Assembly: GCF_021596945.1 (NCBI RefSeq)
Contig: NZ_CP063779.1
Coordinates: forward strand, 3,012,001-3,076,000
DNA: 64,000 nt
Direction: 5' to 3'
Origin: Mongoliitalea daihaiensis
GTDB lineage: Bacteria; Bacteroidota; Bacteroidia; Cytophagales; Cyclobacteriaceae
The translations under genes were made by a program, and so were the position numbers. Each line of letters begins with the position of its first letter. Position 1 is the stretch's first letter. Below are positions 1 through 64,000 of this stretch, piece by piece. Under the pieces are notes generated by a model that saw only the letters and a list, made by a program, of their open reading frames with translations, did no database searches and was not told the DNA's origin.

Positions 1-159
1 CCCTTTCATCTGCTCAGGATTTATCAACTTGAGCGGGAGTTTGGCAGTGTATTTTCCGTAAGGTCTTAAAATGTCCTCCGAGATCCCCAATTTAGATGCA
101 ATTTGGGTAATGGGCTGCATTTTGGTGGCTTTGGCAATTTGAAGGTCTGTAAGATTCAT
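1..159 (-). CDS. fhs: Formate-tetrahydrofolate ligase, N-terminal fragment (cut by window edge)
   Basis: Reading the minus strand from the ATG at 159 gives 53 codons that run off the left edge of the window. The translation begins MNLTDLQIAKATKMQPITQI and continues through a SEDxLRPYGKYTAKL stretch. This matches the conserved N-terminus of formate-tetrahydrofolate ligases, where a KPI..IA.KLG segment is followed by YGKYKAK. The enzyme makes 10-formyl-THF from formate, THF and ATP in the cytosol, feeding purine synthesis and the formyl donor used by Fmt (gene at 36846-37769). The P-loop and catalytic core lie outside the window, so integrity cannot be judged. No convincing promoter was found upstream. 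Confidence 0.85.
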   Translation of the reverse strand, partial: MNLTDLQIAKATKMQPITQIASKLGISEDILRPYGKYTAKLPLKLINPEQMKG

Positions 160-451
160 AAGGGTTTTATTTGACGTGTTAAAAGTAGCTTTTTAAAACT
201 GGACTATTCCTGACTTTTGGCAGGTTTTAAATCAAAAATTCAAATTTTTTACTTCCGTATTTCACTGACGGCACTTGTTTGAAATAATATCTTTTATGGA
301 TGCATATGAATCTATCCTACAGTAAATAGCACTCAAAAATAGTTCCGAAGACCATCTCGAGTCCCAACAGCCATGATAGTTTTCCATTAATATAAAACCG
401 AGGGTATTTCAAAGCATTCTTTATTTACTTGTCATTAAATTTAAACGAATC
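160..451. other. Divergent intergenic region between fhs and S9 peptidase
   Basis: This stretch of about 290 bp separates the divergent starts of fhs (minus) and the S9 peptidase (plus). It is AT-rich and must hold both promoters, but no clear TTTG / TAnnTTTG pair was found. There is no coding region and no strong hairpin. Confidence 0.5.
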
Positions 452-3301
452 ATGATACATAGAAAAAAATACCTGTTAGGCTTACTTTTCTTTTGTACTG
501 TCCTTAGCATTCAAGCACAGCAAAAAAGAGCCCTGACTCACGCTGATTATGACGGTTGGGAATCCGTTTCTTCAGATAAAATCTCAGCCAATGGACAGTG
601 GGTTGGTTTTGAAGTCAATCCACAAGATGGAGACGGAAGACTTGAAATTGTTAACCATAGTAATGCACAAAAAAGATTTGTCATTCCTCGAGCGAATAGA
701 ATGTCATTTTCACATGACAATAATTTTGCTGTAGGTAGAATTGTAGCTGCAAAGGATACGATCAAAATGCTGAAACTTAAAAAGACAAAAGCAGATGACA
801 TGCCGAAAGACAGCCTTTTTATCATCAACCTTGCATCGGGTAACGTGGAGAAGATGGCTAGGGTGAAATCATTCGCCACACCCGATAAAGAGGGGAATTG
901 GTTGGCAGTGCATTTTGAAAAAGAGCTGCCCAAAAAACCAGCAAAAAAAGAAGAAGGGGATACTACCAAGGTAGCATCACCCGAAAAGCCTAAGAAAACC
1001 GATGGAACAACCTTACTCGTAAGATCTTTTGATGGAAAAGTTAGCTATGAAATTGACCGCGTAAAGTCTTATGGATTTTCTGAAAATGGCGGGTATTTGC
1101 ATTTCGTGAAGGCTACCGAGGATACGTTAAAAAATGCAGGCATATTTTTATTAGACCTAAAATCCGGTGTTACCCAAACCATCGATACAGGAAAGACAGA
1201 TTATATGTCTCCAAAAATATCTGATTCCAATAAGTTATTTGCCTACATAACGACTGAGGATTCGTTGAAAGCTAAAAAGCCATATTATGACCTTTATTTA
1301 TATGATGTCACGAAGGCGACCAATCAAAAAATAGCGGATAAAAATACAGTAGGAATTCTTGCAGGTGGAATGGTCAGCAAGTCGGGAAGAATTAATTTTT
1401 CAGCTGACGACAGTCAAGTTTATTTTGGTACCACTCCAGATTATAGGGACTTTGATTATGAATCTGATACCACCATTTTGGATGAGGAACGGGTGAAATT
1501 AGATATTTGGGGATGGCAAGATGCTGAAATTCAGCCCATGCAATTGAGAAATAAGGGTAGGGAAGAAAATAGAAGTTTCCTAGCTGCTTACAATATTAAA
1601 GACAAGAGAGTGATTCAAATCGGCGATGAGCAGATGTACAGCATCAACTACGATCCAAAATCAACACTTAAAATCGCTTTGGCTACAGATGATTCCCCTT
1701 ACAGAAGGGAATACAGCTGGAATATTCAAATCGGAAGAGATACGTACTTGGTGAATTTGGAAACAGGTTCCAAAACATTGATCAAAAAAGCATTGTCAGG
1801 AAATCCGCAGCTGTCACCTGCCGGAAAATATGTTTATTGGTATGATGCCAGCGATAGTGCTTGGGTTGCTTTTGACATTGCAAGCAAGACATTCAAAAAT
1901 TTAAGTAAAAACTTGGATGTGAATGTTTACAATGAACAACATGATTCACCATCTCTCCCAAGCAGCTATGGCGCTGCAGGTTGGTTGAAGGATGATAAAG
2001 GATTTTTGCTTTATGATAAATATGATGTTTGGAAAGTCGATCCAACGGGGAAATTGGCTCCTCAAAACATTACTTTAGGAGTTGGGAGAACTCAAACTAT
2101 TGAGTTTAGAAGACAACGATTAGAAACAGAAGAAAGAGAAGGTATTGATCCTTCTTTACCATTTATGTTGTCTGCTTTTCATGAGTTCAATAAGAAAAAC
2201 GGATTTTTCATAGGTGATATCAATGGTAAAAAAGCTCCCTCTGAAATCATATTTACCGATAATAGATATTTAGGGTTAAGCAAAGCAGAAAACGCGAATC
2301 TTTTGACAGTTAGAAGATCAACTTATCAGGAATATGCCGATGTGTATGCTACCGATATGAAGATGTCAACGTTGACTCAATTATCTTTTGCTAATCCACA
2401 GCAAAAGGAAGTAAACTGGGGGACTGTAGAATTGGTTGATTATTTGACGAATGACAATGTACCTCTTCAAGGGTTATTATTCAAGCCAGAGAATTTTGAT
2501 CCAGCAAAGAAATACCCGATGATGGTGTATTTCTACGAAAGAAATTCTGATGGATTACACAATTACAGAGCCCCTGCTCCAAGTGCATCTACCATCAATA
2601 TCCCTTATTTTGTAAGTAATGAGTATTTGGTTTTTGTGCCAGATATCAAATATGACTTAGGCCTTCCAGGACCAAGTGCCTACAATTGCATCATCCCGGG
2701 TGTTCAGGCTATTGTTGCCAGAGGTTTTGTTGATGCGGATAATATGGCTATTCAAGGTCAAAGCTGGGGAGGATACCAAGTGGCGCATTTGATCACAAGA
2801 ACCAATATGTTTAAAGCAGCTGGCGCAGGTGCTCCAGTAGTCAATATGACTTCTGCCTATGGTGGAATTCGATGGGGGACAGGGATGAGCAGAATGTTCC
2901 AGTACGAACAGACGCAGAGTAGAATCGGTGGTACCTTGTGGGAAAAACCGATGTATTATTTACAAAACTCTCCTTTATTCTACATGGATCGAGTGAAGAC
3001 TCCTGTATTGATCATGCACAATGATGCTGATGGAGCAGTTCCATGGTATCAGGGAATAGAGATGTTTATGGCATTGAAACGTTTGAATCAGCCAGCTTGG
3101 TTGCTACAATATAATGGCGAAGACCATAACTTGGTACAGAGAAAAAATAGAAAAGATCTTTCTATACGATTATCTCAATTCTTTGATCACTACCTCAAAG
3201 GAGCTCCAGCACCACTTTGGATGACCGAGGGACTTCCCGCTATAGAAAAAGGCAGAACGTTGAAGTATGAGTTAGGGGATGGCGGTGACAGTGAGCAGTG
3301 A
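452..3301 (+). CDS. Exported S9 family (prolyl oligopeptidase-type) serine peptidase
   Basis: This 949-residue protein starts with a signal peptide (hydrophobic stretch ending in IQAQQ, about residue 23), so it is exported, probably to the periplasm. The N-terminal two thirds contain repeated short strand motifs typical of the S9 beta-propeller. The C-terminal alpha/beta-hydrolase domain carries GQSWGGYQ with the nucleophile Ser at about 771, an HNDADGAVP motif with the likely catalytic Asp at about 860, and GEDHN with His at about 892. The catalytic triad is therefore complete. It is clearly related to the 985-residue peptidase at 46133-49090, sharing the SWGGYQ, DGAVxxxQGIEMF/YY and final SQFFDHYLKG-like blocks. 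Substrate is unknown; the family cleaves peptides, often after Pro or at N-termini. The last codons lie inside a tandem heptamer repeat. Confidence 0.9.
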   Translation: MIHRKKYLLGLLFFCTVLSIQAQQKRALTHADYDGWESVSSDKISANGQWVGFEVNPQDGDGRLEIVNHSNAQKRFVIPRANRMSFSHDNNFAVGRIVAAKDTIKMLKLKKTKADDMPKDSLFIINLASGNVEKMARVKSFATPDKEGNWLAVHFEKELPKKPAKKEEGDTTKVASPEKPKKTDGTTLLVRSFDGKVSYEIDRVKSYGFSENGGYLHFVKATEDTLKNAGIFLLDLKSGVTQTIDTGKTDYMSPKISDSNKLFAYITTEDSLKAKKPYYDLYLYDVTKATNQKIADKNTVGILAGGMVSKSGRINFSADDSQVYFGTTPDYRDFDYESDTTILDEERVKLDIWGWQDAEIQPMQLRNKGREENRSFLAAYNIKDKRVIQIGDEQMYSINYDPKSTLKIALATDDSPYRREYSWNIQIGRDTYLVNLETGSKTLIKKALSGNPQLSPAGKYVYWYDASDSAWVAFDIASKTFKNLSKNLDVNVYNEQHDSPSLPSSYGAAGWLKDDKGFLLYDKYDVWKVDPTGKLAPQNITLGVGRTQTIEFRRQRLETEEREGIDPSLPFMLSAFHEFNKKNGFFIGDINGKKAPSEIIFTDNRYLGLSKAENANLLTVRRSTYQEYADVYATDMKMSTLTQLSFANPQQKEVNWGTVELVDYLTNDNVPLQGLLFKPENFDPAKKYPMMVYFYERNSDGLHNYRAPAPSASTINIPYFVSNEYLVFVPDIKYDLGLPGPSAYNCIIPGVQAIVARGFVDADNMAIQGQSWGGYQVAHLITRTNMFKAAGAGAPVVNMTSAYGGIRWGTGMSRMFQYEQTQSRIGGTLWEKPMYYLQNSPLFYMDRVKTPVLIMHNDADGAVPWYQGIEMFMALKRLNQPAWLLQYNGEDHNLVQRKNRKDLSIRLSQFFDHYLKGAPAPLWMTEGLPAIEKGRTLKYELGDGGDSEQ

Positions 3302-3331
3302 GCAGTGCATAGTGAACAGTGCATAGTGAAC
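3290..3331. repeat. Six tandem heptamers (AGTGNNY)
   Basis: Reading from 3290, six 7-bp units follow without a gap: AGTGAGC, AGTGAGC, AGTGCAT, AGTGAAC, AGTGCAT, AGTGAAC. The array starts before the stop codon (3299-3301) of the S9 peptidase, so its first bases encode the end of that protein. A single extra copy, AGTGAAC, lies at 3579-3585. The pattern recalls heptameric short tandem repeats known from cyanobacteria, but that is only an analogy. Confidence 0.85.
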
Positions 3332-3465
3332 AAATTAGGAATGAGGAATTAAGAATGAAAAATTTGTCTTAAGAACCTGCGGGGGTGGGTTCAGCTGTTA
3401 ATTCTTAAATGTTAACTTGTGGACTAGTGGTTCAAGTACTGTTTTTCTGTTAGATACACTGTTTT

Positions 3466-3481
3466 GTGGGTTTTAACCCAC
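3466..3481. repeat. 16-bp perfect palindrome
   Basis: GTGGGTT-TT-AACCCAC, with 7-bp arms around a 2-bp centre, lies in the middle of the gene-free region between the S9 peptidase and the BlaI-type gene. It could be part of a dispersed intergenic repeat or a protein-binding site; nothing in the flanks decides. Confidence 0.6.
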
Positions 3482-3635
3482 CACTGAAATTGAAGTTTTG
3501 AGACAAAACCTATCCGAATTTCCAAAGTATACACCCATCAATTGCCGTGGTTTTTAAGCCCCGGCATTGGTGGGGAACAGTGAACAGAAGAGATTAAGTG
3601 AAATATTGAACCTGCTTCACTATTTTAACAAAAGC

Positions 3636-3673
3636 AAAAAAAGCCTTTCAGCAATTCCTGGAAGGCTTTTTTT
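3636..3673. terminator. Intrinsic terminator, probably bidirectional
   Basis: The stem GCCTTTC (3643-3649) pairs with GGAAGGC (3660-3666), with one G-T wobble and a 10-nt loop. It is flanked by an A tract (3636-3642) and a T tract (3667-3673), so it can work in both directions. It would stop read-through from the S9 peptidase before the BlaI-type gene. Confidence 0.7.
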
Positions 3674-3769
3674 ATGTTCTTTTTGTCATTGTAGCATCTT
3701 TTCTCTTTTTGCAAAAACTTGCTCAATGGCAAGACTGCATAAAAAAATGGATAATTTTCACCTAATGAT

Positions 3770-3799
3770 TTTGTTGAATAATTTTTAATTCTATATTTG
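3770..3799 (+). promoter_or_regulatory. Bacteroidota-type promoter for blaI-like gene
   Basis: TTTG at 3770-3773 and TATATTTG at 3792-3799, with an 18-bp spacer, match the -33 TTTG / -7 TAnnTTTG consensus. Transcription would start near 3805, about 20 nt before the ATG at 3826. BlaI-type repressors usually bind their own promoter region. Confidence 0.6.
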
Positions 3800-3825
3800 T
3801 AGAACAAACAATACAACCATAGAAT

Positions 3826-4197
3826 ATGAGCCTGTCCAATGCCGAAGAACAATTGATGAATTTGATTTGGGAAAAGCAAAAGGTTTTTATGAAGGATATC
3901 CTAGAAGCCTATCCTGACCCCAAGCCAGCGAGTACCACTATTGCAACCTTATTGAAACGTTTGCAAGATAAAGGAGCCGTTGCTTTTGAAGTATTTGGGA
4001 ATTCCCGGGAGTATTACCCATTGATTGAAAAAAACACCTATTTCTCCAAAAAAGTCCAGGTGATGATCAAGGATTTTTTTAACGATTCACCGGCCCAATT
4101 TGCGTCTTTCTTTACACAAGAGACGGACCTGGATACAGGAGAGCTTGAAGCGCTCAAAAAAATAATTGAAGACCAACTAAAATCCCAACAGCCATGA
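3826..4197 (+). CDS. BlaI/MecI/CopY family transcriptional repressor
   Basis: This 123-residue protein has the layout of BlaI/MecI repressors: an N-terminal winged helix (EEQLMNLIWEKQKVFMKDIL ... STTIATLLKRLQDKGAV) and a C-terminal dimerisation part (about residues 75-123). The family represses target operons and is inactivated when the partner BlaR1-type membrane protease is triggered. Its stop codon overlaps the start of the M56 gene by ATGA (4194-4197), the standard translationally coupled arrangement. No beta-lactamase lies nearby, so beta-lactam sensing is not supported; in Bacteroidota such pairs are widespread and mostly uncharacterised. Confidence 0.9.
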   Translation: MSLSNAEEQLMNLIWEKQKVFMKDILEAYPDPKPASTTIATLLKRLQDKGAVAFEVFGNSREYYPLIEKNTYFSKKVQVMIKDFFNDSPAQFASFFTQETDLDTGELEALKKIIEDQLKSQQP

Positions 4198-5915
4198 TTA
4201 CTTTACTACTCAAATCTACCATAGCTCTTGCGCTATTACTTGCTTTGTATCAGTTCTTTTTGATTCGTGAACGTATGTTTACATTTAATCGGTTTTATTT
4301 GGTTTTTTCGGTGTTTTTCGCACTTTCACTTCCATTCATCTCACTTCCCTCATTCATTGAACAACCAAGTTTTGAAATCCTGTCCGATGAACCTGTTTTT
4401 TCGAACGCATTACCAGAAGTAACATCTGATATGCTTTCAGAAAAGACTACAGAAGCATCCCATACAGAGGTAGCGGTGACACCAATATCAAGTGAATCAT
4501 CCATCCCATGGCAATCCATCTTGTGGGTTGTGTATGGCTTAGGAGTCGTTTTTTTCTTTTCCAGATTCGTTTGGCAACTGATTCAATTAAGAAGAATGGT
4601 CCGGAAGGGGAGGCTAATTCTCCAAAATGGTATAAAGTATGTTCTTTTGGAAGAAGTAGAACTGCCATTTACTTTTCTGAGTTACCTGTTTATCAATAAA
4701 GAGGAGTATTTAACAGGTCGGATTGAAAAGGCTATTTTAGACCATGAGTTGGTTCACATCCGCGAAAGGCATTCTTGGGATATTATCTTGTTGGAATTGG
4801 TGAAAATTGCCTATTGGTTTAATCCACTCATCGGTTTGTATAAAAAGTCTGTACAGCTCAATCACGAATTTTTGGCTGATGCAGGAGTACTACGCCAACC
4901 GATTAATAAAGCCAGTTATCAGTATTTACTGCTACAGAAAGTATCTATCTATGCTTCCCATCAAACACTCAGTTCTGCATTCAATTTTCAAGTGACTAAG
5001 CGGCGATTGCTGATGATGGGCAAGCAAACGAACAAGTTTCGCTTAGTCTGCTTGCAAACATGTAGTGTTTTGTTAGCAATTACTTTGCTATTTTCTTTAT
5101 CCTCCTATAAAACTGTTATAAGTTCGGATTCATTTGGCTTAGATTCGGATAAAGTAGCCCAATTTGAAGCATTATTAATGAAAGGAAGTTTGGAAGAATC
5201 GCCTTTTGTTATAGGCTTGCATAAGTTGGATTTAGAGCAATTGCGGAAAATTTACTGGACTCTTACTCCAGAAGAGCGGGAAAAGACCTCTCAATTTCCT
5301 TTTTTTGAAGAACGAGTGTTTGAGGAATTACTTTTATTGCAGCAGGCCTATCCGCAGGTTGAAACGACTCTTAGGTTTGGGATGCCTCCTGCAAAAAAAG
5401 AAATCAATCAAGAAACGTATGAGTTATGGTTGCAAACAAAGAATGTCGAGTTAACTATAGACGGACAAGAACGTTCTTTGGATGAATTGAAGAATTATGC
5501 CCCAAAAGATTTTTCAATTTTTGAAGTGAGGGAGACGGCACCAAAAAAGTTTTTAAAAAAACCAGTGTATTCTATCAAGTTGATGACCCATGATTTTTAT
5601 CAGAAGAAATATTTTGAAAGCCCCAAAAATATTCAGGTGATAGAGGCCAAATATCCCAATTCCGATAAGGCATCTGTACGCTATTTTATGAGATTTCTTC
5701 GAAGCAAAACAGGAGTAATTGAAGAATATCGACCTAAAAACTATGAGGAATCCATATTCTATCATTTGAGAACTTTGAATACTGCTGATTTGGACTTCAA
5801 TGCTTTAGGGAGCAGTGCAATGTTCATCACTGGGGAAAGTTTTTCAGTGGAAGTTTTTAATTATAGTCAAAATAAGACCAAGCTTCTGGCTTTACCTATT
5901 GTAAATCAGTGGTGA
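4194..5915 (+). CDS. M56 family (BlaR1-type) membrane zinc metallopeptidase
   Basis: The 573-residue protein has N-terminal membrane segments (about residues 5-23, 36-55 and 102-122) and an HELVH zinc site at residues 184-188. A NHEFLAD segment about 35 residues later probably supplies the third zinc ligand. Another membrane segment follows at about residue 290. The C-terminal 270 residues, after this last segment, should be periplasmic but do not resemble a penicillin-binding sensor, so the signal sensed is unknown. It overlaps the BlaI-type repressor gene by 4 bp. By family logic it would cleave or trigger cleavage of that repressor after sensing an external cue. No target operon is obvious unless the pair controls its neighbours. 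Confidence 0.88.
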   Translation: MITLLLKSTIALALLLALYQFFLIRERMFTFNRFYLVFSVFFALSLPFISLPSFIEQPSFEILSDEPVFSNALPEVTSDMLSEKTTEASHTEVAVTPISSESSIPWQSILWVVYGLGVVFFFSRFVWQLIQLRRMVRKGRLILQNGIKYVLLEEVELPFTFLSYLFINKEEYLTGRIEKAILDHELVHIRERHSWDIILLELVKIAYWFNPLIGLYKKSVQLNHEFLADAGVLRQPINKASYQYLLLQKVSIYASHQTLSSAFNFQVTKRRLLMMGKQTNKFRLVCLQTCSVLLAITLLFSLSSYKTVISSDSFGLDSDKVAQFEALLMKGSLEESPFVIGLHKLDLEQLRKIYWTLTPEEREKTSQFPFFEERVFEELLLLQQAYPQVETTLRFGMPPAKKEINQETYELWLQTKNVELTIDGQERSLDELKNYAPKDFSIFEVRETAPKKFLKKPVYSIKLMTHDFYQKKYFESPKNIQVIEAKYPNSDKASVRYFMRFLRSKTGVIEEYRPKNYEESIFYHLRTLNTADLDFNALGSSAMFITGESFSVEVFNYSQNKTKLLALPIVNQW

Positions 5916-5963
5916 TAGACTGTTATATTTGGAATGAGTTGATTTGATTATCATAAAAAACTG

Positions 5964-5993
5964 TTTCAGGATTCACTGAAAGTACTATATTTG
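5964..5993 (+). promoter_or_regulatory. Promoter of the fructan/sucrose operon
   Basis: TTTC (5964-5967, one mismatch to TTTG) and TATATTTG (5986-5993, exact TAnnTTTG) are separated by 18 bp. Transcription would start near 5999. The -7 box overlaps the left arm of the 14-bp inverted repeat, which suggests that operon expression is controlled by a factor bound there. Confidence 0.6.
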
Positions 5994-6066
5994 GAGTTAT
6001 TGTCTAGTGAAAAAAGTTCCATGGACGATAAGGTGTAGAACTCAAATACATTACAATAACTCCAAA
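5990..6066. promoter_or_regulatory. 14-bp perfect inverted repeat, candidate operator pair
   Basis: TTTGGAGTTATTGT at 5990-6003 is repeated in exact inverse orientation at 6053-6066, with 49 bp between. The left arm overlaps the -7 box and predicted transcription start; the right arm ends 2 bp before the symporter ATG (6069). Arm centres are 63 bp apart, which is six turns of B-DNA at 10.5 bp per turn. This suits two operator half-sites bound on the same face of the helix. An RNA hairpin is less likely because the transcript would begin inside the left arm. No regulator gene for this operon was recognised nearby. Confidence 0.6.
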
Positions 6067-6068
6067 CT

Positions 6069-7712
6069 ATGTTACTCGAACCATTAGACCTGATTGTATT
6101 TATCGGTTACTGTTGCCTGATTGTGGGCATGGGTATTTTTGTTTCCAGAGAAAAAAAAGGCCATGTCAAAGATTCTAAAGATTATTTTCTTGCTTCCAAA
6201 GCACTGCCATGGTGGGCTGTTGGAGCGTCCTTGATTGCATCCAATATCTCCGCAGAGCAGTTTATCGGTATGTCTGGTTCAGGTTTTGCAATGGGTTTGG
6301 CGATTGCAACTTATGAGTGGATGGCTGCTGCTACCTTGCTGGTGGTAGCGATTTTCTTTTTACCGGTGTATATTAAGAAAGGTATTTACACCATGCCGGG
6401 TTTTTTGTTGGATCGATATGATGCACGTGTTCGGACCACGATGGCTGTATTTTGGCTGCTTTTGTATGTCTTAGTTAATCTCACTTCTGTACTTTACTTG
6501 GGAGCATTGAGTTTAAACACCATTTTGGATATCAAATTGGAATATGGAATAGCTGGCCTTGCCTTGTTCGCGATGGTGTACTCGATTTATGGAGGATTGA
6601 AAGCAGTGGCTTGGACAGATGTAGTGCAGGTAGTGTTTTTGATTGCAGGGGGATTGGCTACCACTTATTTGGCATTGAATATTGTGGGTTCTGGTGACGC
6701 TTGGGCAGGAATGAGTTTGCTAAGACAAGAAGTGCCAGGACATTTTTCCATGATTTTGGAAAAGGGTGAAATGATGATTCCTGATGGACAAGGAGGTACG
6801 CGTGACGCTTATTTGGATTTACCAGGCTTATCTGTCTTGGTAGGAGGGATGTGGATTGTCAATCTAAGCTATTGGGGATTTAATCAATACATTACGCAAC
6901 GGGCAATGGCAGCCAAAAACCTTAATGAAGCCCAGTTGGGGATTATTTTTGCGGGATTTATAAAGTTGTTAATGCCTTTGATTGTAGTTATTCCCGGGAT
7001 TGCAGCACTTGTGATTGTCAATGGAGGTACAGATCTTGGTTTTATTCAATCCATGACTGACCCTATGACAGGGAATATCAAACCCGATCGTGCTTATCCA
7101 ACCTTACTCCAACTTTTACCTGTAGGATTGAAAGGATTGGCGTTTGCGGCATTGACAGCGGCAATCGTTTCTTCATTGGCATCCATGGCCAACAGCACTT
7201 CAACGATTTTTACCATGGATATCTACAAACAATACATAGAAAAAGATGCCTCAGAAACCAAGCAAGTGACTGTAGGTCGACTGGCAGCCTTGGTCGCTTT
7301 TGTTGTAGCAGCTTTGATTGCCCCCGCTTTAGGTACTTTGGATCAAGCCTTCCAATTTATTCAAGAGTACACAGGCTTTGTATCTCCTGGGGTTTTTGCA
7401 ATTTTCTTCTTTGGTGTGTTTTGGAAAAAGACGACTTCCAATGCGGCCTTAACAGCAGCTGTATTGACAATTCCCCTCTCTACAGCCTTGAAATTTAGTC
7501 TTCCAAATTTGCCCTTCATTGATCGAATGGGAGTAGTATTTTTGATCATTGCAGGGTTAATCATTGCAATCAGTTTGTATGAAGGCAAAGGCAAAGATCA
7601 TCCGAATAGCATTGAAGTTAATAGAGAACTCTTTAAAACCAGCATGACTTTCAAAATTGGAGCAATAGCAATTTCAGCCATTATCGCTGCTTTATACATA
7701 ATTTTCTGGTAA
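6069..7712 (+). CDS. SSS-family sodium:sugar symporter
   Basis: The 547-residue protein has about 13-14 hydrophobic segments and typical sodium:solute symporter features: an early FLASKALPWWAVGASLIASNISAEQ-type loop (TM1), a GMSGSGFAMG segment, and an SLASMANSTSTIFTMDIYK segment near residue 375 that matches the TM8 sodium-site region. It is closest in style to SGLT/SglT sugar carriers. It would bring a monosaccharide across the inner membrane with Na+. It is the first gene of a tight operon: the GH32 start follows the stop by 1 bp. Fructose or a fructan product is the likely substrate by context. Confidence 0.88.
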   Translation: MLLEPLDLIVFIGYCCLIVGMGIFVSREKKGHVKDSKDYFLASKALPWWAVGASLIASNISAEQFIGMSGSGFAMGLAIATYEWMAAATLLVVAIFFLPVYIKKGIYTMPGFLLDRYDARVRTTMAVFWLLLYVLVNLTSVLYLGALSLNTILDIKLEYGIAGLALFAMVYSIYGGLKAVAWTDVVQVVFLIAGGLATTYLALNIVGSGDAWAGMSLLRQEVPGHFSMILEKGEMMIPDGQGGTRDAYLDLPGLSVLVGGMWIVNLSYWGFNQYITQRAMAAKNLNEAQLGIIFAGFIKLLMPLIVVIPGIAALVIVNGGTDLGFIQSMTDPMTGNIKPDRAYPTLLQLLPVGLKGLAFAALTAAIVSSLASMANSTSTIFTMDIYKQYIEKDASETKQVTVGRLAALVAFVVAALIAPALGTLDQAFQFIQEYTGFVSPGVFAIFFFGVFWKKTTSNAALTAAVLTIPLSTALKFSLPNLPFIDRMGVVFLIIAGLIIAISLYEGKGKDHPNSIEVNRELFKTSMTFKIGAIAISAIIAALYIIFW

Positions 7713-7713
7713 G

Positions 7714-9216
7714 ATGATGTTTAGACAAAACTCAATCCTTCTAATATCTTTGATCTGCATAGGGATGATCTTGGCTTGTACGCCAAATAAAGAAAAGGGC
7801 GAAAAGTTAAAATATCAAGAGCAGTATAGACCTCAATTTCATTTTTCTCCAGAAGCTAATTGGATGAATGATCCCAATGGGATGGTGTATTGGGATGGTG
7901 AGTATCATTTGTTTTATCAGTATTATCCAGACGGTAATGTATGGGGTCCCATGCACTGGGGACATGCTATATCCGAAGATTTGGTCTATTGGGAGCATTT
8001 ACCCATCGCTTTGTATCCTGATTCGTTGGGCTATATCTTTTCTGGTTCGGCTGTTGTAGATCATGCGAATACTTCTGGTTTGGGTAAAGATGGTAAACCT
8101 CCCATGGTGGCAATTTATACCTACCATGATCCCATTGGCGAGGCTGCTGGTAGGGATGATTTTCAGACCCAAGGAATTGCGTATAGCTTAGATAATGGCC
8201 GTACTTGGGAAGTCTATCAGGATAATCCTGTTTTAGCCAACCCGGGAATCAAAGACTTCAGAGACCCCAAAGTGATATGGGACGAACAAACGCAACAGTG
8301 GATCATGTCTTTAGCTGTTTTGGATAAGATCAGATTTTATACCTCACCAAACCTGCTGAATTGGACTTTTGCCAGTGATTTTCAACCATCTTGGGCTGCT
8401 TATGGAGGAGTGTGGGAATGCCCGGATTTATTTCCTTTAAAAACCGAATCTGGTGAAGAAAAATGGGTATTGCTGGTGAGCATCAATCCCGGGGGACCCC
8501 AAGGTGGGTCTGCTACTCAATATTTTATAGGTGATTTCGATGGAAAAACATTCAATCCAACCCAAGAAGATGTGGAATGGATAGATTGGGGGGCGGATAA
8601 CTATGCAGGTGTCACTTGGTCCAATATACCAGAAGAAGATGGAAGAAGACTATTCATCGGCTGGATGAGTAATTGGGATTATGCACAAGTAGTTCCTACT
8701 ACCACATGGCGTTCAGCTATGACGTTACCTAGAGCTTTATCCCTATATACAGTGAAAGGGAAGGTCTATTTGAAATCTAAACCAGTAGAGGAGTTAAAAG
8801 CTTTGAGAGGTAAAGAATTTCCTATTCTAAATTCAACCACTGAAATTGGCTCTAAGTCTTTTGAAGTGCATATTCCACTATCTGATGAAAAAGAGTTTGA
8901 AATTACATTTAGCAACGATTCTCAAAATGAAATAAATATTTATAAAGTGAGAGGTCATCTGGTCTTTAACAGAAGTAAATCAGGAAACACATCCTTTATG
9001 GAAAGTTTTGGTAGAGTAAATGCTGTAAAATTACCTGATATTCAATTGGATATGATTTCTATTTATTTTGATCAATCCTCTATTGAAATTTTTATCAATG
9101 ATGGTCAGCTTGCGATGACAAACTTAGTTTTTCCAAAAAGAGCTTATACACATATGGACCTTGTAGGTATAAATCCTGCGGGTAAAATCTATCATTTGAA
9201 TTCTATTTGGAATTAA
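7714..9216 (+). CDS. GH32 lipoprotein (levanase/invertase/fructanase)
   Basis: This 500-residue protein has a lipoprotein signal ending in ILAC (Cys22), so it is membrane-anchored outside the cytoplasm. It carries all GH32 signature motifs: WMNDPNG with the nucleophile Asp at 53, FRDPK with the transition-state Asp at about 184, and WECPDLF with the acid/base Glu at about 235. The five-bladed propeller (about 40-345) is followed by a C-terminal beta-sandwich (to 500). The enzyme hydrolyses beta-fructofuranosidic bonds in sucrose, levan or inulin with retention. Sequence alone does not tell endo from exo action. Neighbouring transporters and fructokinase make fructose the expected product. Confidence 0.93.
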   Translation: MMFRQNSILLISLICIGMILACTPNKEKGEKLKYQEQYRPQFHFSPEANWMNDPNGMVYWDGEYHLFYQYYPDGNVWGPMHWGHAISEDLVYWEHLPIALYPDSLGYIFSGSAVVDHANTSGLGKDGKPPMVAIYTYHDPIGEAAGRDDFQTQGIAYSLDNGRTWEVYQDNPVLANPGIKDFRDPKVIWDEQTQQWIMSLAVLDKIRFYTSPNLLNWTFASDFQPSWAAYGGVWECPDLFPLKTESGEEKWVLLVSINPGGPQGGSATQYFIGDFDGKTFNPTQEDVEWIDWGADNYAGVTWSNIPEEDGRRLFIGWMSNWDYAQVVPTTTWRSAMTLPRALSLYTVKGKVYLKSKPVEELKALRGKEFPILNSTTEIGSKSFEVHIPLSDEKEFEITFSNDSQNEINIYKVRGHLVFNRSKSGNTSFMESFGRVNAVKLPDIQLDMISIYFDQSSIEIFINDGQLAMTNLVFPKRAYTHMDLVGINPAGKIYHLNSIWN

Positions 9217-9226
9217 CCTGACTTGT

Positions 9227-10573
9227 ATGAAACAGAATAAAAGTTATGTCCTTTTCCTTTCCATCACAGCGGCTTTAGGTGGCTTTTTATTTGGTTTTGA
9301 TACAGCTGTAATTTCCGGTGCTGAGCGGGATATTCAAGTGATTTGGCAGCTTTCGGATTGGAGTCACGGCTTGGCAGTAGCAATGGCCCTGTACGGAACA
9401 GTCATTGGAGCACTATTCGGAGGGATTCCTGCGGATAAATTGGGCAGAAAAGTATCCTTATTTTGGATTGGGGTACTGTACTTGGTTTCTGCTATTGGTT
9501 CGGCAATGGCTCCAGACGTGAATACCTTTATGTTCTTCCGCTTCTTAGGAGGGTTAGGGGTAGGAGCATCTTCAGTCGTAGCCCCTATGTATATCTCTGA
9601 AATAGCTCCAGCTGCCAGAAGAGGGCAATTGGTTGCCCTATATCAATTTAATATCGTATTTGGTATTCTGATGGCTTATTTTTCAAATTACCTCATTGGA
9701 ACAGCTAATTTAGCTGAATCATGGCGATGGATGTTAGGAGTGGAGGCTATACCGGCATTGATTTACAGTATCTTGATTGTCAAAGTTCCCAAGAGTCCAC
9801 GATGGTTGATTTCGAAAAAGCAGGATTTTGAAAATGCACGGGTGATCTTGACTAAAACTGACCCTGAGGGAGTGGAAGAAGCCATGCAATTGGCCATAGC
9901 CGAAAGCAAGGAGATTAAGGGAAAAGTTTCTTTTACTAGTTTGTTTCAATCCAAGTATAGAAAAATCACTTTTTTTGCCTTTTTAATTGCCTTTTTCAAT
10001 CAGGTCTCAGGGATTAACGCAATCATTTATTTTGCCCCCAGAATTTTCGAATCTGCAGGCATTGCCACAGAAGATGCTTTATTATCCACAATTGGGATTG
10101 GATTTATCAATTTGGTAGCGACCATGGCAGGATTGTATTTTATTGATAAGTTGGGTAGAAAAAAATTAATGTACATAGGTTCGGTGGGATATATCATTTC
10201 CCTTTCTTTGATGGCTTACAGTTACTTTGGTGGGGCTGTTGGTCCGCACTTGTTGCCATACTTTGTATTTATTTTTATAGCAGCGCATGCCATTGGTCAA
10301 GGTTCGGTAATTTGGGTATTCATTTCTGAGATATTCCCCAATGAATTACGTGCCTATGGGCAATCTTTAGGTTCTTTTACCCACTGGATTTTGGCAGCAG
10401 TGATCGCTAATTTATTTCCCTATTTTGCTTCAAATTTTGGAGCTGGATATATTTTTGCTTTCTTCGCAGCAATGATGGTCTTACAGTTGCTTTGGGTAGC
10501 TTTCCGAATGCCGGAGACCAAAGGAAGATCCTTGGAAGAAATTCAACAAGATTTACAAAAAAACCATGTCTAA
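9227..10573 (+). CDS. MFS sugar porter (proton:monosaccharide)
   Basis: This 448-residue protein has 12 expected membrane segments and the sugar-porter marks: GGIPADKLGRK after TM2, a KSPRWL block near residue 190 (PESPRWL-like), a QxxGxNAIIYFAP segment in TM7, DKLGRK between TM8 and TM9, and a PETKGRSLEE end. Members import glucose, fructose, xylose and similar sugars. It begins 10 bp after the GH32 gene and overlaps the fructokinase gene by 8 bp. The operon therefore holds two different monosaccharide carriers, this one and the SSS symporter; one may take glucose and the other fructose from sucrose, which is inference. Confidence 0.92.
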   Translation: MKQNKSYVLFLSITAALGGFLFGFDTAVISGAERDIQVIWQLSDWSHGLAVAMALYGTVIGALFGGIPADKLGRKVSLFWIGVLYLVSAIGSAMAPDVNTFMFFRFLGGLGVGASSVVAPMYISEIAPAARRGQLVALYQFNIVFGILMAYFSNYLIGTANLAESWRWMLGVEAIPALIYSILIVKVPKSPRWLISKKQDFENARVILTKTDPEGVEEAMQLAIAESKEIKGKVSFTSLFQSKYRKITFFAFLIAFFNQVSGINAIIYFAPRIFESAGIATEDALLSTIGIGFINLVATMAGLYFIDKLGRKKLMYIGSVGYIISLSLMAYSYFGGAVGPHLLPYFVFIFIAAHAIGQGSVIWVFISEIFPNELRAYGQSLGSFTHWILAAVIANLFPYFASNFGAGYIFAFFAAMMVLQLLWVAFRMPETKGRSLEEIQQDLQKNHV

Positions 10574-11471
10574 ACGCGTCGTATGTTTCGGAGAAATGCT
10601 GTGGGATTGTTTTCCTACACATGAAATTCCTGGAGGAGCTCCAATGAATGTAGCCTTACATCTTTCCCAACTGGGCTTGGATGTTGCTTTAATTTCTAGA
10701 CTAGGCAAAGACACGTATGGTGAAGGTTTGAAGAAATTTGTATCTCAATATTCCTTGGATCAAAAGATGATCCAATTGGATGAAGAACATGCAACAGGGA
10801 CAGTAGTAGTCAATGATGATGACCCTCAAAATGTCAAATACACGATCGTTTATCCAGTGGCTTGGGATTTTATAGATTGGTCTGAGTCTATACAAGCTGA
10901 AGTGAACGGCTCGGATGCATTTATTTTCGGAAGCTTGGCAGTACGGAATGAACAAAGCTGGGAAACCTTGTATCAATTGATCCACAGTCCTGTACTCAAG
11001 GTTTTTGATATCAATTTGAGGGCTCCTTACATTGATTTTGAGCAAATTGAAATTATCTTGGGGTATACCGATATTCTAAAAATCAATGAAGATGAATTGG
11101 CGATGATGGCTACGTATTTTGGAATTGAATTGGATTCAAATGAAGTATTGCCAACTGCTAAAAAAGTATGTGATTTTTTGGTAGAAGAATTTCCGATTGA
11201 ATTGATTTGCGTGACTTTGGGAAGTAAAGGTGCAATGATTTATCAAAATGGAAAAGTATTCAGACATGCTGGTTATCAAGTAAAAGTAGCAGATACTGTA
11301 GGTTCAGGTGATGCTTTTTTAAGTGGTTTTGTAAAAAGCTATTTGGACGGTAGGGAGCCTATGGAAATTTTGGATTTTGCCTGTGCTTTGGGGGCATATG
11401 TTGCTACTCAGAAGGGGGGAACTCCTAGGTATAGCTTAGACGATGTGGATGCTGTGCGAAGGGCTTTGTAA
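10566..11471 (+). CDS. PfkB-family carbohydrate kinase, probably fructokinase
   Basis: The 301-residue protein has the PfkB/ribokinase fold marks: N-terminal GE(M)LWDCFP and GGAPMNVALHLSQLG segments, a central DINLRAPY segment, and a C-terminal DTVGSGDAF motif with the catalytic Asp at about 249. These features resemble bacterial fructokinases. It would phosphorylate fructose in the cytosol, giving fructose 6-phosphate. The start lies 8 bp inside the MFS gene, so translation is probably coupled. It is the last gene of the fructan operon and its stop codon sits in the loop of a putative terminator hairpin. Confidence 0.9.
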   Translation: MSKRVVCFGEMLWDCFPTHEIPGGAPMNVALHLSQLGLDVALISRLGKDTYGEGLKKFVSQYSLDQKMIQLDEEHATGTVVVNDDDPQNVKYTIVYPVAWDFIDWSESIQAEVNGSDAFIFGSLAVRNEQSWETLYQLIHSPVLKVFDINLRAPYIDFEQIEIILGYTDILKINEDELAMMATYFGIELDSNEVLPTAKKVCDFLVEEFPIELICVTLGSKGAMIYQNGKVFRHAGYQVKVADTVGSGDAFLSGFVKSYLDGREPMEILDFACALGAYVATQKGGTPRYSLDDVDAVRRAL

Positions 11472-11482
11472 CCAAGCCCTTC
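11458..11482 (+). terminator. Hairpin at the end of the fructan operon
   Basis: GAAGGGCTT (11458-11466) pairs perfectly with AAGCCCTTC (11474-11482) around a 7-nt loop that contains the fructokinase stop codon. The following bases are A/T-rich but lack an immediate T run, so it may end or protect the transcript rather than act as a classic terminator. Confidence 0.5.
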
Positions 11483-11861
11483 AAAATAAAATAGTAATTT
11501 TTCCTGAATTTAGTATCGATTGTTGACTGGAAATTGGATAGTTTTTTCAAGTCAGTTTGTGTAGTTCAACTACATAGTTGAGTGTGTTTTTTAATCAATC
11601 GATGGTTTCCATTCAATCATATAATGACACTTGGATCCATATCAGCTCGTAGAAGCAATACTTCCTCCCCTAAATTCCACCATTTTATATATAAGTTATT
11701 CTAAATGTTTTTACAAGACTAGTATTTAAAATGATAAATACTTTGTGTCGTTCATTTCTTTTTTTGAGGGCTTTATCTACAATTTTGGTATGCTGATTCA
11801 AGCCAAAAAACTTTTTGAGCGTATTAATGCGTCTTATAGCTCAAATAAAAATTATTAATCT
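11472..11861. other. Intergenic region upstream of carbonic anhydrase
   Basis: About 390 bp without a credible gene. It contains a 16-bp palindrome, TCAACTA-CA-TAGTTGA (11566-11581), followed by a T-rich stretch, and AT-rich DNA before the carbonic anhydrase start. A near-match to the -7 box (CAATTTTG, about 11779-11786) lies 75 bp before the ATG, but no good -33 box accompanies it. Confidence 0.5.
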
Positions 11862-12674
11862 ATGTTTACTCACATTTCATTCAAAAAAGCGGCTTTCAGC
11901 GCTTTTATGCTACTTTTGTTAGCAACAGCTTCTTTTGCACAGCGAACTGGTCAGCAGGTAAAAGACGCTAAAAAGGCCTTATATGATGATCCCAAGTGGA
12001 GAAAAGAAAACTACATCATCAACAGAGATTCGGCCTATGCCAACCCATACTTCGCCCTACAAAAATTACGATGGGGAAATCAACGATTTACAGAGAGTAG
12101 AAGCATTCACCCAAGGCAAGATGCTGATGTCATCAATGAATTAGCCAAAGGACAGCAACCATTTGCGACAATCGTAGGCTGTAGTGACTCTAGAGTATCT
12201 GCAGAAATCTTATTTGATCAAGGTTTTGGAGATCTTTTTGTAACGCGGACAGCAGGTCAGGTAATGGCGCAAGCTTCCTATGGTACGATTGAATTTGCAT
12301 CTGCTGCTTTGGGTACTAAACTAATCTTGGTTTTGGGTCATTCCAAGTGTGGTGCTGTAGAGGCTGCCATTAGTCTTCCTGAAAACCCTCCAGGTCATAT
12401 TGCAACCTTGATCAACAGTATTAAACCTGCAACCAAACGATATTTTGGAGTGAGTGATAATTTACTAGCATTTGCTGTACGTCAAAATGTGATCAATCAG
12501 GTCAACGAATTGAGAGAATTGGAACCGGTATTATCCAGAATGTACCAAAGAGGAGAAATCCTAATCGTAGGTGGTGTTTACGATTTAGCTACTGGTAAAG
12601 TGGAATTTTTGGAAGAAACTATGGTTGACTTACCATCAACAAAGTTTTCCCAGAAAGATATCATGGGCTTGTAA
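11862..12674 (+). CDS. Exported beta-class carbonic anhydrase
   Basis: This 270-residue protein begins with a signal peptide (hydrophobic run ending in ATASFAQ, about residue 27). It has the beta-carbonic anhydrase zinc site: Cys107 in VGCSDSR, His160 and Cys163 in LGHSKCGAV, with the Asp109-Arg111 dyad. It interconverts CO2 and bicarbonate, here in the periplasm rather than the cytosol. Length is above the roughly 200-220 residues of cytosolic forms because of the signal and an N-terminal linker. A DUF2490 outer-membrane-type protein follows 217 bp downstream. The extracytoplasmic location suggests a role in CO2/HCO3- supply or pH, not cytosolic carboxylation. Confidence 0.93.
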   Translation: MFTHISFKKAAFSAFMLLLLATASFAQRTGQQVKDAKKALYDDPKWRKENYIINRDSAYANPYFALQKLRWGNQRFTESRSIHPRQDADVINELAKGQQPFATIVGCSDSRVSAEILFDQGFGDLFVTRTAGQVMAQASYGTIEFASAALGTKLILVLGHSKCGAVEAAISLPENPPGHIATLINSIKPATKRYFGVSDNLLAFAVRQNVINQVNELRELEPVLSRMYQRGEILIVGGVYDLATGKVEFLEETMVDLPSTKFSQKDIMGL

Positions 12675-12891
12675 GTCAATCCATCAAAAAAAGCTATCAC
12701 AAGCATCTTAAAAATTCATGAAAAAAAGTACGTACTCTCATTAACAACTCCGTAAATATGGTTGCTGATGATTTGCAAAAATGGAGGATTTTTAGAGGAC
12801 AAAAGTCACCAAGAGGAGAGGGGATATCTACTAATTTCGTGCGCTATTACAAGAGCTTGTTCGTGAGACAGCTTTTTTAGAAATTAAGGTT

Positions 12892-13611
12892 ATGCTAAAA
12901 AAGGCAGCTTCAATTATATGGATTGTTTTCCTAATTGGAACGAATCCGGTTTTTGCTCAAATATCAGAACCAGGTAATTGGTTAATATATTTCGGCAATC
13001 AGAATTTCGCCAACAATAAATGGGTCTGGCATAATGAAATCCAATACAGAGATTATAGCTTACTGGGGTCTAAAGAACAGCTTCTGCTTCGTACAGGAGT
13101 TGGTAGATATCTCACAGAAAACAATAATCTAGTCTCAGGTGGGTATGCTTTTATCAGTACCCGACCTCAGGGTATGGAAGATGGATTAGTAGTAATTGAT
13201 GATGCAAACGCCTTTCAAGAGCATAGACTGTGGCAGCAATATCTGACCAGACAGCCTATTGGGAAAGTTGTGCTAACACATCGCTATCGGTTTGAACAGC
13301 GATTCTTCAATGACGGGGATTTCCGCTTGCGAGGGAGGTATTTCTTAGCGGCCAACATACCATTGAATAATCAATTGATGATGGAAAAGACTTATTATTT
13401 GTCTTTTTATAATGAAGTCTTCCTAAATGTGACTGATGATACTTCAGTGGCGCTCTTTGATCGAAATCGGCTATTTGGAGCCATAGGTTATCAAGTCAAT
13501 AGAGGTGTCCGAGTGGAAGTGGGACTGATGCATCAAACGCTTAACAACAGGGATTTTTCCCGAACACAATTACAATTTATAATTTTCAATAATCTTCCGT
13601 TCAAAAAATAA
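12892..13611 (+). CDS. DUF2490 domain protein, probable outer-membrane beta-barrel
   Basis: The 239-residue protein has a signal peptide (ends PVFAQ, about residue 22) followed by GNWLIYFGNQ and WHNEIQYRDY segments characteristic of DUF2490. Alternating hydrophobic strands run to a C-terminal QLQFIIFNNLPFKK, as in a small barrel. Function is unknown. It follows the carbonic anhydrase gene and may share its biology, but a T-tracted weak hairpin (about 12851-12878) just before its start could separate the two transcripts. A strong terminator follows at 13624. Confidence 0.75.
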   Translation: MLKKAASIIWIVFLIGTNPVFAQISEPGNWLIYFGNQNFANNKWVWHNEIQYRDYSLLGSKEQLLLRTGVGRYLTENNNLVSGGYAFISTRPQGMEDGLVVIDDANAFQEHRLWQQYLTRQPIGKVVLTHRYRFEQRFFNDGDFRLRGRYFLAANIPLNNQLMMEKTYYLSFYNEVFLNVTDDTSVALFDRNRLFGAIGYQVNRGVRVEVGLMHQTLNNRDFSRTQLQFIIFNNLPFKK

Positions 13612-13623
13612 GGTAGAAACATT

Positions 13624-13672
13624 CAGAGGTAACGCCAACCATGGATTCATGTCTGCGCTACCTCTGTTTTTT
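13624..13672 (+). terminator. Intrinsic terminator between convergent genes
   Basis: CAGAGGTA (13624-13631) pairs with TACCTCTG (13659-13666); after one mismatch CGC/GCG extends the stem. A run of six T (13667-13672) follows, giving a good terminator for the DUF2490 gene just before the stop of the convergent GH97 gene. Confidence 0.75.
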
Positions 13673-13676
13673 GTGT

Positions 13677-17113
<3,437 letters not shown>

Positions 17114-17135
17114 GTGTTTGTTTAAATGAAAACTA

Positions 17136-17165
17136 AAAATGTACAATGCTGCATCGAAAAGCAAA
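17136..17165 (-). promoter_or_regulatory. Promoter for CoA-transferase and GH97 genes
   Basis: On the minus strand TTTG (17165-17162) and TACATTTT (17143-17136, one mismatch to TAnnTTTG) are 18 bp apart. Transcription would start near 17130, about 17 nt before the ATG at 17113. This excludes the longer start at 17164, which would lie upstream of the transcript. Confidence 0.5.
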
Positions 17166-17203
17166 ATTTCGGGGATTATAATTTGTAGGGTTATTCCCCA
17201 GTC

Positions 17204-17312
17204 GAATGTTTAGGCATTCGCATCATTCATTCATTATCTACCTTTTTACCAAAAGAAAAACGAATGGTTATTGATTGGAAACCAACGTACTAGCTCATTC
17301 CCCTAAACATTC
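17204..17312. repeat. 11-bp inverted repeat between ATPase and CoA-transferase genes
   Basis: GAATGTTTAGG (17204-17214) and CCTAAACATTC (17302-17312) are exact inverses 87 bp apart. The right arm lies 11 bp from the ATPase stop. No T tract follows, so it is not a normal terminator; the surrounding GAATGA/CATTC simple repeats suggest an intergenic repeat element. Confidence 0.55.
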
Positions 17313-17323
17313 ATTCTTCATTC

Positions 17324-20005
17324 CTAAATCCTCTCCCTCCTTCTTTCCCAGAATTTGAATAGCTCCATAAACACCAGTAAAGGAATGGCTAATAGCAACA
17401 CGTAGCCCCATTCTTTTAAAGTAATGGGCTCTACCCGGAGCATGGATTGCATAAATGGAATATGCATGCTTGCAATGTGTAAACCTTGTGTGAGGAGTAC
17501 AAATAAAATGAGTAGGTAGTTGCGAGAAATAGGAATGGTGAAGGTGGATTTTCTTTCGGACCTACAATTGAAAATATGTAGGTTTTGCATTAAAACCATC
17601 AATAAGAGGACCATATTTCTGGCATGCAATTCACTCATAGTAGTAAACTTATTGAGATAAAACCACAAACCAAATGCAATTAAACCCATGATCAAACCTG
17701 AGATCAGAATTTGTTTACTCATGATTTTATTAAAGATTCCTTCTTTGGGATCTCTTGGTTTTCTACTCATTGTCTCCGCCTCACCCGCTTCAAAGGCCAA
17801 TGCTTTGTCTTGAATTCCATTGGTTACCAAGTTGAGCCAAAGGAGCTGAACTGCAAGTAAGGGAAGTGGTAGGCCTGCAAAAATCGAGAGAATAAACATG
17901 ATGACTTCTGCGGCTCCTGTGGAAACCAGCAAGTAGATAACTTTGCGGACATTGTCGTAGGCGAACCTTCCTTCTTCAACACCTGCGACAATGGATGAAA
18001 AGTTATCATCCACCACAATCATAGCACCCACATCTTTGGCCACATCCGTACCCGAACCCATGGCTACCCCAATATTTGCTCTTTTAAGTGCGGGTGCATC
18101 ATTTACTCCATCACCAGTGACTGCGACAAATTCTCCCTTTTGGATTAAAACATCTACTATTTCGAGTTTTTGGGTAGGGGAGACGCGTGCAAATACATTG
18201 GTAGATGCGACTAAGTCTTGAAATGCTGCATCAGCAGGACCACCAGCTTTTTCCAATTCCGCTCCCGTCACGACTGTTCGTGCTTTTTCTTTGAGTCCTA
18301 ATTCTTTTGCAATGGTTGAAGCTGTGGCAGGATGGTCGCCTGTAATCATCATTACTTGGATCCCCGCATGTCTGCATTTCCCAACTGCTTCTATTGCTTC
18401 CGAACGAAGGGGATCAATAAAGCAAACCAATCCTTGAAAGGTCAAGGGAGGGATGTCAGAAAGATGGTAAAAATCTTTGGCTTTAAAGTCATCTACCACT
18501 CCCGAAGCGAAAGCCAACACGCGATACCCCTCCGAGGCAAATTGGGTTGCCAATTCGGTTATTTCTTCTGTTTCTTGCTCATCTGTTTTACAAAAGCCCA
18601 AGATGGTTTCTATTGCACCTTTGACGGCAAGGTGTATATGATTCTCTTCTTTATAAAACGCTCCAGAAAATTTCCGCTCAGATTCGTAAGGGATCAAAGA
18701 CTGAATAGGGAAATCATCCTGAACTGTTTCTGGATCCATGTCAGCTTTGAAAGCCATTCCCAATAACGCTACATCCATGGCATCGCCATAGTGCTCCCAA
18801 TCTCCGTCTTTTTTTTCCAACTTAGATTCATTGGCTAAGCATGCTGTTTTGCAAATTCCTAAAAGTGACGGATTGTCTTGGATAGCTACCTTATTCCCAT
18901 CTGTAGAGACTTCACCAATGCCATTGTACCCTTCACCACTGACATCATAATGCGTACCATCGGCTAAATAGATTTTTTTGACAGTTTGTTGATTGACCGT
19001 GAGCGTTCCTGTTTTATCTGAAGCGATTACTGTACAACTACCCAAACTTTCTACAGAGGTTAGTTTCCTAACAATCACATTTCTTTTAGCCATTCTTCGG
19101 GTGGCAACTGCCAAGGCTACTGTCAACGAAACAGGTAATCCTTCTGGAATAGCAGAAACTGCCAAAGCAACTACAAAAAAGAAGATAGCGGATATCTCCA
19201 TCCCTTGAAATCGAAGTAGGAGGGCTAAAACTACCGATAATATGATGATGATATTGGCTATTTTTTTCGTAAAAGACTCCATTCGCTGAATGAGCGGAGG
19301 TTTGGCCGATTCACCTTCCTGTACATTTTTGGCAATTTTACCAACTTCTGTAGATAGGCCAATGGTAATGACCAAGCCTTGTGCCCTACCTGACATCACT
19401 GTTGCGCCAGCATGGGCGATATTTTTGCGATCAGCGATAGGGGTTTTTTCAGGAAGAGTTTCTGTATTTTTTTTAATCGCCTGGGATTCTCCTGTCAAAA
19501 AGCTTTCATCTATCTCCAATCCAGCTGTTTGGATAAGCCTCAGGTCTGCCGGAACCTTATTACCTGATTCCAAGATTACTACATCTCCCGGAACCAAGTC
19601 TTCTGAGTCAATTTCTTGGATTTCACTAGATCGCTTTACTTTTGCCTTGATTCGCAGCAGCTTAGTAAGATTAGAGGCACTCTTTTCGGCATTATATTCT
19701 TGATATACACCTATGACGGTATTGATTAGAATCACTAGGAAGATAAATATGGCATCTTTGCCTTCTCCTATCAGCACAGAAGCAATAGCCGCTGCGATCA
19801 AAATGAAAATCAGTGGATTGATTAATTGACTGATAATCATTTTAATAATACTTATTTGGGATTTATCAGGCAGTTTATTAAACCCAAAAACCTTTTGCCT
19901 TTCCTTAATTTCCTCCCCTGCAAGACCCTCAGTACTCGTTTGAAGCTCTTGTAGGCTTTGTTCGGTAGGTAATGCATGCCATGCTTTTGGATCTTGGATA
20001 CTCAT
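17324..20005 (-). CDS. P2-type cation-transporting ATPase (calcium pump-like)
   Basis: This 893-residue protein has the full P-type ATPase set: an N-terminal cation-ATPase domain, TGES in the actuator domain, PEGLP in the M4 ion-binding helix, the phosphorylated Asp330 in DKTGTLT, and TGDGVNDAPAL in the hinge. Ten membrane helices are expected. PEGLP plus the N-terminal domain place it among P2 pumps (SERCA/PMR1-like Ca2+ or related cation pumps) rather than heavy-metal P1B pumps, which would show CPC and metal-binding domains. It exports cations from the cytosol using ATP. Its start is 10 bp after the M50 protease gene, so the two form an operon. Confidence 0.92.
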   Translation of the reverse strand: MSIQDPKAWHALPTEQSLQELQTSTEGLAGEEIKERQKVFGFNKLPDKSQISIIKMIISQLINPLIFILIAAAIASVLIGEGKDAIFIFLVILINTVIGVYQEYNAEKSASNLTKLLRIKAKVKRSSEIQEIDSEDLVPGDVVILESGNKVPADLRLIQTAGLEIDESFLTGESQAIKKNTETLPEKTPIADRKNIAHAGATVMSGRAQGLVITIGLSTEVGKIAKNVQEGESAKPPLIQRMESFTKKIANIIIILSVVLALLLRFQGMEISAIFFFVVALAVSAIPEGLPVSLTVALAVATRRMAKRNVIVRKLTSVESLGSCTVIASDKTGTLTVNQQTVKKIYLADGTHYDVSGEGYNGIGEVSTDGNKVAIQDNPSLLGICKTACLANESKLEKKDGDWEHYGDAMDVALLGMAFKADMDPETVQDDFPIQSLIPYESERKFSGAFYKEENHIHLAVKGAIETILGFCKTDEQETEEITELATQFASEGYRVLAFASGVVDDFKAKDFYHLSDIPPLTFQGLVCFIDPLRSEAIEAVGKCRHAGIQVMMITGDHPATASTIAKELGLKEKARTVVTGAELEKAGGPADAAFQDLVASTNVFARVSPTQKLEIVDVLIQKGEFVAVTGDGVNDAPALKRANIGVAMGSGTDVAKDVGAMIVVDDNFSSIVAGVEEGRFAYDNVRKVIYLLVSTGAAEVIMFILSIFAGLPLPLLAVQLLWLNLVTNGIQDKALAFEAGEAETMSRKPRDPKEGIFNKIMSKQILISGLIMGLIAFGLWFYLNKFTTMSELHARNMVLLLMVLMQNLHIFNCRSERKSTFTIPISRNYLLILFVLLTQGLHIASMHIPFMQSMLRVEPITLKEWGYVLLLAIPLLVFMELFKFWERRRERI

Positions 20006-20015
20006 AGGTTTAAGG

Positions 20016-21107
20016 TTAATGGTTCATGGTAGGAATCATTGCTTTTTTAACTAAAATAAATTCACTAATATTCTCTTGGTCCAAGATACCTAAGAAGTGA
20101 CCGTTTTCAATAACAAATGCGACTTTTGTTTTCCGGGTGAGCATATTTCTCCAAGCCTCGTTGAGATCTTCTTCAGTTTCAAGTTTAAATGGTTCCATAT
20201 TAGCTACTTGTTCAATTTTCCCTTGATTGCCAAATTCTTTTAATCCTTTGATGATTTCATTTCGGCTCAAGGTTCCTACTGCGACATCATCTTTAACTAC
20301 TACAAAATGAGTTGCTTGGGAGTTAAGTAGTTTTTCCACTGCTTTTTCTAGGGGCGCATCAAATCCTATGATCTGAAACTTCATCATCATAGCATCCTTG
20401 ACTTTGAATCCTTTCAACATACTTTCCTGTTGGGTATGACTGACTTCTGCACCAGCTCCTAAGAAGATAAAAATTCCAATTAGAACTAGTATAGGGTTGT
20501 TAAATAGACCGTAAAAGATGAAAAATACGGCTAGAAACTGCCCAATGCCCCCAGCAATGGCAGTTGCTTTGGCTCTTGGTAGTCGAATAGCTAGGAATGC
20601 GCGAAGGATTCTACCCCCATCCATTGGGAAAGCAGGTATAAGATTAAATACAGCCAAAAGCAAATTTGCCGAAGCTAGGTATAAAAGAAAAGTATCTGGT
20701 CCAATGTTGATTTCTTCCAAGGCATCTACATTAAAGCCTTGAATGGAAAGGAAGAAAGAAAGTGCCAAAAAGATGATAATATTTACCAAAGGACCGGCAA
20801 TTGCTACCCATAACTCTTGTCTGGGATCTTCTGGTAGTTTTTCCAACCGAGCAACACCCCCAATAGGATATAAGACAATATCTTTCGTCTGAATTCCATA
20901 CTTCTGAGCTGCAAGTGCGTGTCCAAATTCATGGAGTACCACACAAAAAAAGAGTGCCAGTACCAGAAATATAATCCATGCAATATCCATGGGGGGCATG
21001 CCTTGTCTGTAGTTGGAAATGATGATCCACAAAAGGAGTAGAGAGAAGGTCCAATGAATAAATACTTTGATGTTTCGGTAGGTTCCAAGAGGTAGGGAAA
21101 GGTTCAT
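20016..21107 (-). CDS. M50 site-2-type membrane protease with CBS domains
   Basis: The 363-residue protein has an HEFGH zinc site at 59-63 and a PMDGGRI motif with the third ligand Asp at about 163, between hydrophobic membrane segments. A pair of CBS domains (about 230-355) forms the C-terminus, the arrangement of SpoIVFB/Rv2625c-type M50 proteases. CBS pairs usually bind adenine nucleotides and tune activity. It cuts substrates within the membrane; the substrate here is unknown. It is co-transcribed with the downstream cation ATPase, which hints that ion pumping and this protease serve one stress or energy response, but this is inference. Confidence 0.92.
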   Translation of the reverse strand: MNLSLPLGTYRNIKVFIHWTFSLLLLWIIISNYRQGMPPMDIAWIIFLVLALFFCVVLHEFGHALAAQKYGIQTKDIVLYPIGGVARLEKLPEDPRQELWVAIAGPLVNIIIFLALSFFLSIQGFNVDALEEINIGPDTFLLYLASANLLLAVFNLIPAFPMDGGRILRAFLAIRLPRAKATAIAGGIGQFLAVFFIFYGLFNNPILVLIGIFIFLGAGAEVSHTQQESMLKGFKVKDAMMMKFQIIGFDAPLEKAVEKLLNSQATHFVVVKDDVAVGTLSRNEIIKGLKEFGNQGKIEQVANMEPFKLETEEDLNEAWRNMLTRKTKVAFVIENGHFLGILDQENISEFILVKKAMIPTMNH

Positions 21108-21442
21108 TTGTATGGTTTCGAATGGTTAGGTGGATAAATTTCGAAAATATTTTTAAAAAAAATACTGACAAAAATCACCCTATGTAATATATAAAAATTT
21201 CTTTGAATTGATAATAATGTATTTGATGAAAAATGTGAAAAAAGCATTTTTAGTAGGTTCGAAAATCGCTTGTTATTCCCTGATTTTAATTGATATATTC
21301 GTGTAAATAAAGTATATTTATTTGTAAACCAGCTGTAATTGAGAGGGGATTTGGATAAAAAAATAAAAAAAATTCTATCTAATTCAAGGCCTAAAAAACG
21401 GCATGTTTACAGCCAAAGTTGGTATCTTAACTATTCATTCAT
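21108..21442. other. AT-rich divergent intergenic region
   Basis: About 335 bp between the divergent M50 protease and small lipoprotein genes. It is very AT-rich. It holds the putative M50 promoter at 21142-21172; no clear promoter was found for the plus-strand lipoprotein gene, and there is no coding potential or strong hairpin. Confidence 0.5.
21142..21172 (-). promoter_or_regulatory. Putative promoter of M50 protease-ATPase operon
   Basis: On the minus strand TTTG (21172-21169) and TATTTTCG (21149-21142, one mismatch to TAnnTTTG) are 19 bp apart. Transcription would start near 21136, about 29 nt before the ATG at 21107. Confidence 0.4.
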
Positions 21443-21838
21443 ATGAAAAAAGTACTCCTTAGTTTCTTGATTGGTTTAGCAGCATTTGCCTGTATTCCTG
21501 AAGAGACAAACAGCCCGCAAAATCCGGTCGTGAACAATCCACTTGAGATAAGTGCTCCGGTGGGATTTACTTGGACAACTACAAGAAGTATCTCTGTTAC
21601 TTTAGATAAAATTTTCCTCCCTAGTTCCTTGGTTAGGACGCTTGTCTTGAAGGATGGAGATGGTACCCAATTATTCAAAGGGTCTCATGACTTAACTCAA
21701 GATTTCTCTTTAACAGTTACCGTTCCCAATCATGTGAACAAATTAGTTATGGAGATAGGTGAAGTGCTCCTAGAAAAAAGTATTACAGGAAGCAGTATGG
21801 CTTTTACCTTTCCTGTAATAGAACCTTCCAACGATTAA
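21443..21838 (+). CDS. Small hypothetical lipoprotein
   Basis: This 131-residue protein has a lipoprotein signal (AAFAC, Cys17) and then a mature part of about 114 residues with a beta-rich pattern. No known family was recognised. Segments such as GFTWTTTRSISVTL and the spaced hydrophobic strands are similar to the short N-terminal domain that often accompanies LruC-domain proteins. The LruC gene follows after 11 bp in the same direction, so the two are almost certainly one operon and may act together at the cell surface. Confidence 0.75.
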   Translation: MKKVLLSFLIGLAAFACIPEETNSPQNPVVNNPLEISAPVGFTWTTTRSISVTLDKIFLPSSLVRTLVLKDGDGTQLFKGSHDLTQDFSLTVTVPNHVNKLVMEIGEVLLEKSITGSSMAFTFPVIEPSND

Positions 21839-21849
21839 ATAGCTATATC

Positions 21850-23358
21850 ATGAAAAATCTATTCATACTCGCATGTTTGCTTATCTCGGGAAGTCTGCAT
21901 GCTCAAAACTTTACGACAATTTCAAGTCAAAATAAGACCCAACATGTAGCCATTGACCTTCCAACAGTAGAGGCCGATGCCGAATTGGGAAATCGATCAT
22001 TTTATACTTGTTGGGTTTTCCAAGGCTTTAACACTACATCTGGTACTCAACCAGTAATTTCTGGAAATGTATCCTTTCGGTCTTCTTCATTAAGTAATAG
22101 CGACAATTCAACTTCTGCCGCAATTACTACTCCTTGGATTCAACCCATGAATGGGAAGATTTCATTCAGGATGAGATTTGATGTTAGTGCTAGCCAAACA
22201 CGGTTTATGCGATTATTTTACATACCAATTGATGAAAGTATTCCCGATCTTCAAGGAGAAGCTGTTTTATTGGAAACTGTAGATTTACCTAGTAACACTA
22301 CAACAGTCAGTTTGTATGAATTTGATATTCCGGAAGAGTTGCTGAATCAAACTGTTCGGTTTAGAATTTCATTTAATGGAAATGGTGGTAACAACCGTGC
22401 CATTGTGGATGATATTGTCATCCCAGGAAATTTTGCCTCAGATCCAACCTTTAGATGCTTGCCCACCCGAAATCAAAGCGATAGAGATGGTGATGGTATT
22501 CCAGACGAAGAAGATGATTTTCCAGATGATCCCGCTCGAGCATATAAATCCTTTATTACAAATGCAGAATACTCTACATTGAAATTTGAAGATTTGTGGC
22601 CCGCCCTAGGAGATTATGATTTCAATGACTTGGTAAATGATTTGAGAATCACTAAAGTAACCAATGCGACTAATGACTTGGTAGAAATGATCATTGAATC
22701 TAGGACGCGAGCTATTGGAGCAGGCTTTAGAAATGCATTGGGGATTGAACTGACAGGTATTCAACCGAATCAAGTTGCCTCAGTATCTGGGACCATACTT
22801 GATGGCGATTTGGTCAGGGTAAGTTCCAATGGTCTTGAGTCCAATCAGACCCATGCAACAGTTATTTTATATGATGATGCGTTTAAGGTTCTCCCAAGAG
22901 TTGGTGGAGGGACAGGGGTCAATGTGGAGACGGATAGACCCATGAGTGAAGTTACAACTCAGGTTATCACAATAACCTTTGTACCCAATACTGTAAATTC
23001 AAGATTGTTGACAATGGACATGCTTAATCCATTCTTAATAGTGAATCAGGATAGAGGAAGAGAAGTTCACTTACCAGGTAAGCAGCCTACCTCTCTTGCG
23101 AATCCAGTGTTATTCGGAACTGGAGCTGATAACTCTGCTTTAGGAACCTCCAATACTTATATGACAAAAGAAGGAAGTTTGCCTTGGGCAATTTGGGTTA
23201 ATGAATCAGTGCCATATATGATAGAAAGGGAACGAGTTACGGATGGTTTTTTAAAATTAAGAGATTGGGCTAACTCCGGTGGAAACAATTCGAGAGAATG
23301 GTACGCTGATCAACCAGGCAATAGAAATGATGCTAAAATAATGATAAAAAGAAAATAG
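21850..23358 (+). CDS. LruC-domain secreted protein
   Basis: The 502-residue protein has a signal peptide (ends LHAQ, about residue 19). A beta-sandwich-like region (about 20-205) is followed by a calcium-binding thrombospondin-type repeat (DRDGDGIPDEEDDFPDDPARA, from about 211; Asp-rich). A C-terminal domain (about 230-500) contains FEDLWPALGDYDFNDLV, the hallmark of the LruC/DUF4842 family. Such proteins are exported and surface-associated, with unknown function. There is no C-terminal T9SS sorting domain. It is the second gene of a pair with a small lipoprotein and is followed by a terminator. Confidence 0.85.
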   Translation: MKNLFILACLLISGSLHAQNFTTISSQNKTQHVAIDLPTVEADAELGNRSFYTCWVFQGFNTTSGTQPVISGNVSFRSSSLSNSDNSTSAAITTPWIQPMNGKISFRMRFDVSASQTRFMRLFYIPIDESIPDLQGEAVLLETVDLPSNTTTVSLYEFDIPEELLNQTVRFRISFNGNGGNNRAIVDDIVIPGNFASDPTFRCLPTRNQSDRDGDGIPDEEDDFPDDPARAYKSFITNAEYSTLKFEDLWPALGDYDFNDLVNDLRITKVTNATNDLVEMIIESRTRAIGAGFRNALGIELTGIQPNQVASVSGTILDGDLVRVSSNGLESNQTHATVILYDDAFKVLPRVGGGTGVNVETDRPMSEVTTQVITITFVPNTVNSRLLTMDMLNPFLIVNQDRGREVHLPGKQPTSLANPVLFGTGADNSALGTSNTYMTKEGSLPWAIWVNESVPYMIERERVTDGFLKLRDWANSGGNNSREWYADQPGNRNDAKIMIKRK

Positions 23359-23415
23359 TGGTTAGGTTTTAGGTTTAGGGTTCTAGTTGCTTGCATGCTT
23401 GATGCATGTGAGTAT

Positions 23416-23472
23416 TAAAGGCAGAACAATTGAAGCATTAAAAAAAGGTGCGGATATTTGTTCTGCTTTTTT
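23416..23472 (+). terminator. Terminator of the LruC operon
   Basis: GCAGAACAA (23421-23429) pairs with TTGTTCTGC (23458-23466). The stem extends outward by a G-T wobble and A-T pairs, and six T follow (23467-23472). The loop is long (28 nt), so strength is uncertain. Confidence 0.55.
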
Positions 23473-23601
23473 CATTGAATACAAAATAATTTTATACTTT
23501 TTTCGAATGCATGATTTTTTTAGATGGTGTTTGTGAATTTCATGAGGTATTTCAGAAGATTGTTTTGAAATTTCTTCCAACGGAAACCTGTAGTCATGTT
23601 T

Positions 23602-23637
23602 TTTGTTTATATTCGCAAGTTGGTAGAATTAGATTTG
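23602..23637 (+). promoter_or_regulatory. Possible icmF promoter
   Basis: TAGATTTG at 23630-23637 is an exact TAnnTTTG box 46 bp before the icmF ATG. The best upstream boxes are TTTG at 23602 (24-bp spacer, long) or TTTA at 23606 (20-bp spacer, one mismatch), so the assignment is tentative. Confidence 0.35.
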
Positions 23638-23683
23638 CCAATAAGTATTTGACAAGTATTCAGCGATATAAACCCAAATTGAA

Positions 23684-26600
23684 ATGTCTTTTTCCCAAGA
23701 GAGTTACAAACCTCAAAATCACATCCGGATTGTAACAGCGGCCTCTTTGTTTGATGGTCATGATGCTGCTATCAATATCATGCGTAGAATTATTCAGTCT
23801 ACGGGTTGTGAGGTTATTCATTTAGGTCATAACCGTTCTGTGCAGGAAATTGTAGATTGTGCAATTCAAGAAGATGTACAGGCCATAGCGATCACTTCTT
23901 ATCAGGGTGGTCACGTAGAATTTTTCAAATACATGCATGACTTACTTCATGAGAAAGGCTCCGGTCATATCAAGATTTTTGGAGGTGGAGGGGGAACTAT
24001 TCTTCCAGAAGAGATTAAAGAATTACATGCTTACGGCATCACTCGAATTTATTCTCCGGACGATGGACGTGCCATGGGATTACAGGGCATGATCAATGAT
24101 TTGGTCAAACAAGCTGATTTCCCTGTTGGTAAAAATGTTGCAGGTATCGTTCCTAGCATGGCTGATAAATCAAGCATCGCAAAGATCATTTCTGCGGCAG
24201 AAAACTTCCCTGAAGAAAGTAAAGAAATGCTTGCAGGCTATAAGCAAACAGCTGCGTCTAGCAAAACTCCTGTTTTGGGAATTACGGGAACCGGTGGTGC
24301 AGGTAAATCATCTTTAGTGGATGAGTTGGTGCGTAGATTTTTGTTGGATTTTACAGATAAAAATATTGCCATCATCTCAGTAGATCCATCAAAGAGAAAA
24401 ACAGGCGGAGCTTTGTTAGGTGATAGGATCCGTATGAATGCCATTAATCATTCGCGCGTGTACATGCGCTCATTGGCCACTCGTCAATCTAATTTGGCAT
24501 TATCCAAATATGTACAGGATGCGGTAGATATCGTGAAGTCTGCGGATTTCGATTTGATCATCTTAGAGACTTCAGGAATTGGTCAGTCCGATACCGAAAT
24601 CATCGAACATTCGGATATGTCTCTCTACGTCATGACTCCAGAGTATGGCGCGGCTACGCAGTTGGAGAAAATAGACATGTTGGATTTTGCCGATATCATT
24701 GCATTGAACAAGTTTGACAAAAGAGGTGCTCAGGATGCCTTGAGAGATGTCAAAAAACAATATAAGAGAAACCACAACCTTTGGGATATAGCGGATGAGG
24801 ATATACCGGTATTTGGTACCATCGCATCACAGTTTAATGATCCTGGAATGAATAATCTCTACAAGGCGATTATTCATAAGTTAGTAGAAAAGACTGGTGT
24901 GGACCTACAGACTTCCTTTGAAGTGACTAAAGAGATGTCTGAAAAAATCTATATCATTCCACCGGCTCGGACCCGATATTTATCTGAAATTTCGGAAAAT
25001 AACAGGCATTATGACAAGTGGGTGGAGGATCAAAAAGAAGTTGCGCAAAAGCTATTCTCTATTCAAAAATCCATGGAAGCCATTCAGTCTATTGATGTAG
25101 CAGATAAGGACAGGCTTTTGAAAGAACTGCAGGAAGTGTATGCGGAAGTCGAACTTGATTTGGACCCTAAAAACAAAAAGTGGCTGGAAGAATGGCCTGG
25201 AAAGGTTGAAAAATATGCCAATGATTTTTACATCTTTAAAGTCCGTGACAAAGAAATTAAAATCCAGACCTATACCACATCACTCTCTCAAACAAAAATC
25301 CCGAAAGTGGCATTGCCAAAATACGAGGCTTGGGGGGATTTATTGAAATGGGGACTCAAAGAAAATGTTCCGGGTGAGTTTCCATATACCTCAGGCGTAT
25401 TTCCTTTCAAGAGAGAAGGCGAGGATCCTACGCGTATGTTTGCCGGTGAAGGTGGACCTGAGCGTACCAATAAGCGTTTTCACTACGTATCTAAAGGTAT
25501 GCCTGCCAAGCGTTTGTCGACCGCTTTTGACTCCGTTACACTTTATGGAGAAGATCCTGATTACAGACCAGATATCTATGGTAAAATTGGAAATTCAGGA
25601 GTGAACGTTTGCTGTTTGGACGACGCTAAAAAGTTATATTCAGGTTTTAACCTTGCTGATCCCAAAACATCAGTTTCCATGACCATCAATGGCCCTGCGG
25701 CAACCATGACGGCATTTTTTATGAATGCAGCCATCGATCAGCAATGCGAACTATACATAAAAAAGCATGGTTTGGAGGATGAGGTTAATGCAAAGATTGA
25801 AGCCATTTACCAAGAAAAAGGAACGCCACGACCAGTGTACAATACCCAAGTCCCTGAGGGAAATGATGGCTTAGGTTTGATGCTTCTAGGGGTAACAGGC
25901 GATCAGGTGCTGCCAAAAGAGGTGTATGAAGAAATTAAAGCATATACCTTAACAACTGTTCGTGGAACTGTTCAAGCAGATATTCTCAAAGAAGATCAGG
26001 CACAAAATACCTGTATTTTTTCTACAGAGTTTTCATTGAGACTGATGGGAGATGTACAGCAGTATTTTATCAATCATCAGGTGAGAAATTTCTATTCAGT
26101 TTCTATCTCTGGATACCACATAGCTGAAGCTGGTGCCAATCCAATTACTCAGTTAGCATTGACACTATCCAATGGCTTTACTTATGTGGAGTATTATGTT
26201 TCTAGAGGCATGGATATTAATAAATTTGCTCCAAATCTTTCGTTTTTCTTCTCCAATGGAATTGATCCGGAGTATTCGGTGATCGGCAGGGTAGCAAGAA
26301 GGATTTGGGCAAAAGCCATGAAGCTAAAATATGGTGCAAACGAGCGTTCCCAAATGTTGAAGTATCATATTCAGACATCCGGTCGTTCGTTGCATGCACA
26401 AGAGATTGATTTTAATGATATCCGTACGACATTACAAGCGTTGTATGCGATTTATGATAATTGCAATTCTTTGCATACAAATGCCTATGATGAGGCAATT
26501 ACAACACCTACAGAGGCTTCAGTAAGAAGAGCAATGGCTATTCAGTTAATCATTAATAAAGAACTGGGACTTGCCAAAAACGAAAATCCTATTCAGGGAG

Positions 26601-27061
26601 CATTTATTATCGAAGAGTTGACAGATTTGGTCGAAGAAGCAGTATACACTGAATTTGATAGGATTACTGAAAGAGGAGGGGTACTTGGTGCGATGGAGAC
26701 TATGTATCAACGAGGAAAAATTCAGGAAGAAAGTCTGCATTATGAAATGCTTAAGCATACAGGAGAATATCCAATCATTGGTGTAAACACCTTTCTATCT
26801 TCGGAAGGTTCTCCTACAGTAACTCCAGGGGAGGTCATCCGTGCAACTATTGATGAAAAAGAAGATCAAATTCGTACACTTCAGTCCTTACATCTTCGAA
26901 ATACCAAGCAAATTAAACAAGAGTTGTCAGTTCTTCAGGAGGTTGCCATTAGAAACGGTAATATCTTTGAGCGATTGATGGAGGCAAGTAAGGTTTGCTC
27001 TTTGGGCCAAATCACCAATGCCCTCTACGACGTTGGTGGACAATACCGAAGAAATATGTAA
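23684..27061 (+). CDS. icmF: Fused isobutyryl-CoA mutase (IcmF)
   Basis: This 1125-residue protein has the three-part IcmF order: an N-terminal cobalamin-binding domain with DGHDAA (His26 as the cobalt ligand), a central MeaB/MeaI-type G-protein chaperone with Walker A GTGGAGKS at 202-209, and a C-terminal acyl-CoA mutase barrel (about 560-1125). In methylmalonyl-CoA mutase an Arg in the MVRNT segment binds the substrate carboxylate; here the aligned segment reads DQAQNT, with Gln774 replacing Arg. That supports isobutyryl-CoA/n-butyryl-CoA (or isovaleryl/pivalyl) rearrangement rather than methylmalonyl-CoA. It uses adenosylcobalamin in the cytosol, with GTP hydrolysis for cofactor loading. 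It is a single-gene unit with its own terminator. Confidence 0.93.
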
Positions 27062-27066
27062 GTTTT

Positions 27067-27106
27067 CAAAACAGGCTGAACTTTCTTTCAGCCTGTTTTG
27101 GTTTTT
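27067..27106 (+). terminator. Terminator of icmF
   Basis: CAAAACAGGCTGAA (27067-27080) pairs perfectly with TTCAGCCTGTTTTG (27087-27100) around a 6-nt loop, and a T run follows. It separates icmF from the OsmC gene. Confidence 0.9.
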
Positions 27107-27126
27107 AATAAAATATATTTAGTAAG

Positions 27127-27540
27127 ATGAGTACACGCACATCAGTAGTCCGTATGAAAAGTGACTACGAATACGAAGCAACCAACCAACAAGGCAATAC
27201 GGTAGCCATTGATATGTACGATGCCCCCAACAAAAAAGCGCAGTCCCCCATGGACTTGCTTTTGTCAGCATTGGGAGGTTGTAGTTCAGTAGATGCAGTC
27301 TTGATGATGAGGAAAAAAAGGAAAACTATTGTTGATTTTTTTGTAGAAGTAGAAGGTACCCGTCAGGATGGTGTTCCTGCATTTTACACGCACATTCGGA
27401 TGAATTTTGTTTTGGTTTCTCCCGATGCCACAGTAGAAGAATTTGCCAAAGTAGTAGCTTTATCAGTGGATAAATATTGCTCAGTAGCCTCTTCCATCAA
27501 ATCTGAGATTTCGTATACATCTGAAGTAAGAAAGCCATGA
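27127..27540 (+). CDS. OsmC family protein
   Basis: This 137-residue protein has the OsmC/Ohr-type layout: an N-terminal beta segment, a PMDLLLSALGGCSSVDAV helix with the first conserved Cys (about 60), and a VDKYCSVASSI helix with the second (about 119). In this family the two Cys reduce peroxides or bind small thiols, usually in the cytosol. The general OsmC subgroup (YhfA-like) has less clear activity than Ohr. The start is 20 bp after the icmF terminator. Its stop overlaps the next start by ATGA, which ties it to the 79-residue protein. Confidence 0.88.
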   Translation: MSTRTSVVRMKSDYEYEATNQQGNTVAIDMYDAPNKKAQSPMDLLLSALGGCSSVDAVLMMRKKRKTIVDFFVEVEGTRQDGVPAFYTHIRMNFVLVSPDATVEEFAKVVALSVDKYCSVASSIKSEISYTSEVRKP

Positions 27541-27776
27541 GGGTGATTCAGGAGTTTATAAAAGAAGAGGTACGGATATCCATATTCTCTTGGAATAATA
27601 AATACTTGGTCAAATTTGAATTGGGGCCGATGGAGCAAACCTTTAAAATCCCGGAACTAGATGTAATGGATGAAGGGGATTTGCAAAATTTTTATCAGGG
27701 AGTCTTTTTTGAATCTGTGCTGATGCGTTTCGAAGAAATGGGAGAAACTTTTCGAAAAGAATTAGAAAATCTTTAG
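27537..27776 (+). CDS. Hypothetical 79-residue protein
   Basis: No family was recognised. The protein is small and acidic, without signal peptide or membrane segment. It has a beta-strand-like first half (VRISIFSWNNKYLVKFELGPMEQTF) and a helical second half ending in FRKELENL. The ATGA overlap with the OsmC gene indicates translational coupling and a likely shared function. Its stop codon lies inside the left arm of the 12-bp stem at 27769-27796. Confidence 0.75.
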   Translation: MRVIQEFIKEEVRISIFSWNNKYLVKFELGPMEQTFKIPELDVMDEGDLQNFYQGVFFESVLMRFEEMGETFRKELENL

Positions 27777-27796
27777 CTTTACTAAAAGCTAAAGAT
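27769..27796 (+). promoter_or_regulatory. Perfect 12-bp stem-loop burying the next start codon
   Basis: ATCTTTAGCTTT (27769-27780) pairs with AAAGCTAAAGAT (27785-27796) around the 4-nt loop ACTA. The stem spans the whole gap between the 79-residue gene and the lipoprotein gene and includes the first two bases of its ATG (27795-27797). No T run follows, so it is not a terminator. Ribosomes ending on the upstream gene (stop at 27774-27776) would open the stem, so it may couple translation or limit output of the downstream genes. Confidence 0.6.
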
Positions 27797-28793
27797 GTTG
27801 AGATTACTGGTATTTCTTTTCTGTTTGTTAGGGTATCTAGGTTGCTCTAGTCCTCAGAAGAATTCTATGGAACGATCCTTAGAATTGGAGGCAGTAATTG
27901 CATTGATGGAGTATGATTTCAACCAATTTGAAATCGAAATTCAAGAACTCGGAGCTTTTTCATTACAGTTATATCAAAGTTTTGAAAAAGCGGATCCATC
28001 AAATCCCTATTTTTCTATAGATTTATCGAATCTCATCATTAATTCAGAGCCAGATGCAAATCCCGACCTTAGTACGGTTTACATCTCCGAGCTGACACCG
28101 GATCTGATGGAGGTTAAAGAGCTTTTGATATGGTCTAGTCCTTTAGATGAGCGCTTCAAGCAGGTTATTCAAAATAATCCAACCATTTCCCAAGTTTATT
28201 TCAACTCAGGGTTACAGGTAGGGAAATTGTTTCCTCCCTATCCTGCAAAAAACAATTTAGAAGCGGATCTTGATTTGACAGAGTTTAATTTTTATTACGA
28301 AGCATTGGCTGAAAATAATCCTACCGGGGGATTTAAATGGGTATCTGATATCTACCTTGATCCAGTTGGGAAAGGCTGGATGGTGTCTCTGATTTATCCC
28401 GTATATCATGATGATGAGCTTTTATTTGTGCTTGGCTTCGATATAACATTAAAGGAGATAATAGAAAACTATATCAATCAATATTCCAAGCAAATGATCA
28501 TCATAGATGCTACAGGAACGCTTGTAGCAGGGAAGTCTAGAGCAATCGAGGCCTTGTCGCTTCCACCTTTAAAAGACCATACGTATAGTCAAACCATTAT
28601 CTCAGATAGTTTTAGACCTGAGCAATTCAACTTATTCAAAAGTAAAAATCAGTTGGTTAGAAGCCTAGTCTCAGATATTTTATTGGGAAATAAGCGTGAG
28701 TTTAATTTTCAAAACGACTTTGATCAATTTTCTGGAGTAGTTAAGAAGTTTGATAAAATGGACTGGTATCTCGTTGATTTAACTTGGAGATGA
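27795..28793 (+). CDS. Lipoprotein with Cache-like sensor domain
   Basis: This 332-residue protein has a lipoprotein signal (GYLGC, Cys17). The mature part has a helix followed by beta segments such as VYFNSGLQVGKLFPPYP, GGFKWVSDIYLDPVGKGWMVSLIYPVYHDDELLFVLGFDITL; this order (surface contact, YLDP, SLIYPVYxDDxLxFVLGxDI) is typical of dCache ligand-binding domains of chemoreceptors and kinases. It would be a periplasmic, membrane-anchored ligand sensor without its own output. Its stop overlaps the hybrid kinase start by ATGA (28790-28793), so it probably reports to that kinase. The ligand is unknown. Confidence 0.7.
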   Translation: MLRLLVFLFCLLGYLGCSSPQKNSMERSLELEAVIALMEYDFNQFEIEIQELGAFSLQLYQSFEKADPSNPYFSIDLSNLIINSEPDANPDLSTVYISELTPDLMEVKELLIWSSPLDERFKQVIQNNPTISQVYFNSGLQVGKLFPPYPAKNNLEADLDLTEFNFYYEALAENNPTGGFKWVSDIYLDPVGKGWMVSLIYPVYHDDELLFVLGFDITLKEIIENYINQYSKQMIIIDATGTLVAGKSRAIEALSLPPLKDHTYSQTIISDSFRPEQFNLFKSKNQLVRSLVSDILLGNKREFNFQNDFDQFSGVVKKFDKMDWYLVDLTWR

Positions 28794-31666
28794 AAAAAAT
28801 AATTGGTTTTTTTAAAATAGACAAAGCATCAAGAGGACTTGTGTATTTGGGTGTTTCTTTGGTTTTTGCAATTTTGTTTCTTGCTTTTTACTTTTTTCAT
28901 GCATTGGAAGAAAACCAAATTCAAAGCAACAACTTTACAATGAGCAAACAAATTGAACTTGCGGGAAAGGAAACTGAAAAGTCTTTTAATGCGATGTTCG
29001 ATGATATGCTTTTTCTCATTAATAATTTGGAGTCATGGACTTATGAACGTACTGGAAATGAGCAGTTGGCTTTTGAACGAAGAGTGAAAAGGATTTTTAA
29101 TAATCACAGAGATTTGCTAGATACCTTAATCGTAAGATTTCCGAATCATCTCGTGTCTTTCCATTTTGATAGTAAAAATAGTTTTATCCAACAGTTTAGA
29201 GATCCCGATAAAAAAGCGACCGTAACAAGTAATGCATTTTTACTCAAAAACTCCCCTAAAAGTCTTTCGGTGAAAGTGTTTGTCAATTTAGAACGCTTTG
29301 CAGAAAATCAGTTGTCAAATTACTATTTGGGTGCTACAGCTTCAAAGTTTATCATTATTGATAATGAAATGTATGATTTAGTGGACGACTCCTATTTTTT
29401 CGGGTATCAATTGGATGATTCTAGTCAACAATTTGTGCAAGAGAATCTCCAGAATGGGTTAAAAGGAATGGTGGAGGGAATGATGATCCAGAGTGACATA
29501 GTGGATCTCCCTGTTTGGATATATTTTTATCCAGTGCGCTTATACCCTTTGGAGAAAGAAGTTTCCATGGTTTTTATTCAATCATTTGAGGGCAATCCTT
29601 CCAGAGCTTATACTGCCTACATCTATATCATCATTGCTCTTTTATCGTTAATTGTCATTGTGTTTTTCATTCTATATCAATTTAATTATGCCATATCTTC
29701 TTCCAACAAGTCATTAGCAAAAAGCGCAAAAGAAATAGAAGAACTTTTTAAACGCCAAACACTTTTGCTACAAGAGTCGAATGGCTTCATTTATTTCCAA
29801 AATGAAAAAAATGAAATGATAAGTGTAGGTGAAGAAGTAAAAAATGTATTGGGCTACGAAAAAGAAGATTTCTTAAAAAACTTTCAATCATTCATAGCTC
29901 CTGAGTCATTAGAACCTTTGAGAGTAGCCTCGGCTAAGAGCATAGAAAAAAAACAGGAAATTTTTAAGTCAGACTTCTTTTTATTCAAAAAAAATGGTCA
30001 AAAAATTAGAGTCAAAGTCTTTGAAAAGTTATTGTTTGATCAACAAGGGACTTATCAAGGTACGGTAGGGATTTTTACGGATATTGATGAACAGTATAAT
30101 GTAGACCAAGAAAGAATTCGATCTGAAGAGAGTTTGAGATCAGTTTTAGAGTCACTTCCAGACTTGATTTTCATATATGATAATGAGGGTAACTTCTTGG
30201 ATTATTATGTGCAAGATGAAACACTTCTACTGTATCCTCCTTTAGCTTCCATAGGTAAAAATGTACGTGAAGTTTTACCAGAGAAATTTGGATCCAAAGT
30301 ATATGAAATGATTAAAAATGCCAAGGAATCGAAGCAGATTCAACGGATAGATATGGAGCTTCAAGTCCCCGTAGGCACTCGTATTTTTGAAACACGAATT
30401 TTTAAATTAGATGAAACCCGCGTCATTTCAATAGCTAGGGATGTAACTTCGCAGAAAGTATGGGAACGGGGACTGAAGGAAGCTGTCGAGGCAGCGGAAC
30501 AAGCCAATAAAGCAAAGTCGGAGTTTTTAGCCAATATGTCGCATGAAATCAGGACCCCCATGAATGCCTTATTGGGAATTGTTAGCTTAATTGAGACTAC
30601 ACATCTTAATGCTCAACAAGTAGAATACATACAACTGTTGAGGTCATCAGGAAAAAATCTTTCTGGAATTATCAATGATATCCTTGATTATTCTAAAATT
30701 GAATCCGGTGCAATGTCATTAAAACCGATTGTTTTTCATTTCAAAAAAGAAATGGAACAAAGCTTTCAGCTATTCGAAGGTTTGTTGAAAGAAAAGAAGA
30801 TTAATTTTTCCTTTCAATATCAAGGTGATATACCAGACCTGGTGGAGGTAGATCGCGAAAAACTTGTACAAGTGATTTCAAATATCCTCAGTAATTCCAT
30901 CAAATTCACCCAAAGTGGTGGATATGTTCATGTAAATCTATCATGTGAACCTATCATTGACGACACAATCATGTTACTTTTCGAGGTCAAAGATTCTGGT
31001 ATAGGTATCCCCAAGAATAAAATTTCAGAATTAACAGAACCCTTCTTTCAATTAGATGGAAGTAATACCAGAGAGTATCAGGGTACTGGTTTGGGGCTTG
31101 CAATTTCAAAAAAGATCTTGGAGCTCATGGGAGGGGAATTGCTAATTGAAAGTGAAGAAGGATTGGGTTCTGTTTTTTCTTTTTCTGTTTTTGCTAAATC
31201 TATATCTGAAAAAGCAATACCAGAGCAACAGATAGTTACGGATGGTATTGAGAAAAGAGAATTGAATCCTTCTTTCGGTAAAAAATATCCGTTAAGTATC
31301 TTGATAGCAGAGGACAATAATACAAATATTGTCTTTATGCAAATGTTGATGGACCAATTGGGCTACGAAGTAGACTTTGTCGTCAATGGCTTAGAAGCGG
31401 TCGCAGCCGTCCAACGCAAGTATTACGACATGGTGTTTATGGACATTCAAATGCCCAAACTGAATGGACTGGAAGCTACTAAAGAGATTTTGAAGCTTGA
31501 TTTAATTAATACTCCCCAAATTTGGGGTCTTTCCGCCAATGCATTTAATGAAGACCGGGAAAAAGCCATCCAACTAGGGATGACTGGCTATCTGTCCAAG
31601 CCTATAGATATTGAAATTATAGCCCAAACTCTTTACCGGATTTTTATTAGCGTTCAAAAAAAATAA
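28790..31666 (+). CDS. Membrane hybrid histidine kinase (PAS-HisKA-HATPase-REC)
   Basis: The protein (958 residues from ATG 28790; a TTG two codons earlier is less likely) has TM1 (about 17-38), an extracytoplasmic domain (about 40-268), TM2 (about 272-297), two PAS domains (about 325-440 and 445-555), HisKA with SHEIRTPMN and phospho-acceptor His585, HATPase_c with NxxxNSIKFT, DSGIGIP and GTGLGLAIS motifs, and a C-terminal receiver with Asp885 in VFMDIQMPKLNG. It is a complete phosphorelay kinase. No separate response regulator or HPt gene is beside it, so the next partner is unknown. It is translationally coupled to the upstream sensor lipoprotein. Confidence 0.92.
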   Translation: MKKIIGFFKIDKASRGLVYLGVSLVFAILFLAFYFFHALEENQIQSNNFTMSKQIELAGKETEKSFNAMFDDMLFLINNLESWTYERTGNEQLAFERRVKRIFNNHRDLLDTLIVRFPNHLVSFHFDSKNSFIQQFRDPDKKATVTSNAFLLKNSPKSLSVKVFVNLERFAENQLSNYYLGATASKFIIIDNEMYDLVDDSYFFGYQLDDSSQQFVQENLQNGLKGMVEGMMIQSDIVDLPVWIYFYPVRLYPLEKEVSMVFIQSFEGNPSRAYTAYIYIIIALLSLIVIVFFILYQFNYAISSSNKSLAKSAKEIEELFKRQTLLLQESNGFIYFQNEKNEMISVGEEVKNVLGYEKEDFLKNFQSFIAPESLEPLRVASAKSIEKKQEIFKSDFFLFKKNGQKIRVKVFEKLLFDQQGTYQGTVGIFTDIDEQYNVDQERIRSEESLRSVLESLPDLIFIYDNEGNFLDYYVQDETLLLYPPLASIGKNVREVLPEKFGSKVYEMIKNAKESKQIQRIDMELQVPVGTRIFETRIFKLDETRVISIARDVTSQKVWERGLKEAVEAAEQANKAKSEFLANMSHEIRTPMNALLGIVSLIETTHLNAQQVEYIQLLRSSGKNLSGIINDILDYSKIESGAMSLKPIVFHFKKEMEQSFQLFEGLLKEKKINFSFQYQGDIPDLVEVDREKLVQVISNILSNSIKFTQSGGYVHVNLSCEPIIDDTIMLLFEVKDSGIGIPKNKISELTEPFFQLDGSNTREYQGTGLGLAISKKILELMGGELLIESEEGLGSVFSFSVFAKSISEKAIPEQQIVTDGIEKRELNPSFGKKYPLSILIAEDNNTNIVFMQMLMDQLGYEVDFVVNGLEAVAAVQRKYYDMVFMDIQMPKLNGLEATKEILKLDLINTPQIWGLSANAFNEDREKAIQLGMTGYLSKPIDIEIIAQTLYRIFISVQKK

Positions 31667-31669
31667 AGA

Positions 31670-31727
31670 GGTCATGCGATTGTATGTTCCTGAAAAATAT
31701 TTCTCAAAGAACGAAAATCACATGACC
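31670..31727. terminator. Long imperfect hairpin between convergent genes
   Basis: GGTCATG-c-GATT...GTTC (31670-31689) pairs with GAAC...ATC-a-CATGACC (31709-31727), giving about 15-16 base pairs with internal mismatches. It lies just after the kinase stop (31666) and 15 bp before the E2 stop (31743). There is no strong T run on either side, so it may be a weak bidirectional terminator or mRNA end. Confidence 0.5.
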
Positions 31728-31742
31728 ATTGGAGTGCTTCAT

Positions 31743-33050
31743 TTATAATTCAGTATGTAGGTCAAATGCTTCTAAATAGTCAGAAACTCTTTTGACAAAC
31801 ATCCCCCCAAGTGATCCATCGACTACTCTGTGGTCGTAGGAATGAGAAAGAAACATTTTATGGCGAATAGCTATCACATCTCCTGTAGGTGTTTCTACAA
31901 CCGCTGGTTTCTTTTGGATTGCACCTACTGCTAAAATGGCTACTTGTGGCTGCATAATGATAGGTGTTCCCATTACATTTCCAAAAGAACCAACATTGGA
32001 AACAGTGTAAGTACCACCGCCCAATTCATCCGGAGAAAGTTTATTGATCCGAGCTCTATTGGCCAAATCATTGATTTTTTTTGAAAGACCCGTGAGGTTG
32101 TATTGATCAGCATTTCTGATTACAGGCACAATTAGATTACCTGATGGAAGGGCTACTGCAACACCAATGTTAATGTCTCTTTTCTTTATGATATTTTCTC
32201 CGTCCACGGAGATATTAATCATTGGGAAGTCTTTGATAGCTCTGGCAACTGCCTGAATAAAGAAAGGAGTGAATGTAAGTGCTTCTCCTTCTTTCTTTTT
32301 ATACGCATCTTTCACCTTATTTCTCCATAGTACAATATTGGTTACATCTGCTTCAACAAATGAAGTCACATGGGGAGAAATTCTTTTGGAATCCACCATA
32401 CGCTGGGCAATCATTTTACGCATGCGGTCCATTTCGATAATTTCATCCTGAGCGGAGATGCTCATTTCAACCTTAGGAGCAACGTAGGTGGGAGCAGGGG
32501 CAGGTGTAGAAACTACGGTAGGTACTGATTTTTTACTTTTGTTTTCTAAGTAGCGAAGCATATCTTGCTTAGTTACTCTTCCGTCTTTTCCCGTACCAGG
32601 GATGCTGGCCAATTCTGCTTTGCTAATATTTTCTTTTTTACAAATACTCATCACCAATGGAGAGTAAAACCTGTCATCATCTACTGCTGTGGCAGGAGCG
32701 CTTGGTGTGGAGATAATTGTAGAGGTTTGTGCAGGTGCTGCTGCGATCAACTCTTCTTTTACCTCGTTTTGAATAGCGCTGGCTGCTTCGGCAGGAGCAG
32801 AAACTTCTCCAGATGTTTCAATGATGGCAATAGGAGCACCAACGGCAACTACATCGCCTTCTTTTGCAAGAATTTGTTTCAAGATGCCTCCGTGGATTGC
32901 AGGTACTTCGGTATCAACTTTATCCGTAGCCACCTCTAAAACAGATTCATCTTGCTCAATGGTATCACCTTCTTTTTTTAGCCAAGTAAGGATTGTACCC
33001 TCTATGATACTCTCACCCATTTTGGGCATCAACATCTCTACTGTCGCCAT
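31743..33050 (-). CDS. Dihydrolipoamide acyltransferase (E2) of a 2-oxoacid dehydrogenase
   Basis: This 435-residue protein has a lipoyl domain (1-80) with the lipoylated Lys44 in EVATDKVDTEVP, an Ala/Pro-rich linker, a peripheral E3/E1-binding domain (about 130-170, SPLVMSICKKENI ... GTGKDGRVTKQDML), and a C-terminal catalytic domain with SYDHRVVDG. It passes an acyl group from E1 to CoA. The overall features suit the branched-chain or 2-oxoglutarate type; no E1 or E3 gene is nearby, so the exact complex cannot be named. It lies 83 bp after cinA in the same direction. Confidence 0.9.
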   Translation of the reverse strand: MATVEMLMPKMGESIIEGTILTWLKKEGDTIEQDESVLEVATDKVDTEVPAIHGGILKQILAKEGDVVAVGAPIAIIETSGEVSAPAEAASAIQNEVKEELIAAAPAQTSTIISTPSAPATAVDDDRFYSPLVMSICKKENISKAELASIPGTGKDGRVTKQDMLRYLENKSKKSVPTVVSTPAPAPTYVAPKVEMSISAQDEIIEMDRMRKMIAQRMVDSKRISPHVTSFVEADVTNIVLWRNKVKDAYKKKEGEALTFTPFFIQAVARAIKDFPMINISVDGENIIKKRDINIGVAVALPSGNLIVPVIRNADQYNLTGLSKKINDLANRARINKLSPDELGGGTYTVSNVGSFGNVMGTPIIMQPQVAILAVGAIQKKPAVVETPTGDVIAIRHKMFLSHSYDHRVVDGSLGGMFVKRVSDYLEAFDLHTEL

Positions 33051-33133
33051 AGTTAACTTATTTAATTGGGTTTATTTCTGACTTTTAAAATTAAATTTTA
33101 TTTTTGCTATTGCAAAATCAAATAACAAAATTT

Positions 33134-34399
33134 TTATTCTGTTTGATCCAAAATGCAAGAACGGAGTAAATTTAAACCTGCAATTGCTGTCAATTGAATA
33201 TTCAATGTACGGTCTTGTGTCAATTGAAGTTTTTTGGTGATTGTTTTGCTTTGGCTGCTACAAGCTATCCAAACTGTACCCACTGGCTTTTCTGCCCAGC
33301 CTCCTCCAGGACCAGCGATTCCGCTACTGGCCAGTCCATAATCAGCTTCATATTTTACCCGAATATTTTCGGCCATTTGAATGATTGTTTCTTCGCTAAC
33401 AGCACCATTTCTCTGCAAAGTTAATTCATCTACTCCTAATAACTCATGCTTAAAGTGATTATGATAAGGAACCATGCTTCCCTGAAAATATGCACTGCTA
33501 CCGGGTACTGAGGTGATCATATGAGAAATAAAACCTCCGGAACAGCTTTCTGCCAAGGCAACGGTTTTCCCTCGTATTTTCAGCATTTGGCCAATGGTTT
33601 CTTCGAGGGTGTCTGAATCATAGCCGTAGACATATTTTTCAATCAAAGGCATTAGCTGTATCAACTGTAAATCCACCTCGTTTTTTAAGCGATCGTAGTC
33701 TTCTCCGAATGCCGTTAATCGCAAACGTACTTGTCCTAGTGAAGGCAAATAAGCTAATTTAATATGACTAGGTAGCTGTTTTTCCCAATCCTTGATGACA
33801 TCTGCTAACCAACTTTCTCCAATGCCTACAGTTTTTACAACTTTATGGTAAATGATAGGAAGTTGAAAAGATGATTTTATTCGAGGGAGTACATGGTCTT
33901 CCATCAGCTTTTTCATTTCATAAGGGACACCAGGCATAGACATCCATATTTTGCCATCTTGATAAAACCACATCCCTGGAGCTGTGCCCAATATATTAGG
34001 AATATACTCGCATTTAGTTGGCAAATGCGCTTGGAGCTTATTCAACTCCGTTAATTCCCGGCCTCTTTTTTCAAAAAATGTACGTACTGCTTCTAAGGCT
34101 TCGGGCACCAGTTTGATTTCACAGTTAAAATATTCTGCAAGCAAGGGTTTGGTCAGATCGTCATTGGTAGGACCAAGTCCACCAGTCATCAAAAGGATGT
34201 CTGCCCTCGATGCGGCTAATGAGAATGCAGTTAAAATTGCTTCACGGGAATCTCCTACTGTTGTACGTTGTACGACACGAACGCCGATTTTATCGAGTTC
34301 TTGACTAATCCAATGAGAATTGGTATCAATAATCTGACCATACAGCAATTCGTCTCCGATGGCTATAATTTCTGCTTTTACTTCTTGATAATGAGACAT
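33134..34399 (-). CDS. cinA: CinA-type nicotinamide-nucleotide amidohydrolase
   Basis: The 421-residue protein has both CinA parts: an N-terminal MoCF-like domain (GDELLYGQIIDTNSHWIS, then MTGGLGPTNDDLT) and a C-terminal PncC-type deamidase (about 255-421; AESCSGGF, VPGSSAYFQGSMVPYHN, SGIAGPGG). Members hydrolyse NMN to nicotinate mononucleotide in NAD salvage and, through the N-domain, ADP-ribose. Start at 34399 gives a normal family length. It lies 28 bp after the SDR gene, consistent with one operon folA-SDR-cinA. Confidence 0.93.
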   Translation of the reverse strand: MSHYQEVKAEIIAIGDELLYGQIIDTNSHWISQELDKIGVRVVQRTTVGDSREAILTAFSLAASRADILLMTGGLGPTNDDLTKPLLAEYFNCEIKLVPEALEAVRTFFEKRGRELTELNKLQAHLPTKCEYIPNILGTAPGMWFYQDGKIWMSMPGVPYEMKKLMEDHVLPRIKSSFQLPIIYHKVVKTVGIGESWLADVIKDWEKQLPSHIKLAYLPSLGQVRLRLTAFGEDYDRLKNEVDLQLIQLMPLIEKYVYGYDSDTLEETIGQMLKIRGKTVALAESCSGGFISHMITSVPGSSAYFQGSMVPYHNHFKHELLGVDELTLQRNGAVSEETIIQMAENIRVKYEADYGLASSGIAGPGGGWAEKPVGTVWIACSSQSKTITKKLQLTQDRTLNIQLTAIAGLNLLRSCILDQTE

Positions 34400-34427
34400 G
34401 AATACAAGTGTTTTGGAATGGGCTCTG

Positions 34428-35219
34428 TTACCGAACCTTAGCTTTGGCGACTAGTTTTGAAAAAATGGAAGGGAAAAACCGTTTGAGATACACGGCATAT
34501 TTTTCTTTACCACCGATCAGCACTTCTTCTTTTTGTTGGATGATGGCTTTATAAATTGAATTTGCACAGGTTTCCGGGCTCATACCCTTCTCTTGAGCAT
34601 CATCCATTACTCCTAATGCTGACCCATCTCCAGTCAATGCATTGATAGAGACATTTGTACGGATAAATCCAGGGCAAATCATCGTTACACGAAGATTATC
34701 TTGCACGTGTTCAGCTCTTAACGTATCAAAAAAACCGTGCAGCGCATGCTTGGATGCAGCGTAAGATGATCGGAAGGGAGTTCCAAACTTTCCTACGAGA
34801 CTACTGATAACAGCAAATTGCCCCTTTTTTTGTTTTAAAAAATGGGGGAGTAGGGCTTTACTCAAAGCTATTGTTCCAAAATAATTTACCTCCATGATTT
34901 TTCTATCTACTTCAAGAGAGGTTTCATGGATTAATGACCGTTGACTGATACCGCCGTTGTTTAAGAGAATATCAATCGATCCAAAGGCATGGATAGCTTC
35001 TGTTACTTTCTCTTCAAATTCCCGACTTTGAGTGAGATCAAGCGGAAGGATTGCTATGGAGCTTTTGAAAGGACTGTTATTTCGGATTTCCTCTAGTTTG
35101 GTTCGGTTTCTTGCTGAAATAATCACTTGGTACCCTTCTTGAAGAAATTTTTGAGTCACTGCTTCTCCGATGCCAGAAGAAGCACCTGTTATCCAAATGG
35201 TTTGTTTACTCATGTTCAT
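34428..35219 (-). CDS. Short-chain dehydrogenase/reductase
   Basis: This 263-residue protein has the SDR marks: TGASSGIG (about 11-18) for NAD(P) binding, an NNGG segment, and the SYAASKH active site (Tyr-x-x-x-Lys) with the upstream Ser in ISSLVG. A basic residue following the glycine motif (SARNRTK) suggests NADP(H). The C-terminal FFPSIFSKLVAKAK is like the DHRS7B/YqjQ group, whose substrates are mostly unknown. Its start overlaps the stop of folA by ATGA, so the two are translationally coupled. Confidence 0.9.
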   Translation of the reverse strand: MNMSKQTIWITGASSGIGEAVTQKFLQEGYQVIISARNRTKLEEIRNNSPFKSSIAILPLDLTQSREFEEKVTEAIHAFGSIDILLNNGGISQRSLIHETSLEVDRKIMEVNYFGTIALSKALLPHFLKQKKGQFAVISSLVGKFGTPFRSSYAASKHALHGFFDTLRAEHVQDNLRVTMICPGFIRTNVSINALTGDGSALGVMDDAQEKGMSPETCANSIYKAIIQQKEEVLIGGKEKYAVYLKRFFPSIFSKLVAKAKVR

Positions 35220-35710
35220 TTACGTTTGTATAGTACAAAGGCGTAATTAAACTCATTTTTCTCATCTTTTTGAAAACTTTCCCTATGGGTTTCTGTCCAT
35301 TCATCTGTTAGGATCTTTGGGAAAAAGGCATCTCCTTCTGGATATGCATCTACTTCCGTTACCAATAATTCATCTGCAAAGGGTAAAGCTATCTTATATA
35401 TTTCCGCACCTCCAATTACATACACTTTTTCCAGTTTTTTAGAAATACAAAGTTGAACGGCTTGTTCCCATGAATTCACCAAATGATGCCCTTCCGGTAC
35501 TACAAAATTTGGATTTCTACTGATGATAACGGATGTTCGGTTGGGCAGGGGTTTCCCCACAGACTCATAGGTTTTTCTTCCCATGATTATATGATGTCCG
35601 GTGGTAGTATTTTTAAAATACTTTAGGTCAGCAGATAATTTCCAGATCAATTCATTGTTATTTCCAATGACTTGATTCTTAGCGACAGCGACTATAATAG
35701 AGATTTTCAA
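35216..35710 (-). CDS. folA: Dihydrofolate reductase
   Basis: The 164-residue protein has the DHFR pattern: ISIIVAVAKNQVIGNNNELIW at the N-terminus, HHIIMGRKTYESVGKPLPNRTSVIISR in the middle, and YVIGGAEIYKIALPFADELLVTEV near the end. It reduces dihydrofolate with NADPH in the cytosol. The only possible start in frame is TTG at 35710, since a stop codon lies six codons upstream; the resulting N-terminus fits the family exactly. A 17-bp palindrome lies 31 bp upstream. The downstream SDR gene overlaps by 4 bp. Confidence 0.93.
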   Translation of the reverse strand: MKISIIVAVAKNQVIGNNNELIWKLSADLKYFKNTTTGHHIIMGRKTYESVGKPLPNRTSVIISRNPNFVVPEGHHLVNSWEQAVQLCISKKLEKVYVIGGAEIYKIALPFADELLVTEVDAYPEGDAFFPKILTDEWTETHRESFQKDEKNEFNYAFVLYKRK

Positions 35711-35741
35711 GGTGATTTTTTTGACAAGTTACCAAGGTTTG

Positions 35742-35758
35742 ATGATTTTGAAAATCAT
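35742..35758. promoter_or_regulatory. 17-bp palindrome upstream of folA
   Basis: ATGATTTT-G-AAAATCAT, 8-bp arms around one central base, lies 31 bp before the TTG start of folA. It could be an operator, but in AT-rich DNA such a palindrome is expected about once per 64 kb by chance. Confidence 0.3.
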
Positions 35759-35855
35759 TTTGACTCTTTATCCTTCCGATATAAGCCACTTTTCGCCAAA
35801 ATTGTTCTTGATTCGGATAGTTTGTGATCGGGATGCATGAGGAATGATCCTAAAA

Positions 35856-36761
35856 TCAATCTATACTTTCAAATAAACTTGGATAATCGGCCATTAAAAA
35901 GCGCGTAGCTTGATCGTTTTCTAAGGCTATCGTTGTCATTTTAAGATTACTTTTATCCGTTTTACTTATGAATTCCATTTCAAAAAGATTGCCTTTGGGT
36001 AGATTTTCAAAGGAACTTGGTGAGCTTTGGAGACGGGCTTGCAAAAAGGGATTGCCATTGCCGAAAAATGTCTGATTGCTGCTGATTTTGTCTGAACTGA
36101 TCCAATAATGAGCTGTTCCTTCCTCGTTATCCAATAAATATTCTTCGCAGGTGTGCCCGAAAATCGTTTTGGTTTTTCCAGTTTTAGATATCATATAGGT
36201 ACTGGGGTCACTGGTATCTTCGGATTCTATGGTGTCCGTGGCTATTCCCATCAAATCAATCCCATAAGCCATTCTATTTTTCTTACCATCGGTATCCATC
36301 AGGATGATGGAAGCATTTTTGAAAAAATCATAAATCATAAAGAAACTACCATCTTTCTTATTTTTACCTTCTGGAGTAGCCTCAAAACCCATTATATGCG
36401 CTTCTTCCGGGAAGAAAATCTTCATTTGCAATGGTTCATTGCTTTTTCCTTTTTCGTCTTGACCGGTAATCTCCATTACTTGATGACCTGTAAAAGCATA
36501 AGCATCTGCAATCTCTACATCTTCTCCGAGGCCCTTCAGAATCTTGCTCATGTCAAAACCCCTTGGGACGTCCGAGCCATACATCTCTCCAAATGCTTTT
36601 TCGAGCTGCTTTTGAGCTATTTTCTCAGCTTCCGCTTCTACGCGTTTTTCTACAGCCCTGCTGACTCCCTTTTCAGCTGCGTTTTTCAACTGTCTCATCA
36701 ATTGTGCATCAACAGAGGAGGTAAAGAATAAGGTCAATAATAGTAAAATACAAGCTTTCAT
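35856..36761 (-). CDS. Exported DUF4412-like protein
   Basis: The 301-residue protein has a signal peptide (ends SSVDAQ, about 19), then a charged helical segment (QLKNAAEKGVSRAVEKRVEAEAEKIAQKQLE), then a beta-rich domain with KTGKTKTIFGHTCEEY and AHYWISSDK, which match the DUF4412 pattern. Function is unknown; the family is exported in Bacteroidota. It lies 84 bp after fmt and in the same direction. Confidence 0.7.
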   Translation of the reverse strand: MKACILLLLTLFFTSSVDAQLMRQLKNAAEKGVSRAVEKRVEAEAEKIAQKQLEKAFGEMYGSDVPRGFDMSKILKGLGEDVEIADAYAFTGHQVMEITGQDEKGKSNEPLQMKIFFPEEAHIMGFEATPEGKNKKDGSFFMIYDFFKNASIILMDTDGKKNRMAYGIDLMGIATDTIESEDTSDPSTYMISKTGKTKTIFGHTCEEYLLDNEEGTAHYWISSDKISSNQTFFGNGNPFLQARLQSSPSSFENLPKGNLFEMEFISKTDKSNLKMTTIALENDQATRFLMADYPSLFESID

Positions 36762-36845
36762 AGTAAAAATGATTAGTTAAAACGTTGAAAGTTAATGATT
36801 TTAGAAAAGAATCAAAAGTGGTCTCTTAATTTTTTTAAAAGGAGG

Positions 36846-37769
36846 TTACAACTTGTACCCCCTTAGAAACTCTTCGATAGCCATCCGTTTTTTACCTTCG
36901 AGCTGCAGTTCTTTTATTTGAAGTGTCCCATATCCAGTTTGATAATATAAAAAGGTTTTACCATCACTGCTCCATTCTCCTGGTTGGAGATTTGAAAGGG
37001 TGATTGGGACTACTTCTGATCGGTAAATTTTACATACTTTATCATGCAAAACTGTCCAGGCAGCAGGATAGGGTGATAATCCTCTCACCAGATTATGGAT
37101 AGATTGAGCATCTTTAGTCCAGTCAATCTGGCAATTTTCTTTGAAAATTTTAGGTGCATGATGAATAAACTCTGCCTCGTTTTGAGGGGTAGTTTTTACA
37201 GTACCTGTAGCAATCATTTCAACAGTTTTGACTACAAGTAAAGCTCCTTTTTCCATCATCCGACTGTAGAGTGTTCCAATAGTATCTTCTGGATGAATCG
37301 GCTCTTTTTCCTGCAAAATGATATTTCCTGTATCAATTTCATGTTTGAGGAAAAATGTAGTCATACCTGTTTCGGTTTCTCCATTGATGATGGCCCAATT
37401 GATGGGAGCAGCTCCTCTGTAGTTAGGAAGTAAAGAAGCATGTAAATTAAAAGTCCCCATAGTAGGCATACCCCATACTACTTCTGGAAGCATGCGAAAA
37501 GCCACTACAATTTGAAGGTCTGCTTGATAGGAGGCAAGTTCTTCTAAAAATTCTGGAGATTTAAGGTTGGTAGGTTGTAACACAGGAATCTTTAATTCGG
37601 TTGCTGCTTCTTTGACCGGAGAAGGGATCAGCTTTTGGCCTCGCCCTTTGGGCTTATCTGGTGCGGTGATTACAGCGACTACTTTCCAATCAGCAGCGAC
37701 CAATTTTTGTAGGGAAGGAACTGCAAACTCAGGAGTTCCCATATATATAATCCGTAAATCTTTGTTCAT
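36846..37769 (-). CDS. fmt: Methionyl-tRNA formyltransferase
   Basis: The 307-residue protein starts RIIYMGTPEFAVPSL and has the catalytic block HASLLPNYRGAAPINWAIINGE (Asn-His-Asp type, with the family Asp in HEIDTGNI). A C-terminal OB-like domain (about 205-307) binds the tRNA. It adds a formyl group from 10-formyl-THF to Met-tRNA for initiation; the donor comes from the Fhs pathway, whose gene begins at the left edge of the window. Length is normal. Confidence 0.95.
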   Translation of the reverse strand: MNKDLRIIYMGTPEFAVPSLQKLVAADWKVVAVITAPDKPKGRGQKLIPSPVKEAATELKIPVLQPTNLKSPEFLEELASYQADLQIVVAFRMLPEVVWGMPTMGTFNLHASLLPNYRGAAPINWAIINGETETGMTTFFLKHEIDTGNIILQEKEPIHPEDTIGTLYSRMMEKGALLVVKTVEMIATGTVKTTPQNEAEFIHHAPKIFKENCQIDWTKDAQSIHNLVRGLSPYPAAWTVLHDKVCKIYRSEVVPITLSNLQPGEWSSDGKTFLYYQTGYGTLQIKELQLEGKKRMAIEEFLRGYKL

Positions 37770-37922
37770 CGTACGCTTGTGTATCTATTAGGATTGTAAA
37801 ATTTGTAAAAAAATATGAAAGGAGGCTAAAAACTTTCCAGTTAAGTAACCTTTAATAGTTTTTCTTCGTCTCCACGTTTTATAAAACAAAGATGATCCTT
37901 GATAATTCATCTTTAGAAATAT

Positions 37923-38291
37923 ATGACCATTAGCCTACTCCAAAGCAACAAAACTTTTGTGAAACTTGTACTGGTATTGAATGCCTTACTTTTTTCAGCA
38001 TTGGCTGTATGTGATCATTTCGAAGATGTTGAGGATGTACTTTATCAGGATATTGAAATCTTGACAGAGCAAGATTTTGATGATTTTGATTTTCCTGCTA
38101 AAATATCACGAGCACTAGAATATCCTTTGGTTTTGTTTGAACGAACGGAACAAATCAAGGTGGTTGATTTTCTTCTTTCAGTAATTGTACCACTTGAAGT
38201 GTACCAGGATGATTTTTTTATTCAGCCTCCAAAAATTCAAATAGTATATCAGTTTTTTGTAGGTACGAGTATTTTTAGAAATGCCCCCTAG
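37923..38291 (+). CDS. Small membrane-anchored protein, paralog 1
   Basis: This 122-residue protein has one N-terminal hydrophobic segment (about 12-28, KLVLVLNALLFSALAVC) and then an acidic outer part. No family was recognised. It is clearly a paralog of the 120-residue protein at 39344-39706: both share a (FL/IL)(S/T)E(T/Q)DFDxxDFPxxISR block, a VVDFL block and an identical NAP C-terminus. The orientation of the hydrophobic segment is unclear; it may be a signal peptide or an anchor. The gene lies upstream of a beta-barrel protein and the RND efflux operon. Function is unknown. Confidence 0.7.
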   Translation: MTISLLQSNKTFVKLVLVLNALLFSALAVCDHFEDVEDVLYQDIEILTEQDFDDFDFPAKISRALEYPLVLFERTEQIKVVDFLLSVIVPLEVYQDDFFIQPPKIQIVYQFFVGTSIFRNAP

Positions 38292-38293
38292 TG

Positions 38294-38416
38294 CTGTTTC
38301 CAACAGTGCATTGCTATTAAGTCTTTTCATTAAACCACAAGTGACTTTAGGAAGTCAACTTTGCTGAACAGTCTATTCAAGAAGAGCTGAATATCAGCTT
38401 TTAGGCAATGCTTTTT
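38294..38416 (+). other. Multi-hairpin region, possible structured RNA or leader
   Basis: An outer stem GCATTGC (38308-38314) / GCAATGC (38405-38411) encloses two perfect hairpins: TGACTT-TAGG-AAGTCA (38342-38357) and AAGAGCTGA-ATA-TCAGCTTTT (38382-38402). A further hairpin CTGTT-TCC-AACAG (38294-38306) precedes it, and a T run follows the outer stem. The set lies between paralog 1 and the barrel gene. It could be a terminator region or a leader RNA. Confidence 0.4.
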
Positions 38417-38459
38417 ACTAGTTTATAGTCTATTTTCTTTTAAAAAAATCAAGTTAAAC

Positions 38460-39194
38460 ATGCGACTATTCATGTTAGTGGCCCTGGTATTAGTCTGGAA
38501 TATCGGAATGGCTCAGCAAAATCTATTTAATATACCCTCAGGCGATATCACAGAAAAAAACAAAGTATTCTACCAGCATCAATTCAATATCTATCAGCCA
38601 ATGTTTGAATCCAAAGGCCATTTTGTTTACGGTTTGGGCAAGGGTTGGGATATAGGTGTGAATTTGGTAGGTAAAGGCATTGGCTTTAATCCTACGCTAG
38701 AATTTATTACCAATGATAACCCTGCCCTAGGAGCGTTATCTCCACATTTGATGCCATCTATTCAAAAACAGTTTCGAGTATCAGAAACCTTTGATGTCAA
38801 TTTTGGTACACAAACGGGTATAAATTTGGCAGATCAATGGGTTGAAAAGGAGATTGCTTACTTTAATTATGGGATAGGCGTCTATCATTTTATGAATAAA
38901 AAAAGTCGTTTGATTGGAGGAATCTACCATACTAATCGAAATTTTGTAGGTGATGGGACAGCTGTTGGCTTCCTTGTAGGGTATGAGTTAAAGGTAGCTC
39001 CAAGAACTTACTTGATGGGAGATTGGATCAGTGGGGACAATGAGTCTTCGGCTGCCGTCATTGGAGCCATGTATAACGTCACTAAGCGCTTTCAGTTTTG
39101 TGCAGGAATATTACTACCCAATAAGGGGAATGATAAGCCATCAGGGTTGGTGATAGAACTCAATTTCTTTGGGTGGGATTTGAATATGAAATAA
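38460..39194 (+). CDS. Hypothetical exported beta-barrel protein
   Basis: The 244-residue protein has a signal peptide (ends GMAQQ, about 19). The rest is rich in alternating strands with Gly turns (WDIGVNLVGKGIGF, YFNYGIGVYHF, SAAVIGAMYNVTKRFQF) and ends WDLNMK, as in small outer-membrane barrels. No named family was recognised. It sits between the two small paralogous membrane proteins and upstream of an RND efflux operon, so the four may function together, but no proof exists in the sequence. Confidence 0.65.
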   Translation: MRLFMLVALVLVWNIGMAQQNLFNIPSGDITEKNKVFYQHQFNIYQPMFESKGHFVYGLGKGWDIGVNLVGKGIGFNPTLEFITNDNPALGALSPHLMPSIQKQFRVSETFDVNFGTQTGINLADQWVEKEIAYFNYGIGVYHFMNKKSRLIGGIYHTNRNFVGDGTAVGFLVGYELKVAPRTYLMGDWISGDNESSAAVIGAMYNVTKRFQFCAGILLPNKGNDKPSGLVIELNFFGWDLNMK

Positions 39195-39205
39195 ATCTGA
39201 TAATA

Positions 39206-39250
39206 GTGGATTCAGTGATCTCCTAAGCTTATGAAAAACCACTGAATCAC
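39206..39250. terminator. Hairpin after the barrel gene
   Basis: GTG-g-ATTCAGTG (39206-39217) pairs with CACTGAAT-CAC (39240-39250), 11 base pairs with one bulge, around a 22-nt loop. It starts 12 bp after the barrel gene stop. No T run follows, so its role as a terminator is uncertain. Confidence 0.4.
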
Positions 39251-39309
39251 CCCTTGGTATTAAAAAAAATCTACTTTAACCAAATAATTGGGTCATATAA
39301 AAAAAACAC

Positions 39310-39338
39310 TTGGAAAATAGATTATTTTCGTAATTTTG
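39310..39338 (+). promoter_or_regulatory. Promoter of small paralog 2, possibly leaderless
   Basis: TTGG (39310-39313) and TAATTTTG (39331-39338, exact TAnnTTTG) are 17 bp apart. Transcription would start near 39344, which is the GTG chosen as start of the downstream gene. The transcript may have no leader. Confidence 0.5.
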
Positions 39339-39343
39339 CAGCC

Positions 39344-39706
39344 GTGAATTTATCTATCAACCATATTCCCACTTTTATCCGTGCTACATGCATCATGCTA
39401 GCCTTATTTTTTGTGGTGTTGGCTGTATTTGATGGGTTCGAACAAGAGCAAGAAATAGAGTATGTAGGAGAATTCTTAAGTGAAACTGATTTCGATTACG
39501 TCGATTTCCCGACTTCCATTTCTCGTCCCTCCAATAATCAAACCCTCAAAATCCAGCGATTGATATTGCTGAATGTAGTTGATTTTCTTTCAGAAGTTTT
39601 TAACATCAATACGTCTTTTGAAAAGGTAGTCGTTTACATTCCTGTTGAAATATTTTTTGGCTTAGACTATCTCATAGGCAAATCAATTGCCGCCAATGCT
39701 CCTTGA
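39344..39706 (+). CDS. Small membrane-anchored protein, paralog 2
   Basis: The protein is 120 residues from the GTG at 39344. This start was chosen because the promoter at 39310-39338 lies inside the longer frame and because the N-terminus then lines up with paralog 1 (37923-38291). It has one hydrophobic segment (about 10-29, TFIRATCIMLALFFVVLAVF), an acidic FLSETDFDYVDFPTSISR block, NVVDFL, and a C-terminal NAP. Family unknown. The next genes, after 80 bp, are the RND efflux pump operon. The pair may be a duplicated accessory or signal protein. Confidence 0.7.
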   Translation: MNLSINHIPTFIRATCIMLALFFVVLAVFDGFEQEQEIEYVGEFLSETDFDYVDFPTSISRPSNNQTLKIQRLILLNVVDFLSEVFNINTSFEKVVVYIPVEIFFGLDYLIGKSIAANAP

Positions 39707-39746
39707 GTTAAGTTTTTAATAGTCAATTTTTAAGCACATAAACCCA

Positions 39747-39770
39747 AATAACTTTCTAGGAAAGATTATT
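39747..39770. promoter_or_regulatory. Imperfect palindrome before the efflux operon
   Basis: AATAA-CTTTC (39747-39756), a TAG centre, and GAAAG-a-TTATT (39760-39770) form a 10-bp-per-arm palindrome with one bulge. It lies 17 bp before the ATG of the membrane fusion gene, a place where repressors of efflux pumps often bind. Confidence 0.35.
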
Positions 39771-39786
39771 CACTATTCATTTATTT

Positions 39787-40959
39787 ATGAAAACCAATTT
39801 GTTGCACACTCGGAAAGGGGCTGTTATGCTTTCTGTTTTGAGTTACGTGGTCTTATTTGTGACCCTATTGAATCTTGTTGCCTGTAGCAGTGGTAACAGC
39901 AAAAATCAAAAAAAAGTACTTGTCCAAGTGCCGATTGTGGAACTTCAACCCATGAGCATCTCCCTTCCTAAGACCTATGTTGCCGACATACAGGCTGTAC
40001 AGTTTGTAGAAGTTAGGGCTAAAGTAGAAGGTTTCGTGGATAGGATTTTTGTAGATGAAGGACAGTTTGTAAAAAAAGGACAAAATCTCTTTCAATTAAC
40101 GTCCAATGAGTATAATGAGATGGTCAATTCAGCGAATGCCCGTTTGTTTCAGGCAAGAGCGGAGGCGCAGGCTGCTCAATTGGAGGTAGATAGGTTAAAA
40201 GTATTAGTAGACAAAAACATCATCGCTAATTCAGAGTATCAGTTAGCGCTTTCCAAAAAAGCGGTGGCAGAATCTGTTATTTCCGAGGCTGAATCCATGT
40301 TGAAAAATGCCCGCACAGGATTGTCTTACACGACAATTAAAGCTCCTTTTGACGGAATAGTCGATAGAATACCTTACAAAACCGGTAGCTTGGTTACAGC
40401 AGGTGATCTACTGACTAATATTACCGATATATCCGAAATTTTTGCATACTATAAAGTTACTGAAAACGAGTATTTAAAATACATGCGAGATAAAATCGAA
40501 AATGATACGCTTGATGATCAGGAAGTATCATTGATTTTATCAGATGGTGTTTATTACGAATACACCGGTAAGTTCGAAACTATGGAAGCAGATTTTGAAC
40601 GTGGAACAGGGTCTATTGCTTTCAGGGTACGTTTCCCAAATCCTGATCAATTGATCAAGCATGGTTCTACGGGCAAAGTGGAAATGACTGAGTCTATTGA
40701 AGACATTTATTTAATTCCCCAGAAATCTACGTTTGAAATTCAAGACTTCAACTACGTCTACATTGTGGATAAAGATAATGTTGTAAAAATAAGAAGTTTT
40801 AAGCCTTTACAGCGTTTTGGACTGTTTTACATTGCTGACGGATTTGAGGCAGGGGATAAGATTATTTATGAGGGTATTCAACAGATAAAAGATGGTATGG
40901 AAATTATGCCAGAGTTGACGCCCGAGATAGAGGTCTATGATACATTGGTAAAGTCTTAA
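39787..40959 (+). CDS. RND efflux membrane fusion (adaptor) lipoprotein
   Basis: The 390-residue protein has a lipoprotein signal (LNLVAC, Cys33; Met14 could be the true start), a biotinyl-lipoyl-like part (VEVRAKVEGFVDRIFVDEGQFVKKGQNLF), a helical hairpin (about 115-185, NSANARLFQARAEAQAAQLEVDR), and beta-barrel and membrane-proximal domains. These are the parts of HlyD/AcrA-type adaptors, which link the inner pump to the outer-membrane channel in the periplasm. It begins a tight three-gene operon, with the pump gene 3 bp downstream. Confidence 0.92.
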   Translation: MKTNLLHTRKGAVMLSVLSYVVLFVTLLNLVACSSGNSKNQKKVLVQVPIVELQPMSISLPKTYVADIQAVQFVEVRAKVEGFVDRIFVDEGQFVKKGQNLFQLTSNEYNEMVNSANARLFQARAEAQAAQLEVDRLKVLVDKNIIANSEYQLALSKKAVAESVISEAESMLKNARTGLSYTTIKAPFDGIVDRIPYKTGSLVTAGDLLTNITDISEIFAYYKVTENEYLKYMRDKIENDTLDDQEVSLILSDGVYYEYTGKFETMEADFERGTGSIAFRVRFPNPDQLIKHGSTGKVEMTESIEDIYLIPQKSTFEIQDFNYVYIVDKDNVVKIRSFKPLQRFGLFYIADGFEAGDKIIYEGIQQIKDGMEIMPELTPEIEVYDTLVKS

Positions 40960-40962
40960 GCT

Positions 40963-43900
40963 ATGCTAGAGTTATTTATCAAAAGACCGATTTTGTCTAC
41001 GGTCATTTCCGTATTCATTACACTGCTGGGTTTGTTGTCTTTGACATCTTTGCCGATTACGCAGTTTCCAGAGATTGTTCCTCCCTCCGTAATGGTGACA
41101 GCAAGGTATACAGGGGCAAATGCAGAAGTGTTAGCAAAGGCAGTCGCAACTCCTTTGGAGCGGGCAATCAACGGAGTACCAGGGATGAGTTACATGACCT
41201 CTGTAAACACCAATGATGGGGTCACGATGATCAACATTATCTTTAAAGTAGGAACAGATCCTGATCAGGCTGCTGTAAATGTACAGAACAGAGTTTCGAC
41301 AGTTTTGGATGAGTTGCCAGAGGAGGTAATCCGAGCGGGTGTACAAGCAGAGAAGGAGGTCAATTCCATGTTACTCTATCTTAACTTAGTAACCTCTGAT
41401 TCAAGTCAGGATGAAAAATTTGTATACAATTTTGCCGATATCAATATCCTTCCTGAATTAAAACGGATTGATGGGGTAGGTTTTGCGCAGATCATGGGTT
41501 TTAAAGATTATGCCATGCGCGTATGGTTAAAGCCGGATAGATTGGTTGCCTATAATCTATCCCCTCAGGACGTCTCAGATGCTATCCGGCAGCAAAACGT
41601 AGAAGCTGCTCCAGGTAAATCAGGTATCGCCTCAGACCGTGATCCCCAAGCACTGCAATATGTCTTGAAGTATACAGGTAAATTTAATCAAGAAGAACAG
41701 TTTGAAAATATTACTCTAAAGGCTTTGCCGGATGGGTCATTATTGAAATTGAGAGATGTGGCAGATGTAGTCTTTGATGCACAGGAGTACAGCATGGTTT
41801 CGATGACTGATGGAAAGCCATCTGCTTCCATTATGATCAAGCAGCGCCCAGGTTCTAATGCCCGGGAAGTAATCCAAAACATCAAGGATAAAATGGATGA
41901 ACTCCAAGATGCTTCCTTTCCTCCAGGGATGGAGTACAATGTTTCCTATGACGTCTCCCGTTTCTTGGATGCGTCTATCTTTGAGGTTATCAAGACCTTG
42001 GTGGAAGCTTTCTTATTGGTTTCATTAGTAGTTTTTATCTTCCTTCAAGATTTTCGATCAACGCTCATTCCTGCCATTGCCGTGCCAGTATCCTTGATCG
42101 GCACCTTCTTTTTCATGCAGTTATTTGGTTTCTCCATCAACTTGTTGACGCTTTTTGCCTTGGTATTGGCAATTGGTATCGTGGTGGATAATGCCATTGT
42201 GGTAGTGGAGGCCGTACACGTGAAAATGCATGATTTAAAAATGAATGCATTGGATGCGACCTTGGCTGCGATGAAAGAAATCGGGGGTGCGATTGTAGCA
42301 ATTACCTTGGTAATGTCAGCAGTATTCGTACCTGTGAGTTTTCTTTCTGGTCCAGTAGGTATATTCTATCGTCAGTTTTCTTTAACACTCGCGATAGCCA
42401 TTGTGATTTCGGGAATTAATGCTTTGACGCTTTCGCCTGCACTCTGTGCGATGTTGTTAAAGCCTGTTGATGTGGACCATAGCCCTAAAAACGGAAGACT
42501 TCAACGCTTCTTTTATGGTTTCAATAAGCGCTACGATGCCTTAGCCGCCAAGTACAGCGGTGTAATCAATGCCATTGCTGGTAGGAGAGTAGTGACTTTT
42601 GGAGCATTGATTTTATTCTTTGCATTGACATATGGAGGCTTGACAGTATTGCCAACCGGGTTTATTCCTAATGAAGATCAGGGAATGGTGTATGTCAATG
42701 TGACTACACCTCCGGGAGCAACAGTAGAACGTACTACGGAGGTAATGGATATGGTACAAGCAAGTTTACTTCCCTTGGAAGAAGTAGAAACCATTTCCAC
42801 ACTTGCCGGCTATAGTTTAATGACAGAAACTGCCGGGGCTTCTTATGGTATGGGAATGATTAACTTGGTCGGCTGGGGAGATCGTGACAAAAATGTAAAT
42901 GAGCTGATCACTGATTACCAGGAACGAGTATCCCATATCAAAGGTGCGGAAATCCAGTTTTTCTCACCTCCGCCAGTACCTGGCTTTGGAAATGCTTCAG
43001 GTTTTGAATTGAGAATGCAGGACAAGACAGGTGGTTCTTTAGATGTCATGGCGCAAGTTACCCAGGAATTTATCGAAGAATTGAATGCTCGTCCGGAGCT
43101 AAAAGAGGTTACGACCAATTTTGAGCCAAACTTCCCTCAGTATGTTTTGAATGTAGATCATGATAAAGCTGCCAAACTGGGGATATCTGTGAACGATGCC
43201 ATGGAGACACTTCAATCCTATATTGGAAGTTTTTATTCTTCCAATTTCATCCGATACGGGCAGATGTATAAAGTGATGATTCAGGCCTCTCCAGAATATC
43301 GAACCTCACCTGAGTCCTTATTATCGATGTATGCCAAAAATGATAAGGGCCAAATGGTTCCTTACTCAAATTTTCTAACACTTGAAAAAGTATTTGGTCC
43401 AGAGCAATTGACAAGGTACAATATGTTTAATTCGGCCTTGATAACAGGTGATGCCGCGCCTGGATATGCATCAGGCGATGCGATCAAAGCTGTTGAGGAA
43501 GTTGCTTTGAAAGTACTTCCGCGCGGATTTGATATCGATTGGTCGGGTATTACTCGGGAGCAAATTGAGTCGGGAAATCAGGCAATCTATATTTTTGCGG
43601 TCTGTTTGCTTTTCGTATATCTGTTATTGGCAGCTCAATATGAAAGTTATTTTTTACCTCTACCCGTAATTCTTTCCTTGCCAGCTGGTATTTTCGGTTC
43701 ATTCCTGTTTTTAAAATTAACAGGATTAGAGAATAATATTTATGCTCAAGTATCTCTAGTAATGCTGATAGGTTTGCTAGGTAAGAACGCTATTTTGATT
43801 GTGGAGATTGCTATTCAAAATAGGGAACGAGGCCTTTCCATCCTTCAGAGTGCAATCAAAGGAGGGGTGGAGCGTCTCCGGCCAATTTTGATGACTTCCT

Positions 43901-44118
43901 TTGCCTTTATTGCTGGGTTAATTCCTTTGACCATTGCTTCTGGAGCTGGTGCTATTGGCAATAGAACGATCGGTACAGCAGCAGCAGGAGGTATGTTGAT
44001 TGGGACATTGGTTGGTGTATTCCTTATTCCAGGACTGTATGTAGTCTTTGAGACACTCGATACCAAGTTTAAGAAAAAGAAAGCAACAGAAGTTTCTAAA
44101 GAATTACCAGTAACATGA
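40963..44118 (+). CDS. RND multidrug efflux permease (HAE1 family)
   Basis: This 1051-residue protein has the AcrB pattern: 12 membrane helices, two large periplasmic loops, FIKRPILSTVISVF at the start, TGANAEVLAKAVATPLE, TM4 with GIVVDNAIVVVEAVH (Asp409), and TM10 with GLLGKNAILIVE carrying the proton-relay Lys. It pumps drugs, dyes or bile-type compounds out with H+. The second Asp of the AcrB TM4 pair is Asn410 here, a natural variant in some RND pumps but worth noting. Its stop overlaps the next start by ATGA. Confidence 0.95.
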   Translation: MLELFIKRPILSTVISVFITLLGLLSLTSLPITQFPEIVPPSVMVTARYTGANAEVLAKAVATPLERAINGVPGMSYMTSVNTNDGVTMINIIFKVGTDPDQAAVNVQNRVSTVLDELPEEVIRAGVQAEKEVNSMLLYLNLVTSDSSQDEKFVYNFADINILPELKRIDGVGFAQIMGFKDYAMRVWLKPDRLVAYNLSPQDVSDAIRQQNVEAAPGKSGIASDRDPQALQYVLKYTGKFNQEEQFENITLKALPDGSLLKLRDVADVVFDAQEYSMVSMTDGKPSASIMIKQRPGSNAREVIQNIKDKMDELQDASFPPGMEYNVSYDVSRFLDASIFEVIKTLVEAFLLVSLVVFIFLQDFRSTLIPAIAVPVSLIGTFFFMQLFGFSINLLTLFALVLAIGIVVDNAIVVVEAVHVKMHDLKMNALDATLAAMKEIGGAIVAITLVMSAVFVPVSFLSGPVGIFYRQFSLTLAIAIVISGINALTLSPALCAMLLKPVDVDHSPKNGRLQRFFYGFNKRYDALAAKYSGVINAIAGRRVVTFGALILFFALTYGGLTVLPTGFIPNEDQGMVYVNVTTPPGATVERTTEVMDMVQASLLPLEEVETISTLAGYSLMTETAGASYGMGMINLVGWGDRDKNVNELITDYQERVSHIKGAEIQFFSPPPVPGFGNASGFELRMQDKTGGSLDVMAQVTQEFIEELNARPELKEVTTNFEPNFPQYVLNVDHDKAAKLGISVNDAMETLQSYIGSFYSSNFIRYGQMYKVMIQASPEYRTSPESLLSMYAKNDKGQMVPYSNFLTLEKVFGPEQLTRYNMFNSALITGDAAPGYASGDAIKAVEEVALKVLPRGFDIDWSGITREQIESGNQAIYIFAVCLLFVYLLLAAQYESYFLPLPVILSLPAGIFGSFLFLKLTGLENNIYAQVSLVMLIGLLGKNAILIVEIAIQNRERGLSILQSAIKGGVERLRPILMTSFAFIAGLIPLTIASGAGAIGNRTIGTAAAGGMLIGTLVGVFLIPGLYVVFETLDTKFKKKKATEVSKELPVT

Positions 44119-45578
44119 AATCATTAGGAAAAATAAATAAACTGGCACTATTTATTCTGCTAGGCTCGGTGGTGGTTTCTTGTAAAACCGCAGAATTGAC
44201 TCTGGATGATAAAGATACCGCTTTGCCTGTAGGCTTTGATACTACTTCTATGATTGAGGATGGTTCTTCATCTGCGGCTGCACTTCAGTGGCACAATTTT
44301 TTTGAAGATGATCATCTGAAATCCCTGATTCAAGTGGCTTTGGAAAATAATCAGGATCATCTGAAAGCAGTAGAAAGAATCAGAGTTGCTCGTGCCAGTT
44401 ATCGTATTGCGAAAGGGGGATTACTCCCTGAAGTAAATGCTCTTGCGGGTGCTTCCGTAAGGAGGTTTGGAGAATTTACTATGGATGGAGTTGGTAATGC
44501 CGACTCCAACCTTTCTCCAACTGTACCAGAGGATAAACAAATTCCTGATCCATACAGGGATTTCATCGTAGGAGCTCAATTCAGCTGGGAGATTGATATT
44601 TGGTCCAAGCTTCGCAATCGAAAAAAGGCAGCATTTGCCCGTTTTCTAGCCTCAGAAGATATGGTCAATGCTATCAAAACATGGCTGGTTGCGGAAGTAT
44701 CCCAGAAGTATTATGAGTTAGTAGCTCTAGATGAGGGAATCAAGATATTAGAATCAAATATTCAATTGCAGGAATTTGCTGTCAATCTTTCCAAAGATTT
44801 GAAAGAGTCAGGAAAAGAAAATCAATTAGCTGTTGACCAGTTTGAGGCATTGATGCTTAATTCCAAAGCGCAATTGATTGAGAAAAAACAGATATTGAGA
44901 ACAGCAGAATTGCAGATGTTCCAATTGTTAGGGGTGTATGATACAGAGCTCATTCGCTTAGATATGGAGCAAGTATATGGAGTTCCTGACATCATTGAAA
45001 TTGGATTGCCCGCAGAATTATTGGCGTATCGTCCCGATATCCGAATGGCAGAGCGAGAGTTGTTGGCTACCAAAGCAGAGGTGGATGTAGCAAAGGCTGC
45101 ATTTTTTCCTTCGATTCAACTAGGTGGAATGGTAGGGTATAATGCATTTGATTTCTCTAGACTATTCTTTAACCCAGCATCATCTGTATATCAACTAGGA
45201 GCGGGTTTGGTTGCCCCTATTTTCAATAGAAATCAGATAAGAATGAACTTTGAATCTGCAAAAGCATCCCAAAAGATCGCATACTTGGATTACGAGCAAA
45301 CCATATTTAAAAGTTACCTAGAGGTCCTTAACCTTGTCAATGAATTCAATGCATTTGATGAGCAGTTAGAGCTCAAAACCGCTGAAGTGGAAGTTCAAAA
45401 GCGCTCAGTGGAAAATTCAAATATCATGTTCCGTGTAGGCTATGCAGGCTATTTGGAAGTATTGAATGCGCAGACAAATGCACTGGAATCAGAAATTGAG
45501 TTGATTGAACTCAAGAAGCAACAGTTGCAAGCAAATGTACGCCTTTATAGAGCTTTAGGTGGTGGATGGCTTCAATAA
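44115..45578 (+). CDS. Outer-membrane efflux channel lipoprotein (NodT/OprM type)
   Basis: The 487-residue protein has a lipoprotein signal (VVVSC, Cys23). Two repeats of helices and strands follow (LQWHNFFEDDHLKSLIQVALENNQD ... and RPDIRMAERELLATKAEVDVAKAAFFPSIQLGG), the outer membrane factor pattern. It forms the trimeric tunnel of the efflux pump. It is the last gene of the operon, overlapping the pump gene by 4 bp. The family motif RPDI.MAE.EL marks the second repeat. Confidence 0.93.
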   Translation: MKSLGKINKLALFILLGSVVVSCKTAELTLDDKDTALPVGFDTTSMIEDGSSSAAALQWHNFFEDDHLKSLIQVALENNQDHLKAVERIRVARASYRIAKGGLLPEVNALAGASVRRFGEFTMDGVGNADSNLSPTVPEDKQIPDPYRDFIVGAQFSWEIDIWSKLRNRKKAAFARFLASEDMVNAIKTWLVAEVSQKYYELVALDEGIKILESNIQLQEFAVNLSKDLKESGKENQLAVDQFEALMLNSKAQLIEKKQILRTAELQMFQLLGVYDTELIRLDMEQVYGVPDIIEIGLPAELLAYRPDIRMAERELLATKAEVDVAKAAFFPSIQLGGMVGYNAFDFSRLFFNPASSVYQLGAGLVAPIFNRNQIRMNFESAKASQKIAYLDYEQTIFKSYLEVLNLVNEFNAFDEQLELKTAEVEVQKRSVENSNIMFRVGYAGYLEVLNAQTNALESEIELIELKKQQLQANVRLYRALGGGWLQ

Positions 45579-45627
45579 AATTAAGTTCTGTAAAATCATG
45601 AATATTCAATCGATTGCGAAAATATAT

Positions 45628-45656
45628 TTTGAATACGTTAACAAAATCTATGTTTT
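45628..45656 (+). promoter_or_regulatory. Putative promoter of the 59-residue lipoprotein
   Basis: TTTG (45628-45631) and TATGTTTT (45649-45656, one mismatch to TAnnTTTG) are 17 bp apart. Transcription would start near 45662, about 50 nt before the ATG at 45714. Confidence 0.35.
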
Positions 45657-45713
45657 TGGCACGAATTTTCGGCATATAGTTATAGATTAAAACCAAACAA
45701 ACATTTACAACAA

Positions 45714-45893
45714 ATGAAAAAATTAATGTATGCAATGATGTTTTCAACAGCATTTGTGTTAGCATCATGTGGTAACAAAACCACCGAAGAAGTAGAAATT
45801 GAAGAGCCTGCTATCGAGGAAACTGCTCCAGTAATGGAAGAAGAAGTTGAAGAAGTAGAATTGGATTCTGCTCAAATTGAAGAAGTACAATAA
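45714..45893 (+). CDS. Small acidic lipoprotein (59 residues)
   Basis: The frame ATG 45714 to TAA 45893 encodes a lipoprotein signal ending VLASC (Cys19), then a 40-residue tail that is almost only Glu, Val, Ala and Pro (about 17 Glu). It is flanked by a putative promoter and followed directly by a strong terminator, so it is a real single-gene unit. No family was recognised. Short Glu-rich lipoproteins of this kind are common in Cytophagales; function unknown. The tail is unlikely to fold on its own. Confidence 0.8.
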   Translation: MKKLMYAMMFSTAFVLASCGNKTTEEVEIEEPAIEETAPVMEEEVEEVELDSAQIEEVQ

Positions 45894-45896
45894 ATG

Positions 45897-45935
45897 AAAA
45901 AAAGCTGCTCATTACTGAGCAGCTTTTCTCTTTTT
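45897..45935 (+). terminator. Strong terminator of the small lipoprotein gene
   Basis: AAAAGCTGCTCA (45900-45911) pairs perfectly with TGAGCAGCTTTT (45916-45927) around the tetraloop TTAC, followed by T-rich DNA. It starts 4 nt after the TAA stop. Confidence 0.92.
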
Positions 45936-46045
45936 AAAAACTCACTGCAAGTAACAGAGACTTTTTTGTTGGAAAACCCTTATTTGAACTTAAACACTTG
46001 ATAGAGTTTTTCTACCGATTCAAACTTACAAAAATAAAAAGGTAA

Positions 46046-46073
46046 AAAAAATACCCAATTTTGGGTATTTTTT
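46046..46073 (-). terminator. Terminator of the tandem S9 operon
   Basis: AAAAAATACCC (46046-46056) pairs with GGGTATTTTTT (46063-46073) around a 6-nt loop, with A and T tracts on both sides. It lies 60 bp after the stop of the 985-residue peptidase and can also stop plus-strand transcription. Confidence 0.85.
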
Positions 46074-46132
46074 GTCGGGTTTAGGTATTAATTTCTAGAA
46101 TTTTGCAGGTTATTGGTCAAGATTGTAAATTT

Positions 46133-49090
46133 TCAATACTGATTTGTACTGAATGTTCGCTCCGAAAGATGCTCATCTAGATCCAATCTCGAAACTCCGC
46201 TATTGATCCACTGATTCTCATTCTTTCCTTTTAAGTGAAAATCAAAAAATTCCAGCATACGTACACTGTAATCTTTTCTATTTTCAAGTTTAGAAAGTCC
46301 ATGATTTTCTCCTTTGTATTGTACCATGATAACTGGCTTTTTTAATCTTCGCAGGGCATTGTAATATTCAATTCCTTGAGTAAAATCCACTGCACCATCT
46401 TTATCATTATGTAACATTAATAAAGGAGTTTCTACATTTTTCACATGATATACAGGTGAGTTTCTATGGTAAGCATCCCAATTTTCCCATGGAGCTCCTC
46501 TAAATCTTCCTTGAGAAGACTCAAAAATCGACATATTACCTCCTCCTGTGTTCCAGTAAATCAAGTCATACATGGAAACCATATTCGTTAGTGGGGCTCC
46601 TGCCGCTGCTGCTTTAAATTGATTGGTTTGAGTAATTAGAAAAGATGTTTGATAACCTCCCCAAGAATGTCCATGGAGGCCCATCTTACTTTCATCAATC
46701 ACACCCGTTTTTAAAGCTTCTTTGACAGCTGGCAACACACACCATACGGCAGACATTCCAGGGTCGTCCATCTGATAGACAATATCTGGAATTAAAACTG
46801 CATATCCATTGGAGGTATAAACTGCAGGATTCCAGCCTGTTCCTGAAAAACCTGGATTGCTATAGCTATGCAGGGTTTGAGATAGTTTCTCGTAGTAATA
46901 GACAATGGTAGGATATTGTTGACCTTCTGTATAGTTGGCAGGTAAAAATAAAGCAGCTTGTAAGGTATCACCTTTATCCGATACGTAATCCACTAAGCGT
47001 GCCCCCGAAGACCAAGTGTATTTTTCTACATCTGGTGCATTTTGGGATAATTGATCAAGTTTACTTATGCTTGCATCTGTCAAATACACATTGGTAGGTT
47101 CTGCGAACCGTTCTTTGGTCAAGTAATAAACTTCTGCATTTTTAGCTTTGGTAAAACGGTTGATTGCGGCATCTTCCCAAATCAGCGCTTGTGGACCCGC
47201 AACTAATGCAGATTTCCCGCCCTCCACACGGGCAATTCCACTCTTTTTTGTCCATTCGCCGTAGATAGCGAAATATTGAGCTTTGCTTAAATCTATTCCT
47301 TTCTCTTCACGATCAAGAACGAATCTGCTCTGGTAGCGAATTTTATCTTTTCTCCCATTCTGGGTTATATTGGTTGCACTGACTCTGCCTGCTGTGACAG
47401 GTACTTGCCAGATATCCCAACCATCTCTTAACAGCACAAATTTGCTATCCGCAGACCATCCAATCGGACTATGCATAGGCAAAGTCACATTTCTATCATT
47501 GTCTTCATCTACAAAACTCACGTTTATGGATGTCGTCAATGCCTTTAATTCTTTGCTAGGAATATCATATACATGAAAATGGCCATCTTTAGCTAATAGC
47601 AACTTAGTGCCATCCGGTGATGGTCTGGGTAAAGAGGCAAAAGTAGGAAGATAAAATTTCTCAAATATCAGATTCTTTTCTCCAGTGTTTAGGTCAATGG
47701 TGTATATGTCCCGATAATTTTGACCATCCAAATTGATGTCGAGTTCATATGCTTGTAAGTCTAACCCTAAGCCAAATTGGTGCTTTGGGAGTAGTGTCAT
47801 TTCTCGGAAGCTGCTGTCTTGTAAGGATACAAACTGCTTCTTGGACACATCGTACATAGCATAGGTATTGAACATTTTATCCTGATTTTCCAATACCTGC
47901 TGTCTGGATTGCAGTCTGCTATCTTTCCAATGCCAGATCGTCATATCAGGTTTAGTTCCATCGACTGCTCCAATTGATTTTTCCGAAGAAGCAGTTGTTT
48001 TTGCAATTGCTTTTTTCAAATCATCCAGTGATTTCACCGTTGTATCAGCTAAGATTGCCTGTAATTTTACTTTTTCTAAAGAATCTTTGTTTGACTTAGG
48101 GCTGGTTTCGGCAATCGGCTCTTTTTTTTCTGGAACCAACGCATGGACTCCAAAAAACAACCTGTTTAAATCATTAGACCAAATGGGTGTCTTGTTGGGG
48201 CTAATAGTAGCACTTGAGGAGAAGTTTACACTATCCTTTTGAGGATCATAAATCGTCACCTGAGGTGCATTTAAGTTTTTAACACCGATTACTTTGCCAT
48301 GATCTTGTTTGTATTTTTTGTCTTTGACCATTTTTAGAAGAGCAAATGCACCTCCGTCTTCTGTCCAAGAGATGGAACGATACGTGGCAGCATCGGAGTC
48401 TAAAACCTCAGTTTTGCCAGAACTTAAGGTTAGTAAGTAAATTCCATTTCCTACTTGATTAGCTGCGTCTACAGCATAGGCTAAATAAGTGCCTGATTTA
48501 TTGAAACCAAAGGATGTGACATTTCCTATATTTTGCTTTTTACCGGATGCTAAGTGCAGTAAAACTAAATCAGAGCCTTTAGCATCTCCATTAGAACCTT
48601 CCCGATTCAAATTAATTGCCAGATGGGTAGCCGCAGTTCCATTGAAATTGAAGGAACCTACGTTTTCAAAGCTGGTTTTTTTGTAGTCATTGGAAAGATC
48701 GATCAGTGTCAATTTTTCTTTCAATCCTTTACCTCCTGATTTTGCAGCAGCTTTTCGCTCTTTATCGGTGGGGTATTCTTTGAACGCCAACCATTTCCCA
48801 TTTTCGGCAAAGGAAATGGAAGGAAAGCTGCTTGAACCGACCATAAATGTCTTCTTGACATTAGGATCACTTGTTTTTTGAAGAATTAATTCACTGTCGC
48901 CTTCTACCATGCCCATGACATGTACCATCCATTGACCATCAGGTGATAGCTGCACCGTTCCCAGATTAATGGATTTCCAAGAAGGGATATCTTGCCAAGT
49001 AATTGGTCGTGGTTCACTCGCTTGATTTTGAGCATGGACTTGGCCCAAAATCAAGAATAAACAGGTAAATAAAATCGTGTATTTTTTCAT
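46133..49090 (-). CDS. Exported S9 family serine peptidase (long form)
   Basis: The 985-residue protein has a signal peptide (ends VHAQNQ), a long N-terminal propeller part, and a C-terminal hydrolase domain with GLHGHSWGGYQ (Ser809), HNDKDGAVDF (Asp898) and GENHGLS (His930). The triad is complete. It resembles the 949-residue peptidase at 452-3301 more than its immediate neighbour, which suggests two related long-form genes in one genome. The propeller has an extra insert (about 330-400, Lys/Ser-rich). It lies 15 bp after the 723-residue peptidase gene in the same operon. Confidence 0.9.
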   Translation of the reverse strand: MKKYTILFTCLFLILGQVHAQNQASEPRPITWQDIPSWKSINLGTVQLSPDGQWMVHVMGMVEGDSELILQKTSDPNVKKTFMVGSSSFPSISFAENGKWLAFKEYPTDKERKAAAKSGGKGLKEKLTLIDLSNDYKKTSFENVGSFNFNGTAATHLAINLNREGSNGDAKGSDLVLLHLASGKKQNIGNVTSFGFNKSGTYLAYAVDAANQVGNGIYLLTLSSGKTEVLDSDAATYRSISWTEDGGAFALLKMVKDKKYKQDHGKVIGVKNLNAPQVTIYDPQKDSVNFSSSATISPNKTPIWSNDLNRLFFGVHALVPEKKEPIAETSPKSNKDSLEKVKLQAILADTTVKSLDDLKKAIAKTTASSEKSIGAVDGTKPDMTIWHWKDSRLQSRQQVLENQDKMFNTYAMYDVSKKQFVSLQDSSFREMTLLPKHQFGLGLDLQAYELDINLDGQNYRDIYTIDLNTGEKNLIFEKFYLPTFASLPRPSPDGTKLLLAKDGHFHVYDIPSKELKALTTSINVSFVDEDNDRNVTLPMHSPIGWSADSKFVLLRDGWDIWQVPVTAGRVSATNITQNGRKDKIRYQSRFVLDREEKGIDLSKAQYFAIYGEWTKKSGIARVEGGKSALVAGPQALIWEDAAINRFTKAKNAEVYYLTKERFAEPTNVYLTDASISKLDQLSQNAPDVEKYTWSSGARLVDYVSDKGDTLQAALFLPANYTEGQQYPTIVYYYEKLSQTLHSYSNPGFSGTGWNPAVYTSNGYAVLIPDIVYQMDDPGMSAVWCVLPAVKEALKTGVIDESKMGLHGHSWGGYQTSFLITQTNQFKAAAAGAPLTNMVSMYDLIYWNTGGGNMSIFESSQGRFRGAPWENWDAYHRNSPVYHVKNVETPLLMLHNDKDGAVDFTQGIEYYNALRRLKKPVIMVQYKGENHGLSKLENRKDYSVRMLEFFDFHLKGKNENQWINSGVSRLDLDEHLSERTFSTNQY

Positions 49091-49105
49091 TTGATTGTGT
49101 GTAAA

Positions 49106-51277
49106 TTAATTAGGATGGGTAACATATCTTTCAAAAAATTCAATAATTCTGGCCATTCGATCAATCCTTCTAGGAATGGCTCCTGAACGAGAAAGTTCGT
49201 GGCCTTCCCCAGGGTATCGTACATATTCAACCGGCTTACCCAGTATTTTCAAACTCTTGTATAGCAATTCAGATTGACGAACACCTGTTCTCAAGTCCTG
49301 GTCACCATGTTTAATTAATAGGGGAGTCTGTATGTTTTGAACGTATGTTTGTGGGCTGTTATAGTCCATGATTTCTTTTACCCCTTCTTCCCAAGGATAG
49401 CCAAAATGGTTAGGGACCAATCTCCAAGCATTTCCTTCTCCTAAAAAGAAGGTTAATTCATATACTCCTCTTTGAGCAAAGGCTGCTTTGAATCGGTGAT
49501 CATGTCCTACGATCCAAGCAGTCAAATATCCCGCATAGGAGCCTCCGGTAAGAAAGTATTGATCTTTATCTATCCAGGAATATTCCTCAGAAGCTTTATC
49601 TAAAGCAGCAAGTACATCTGAGGCAGGTCCATCACCCCAGTCTTGGAAGTTGCCTTTTTGAAAAGCCTTTCCATAGCCACCACTACCTCTAGGATTGGCA
49701 TATACTACTCCATAGCCTTTGGCTGCCATGACCTGAAACTCATGCCACATGGAAAATTCCCCTGGTCCCCACATAGCTGAAGGGCCGCCATGCATATTTA
49801 AGATTGTTGGATATTTTACACCTTCTTTGGCATCCACTGGAGGCATGACCCAATAGTCGATTTCAAAGCCATCAGCTGTCTGAAGCGTATGAAATGTTGG
49901 TTTGGAAACTTTTTTTCCAGCCAACCAAGACTCATTCCAACGGGAGATTTGTTGAGGATTGCGATTGTTTTGATCAGCCAAAAACATCTCTGAGATTTGT
50001 TCGACGGTGGTAAGACTGTAAACTAACTTTTGCCCAACCAAATCGAAACTACTAACCCCCACCTGACCGCTGATAATAGGGTCGACTTTCCCGCTTGCAA
50101 GGACAGCTTTCCATAGGTAAAAACCGCCGTTGCTAGCTCCTGTAAAGTAAAGATTTTGTGAATCTGAGGTCCAAGTAGGGGCAGATACAGATCTGTCAAG
50201 AACTTCTGTAAGCCATTTAAAACCTGTACCATCCGCTTTTAATACGCCAATCATGGATTGGTTGTACGATGGTTCTTCTACATTTTGTCCTCCCACAGCA
50301 ATCCATTTCCCATCAGGAGAAAATGTAGGATTTCCAATTCGGTAGTTTTCCAATCCAAAAAATTTTGTAGCCTTTTTATTGGAGAGGTCAATTTTCCAAA
50401 CTTCTGTAGTGTTGCTCTCATCCGGGTGAATTTCGTTGAATAGAGAAGAGGCCAGTATGCTGCGCATATCCGGACTCCAAGTAGCTCCAAAAAAACTTTG
50501 AAATCCCTGGGTAATTATTTCGGTAGTGCCCTCACTTACATCCACTATACCCAAATGGGAAAAATTCAATTCAGGATTGAGATCTAGTTCACCTAAAAAA
50601 TTTAATCGATCAATCACTTTTGGGTCATTTTTGGAGTTGTTCTTCGCTAGGTAAGCACGAAGTTCTTCCAAACTGCCGTCAGGATTTGGCTTAATTTCCT
50701 CTGTTGACATGCCAGCTTGTATTGCCTTGTAGTTAGGCTCGTCGCCGTAGCTTCTACCTGGTCTTGGTTGTTGCCAATCGGGAGTTCCTTCAATAGCCCA
50801 AATTGGGAGCGTCACAGAGAATAGGATTTTCTTACTATCTGGAGACCAAACGGGATTTGATGCACCGTTTTTTTCTTTGGTCAATTGTTGGCTCTCACCA
50901 CCCGCTGTGGGTAAAATATAGAGTTGGGGTTTCCCGTCTTTGACACGTGTAAATGCCAATAACTTCCCGTCTGGAGACAGTTCAAATGAGGACACATTGT
51001 AATCAGAGGAAGTGACTGGCATACTTAGAAAAGGGGCTTTCAATTCGGTTTTCCAGATTTGTGCTTTGTATTCATAGGTTTCATCACCGGTGACAGCGAT
51101 ATGATTTTTGACGTAAAACACTTGAGACCCGTCAGGGCTGATTTGATGCCTTGTGGTTTGAGTGATCTTGGTTAGATCCGTAATGAGAACTTTCTCTTTT
51201 TGTTGTCCAAAGGATAAATGCACCAGACATACCCAAAGTAGAAGGAATAAGGACTTTTTAAGATGTGTATAATCCAT
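49106..51277 (-). CDS. Exported S9 family peptidase (acylaminoacyl/dipeptidyl type)
   Basis: The 723-residue protein has a signal peptide (ends LSFGQQ), a propeller with WD-like PDGKxLAFTR and VWSPDSKKILF repeats, and a catalytic domain with LTGGSYAGYL (Ser580), HGDQDLRTG (Asp661) and GEGHELSRSG (His693). The pattern suits the S9C acylaminoacyl-peptidase group and the DPP5-like exported peptidases of Bacteroidota, which feed amino acid uptake by releasing dipeptides. It is the first gene of a two-gene peptidase operon. Confidence 0.92.
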   Translation of the reverse strand: MDYTHLKKSLFLLLWVCLVHLSFGQQKEKVLITDLTKITQTTRHQISPDGSQVFYVKNHIAVTGDETYEYKAQIWKTELKAPFLSMPVTSSDYNVSSFELSPDGKLLAFTRVKDGKPQLYILPTAGGESQQLTKEKNGASNPVWSPDSKKILFSVTLPIWAIEGTPDWQQPRPGRSYGDEPNYKAIQAGMSTEEIKPNPDGSLEELRAYLAKNNSKNDPKVIDRLNFLGELDLNPELNFSHLGIVDVSEGTTEIITQGFQSFFGATWSPDMRSILASSLFNEIHPDESNTTEVWKIDLSNKKATKFFGLENYRIGNPTFSPDGKWIAVGGQNVEEPSYNQSMIGVLKADGTGFKWLTEVLDRSVSAPTWTSDSQNLYFTGASNGGFYLWKAVLASGKVDPIISGQVGVSSFDLVGQKLVYSLTTVEQISEMFLADQNNRNPQQISRWNESWLAGKKVSKPTFHTLQTADGFEIDYWVMPPVDAKEGVKYPTILNMHGGPSAMWGPGEFSMWHEFQVMAAKGYGVVYANPRGSGGYGKAFQKGNFQDWGDGPASDVLAALDKASEEYSWIDKDQYFLTGGSYAGYLTAWIVGHDHRFKAAFAQRGVYELTFFLGEGNAWRLVPNHFGYPWEEGVKEIMDYNSPQTYVQNIQTPLLIKHGDQDLRTGVRQSELLYKSLKILGKPVEYVRYPGEGHELSRSGAIPRRIDRMARIIEFFERYVTHPN

Positions 51278-51372
51278 GAGTTAATTTATTTGTAGAACGG
51301 AACACGAGTTTTGCATTAATTTGCTAATTTACTGCTAAATCAGTTTGTTTAGCTTCCCTTTATGCCAAGGAT

Positions 51373-54252
51373 ATGACCGTATTTAAAAAAACAGAAAACC
51401 CCATGTCCTTTTTTATATCCAAAGAAACGGAACTTTCTTTTTTGAGAGGAATCATGCGCCGAAGTTTGGATATGGTAGCGATTTTGGATAAAAATGGCTA
51501 TTATAAATACATCAGTCCTGCAGTCATTGATATTTTAGGGTATGAACCCAGTCAAATTATAGGTAAATCTTTTCGAGAATTTGTAGCCAAAGGGGCGATT
51601 GAGATCGATTTGCTGATATTTGATCAATTGCTGCAATCAAAGGAACAAATGAAAGTCAATTTCTGGATGCGGAAAGCAAATGGGTCAAGAATGTTGATCG
51701 AAAACTTAGCAATCAATTTATTTGATGACCCCAATATTCAAGGTGTTTTATTCAATGGTAGAGATATCACAGATCTTTTTTATACAAAAAGTGCTTTGGA
51801 TAAAAAGTATAAATTGGAAAGTTTACTGGCAAGCCTATCGACCAAATTTTTAAATTCAGTCTATTCCAATCTAGATGAAGCATTTAATGATTCATTAGAA
51901 CAAATGACTGCTTTTTTTAAAGCAGAAAAGGGATTTATTTATCAGGTCAAATCCGAAAAAAGTAAATTTGAACTTGCCTTTCAATGGGAGGAAAAGTTGG
52001 GGTATTTACCAAAAAATATTGATCGAGAATCTTTCGTTAACTTTTTGACTGCTTATGATTCCGAAGGAATAGTATTACTTCATGAGAATGAGGAGGTTTC
52101 GGAAGTTTATACTGTTTTTCCTCGCATTTTTTGTGAATCTAAGAGTTGTAATATTTTGTTGATTCCATTTTATGCAGCGAATGTTCTTTCTGGTTTTTTT
52201 GGAATCAGCGGCTTTGAAAATAAAGATTTTTGGAGTGTGAAAGATCTATTAGTTATCAAGCAATTAGGAGATATTTTTTCAGGCGCATTTGTCAATCGAT
52301 CGATCAAAAAGCAATTGGATAGAAATGAAAATTTATTGATAAATACAGAGATATTAGCAAAATCCGGTTCTTGGCGCTACAGTTCCAATCAAAAACGTGT
52401 TGTTATCACCCCAGGATTTAGAGATTTATTCGAATTACAATCTCCCAATTTAAATATCCCTATCAGAGAGGCATTGAAGTTAATTTCACCCAAAGATCTA
52501 CCAGTATTCATTCAAAAAGTCCGAAATACCATTCGAAACGGAGCGAGTGAAACAGGAGAGTTAATGATTCATTCAGCAAAAGGAGTTCAAAAATTTGTAT
52601 ATTTCAGTATTCAGTCCAAACCGGATTTTGAATTAAAGAAGCCCGAACTCTATGGTTATCTGACTGATATAACAGCAATCAAAAAAAGTAGGGAAGAGAT
52701 TGTCAAAAGTGAGGAGAAGTTTAGAACCTTGGTTGAAGATAGTACGGAGATAATATTTTCTTTGCAGCGGGACCTTACTATTACCTATTTATCACCCAAT
52801 ATTGAACAATATTTAGGTTTTGAATCGTCTAAAGTTATAGGTTCCAAACTAACTCAGTTTATGCACCCAACTGATTTGGAGGCTTTTGAGCGTTTTTTAC
52901 GAGAAGATGAAGGCTTTTTGTCCAAAACTCAGTTTTTAGAGTTTAGGCTCAGAACTAAAGATGAAACATACAAGACATTTGCTTCTAATGCCAAGCTGGT
53001 GTATACGAGTGATGGGGAGTTTTTGTACAATGGCATCGCACGAGATGTCACCAAGTTGAGAGAAGCTCAAAAAGAACTAATTTTGGCTAAAGAGCGTGCT
53101 GAGATGGCAGCGAATGCAAAAACGCAATTTTTGTCAATCATGAGTCATGAAATCAGAACTCCCATGAATGCGGTCATCGGATTGACGCATTTACTCATTG
53201 AAGATAATCCAAGACCTGATCAAATAGAAAATCTGAAAACCCTACAGTTTTCGGCAGAAAACCTATTAGGCTTGATTAATGATATTTTGGATTTCAATAA
53301 GATGGAGTCAGGGAAGTTGCAAATAGAGTATATATCCATCGACTTAAAAAATCTGATAGGAAGAATGCTTGCTTCCTATAAGTTTCAAGCCAGGGAAAAA
53401 GAATTGCAGATCATTTTTGAATACGATGATCAAATCCCAAGTACGCTCTTAGGAGACCCCGTAAGAATTGGACAAATCATCAATAACCTTGTTTCCAATG
53501 CAATTAAATTCACTGAAAAGGGCTTTGTAAGGGTAGCCGTAATACCTAAGAAGTCAAATGCCGAATCGATAGAACTAGAATTTATTATTCAGGATAGCGG
53601 TATTGGGATACCTCCAGATAAGTTGATGCATATTTTTGATGCATTTACGCAAGCGAGCACTGAGACAACCCGTAAATTCGGTGGAACTGGTTTGGGTCTT
53701 GCCATTGTAAAAAAGCTTATTCAGCTTTTTGGAAGTGAGATAATGGTCAAGAGCGAGCTAAATAAAGGGACGAGCGTCAGTTTTGTGTTGACACTTCCAA
53801 AAGCCAAAATAGCAATCGACTCCTCTGTCCCAAAGATAGTGCAAGTAAAAGAGAGTCTACTGAATGCTCATATTTTGATTGCGGAAGACAATATTGTCAA
53901 TCAACTGATGATCAAGAAATTTATGAAAAAGTGGGGGGTAGGAGATTTTACCATTGTCAATGATGGAGAAGAGGCAATCGAAATTTTGCAAAAAGAAAGT
54001 TTTGATCTAATTGTACTAGATCTTCAGATGCCCAAAAAGGATGGGATTGAGGTAGCCAAGTTCGTGCGTACACATTCAGATAAGATTTTACGAACATTAC
54101 CGATCATAGCAATGACAGCCTCTCCTTGGGAGGAGATTCAGGAGCAGTTTGAGGCTTTAAAAATGAACGATTATGTGCCTAAACCTTTTAATCCTGACAG
54201 CATGTATGCTAAACTGGTCAAACACTTGCAACATAATTTGAGTAATTCTTGA
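51373..54252 (+). CDS. Soluble hybrid histidine kinase (PAS/GAF-HisKA-HATPase-REC)
   Basis: This 959-residue protein has no membrane segment. A PAS domain (about 25-135) is followed by a GAF-like region (about 140-310), two more PAS-like domains (about 320-430 and 440-555), HisKA with SHEIRTPMN and His592, HATPase_c (NAIKFTE, DSGIGIP, GTGLGLAIV) and a receiver with Asp883 in VLDLQMPKKDG. It would sense a cytosolic signal such as redox or a small ligand, but no heme or flavin residue can be named. A Met at residue 11 is an alternative start. It lies divergent to the S9 peptidases. Confidence 0.92.
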   Translation: MTVFKKTENPMSFFISKETELSFLRGIMRRSLDMVAILDKNGYYKYISPAVIDILGYEPSQIIGKSFREFVAKGAIEIDLLIFDQLLQSKEQMKVNFWMRKANGSRMLIENLAINLFDDPNIQGVLFNGRDITDLFYTKSALDKKYKLESLLASLSTKFLNSVYSNLDEAFNDSLEQMTAFFKAEKGFIYQVKSEKSKFELAFQWEEKLGYLPKNIDRESFVNFLTAYDSEGIVLLHENEEVSEVYTVFPRIFCESKSCNILLIPFYAANVLSGFFGISGFENKDFWSVKDLLVIKQLGDIFSGAFVNRSIKKQLDRNENLLINTEILAKSGSWRYSSNQKRVVITPGFRDLFELQSPNLNIPIREALKLISPKDLPVFIQKVRNTIRNGASETGELMIHSAKGVQKFVYFSIQSKPDFELKKPELYGYLTDITAIKKSREEIVKSEEKFRTLVEDSTEIIFSLQRDLTITYLSPNIEQYLGFESSKVIGSKLTQFMHPTDLEAFERFLREDEGFLSKTQFLEFRLRTKDETYKTFASNAKLVYTSDGEFLYNGIARDVTKLREAQKELILAKERAEMAANAKTQFLSIMSHEIRTPMNAVIGLTHLLIEDNPRPDQIENLKTLQFSAENLLGLINDILDFNKMESGKLQIEYISIDLKNLIGRMLASYKFQAREKELQIIFEYDDQIPSTLLGDPVRIGQIINNLVSNAIKFTEKGFVRVAVIPKKSNAESIELEFIIQDSGIGIPPDKLMHIFDAFTQASTETTRKFGGTGLGLAIVKKLIQLFGSEIMVKSELNKGTSVSFVLTLPKAKIAIDSSVPKIVQVKESLLNAHILIAEDNIVNQLMIKKFMKKWGVGDFTIVNDGEEAIEILQKESFDLIVLDLQMPKKDGIEVAKFVRTHSDKILRTLPIIAMTASPWEEIQEQFEALKMNDYVPKPFNPDSMYAKLVKHLQHNLSNS

Positions 54253-54280
54253 TGTTTGCCCAACATTAGGCGTATTTTTG
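54249..54280 (+). promoter_or_regulatory. Possible promoter of the 54298 gene
   Basis: TATTTTTG (54273-54280) is an exact TAnnTTTG box 18 bp before the ATG at 54298. The best upstream box is TTG at 54249 (21-bp spacer). It supports the later ATG as start of the downstream gene. Confidence 0.4.
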
Positions 54281-54297
54281 AGTACAAAATTGGTGCG

Positions 54298-55605
54298 ATG
54301 AAAAAAATTGTAGGGCTTCTAATCAGTCTTTTGTTTTTCCACGAACTACATGCCCAAAGTAATTTGAGCAATCGTTCGACTTTTTATGGAACTATTGGGA
54401 CGACTAGTGCTAATTTGAGGGAGTTTAATAATCTATTGGAAGACAAAGGGTTAAGTTCTTTGAGAAAGGGGTACTCCAATTATACAATTGGGTATATGGC
54501 CCGGTTCAATGATTTTATTTTAGGCCTTGAAGTAATCCAAAGTACGAGCCCTCGAGCAGACTTTGATGATTATCAAATCGGTTACCGAACCTCGCGGGCG
54601 ATGCTAAACGTGGGTTTTTCTTTTACCGAAGAGGGAAGGTTTCAATTGATTCATTACATGGCTATTGGAACTGGCTCATTGAATTTTCAAATGATTAATC
54701 CCGAGGAGCCATCAACTTTTAATCAGTTTATGACAGACCCAAGGCAAGGATTTATTTTGAGAGATGGAGATATTCACCGTGGTAGTTTGAATTTGACAGG
54801 TTTTCTAACAGAATTCGGTTTTCATTTAGCATATGATTTTCCGATCCCTGGAAGAAATGAAGCCTTGGAACTGATTGCGAAGTTTGGGTATTCCTTTTCA
54901 CCATTTGAAGATTCATGGAAACTCAATGGCATGAGTTTTAGCTCTACGCAGAGTGGAGCGTTTTTGCGAGTGGGGGCAGGGATATCTATCCCAGATCATA
55001 ATTACTTTTATAAAGATGCCGATATAGGGGTTCATTTTTTGGGAAGTATGAATTTTACCAGTCCTACAAATCTCAATGAAAAATTAGCAGAGAACGGCCT
55101 AAATACCTTTGGAGGCAGACCAAATAATTGGGGATTGAAGGTTCTTGGATATAACAAAGATTGGTTATATGGAGTCGATTTGTATAACCTCGGCATGAGT
55201 GGACAAGCCAATGAACAGTACAATCATACCCTCAACTCCGTCCGACTTTATGCCAATCTAGGGAAAAAGTTTTTTGAATTCAAAAACATTGAAATGGGTG
55301 TTCTGGGAGGTCTTGGATATGGAAATCTTCGCTATACCTTGATAAACCCATCCAAACCGGATTTTCCTACGTTGTTTGAAAACCCCAATTTTGATGGGAG
55401 ACTTACAGGCAGGGGATTGATGGTCAAGCCAGAGGTATATCTTGGATATGGGCTTCCGCTGGCTTTAGGTAAATTCTTTAAATTATTTGCAGCAGTACAT
55501 GCAGGATACGAGCAGCCTATAGGTGCCTACAGATTAGGAGATCTAGGTATGAGCTCTTACATGAGCAATCCCTATGTGCAATTCAGTATTGGTATCAGGC
55601 CTTAG
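54298..55605 (+). CDS. Hypothetical outer-membrane-type beta-barrel protein
   Basis: The protein is 435 residues from ATG 54298, where a good signal peptide begins (MKKIVGLLISLLFF ... LHAQS). The frame is open to a TTG at 54256, but that lies upstream of the -7 box. The mature part has two similar halves, each with a YxxFGG/LG(Y/F)GN pattern and long amphipathic strands, and ends VQFSIGIRP as in outer-membrane barrels. No family was recognised. Its stop overlaps that of the convergent RidA gene by 4 bp. Confidence 0.7.
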   Translation: MKKIVGLLISLLFFHELHAQSNLSNRSTFYGTIGTTSANLREFNNLLEDKGLSSLRKGYSNYTIGYMARFNDFILGLEVIQSTSPRADFDDYQIGYRTSRAMLNVGFSFTEEGRFQLIHYMAIGTGSLNFQMINPEEPSTFNQFMTDPRQGFILRDGDIHRGSLNLTGFLTEFGFHLAYDFPIPGRNEALELIAKFGYSFSPFEDSWKLNGMSFSSTQSGAFLRVGAGISIPDHNYFYKDADIGVHFLGSMNFTSPTNLNEKLAENGLNTFGGRPNNWGLKVLGYNKDWLYGVDLYNLGMSGQANEQYNHTLNSVRLYANLGKKFFEFKNIEMGVLGGLGYGNLRYTLINPSKPDFPTLFENPNFDGRLTGRGLMVKPEVYLGYGLPLALGKFFKLFAAVHAGYEQPIGAYRLGDLGMSSYMSNPYVQFSIGIRP

Positions 55606-56165
55606 TCCTCTACTTCTACGATCAGTTCGATCTCTACAGCAAAACCTAATGGAAGGGAGTTCATGCCGACAGCGGATCGGGCATGTTTTCCCTTTTCCCC
55701 AAAAACATCTACCATCAAATCGGAAAATCCATTGATTACTTGTGGGTGCTGAGTGAAATCACTGTCAGCATGGACCATGCCGAATACCTTCACAATTTGT
55801 TTTACTCGATTCAAATCTCCAAGTTCTGCCTTCAATACGGCTAATTGTGCAATGCCGGTCAATCTTGCAGCTTCTCTTCCTTCATCTATACTTAGATCCT
55901 TTCCAACTTTTCCTAGTATATACCCTCCTTCTGGAAGTTGAGGTCCTTTCCCAGCTAAAAATAGGAGATTTCCTGTCCGAACAACATGTACGTAATTTGC
56001 AAGGGGTGTGGAAAGTTCAGGTAGGAAAATTCCCAGTTCTTGGAGTTTTGCCTCCGCGTCCCAGGTATTATTTTCAGCTGCAGGTGAGCTTGGAGTTCGT
56101 GTTACACCATCATTATTTGGTGTACAACCAAGAATAAAGAGCCCTATTATAATCAAATATCTCAT
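55602..56165 (-). CDS. RidA family lipoprotein
   Basis: The 187-residue protein has a lipoprotein signal (FILGC, Cys14), a Pro/Ser-rich linker, and a RidA/YjgF domain (about 42-185). The conserved Arg of the family (HARSAVG, like Arg105 in E. coli RidA) is present, as is the VxVFGMVHAD block. RidA removes reactive 2-aminoacrylate or other imines, normally in the cytosol; here it is membrane-anchored outside the cytoplasm, so the substrate is probably different. It is divergent from the methionine operon. Confidence 0.88.
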   Translation of the reverse strand: MRYLIIIGLFILGCTPNNDGVTRTPSSPAAENNTWDAEAKLQELGIFLPELSTPLANYVHVVRTGNLLFLAGKGPQLPEGGYILGKVGKDLSIDEGREAARLTGIAQLAVLKAELGDLNRVKQIVKVFGMVHADSDFTQHPQVINGFSDLMVDVFGEKGKHARSAVGMNSLPLGFAVEIELIVEVED

Positions 56166-56277
56166 GGGATGTTTTTTTTATTTACAATTTAAGCAATGTT
56201 TCTCCTCAATTTTGAAGATTTCATTTTTTTGAAGGTATAATTTTGTAAAAAAGTCCAATAAATTCACCTTTTGTCCG

Positions 56278-56285
56278 TACTTTTG
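56278..56285 (+). promoter_or_regulatory. -7 box of the methionine operon
   Basis: TACTTTTG is an exact TAnnTTTG box. Transcription would start about 6 nt later, at the first base of the riboswitch P1 helix (56292), as expected. No clear -33 box was found. Confidence 0.5.
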
Positions 56286-56288
56286 AGC

Positions 56289-56390
56289 TTGCTTATCGAG
56301 AAAGACTGAGGGATGGGCCCTATGACGTCTTAGCAACCTGTATTCAAGGTGCTAACTCCCCTTCCGGAAATGCCGGAAAAAGATGAGCGG
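56289..56390 (+). promoter_or_regulatory. SAM-I (S-box) riboswitch
   Basis: The region has the S-box consensus in order: CTTATCGAGA (P1 left, 56292), a GACTGAGGGATGGGCCC / TGACGTC / TTAGCAACC core, GGTGCTAACTCC, a CCGGAAATGCCGG hairpin, and AAGATGAG (P1 right, to 56387). It binds S-adenosylmethionine and turns off the downstream genes when SAM is high. ATCTTCCGG at 56405-56413 can pair with CCGGAAAAAGAT (56373-56384), which would break P1: a likely alternative fold. Distance to metH is 55 nt, so control may be transcriptional or translational. Confidence 0.93.
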
Positions 56391-56444
56391 TTGATTCTCT
56401 TTTTATCTTCCGGTTCTACTCGTATAAGCTTTTTATGAACGATT

Positions 56445-57491
56445 ATGAAAAACAGAACGGAACAGTTATTATCACTTGCGCAACAAAAAGTCTTGATCTT
56501 AGATGGAGCCATGGGCACCATGATTCAGCGCTACAAGCTATCGGAACAGGATTTCAGAACGCCCGAACTAGCCAATCATCCCAAACCATTGAAAGGGAAT
56601 AATGACTTGTTGTCCCTTTCCCGACCTGACATCATCAAGGCAATCCATGCTGCTTATTTTGAAGCAGGTGCAGATATCATCGAAACCAACACGTTTTCAG
56701 GAACATCCATTGCACAGGAAGATTATGGACTTTCTCAGCTGGCGTATACGATCAATTTTGAATCAGCCAAAATTGCCCGAGAAGTTGCGGATGAATTTTC
56801 AGCTAAAAATCCAGCTTGCCCTCGGTTTGTAGCAGGTGCATTGGGTCCAACCAATAGGACTGCATCTCTTTCTCCGGATGTCAACGACCCAGGGTATCGT
56901 GCGATTACATTCGATCAATTGGTAACTGCTTATGAAGAACAAGTAAAAGGATTGTTGGATGGGGGATCAGATATCTTATTGGTGGAAACCATTTTCGATA
57001 CACTCAATGCAAAAGCGGCATTGTATGCAATTCAAGAAGTCTTTGAGCAGCGAAACATTCCTTTAAATCCCGAAGAGGGTGGGATTCCTGTCATGATTTC
57101 TGGCACTATTACAGATGCTTCGGGACGAACGCTTTCTGGGCAAACTACTGAGGCTTTTTTAATCTCTGTATCTCATGTGCCTCTGTTTTCAGTAGGATTA
57201 AATTGTGCCTTGGGCGCCAAAGAACTGAGACCATATCTGAAGGTTTTGGCTGAAAATGCTCCATTTCTGGTATCTGCATATCCCAATGCAGGGTTACCCA
57301 ATGAATTTGGTCAATATGATCAGGGCGCAACAGAAATGGCAGATCAGATTGAGGTCTTTTTGAAAGAAGGCTTTGTGAATATTTTGGGGGGATGTTGTGG
57401 GACTACTCCAGAGCATATTCAGGCGATTGCAAGTATAGCGGCTAATTATAGTCCCCGAAGAAGAACATTTGAAGTAGAACGTGATGAGTAA
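56445..57491 (+). CDS. metH: Methionine synthase, homocysteine-binding subunit (split MetH N-terminal part)
   Basis: This 348-residue protein is the homocysteine S-methyltransferase module of cobalamin-dependent MetH. It has the N-terminal [11 protein letters not shown] segment and zinc ligands Cys254 (GLNCALG) and Cys317-Cys318 (GGCCGT). It stops where full-length MetH would enter the pterin domain, and the second gene begins with 8 bp overlap (57484-57491). This overlap and intact domains point to a true gene split, not a frameshift. It transfers the methyl group from methylcobalamin on the partner protein to homocysteine. It is under the SAM-I riboswitch. Confidence 0.93.
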
Positions 57492-60186
57492 GATCAGAAA
57501 TAGTCAAGTTTTGAAATTATCTGGTTTGGAGCCATTGGTTTTCACACCTGAAATCAATTTTGTCAACGTAGGAGAGCGAACCAACGTGACAGGCTCCAAA
57601 AAATTTGCCCGTTTGATTCTCAACAGTCAATACGATGAGGCCTTGGATGTGGCTTTGGATCAGGTTAGAGGTGGAGCACAGGTCTTGGATGTGTGTATGG
57701 ATGAAGGGATGTTGGATGGAGTGGCTGCTATGACACGCTTTTTAAATTTGATTGCTTCCGAACCGGAAATCAGCCGTATTCCTATTATGATTGATTCTTC
57801 TAGATGGGAGATTATTGTGGCAGGATTGAAATGTGTGCAAGGGAAGAGTATTGTGAATTCCATCAGTTTGAAAAATGGAGAAGCGGAATTCATTCATCAA
57901 GCAAAAACCATCAAGAAATTTGGAGCAGCGGTGGTAGTGATGGCTTTTGATGAAAAAGGCCAAGCTGATACATACGAGCGGAGAGTGGAGATATGTAAAC
58001 GCAGTTATGATTTGTTGGTGGAGGTGGTCAACTTCAATCCACATGACATCATCTTTGATCCGAATATATTCCCGGTAGCTACCGGCATGGAAGAACATAG
58101 ACGCAACGCTTTGGATTTTTTCTTGGCTACTCAATGGATCAAGCAAAATCTCCCTGGAGCAAAGGTCAGTGGAGGGGTGAGTAATGTCAGTTTTTCTTTC
58201 CGTGGCAATGACCGAGTACGGGAAGCCATGCATGCGGCATTTTTGTACCATGCTATCAAACATGGAATGGATATGGGAATTGTCAATCCCACGATGTTGG
58301 AAGTATACGATGATATTCCAAAGGATTTATTGGAAAAGGTAGAAGATGTACTTTTTGATCGAAAGGATACCGCGACTGAAGCCTTGTTGGAGTTTGCCGA
58401 AACAGTCAAATCAGCTGGTAAAAAAGAGGTAGTCAATGAGGCTTGGCGCTCAGATAATGTAGAAAAAAGAATTGAACATGCGCTAATCAAAGGAATCATT
58501 GACCATGTTATTGAAGATACAGAGGAGGCCCGTGTGAAATATGTAAATCCATTGAAAGTCATCGAAGGGCCGTTGATGGATGGGATGAATGTGGTGGGTG
58601 ATCTCTTTGGCGAAGGTAAAATGTTTTTGCCGCAGGTGGTAAAATCTGCACGGGTGATGAAAAAAGCCGTAGCCTACCTTGAGCCCTTTATGCCCAAAGC
58701 TGGGGACGCTGATTTTAATGCTGAACAAAGCAGTGTGAAGAAGATTTTGTTAGCTACTGTCAAGGGGGACGTACACGATATAGGGAAAAATATCGTGGGA
58801 GTTGTGTTGGCTTGTAACAGTTATCATATCATCGATTTAGGAGTAATGGTAGAGGCTCAAAAAATCATCGATGAGGCTATTAAAAACAAGGTGGATATCA
58901 TTGGTCTTTCAGGTTTGATAACCCCTTCATTGGATGAAATGGTCAATGTGGCAGCTGAGATGGAGCGACAAGGCTTAAAGATTCCTTTACTGATTGGTGG
59001 AGCTACTACATCCCGTATACACACAGCTGTAAAGATTGATCCTGTATACTCTGGCACAGTCATCCATGTAACGGATGCTTCCAAATCGGTTCCAATTGCC
59101 GGTGAGTCGATTTCAGAAGAAACGAAGGAAGCCTACCATTTGCAGATTAAAGAAACCTATCAACGCTTGCGCGAAGAGCATGAGGCCAAACAACAAGTGA
59201 AACAATTGGTTTCCTACGCTCAAGCTAAAGATAATCCAGTGTTCATTGATTGGGAGCATTACAATCCAGTGAAACCTATTCAGACAGGGATTACGGTGTT
59301 GGATGATTTGGACTTGTCTTTATTGAGATCTTACATCGATTGGACACCATTCTTTAGTACGTGGATGTTGTCGGGTAGATTTCCGAAAATATTGGAAGAT
59401 CCTGTGGTAGGTGAAGAAGCTAAGCGACTTTATCAAGAGGCTAATCGCATGCTGGATTCAATTATTGAAGAACAATGGTTAAAAGCAAAAGCGGTTGTAG
59501 GCTTATTTCCTGTTCAACGAAGGGAAGATGATGTGGAAGTTGTGGGAGTGGACAAAGAATATTACTTCCACTTTTTACGTCAACAAGGAAAAAAGGGGAG
59601 AGGAGTTCCTAATCGTTCCCTAGCCGACTATCTACATCCAGATAGAGAAGATTACATGGGTGGCTTTGCCATCACCACAGGATGGGGAATAGAGAAAAAA
59701 TTAGCGGAGTTTCAAGCCACTCACGATGATTATCATGACATCATGTTGAAGGCCTTGGCTGACCGATTGGCCGAAGCTGGAGCCGAATATCTGCACGAAT
59801 TGGTTCGTAAAGAATTGTGGGGGTATGCGCCAGATGAAAATCTAACTAATGAGTTTTTGATCAAAGAAGAATATACAGGGATACGTCCAGCTCCGGGGTA
59901 TCCGGCATGTCCTGAGCATTCAGAAAAGCGCACGCTTTTTGACTTGCTTCGGGTAGAGGAACTTACAGGAATTACCCTGACGGATTCTTTTGCCATGTAT
60001 CCGACATCTTCTGTATCTGGATTTTACTTCGGACATCCTGAAAGTAAGTATTTTGGATTAGGAAAAATCGGAGAAGATCAAGTGGAAGATTATGCCAAAC
60101 GGAAAGGAGTTTCCAAGCAACAAGCAGAAAAATGGTTATCCCCAAATTTAGCATATACTCCAATGCTTGTAACAGTTGAAAATTAA
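57484..60186 (+). CDS. metH: Methionine synthase, pterin/cobalamin/activation subunit (split MetH)
   Basis: From ATG 57484 (a GTG one codon earlier is less likely) the protein is 900 residues. It holds the methyl-THF-binding barrel (about 20-280, [19 protein letters not shown]), the cap and cobalamin domain (about 310-560) with DVHDIGKN (His431, cobalt ligand) and [11 protein letters not shown], and the SAM-dependent reactivation domain (about 600-895) with [15 protein letters not shown]. It picks up the methyl group of 5-methyl-THF and hands it to homocysteine on the partner subunit. The pair equals one complete MetH. MetF follows after 24 bp. Confidence 0.95.
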
Positions 60187-60210
60187 GTATTTGATAGCAA
60201 CGTAGCAGTT

Positions 60211-61164
60211 ATGAAAATTACAGAATATATCTCTCAGGCAGAAAAAACGCTATTTTCTTTTGAAATTTTACCGCCATTAAAAGGGCAAAGCATGCAGGAT
60301 TTGTGTGATGGCATAGCTCCATTGATGGATTTTAAGCCCCCCTTCGTAGATGTCACTTACCATCGGGAAGAGTTTATTTACAAGAAACATCCCAACGGAC
60401 TTTTGGAACGTGTGGCTACCAAAAAGAGGCCAGGAACTGTTGGTATTTGTGCAGCGATCATGAATCGCTTTCATGTAGATGCAGTACCTCATTTGCTATG
60501 TGGAGGTTTTACCAAAGAGGAAACAGAGAATGCTTTGATTGATTTAAACTTTATTGGTGTACAAAATGTCCTTGCACTGAGAGGTGATGCTCCCAAGACA
60601 GCAAATAAGTTTGTACCAGAAGAAGGAGGCCATGCATTTACCAAAGATTTGGTGAAACAAATCATTGGAATGAATCATGGCAAGTACCTGCACGAAGAGA
60701 CGGAAACTAGCTTCCATACTGATTTTTGTGTGGGGGTAGGTGGTTATCCAGAAAAGCACTTTGAAGCACCAAGTTTGCGTACGGATCTTAAATACTTAAA
60801 AGAAAAAATCGATGCTGGAGCAGAGTATATCGTGACTCAGATGTTTTTTGATAATGAAAAATTCTATGAATTTGTCAGAAAAGTTAGAGAAATGGGAATT
60901 GATGTGCCAATTATTCCAGGATTGAAACCTATCACAACTTTGGGACAAATCAGCATGTTGCCGAGAACTTTCTTTATTGATATGCCCGATGCACTAATGG
61001 ACGAGTTGGAAAAATGTAAAACCAACGCTGATGTGAAACAAGTGGGAATTGAATGGGCTATTTATCAGAGTAAAGATCTGATTGACAATGGACTTCAGGT
61101 GCTTCATTACTATACTATGAGTAAGGCGGAGGCTACGTATCAGATAGCAAAAGAGGTATTCTAG
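60211..61164 (+). CDS. metF: Methylenetetrahydrofolate reductase
   Basis: The 317-residue TIM-barrel flavoprotein has FSFEILPPLKGQ, VDVTYHREEF, NVLALRGDAP and TQMFFDNEKFYEFV segments typical of MetF. It reduces methylene-THF to methyl-THF with NAD(P)H and FAD in the cytosol, producing the methyl donor for the adjacent MetH. It is the last gene of the riboswitch operon. Length and motifs are normal. Confidence 0.95.
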   Translation: MKITEYISQAEKTLFSFEILPPLKGQSMQDLCDGIAPLMDFKPPFVDVTYHREEFIYKKHPNGLLERVATKKRPGTVGICAAIMNRFHVDAVPHLLCGGFTKEETENALIDLNFIGVQNVLALRGDAPKTANKFVPEEGGHAFTKDLVKQIIGMNHGKYLHEETETSFHTDFCVGVGGYPEKHFEAPSLRTDLKYLKEKIDAGAEYIVTQMFFDNEKFYEFVRKVREMGIDVPIIPGLKPITTLGQISMLPRTFFIDMPDALMDELEKCKTNADVKQVGIEWAIYQSKDLIDNGLQVLHYYTMSKAEATYQIAKEVF

Positions 61165-61213
61165 ATTTTTGTGATTAACTTTCGTTTGATTAGGACTATA
61201 TTTTCAGTAGTAT

Positions 61214-61825
61214 ATGAAAGGGAATAAATTATCGCTCTTATTTTTCTTGATTTTTATGGGGTTTGTTCCGCTTTCATGTGATTTATTTTGTTTAGATGAT
61301 TGTAGCTGTGGTCGAGTACCCAAGGTAAGAGATTTTAGAATTGAAAAGTTTGATGCCCAAGTGATCAATCTTGTGCAGGACTTTGATCATACCCAAGCAT
61401 ACGCTTATAAGGAAGTGGCAATAGTTATAGCAATAGAGGAGACAGCCATGATTGGATATCTAAACGCTAAAACTAATTTTGGGCTAATCCCTTCTGCTTT
61501 AGCCTGCTCTCCAATATCACCTGTATCCATAGATTACGTCAAGGACTTAAAGGTACTTGCTAATACTGTTGTTGATTGGAATGGCAAAGCTTATCAAGCT
61601 GGGACTGATCTTTCTTTTCTTTTTGGTGTGATTATGGGTGGTGGCAATCTTTTACCTTTAGACGAGTTTTTAAACCTACGATTTGATTTTTTTGAAAATG
61701 ATCAGATCAGGCTACAACTGCTAACAGCACCGCACTATTCAGTCGAATTTGATTTGGGCCTAGTGCTGACTCTTAGCGATGATAGGCGGTTCAGTTTTGA
61801 GGGATTGAGGTTAAAGGTTTTTTAA
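61214..61825 (+). CDS. Cys-rich hypothetical lipoprotein
   Basis: The 203-residue protein has a lipoprotein signal (PLSC, Cys22). Right after it come three close cysteines (Cys26, Cys30, Cys32 in DLFCLDDCSCG), then a beta-rich domain. The remainder includes one more Cys (SALACSP) and ends in an LGLVLTLSDDRRFSFEGLRLKV strand. No family could be assigned with confidence. It is not clearly part of the methionine operon (49 bp gap) and converges on the T9SS cargo gene. Confidence 0.65.
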   Translation: MKGNKLSLLFFLIFMGFVPLSCDLFCLDDCSCGRVPKVRDFRIEKFDAQVINLVQDFDHTQAYAYKEVAIVIAIEETAMIGYLNAKTNFGLIPSALACSPISPVSIDYVKDLKVLANTVVDWNGKAYQAGTDLSFLFGVIMGGGNLLPLDEFLNLRFDFFENDQIRLQLLTAPHYSVEFDLGLVLTLSDDRRFSFEGLRLKVF

Positions 61826-61834
61826 TCTTGAAAG

Positions 61835-63439
61835 CTATTTTAAGACTTTAATTACTTTTTTGCTATCATAGAAAATATCATTGAAAGAAACGCTGACAAT
61901 GAATAAGTCAGATTGCTGTCCTTCCAAAAATATTGGGATTTCATTGAGACCGGGGTTGGAGATTATTTTTTCATTTATCAATAGTTGGCCTTTCGAATTG
62001 GTAACGAAATAGGAAATATCTGAAGGCTCTTCCGTATAAAATTTAAGTGTAAGCCTGTTAATAAATGGGTTGGGATAAACGCTTATTTCAAAAGGGTTTG
62101 AACCTTCTATCGGATTAATAGAGGTTATAGTGGATTTACGTAATTTCACTTCAAAAATTGTAGGATCTGCCTGAGTGGTTAAGGTTTGATTGACAGAAAA
62201 TGGATTTAAGGAAGGACTTGATATCCCCCCGAAGATGTGCCCGATGGTAAACTCCTCAGCTTCTATGTCTTGAAGTTTGATAACTTTATTTGGAAACATT
62301 GGTAGGGATAGATTAGGAATAAATTCTGCGCTCGTTCCTTGTAGTTTAGGCATTTCTTTAGGAAGTACAAACTCTTGAAAAGTATCATCTGAAAAGCGTG
62401 TAACTCTGCTGATTGTTCTGACAAAAGGAACTAAGTCATCTTTGATTAAGCTGCCATTTTGGTAATAATATTGGCTTAATCCTCCAAAGAATAAGCTGTG
62501 ATTTTGATTATTTTCTTCATCAAATAAAGCTACTTTGGCGCCATGATAGTGACTAAGGTATTGATTAAACCCTGTTCGAGGTTTATATCCATCTAAGCTT
62601 ATATCTACTGGGTAAAGAAAAGGTAAGTCTGCATTGAGTTGAAAAACACCTGAAGAAATCATATAGCCCAATTCTCCTGATGGGAACACTTGTGGTACTA
62701 AGTTAAAATCTCTTCTATGAAGATGCACCTGATCGGCATCCTCTTGATAGTCAAAAATTTGAAAGGCATTACCAGTGGATGTCTGGATTTTAAACCGTTT
62801 GATTTGATTGGTGTAGCTCTGTACAAATGTTGGGTTTCCCATTGGATTGTATCTTCCATCAAATCGATGCCCGCCCACTAAAAGAAATGTATCTCCAAGT
62901 TTCCCTAATTGTCCTCCTGTAACTGCGAATCGTTCATCATGAACTTGGTAGAAACTTTCGGAAATATCTTTTTCCAAAATGACAGCCTCAGTCAAACTAG
63001 CTAGGTCAATTACTGTAATAAATGGAAATGTGATGTGATTACCTTTGGAAGATGCGAATGCATAGCCACCGATAAAATAAAGTTTTTCTCCATCTTGAAA
63101 AAAATTCATATTGGTTGATTGAAGCTGTTCTTTTAAATCAGTAGGAAGATTTTCTATTGACGAAGTATAAACCAGGGATTTGTTAATATCTACTACAAAG
63201 ATTTGTCGGTTATTTTGGGATGCTGGAAAAGATGCATTGGCTTGTCTGGCATGAAGCCCATCTATTCTTCCTCCAATAAAGATCCATTTACCATCATGTT
63301 GCCCAAAAGCGTATGAGTGCAATCCAGGTAAGTTTGGTATGCTTAAAGGATTTAGTGAAACTTCATATGGAAAGGATTCCTCCTGCGCTTTTATTCCAAA
63401 AGCCACTAGAAGTAGTATCAAGGTTATAATCTTTTTCAT
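61835..63439 (-). CDS. Secreted kelch-like protein with T9SS type A sorting domain
   Basis: The protein is 534 residues from ATG 63439 (a GTG one codon earlier is possible). It has a signal peptide (ends GIKAQ), a beta-propeller-like part with repeated (F/Y)xGG segments (WIFIGGR, YFIGGYA, FLLVGGH, FFGGLSQ), and a C-terminal domain (about 445-534) with ISVYPNPF and a final VxKVLK, the type IX secretion sorting signal. It is thus exported across the outer membrane and probably anchored at the surface. The receptor gene upstream ends 2 bp before this start, suggesting an operon. Confidence 0.85.
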   Translation of the reverse strand: MKKIITLILLLVAFGIKAQEESFPYEVSLNPLSIPNLPGLHSYAFGQHDGKWIFIGGRIDGLHARQANASFPASQNNRQIFVVDINKSLVYTSSIENLPTDLKEQLQSTNMNFFQDGEKLYFIGGYAFASSKGNHITFPFITVIDLASLTEAVILEKDISESFYQVHDERFAVTGGQLGKLGDTFLLVGGHRFDGRYNPMGNPTFVQSYTNQIKRFKIQTSTGNAFQIFDYQEDADQVHLHRRDFNLVPQVFPSGELGYMISSGVFQLNADLPFLYPVDISLDGYKPRTGFNQYLSHYHGAKVALFDEENNQNHSLFFGGLSQYYYQNGSLIKDDLVPFVRTISRVTRFSDDTFQEFVLPKEMPKLQGTSAEFIPNLSLPMFPNKVIKLQDIEAEEFTIGHIFGGISSPSLNPFSVNQTLTTQADPTIFEVKLRKSTITSINPIEGSNPFEISVYPNPFINRLTLKFYTEEPSDISYFVTNSKGQLLINEKIISNPGLNEIPIFLEGQQSDLFIVSVSFNDIFYDSKKVIKVLK

Positions 63440-63441
63440 CA

Positions 63442-64000
63442 CTAGAATCTGTAAGTGTAGCCTAATCTAAATACTTGAGTTTCGAAGAAGTCCGTTGAGT
63501 TTAACGTGAAATCATTCCCCTCAAGTTGATATTGAATTATCAGGGTATTGAAGATATCGGAAGCATTAAAGAATAATTCACCTTTGCCTTCTTGGATTTT
63601 CTTTGTCACTCCACCATCGATATGGTAGCGGGCCAAGATTCTACCTTGAGGGACAATATCCGGCGCCAAGTAAATGGCTGTTAATTGGAAATCTAAACTT
63701 CTTGGTAACTTAAATACCCCATTGAGCTTGACATTACCCGTAAGTGCTCTTTCTTCACCTCTTGAAAATGATATCCCATCAGGGTATGCATTGATCAAGT
63801 CAAAGGCTCCAATTCTGTTTTGGAAAATATTGGAGTTGGCATTTAAGGTAAAGACTTTGCTAAATTTTTGCGTCCAAACCAATTCAACACCTGTATTCCA
63901 TCCACGGTCTGCATTTTGATCTATAGCTACCAGTCTGGATGTACCTGGAACCTCCGTAATTATCCGAGTCAGGATATTTTGTGATGCTCTATGGTATACA
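63442..64000 (-). CDS. Outer-membrane beta-barrel/TonB-dependent receptor, C-terminal fragment
   Basis: The minus-strand frame is open from the right edge of the window to the TAG at 63444-63442, giving about 185 residues. It shows repeated barrel strands (DRGWNTGVELVW, NVKLNGVFKLPRSLDFQLTAIYLAPDIVPQGR, GELFFNASDIFNTL) and ends VFRLGYTYRF with a terminal Phe, the outer-membrane barrel signature. It fits the outer-membrane beta-barrel family 3 or a TonB-dependent receptor. The plug domain lies outside the window. It is upstream of and nearly touches the T9SS cargo gene. Confidence 0.85.
   Translation of the reverse strand, partial: VYHRASQNILTRIITEVPGTSRLVAIDQNADRGWNTGVELVWTQKFSKVFTLNANSNIFQNRIGAFDLINAYPDGISFSRGEERALTGNVKLNGVFKLPRSLDFQLTAIYLAPDIVPQGRILARYHIDGGVTKKIQEGKGELFFNASDIFNTLIIQYQLEGNDFTLNSTDFFETQVFRLGYTYRF

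Follow-up and report, generated by a model that had tools for sequence, protein, structure and literature searches.

Small exported proteins with a NAP-stop end precede RND efflux operons in the Cyclobacteriaceae and are probable arrest-type leaders

What is the closest known counterpart of a small exported protein that ends in Asn-Ala-Pro directly before its stop codon? In the Bacteroidota it is uDF_NAP-stop, a set of 396 uORFs lying upstream of secDF, mainly in three orders of the phylum (Fujiwara et al. 2024; PMC10987492). The member that was tested stalls the ribosomes of E. coli (about 30-50%) and of B. subtilis (>50%), and in vitro the arrest occurs with the stop codon in the A site and requires residues -3 and -1 as well as the stop codon; the screen covered only the regions upstream of secA, secDF and yidC (PMC10987492). 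The uA_NSP-stop peptides likewise have Pro as their last residue before the stop codon, arrest with that codon in the A site and need residues -3 and -1, but they differ from the proteins described here in their N-S-P motif, in preceding secA and in belonging to a different Bacteroidota family, the Sphingobacteriaceae (PMC10987492). For a nascent exported protein serving as a control element there is a precedent in CruR (DUF2946; PMC9426467), and a further paper describes a copper-sensing case (PMC9973294). CruR and the RAPP/RGPP uORFs resemble our proteins in that a small uORF, whose exported product carries a conserved arrest motif at its C-terminus, precedes envelope genes other than those of the Sec system; they differ in that the RAPP/RGPP ends are not NAP-stop, in the CXXC copper motif and in lying before TonB and copper genes (PMC9426467, PMC12992588). 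The RAPP/RGPP survey deals with TonB, copper and other genes, and the word "efflux" is absent from it (PMC12992588).

SecM, VemP and ApdA/ApdP share with the proteins described here the combination of a signal, a spacer and a C-terminal arrest motif, with control of a downstream gene; they differ in that this gene is secA or secDF, and in that elongation, at RAGP/RAPP-type or other motifs, rather than termination is arrested. Termination arrest that controls a downstream operon is exemplified by TnaC, a peptide of 24 residues without a localisation signal, which senses tryptophan and whose Pro codon is followed by UGA. One of our proteins, P2, likewise has a Pro codon followed by UGA, together with an N-terminal segment that TnaC lacks. 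Our search of the open-licence literature found no arrest-peptide leader of an efflux operon; a Flavobacterium co-evolution paper was rejected as a leader precedent, as it concerns TolC mutations in a TetR-linked operon. The stop-codon arrest layout is thus known before secDF, and before efflux pumps it is apparently new.

The locus considered here lies in a window of 64,000 nucleotides from Mongoliitalea daihaiensis. As a preliminary description of the window had it, two small genes, P1 and P2, bracket the gene of a 244-residue protein and precede a full efflux operon (Table 1). The length of P2 is counted from the GTG at 39344; the longest open reading frame opens at 39254.

Table 1. Features of the P1-P2 locus, in window positions, and of other NAP-stop genes
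Feature	Position	Strand	Remarks
P1, 122-residue leader-like protein	37923..38291	+	Start ATG 37923, stop TAG; 5' of the 244-residue protein gene; N-terminal TM segment, DFDDFDFPAKISR block, C-terminus FRNAP-stop
NAP-stop of P1	38280..38291 (G000:3050280-3050291)	+	AAT GCC CCC TAG
244-residue exported protein	38460..39194	+	"Barrel" (putative fold); insert between the leaders
Bacteroidota-type promoter of P2	39310..39338	+	Predicted; TTG 39310-39312, 18-nt spacer, -7 box TAATTTTG 39331-39338
P2, 120-residue leader-like protein	39344..39706	+	Start GTG 39344, stop TGA; TM segment (10-30), DFDYVDFPTSISR block, C-terminus AANAP-stop
NAP-stop of P2	39695..39706 (G000:3051695-3051706)	+	AAT GCT CCT TGA
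T5 tract	39713..39717	+	Just 3' of the P2 stop
Possible hairpin	39747..39770	+	AATAACTTTC-TAG-GAAAGATTATT, 5' of the adaptor start
RND periplasmic adaptor	39787..40959	+	MFP, MexE/OqxA-like
RND efflux transporter	40963..44118	+	HAE1-like by sequence reading; orthologues 68-97% identical lie 3' of homologous leaders
Outer-membrane factor	44115..45578	+	TolC-like
secDF leader ORF	L113:8622-9026; own genome C1:1522624-1522980	- (own genome)	Ends NAP-stop
secDF leader ORF, second locus	L114:8541-8912
NAP-stop of PssA-like 236-residue membrane enzyme	L135; own genome C1:2517794-2517805	-	AATGCGCCGTAG

An identity of 35% over 112 residues in a pairwise alignment (E=2e-15) marks P1 and P2 as true paralogues, and they are the sole two close copies in the 4.8-Mb genome; the earlier recognition of two related small membrane proteins is thereby borne out. 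Their common features are also those first described, namely a hydrophobic segment, a DFDxxDFPxxISR block, the motif VVDFL and the terminal NAP, with the qualification that P1 reads ILTE rather than ILSE at the SE-like position. A comparison of the two Mongoliitalea genomes indicates purifying selection on both genes (dN 0.17/dS 0.59 for P1, dN 0.29/dS 2.2 for P2), and pN/pS is 0.10 in the C-terminal third of P1, orthologues of which occur at loci L004/L037 and L044/L036. That no family had been recognised agrees with the searches: neither P1 nor P2 has a Pfam or NCBIfam match above the curated cut-offs, the other members of the homologue set have none in Pfam, comparison of the leader proteins and the 244-residue protein with the PDB gave chance-level matches only, and the viral contigs searched contain no relatives of P1 or P2. 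Structure prediction, which had been suggested as a check, was carried out for P2; apart from a TM helix at residues 10-30, AlphaFold2 modelled no domain with confidence (mean pLDDT 57.9, pTM 0.24, from a shallow alignment of ten sequences).

Could P1 and P2 simply be finished single-span membrane proteins, either AcrZ-like pump accessories or periplasmic signal proteins, in which NAP is a recognition tag for a PDZ domain or a tail-specific protease, for example? The N-terminal TM segment, the purifying selection and the conservation of DFDxxDFPxxISR far from the C-terminus all speak for such proteins, and the conserved block could serve a function of the finished protein. Nevertheless, we regard this explanation as distinctly unlikely. 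The model of P2, shallow as its alignment is, contains no confident fold; a tag leaves the codon usage, the stop codon bias and the leaderless start described below unexplained; and NAP also ends the leader of secDF, a position for which arrest by a NAP-stop peptide was demonstrated in vitro (PMC10987492).

How general is the association with the pump? A profile of four sequences, used to search Cyclobacteriaceae genomes, found relatives in many of them, and an order-wide profile search gave no convincing member outside this family. Among the 43 homologous genes examined, which come from 18 genera of Cyclobacteriaceae, 36 immediately precede the adaptor gene of an RND operon, two are P1-type genes located 5' of the 244-residue protein gene, and five, in as many genomes of a single genus (g64), are neighbors of fmt and have no pump next to them on the downstream side. 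The link of leader to pump put forward in the preliminary description is strongly supported by these positions. Furthermore, because 36 of the 43 genes are linked to a pump and because an alignment of 40 sequences shows conservation of the DFP block in other genomes as well, neither a scatter of homologues away from efflux genes nor a block private to M. daihaiensis was found; it is the link to the barrel gene that is limited to a lineage.

The copies of genus g64 beside fmt (L061-L065) keep an intact NAP-stop or HAP-stop end together with the promoter, and a large hybrid-sensor-like gene lies about 1 kb downstream of them. In one of these genomes (L064) a second leader copy precedes the pump on the other side of fmt. 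Orphan copies are not predicted by a purely cis-acting leader unless another downstream gene is controlled, and a leader kept apart from any adjacent pump counts in favor of finished proteins; these copies may reflect another downstream target, decay or a finished-protein function.

The 244-residue protein had been described as a barrel and as a possible partner of the small proteins. The gene is present as described, whereas the barrel fold finds no support in Pfam, NCBIfam or the PDB, none of which gave a match, and the AlphaFold model is of low confidence (mean pLDDT 31), with a mere hint of strands. The order P1, 244-residue protein gene, P2, adaptor, RND transporter and outer-membrane factor is kept in Mongoliitalea lutea (L005/L037) and in a Cecembia genome (L044/L036), and the arrangement is therefore not due to chance. 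In a Cecembia metagenome-assembled genome (L045/L039), P1 and the 244-residue protein gene are present as fragments, and P2 and the pump are intact. The pairing of a leader with this gene is found in Mongoliitalea and Cecembia alone; homologues of the gene elsewhere are sporadic, and since each is without such a leader, we rejected the barrel as a general partner. The 244-residue protein gene is a lineage-specific insert between two leaders.

What, then, is conserved at the C-terminus? The 40 aligned homologues share a layout in which an N-terminal hydrophobic segment is followed by the DFDxxDFPxxISR block, then by a stretch of low conservation and finally by an invariant terminal A-P; the residue before it is N in at least 90% of the sequences and otherwise H or Q. 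This N and the last P occupy the two positions, -3 and -1, on which arrest by uDF_NAP-stop depends (PMC10987492). The 19-residue Kyte-Doolittle maximum of the hydrophobic segment averages 2.2 in the family (lowest 1.4), the segment ends at residue 25-34, and 88-96 residues separate it from the stop codon. Codon counts, made on all 43 genes, show that the terminal Asn is encoded by AAT (20) or AAC (19) and the Ala by GCT (12), GCC (12), GCA (11) or GCG (8). Because these codons are freely exchanged, it is the peptide rather than the RNA that is conserved.

The final Pro codon and the stop codon behave differently. The Pro codon is CCC in 27 genes, CCT in 15 and CCA in one, that is, CCY in 42 of 43 as compared to 55% in the long ORFs of the same loci. 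Of the 22 long ORFs that end in Pro, one of them P2 itself, 12 use CCY and 10 use CCA, and with P2 removed the difference is significant (Fisher p=2e-5, related sequences taken as independent). Similarly, 28 of 43 genes (65%) terminate in TGA versus 23% of neighboring genes (p=8e-9, related sequences again taken as independent); weighted by genus, the TGA share is 59%. A protein tag at the C-terminus hardly accounts for these two biases; they are what selection would be expected to produce if termination is arrested while a particular Pro-tRNA occupies the P site. A genome-wide pattern search showed that NAP-stop ends only four real ORFs, namely P1, P2, a leader of secDF and the 236-residue PssA-like enzyme.

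The same nucleotides might instead be conserved as RNA, for example because a terminator or an element of the rut kind surrounds the stop codon; the preference for CCC and TGA might then reflect constraints on nucleotides. A tract of at least five T residues lies within 25 nt of the stop in 63% of homologues as compared to 12% of control genes, and some loci have hairpins that end at the Asn codon. However, every possible third base occurs in the Ala codons and both in the Asn codons without a change of amino acid, purifying selection acts on the reading frame, and RNAalifold found no consensus structure in the intergenic alignment, so that we consider conservation as RNA highly improbable. 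A hairpin before the adaptor gene is visible in several relatives, with a stem that differs among them; we grade this element as possible because RNAalifold gave no structure and because intergenic folding energies are barely below those of shuffled sequences (mean z only -0.9).

The 5' end of the leaders is constrained as well. The GTG start of P2 lies 5 nt past its -7 box, and the mRNA is predicted to be near-leaderless; in 28 of the 43 homologues the start codon lies exactly 4 nt past the sequence TAHHTTTG, a spacing seen in one of 473 control ORFs, with 3-6 nt seen in six of 473 (~1%). For P1 there is no clear -7 box upstream. In Flavobacterium johnsoniae the G of the -7 box maps to position -5, and leaders longer than 10 nt occur in 87% of transcripts with a probable promoter (PMC6847099). 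With this G at -5, the 4-nt spacing places the start codon of the leader at the predicted +1. Taken together, the constraints at both ends of the gene (the C-terminal residues, the codon for the last Pro, the stop codon and the leaderless start) and the lack of a predicted folded domain lead us to prefer a regulatory leader over the accessory, envelope-stress or signal protein first suggested, which is less likely.

A third gene was found weakly, yet over its full length, by the 40-sequence profile in the genomes of M. daihaiensis and M. lutea. It encodes a protein of 120-odd residues with an N-terminal hydrophobic segment and the end LLEQIISTNAP or LLERIISTNAP, it lies 88-91 nt upstream of secDF (88 nt in M. 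daihaiensis), and by description it is a member of the published uDF_NAP-stop arrest peptides. Matches occur in 52 of the 148 family genomes sampled; the secDF leaders of Cyclobacteriaceae have the NAP end in 30 of 30 cases and CCC in 24 of 30, and their -7 box lies 6-7 nt before the start. The profile of the pump leaders matches that of the secDF leaders with a probability of 94%, in no more than the 42 columns at the C-terminus, a similarity that could stem from common descent or from convergence.

The pump leaders thus resemble uDF_NAP-stop in being Bacteroidota proteins with an N-terminal localisation signal or TM segment, N-A-P before the stop codon and a spacer of more than 30 residues (here 88-96). 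They are unlike it in preceding an RND efflux operon, in the DFDxxDFPxxISR block and in a strong UGA preference; the similarity is confined to the C-terminal ~42 residues. Because the P1/P2 family does not lie directly upstream of secDF, whose leader is a separate gene, we do not claim its membership in uDF_NAP-stop.

We propose that P1 and P2 are probably regulatory nascent chains of the NAP-stop type and that P2 is probably the arrest-type leader of the pump operon. Gene order, the conservation of the C-terminus, the Pro-codon and stop-codon biases, the geometry of the start, the spacing and the selection are observations, and ribosome arrest at a stop codon is published for this terminal motif. 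We infer arrest by P1 and P2, control of the pump, the direction of that control and the signal sensed, as follows. The RND efflux mRNA would have P2 as its first cistron, and its 5' end is predicted to fall on the P2 start codon or within ~1 nt of it. First, during synthesis of P2, its N-terminal segment would engage the membrane or the translocon. Second, once the stop codon has entered the A site, the N-A-P end, still attached to tRNA-Pro, would inhibit termination, most readily at UGA, and leave a ribosome stalled just 5' of the adaptor gene, where it would alter downstream transcription or translation by analogy with SecM, VemP and CruR. Finally, pulling, processing or binding of the nascent chain outside the ribosome would end the stall. 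If the ribosomal tunnel and the translocon together hold roughly 60-70 residues, the DFDxxDFP block, at a distance of about 59-70 residues from the C-terminus and about 60-70 from the P site, would be coming out close to the periplasmic face of the translocon while the ribosome is on the stop codon, which makes it the best candidate for a sensor. P1 would be a duplicate placed 5' of the lineage-specific exported protein.

A variant of this arrest model holds that the input is ribosome-targeting drugs, in a small-molecule sensing of the TnaC/ErmCL kind, rather than the state of secretion or of the periplasm. Termination arrest in known leaders can be modulated by small molecules, and the downstream operon encodes a multidrug-type pump. 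Nevertheless, a drug input seems unlikely, since a localisation signal and a fixed spacer of ~90 residues are unneeded for sensing a drug in the tunnel and are a hallmark of secretion-coupled monitors (PMC10987492).

Are RND operons elsewhere in the phylum preceded by comparable leaders? We sampled the adaptor genes of Cyclobacteriaceae genomes without a P1/P2-type leader and of the whole phylum, 56 loci in all; at 32 of these, one of them the locus of the window, an exported ORF of roughly 100-180 residues lies shortly 5' of the adaptor gene. These ORFs are mostly unrelated in sequence to P1 and P2, their middle is often acidic, and they fall into groups with conserved ends of their own, namely -[LFIY]RI-stop (several families), -HHSWKSFLA-stop, -LRTLHLRKLF-stop and Pro-rich ends. 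Leaders of these other groups gave no Pfam or NCBIfam match. TGA terminates 15 of the 17 RI-group genes counted versus 6% of neighboring genes, a figure marked by strong shared ancestry. The RI-stop profile, which is too divergent to recruit widely, matched 9 of 295 genomes, and in the three matches whose downstream gene was checked an adaptor gene was next.

Loci with [LFIY]RI-stop ends and an E/D-rich middle include L181, L184, L186 (RL), L201, L212, L215-L219, L221-L223, L225, L226, L228-L230 and L256-L258. Ends of the HHSWKSFLA type are found at L185, L187 and L188, and LRTLHLRKLF at L180 and L207. The Pro-rich ends LPPPRQ and SPPPNQA (L208, L210) are reminiscent of polyproline stalling. 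At the leaderless pump loci L200, L202, L220 and L232, a transcriptional-regulator-like gene, identified by eye, takes the place of the leader.

We tentatively suggest, as a generalization that we place just on the doubtful side, that tripartite RND operons of the Bacteroidota are commonly controlled by several families of exported nascent-chain sensors with a UGA bias, which end in NAP-stop within the Cyclobacteriaceae and in [LFIY]RI-stop across many lineages besides, and that arrest at the sensor's own stop codon ties pump expression to envelope or translational status. If this is true, RI-stop is a new termination-arrest motif; for the NAP-stop motif, an in vitro assay already exists. Arrest peptides have so far been mainly feedback sensors of Sec and YidC, lately joined by those of copper and TonB genes. 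A class of arrest leaders would account for the uncharacterised small proteins located 5' of efflux operons, and its conservation before multidrug efflux operons would mean that drug pumps of the Bacteroidota are controlled by ribosome arrest, with no neighboring repressor.
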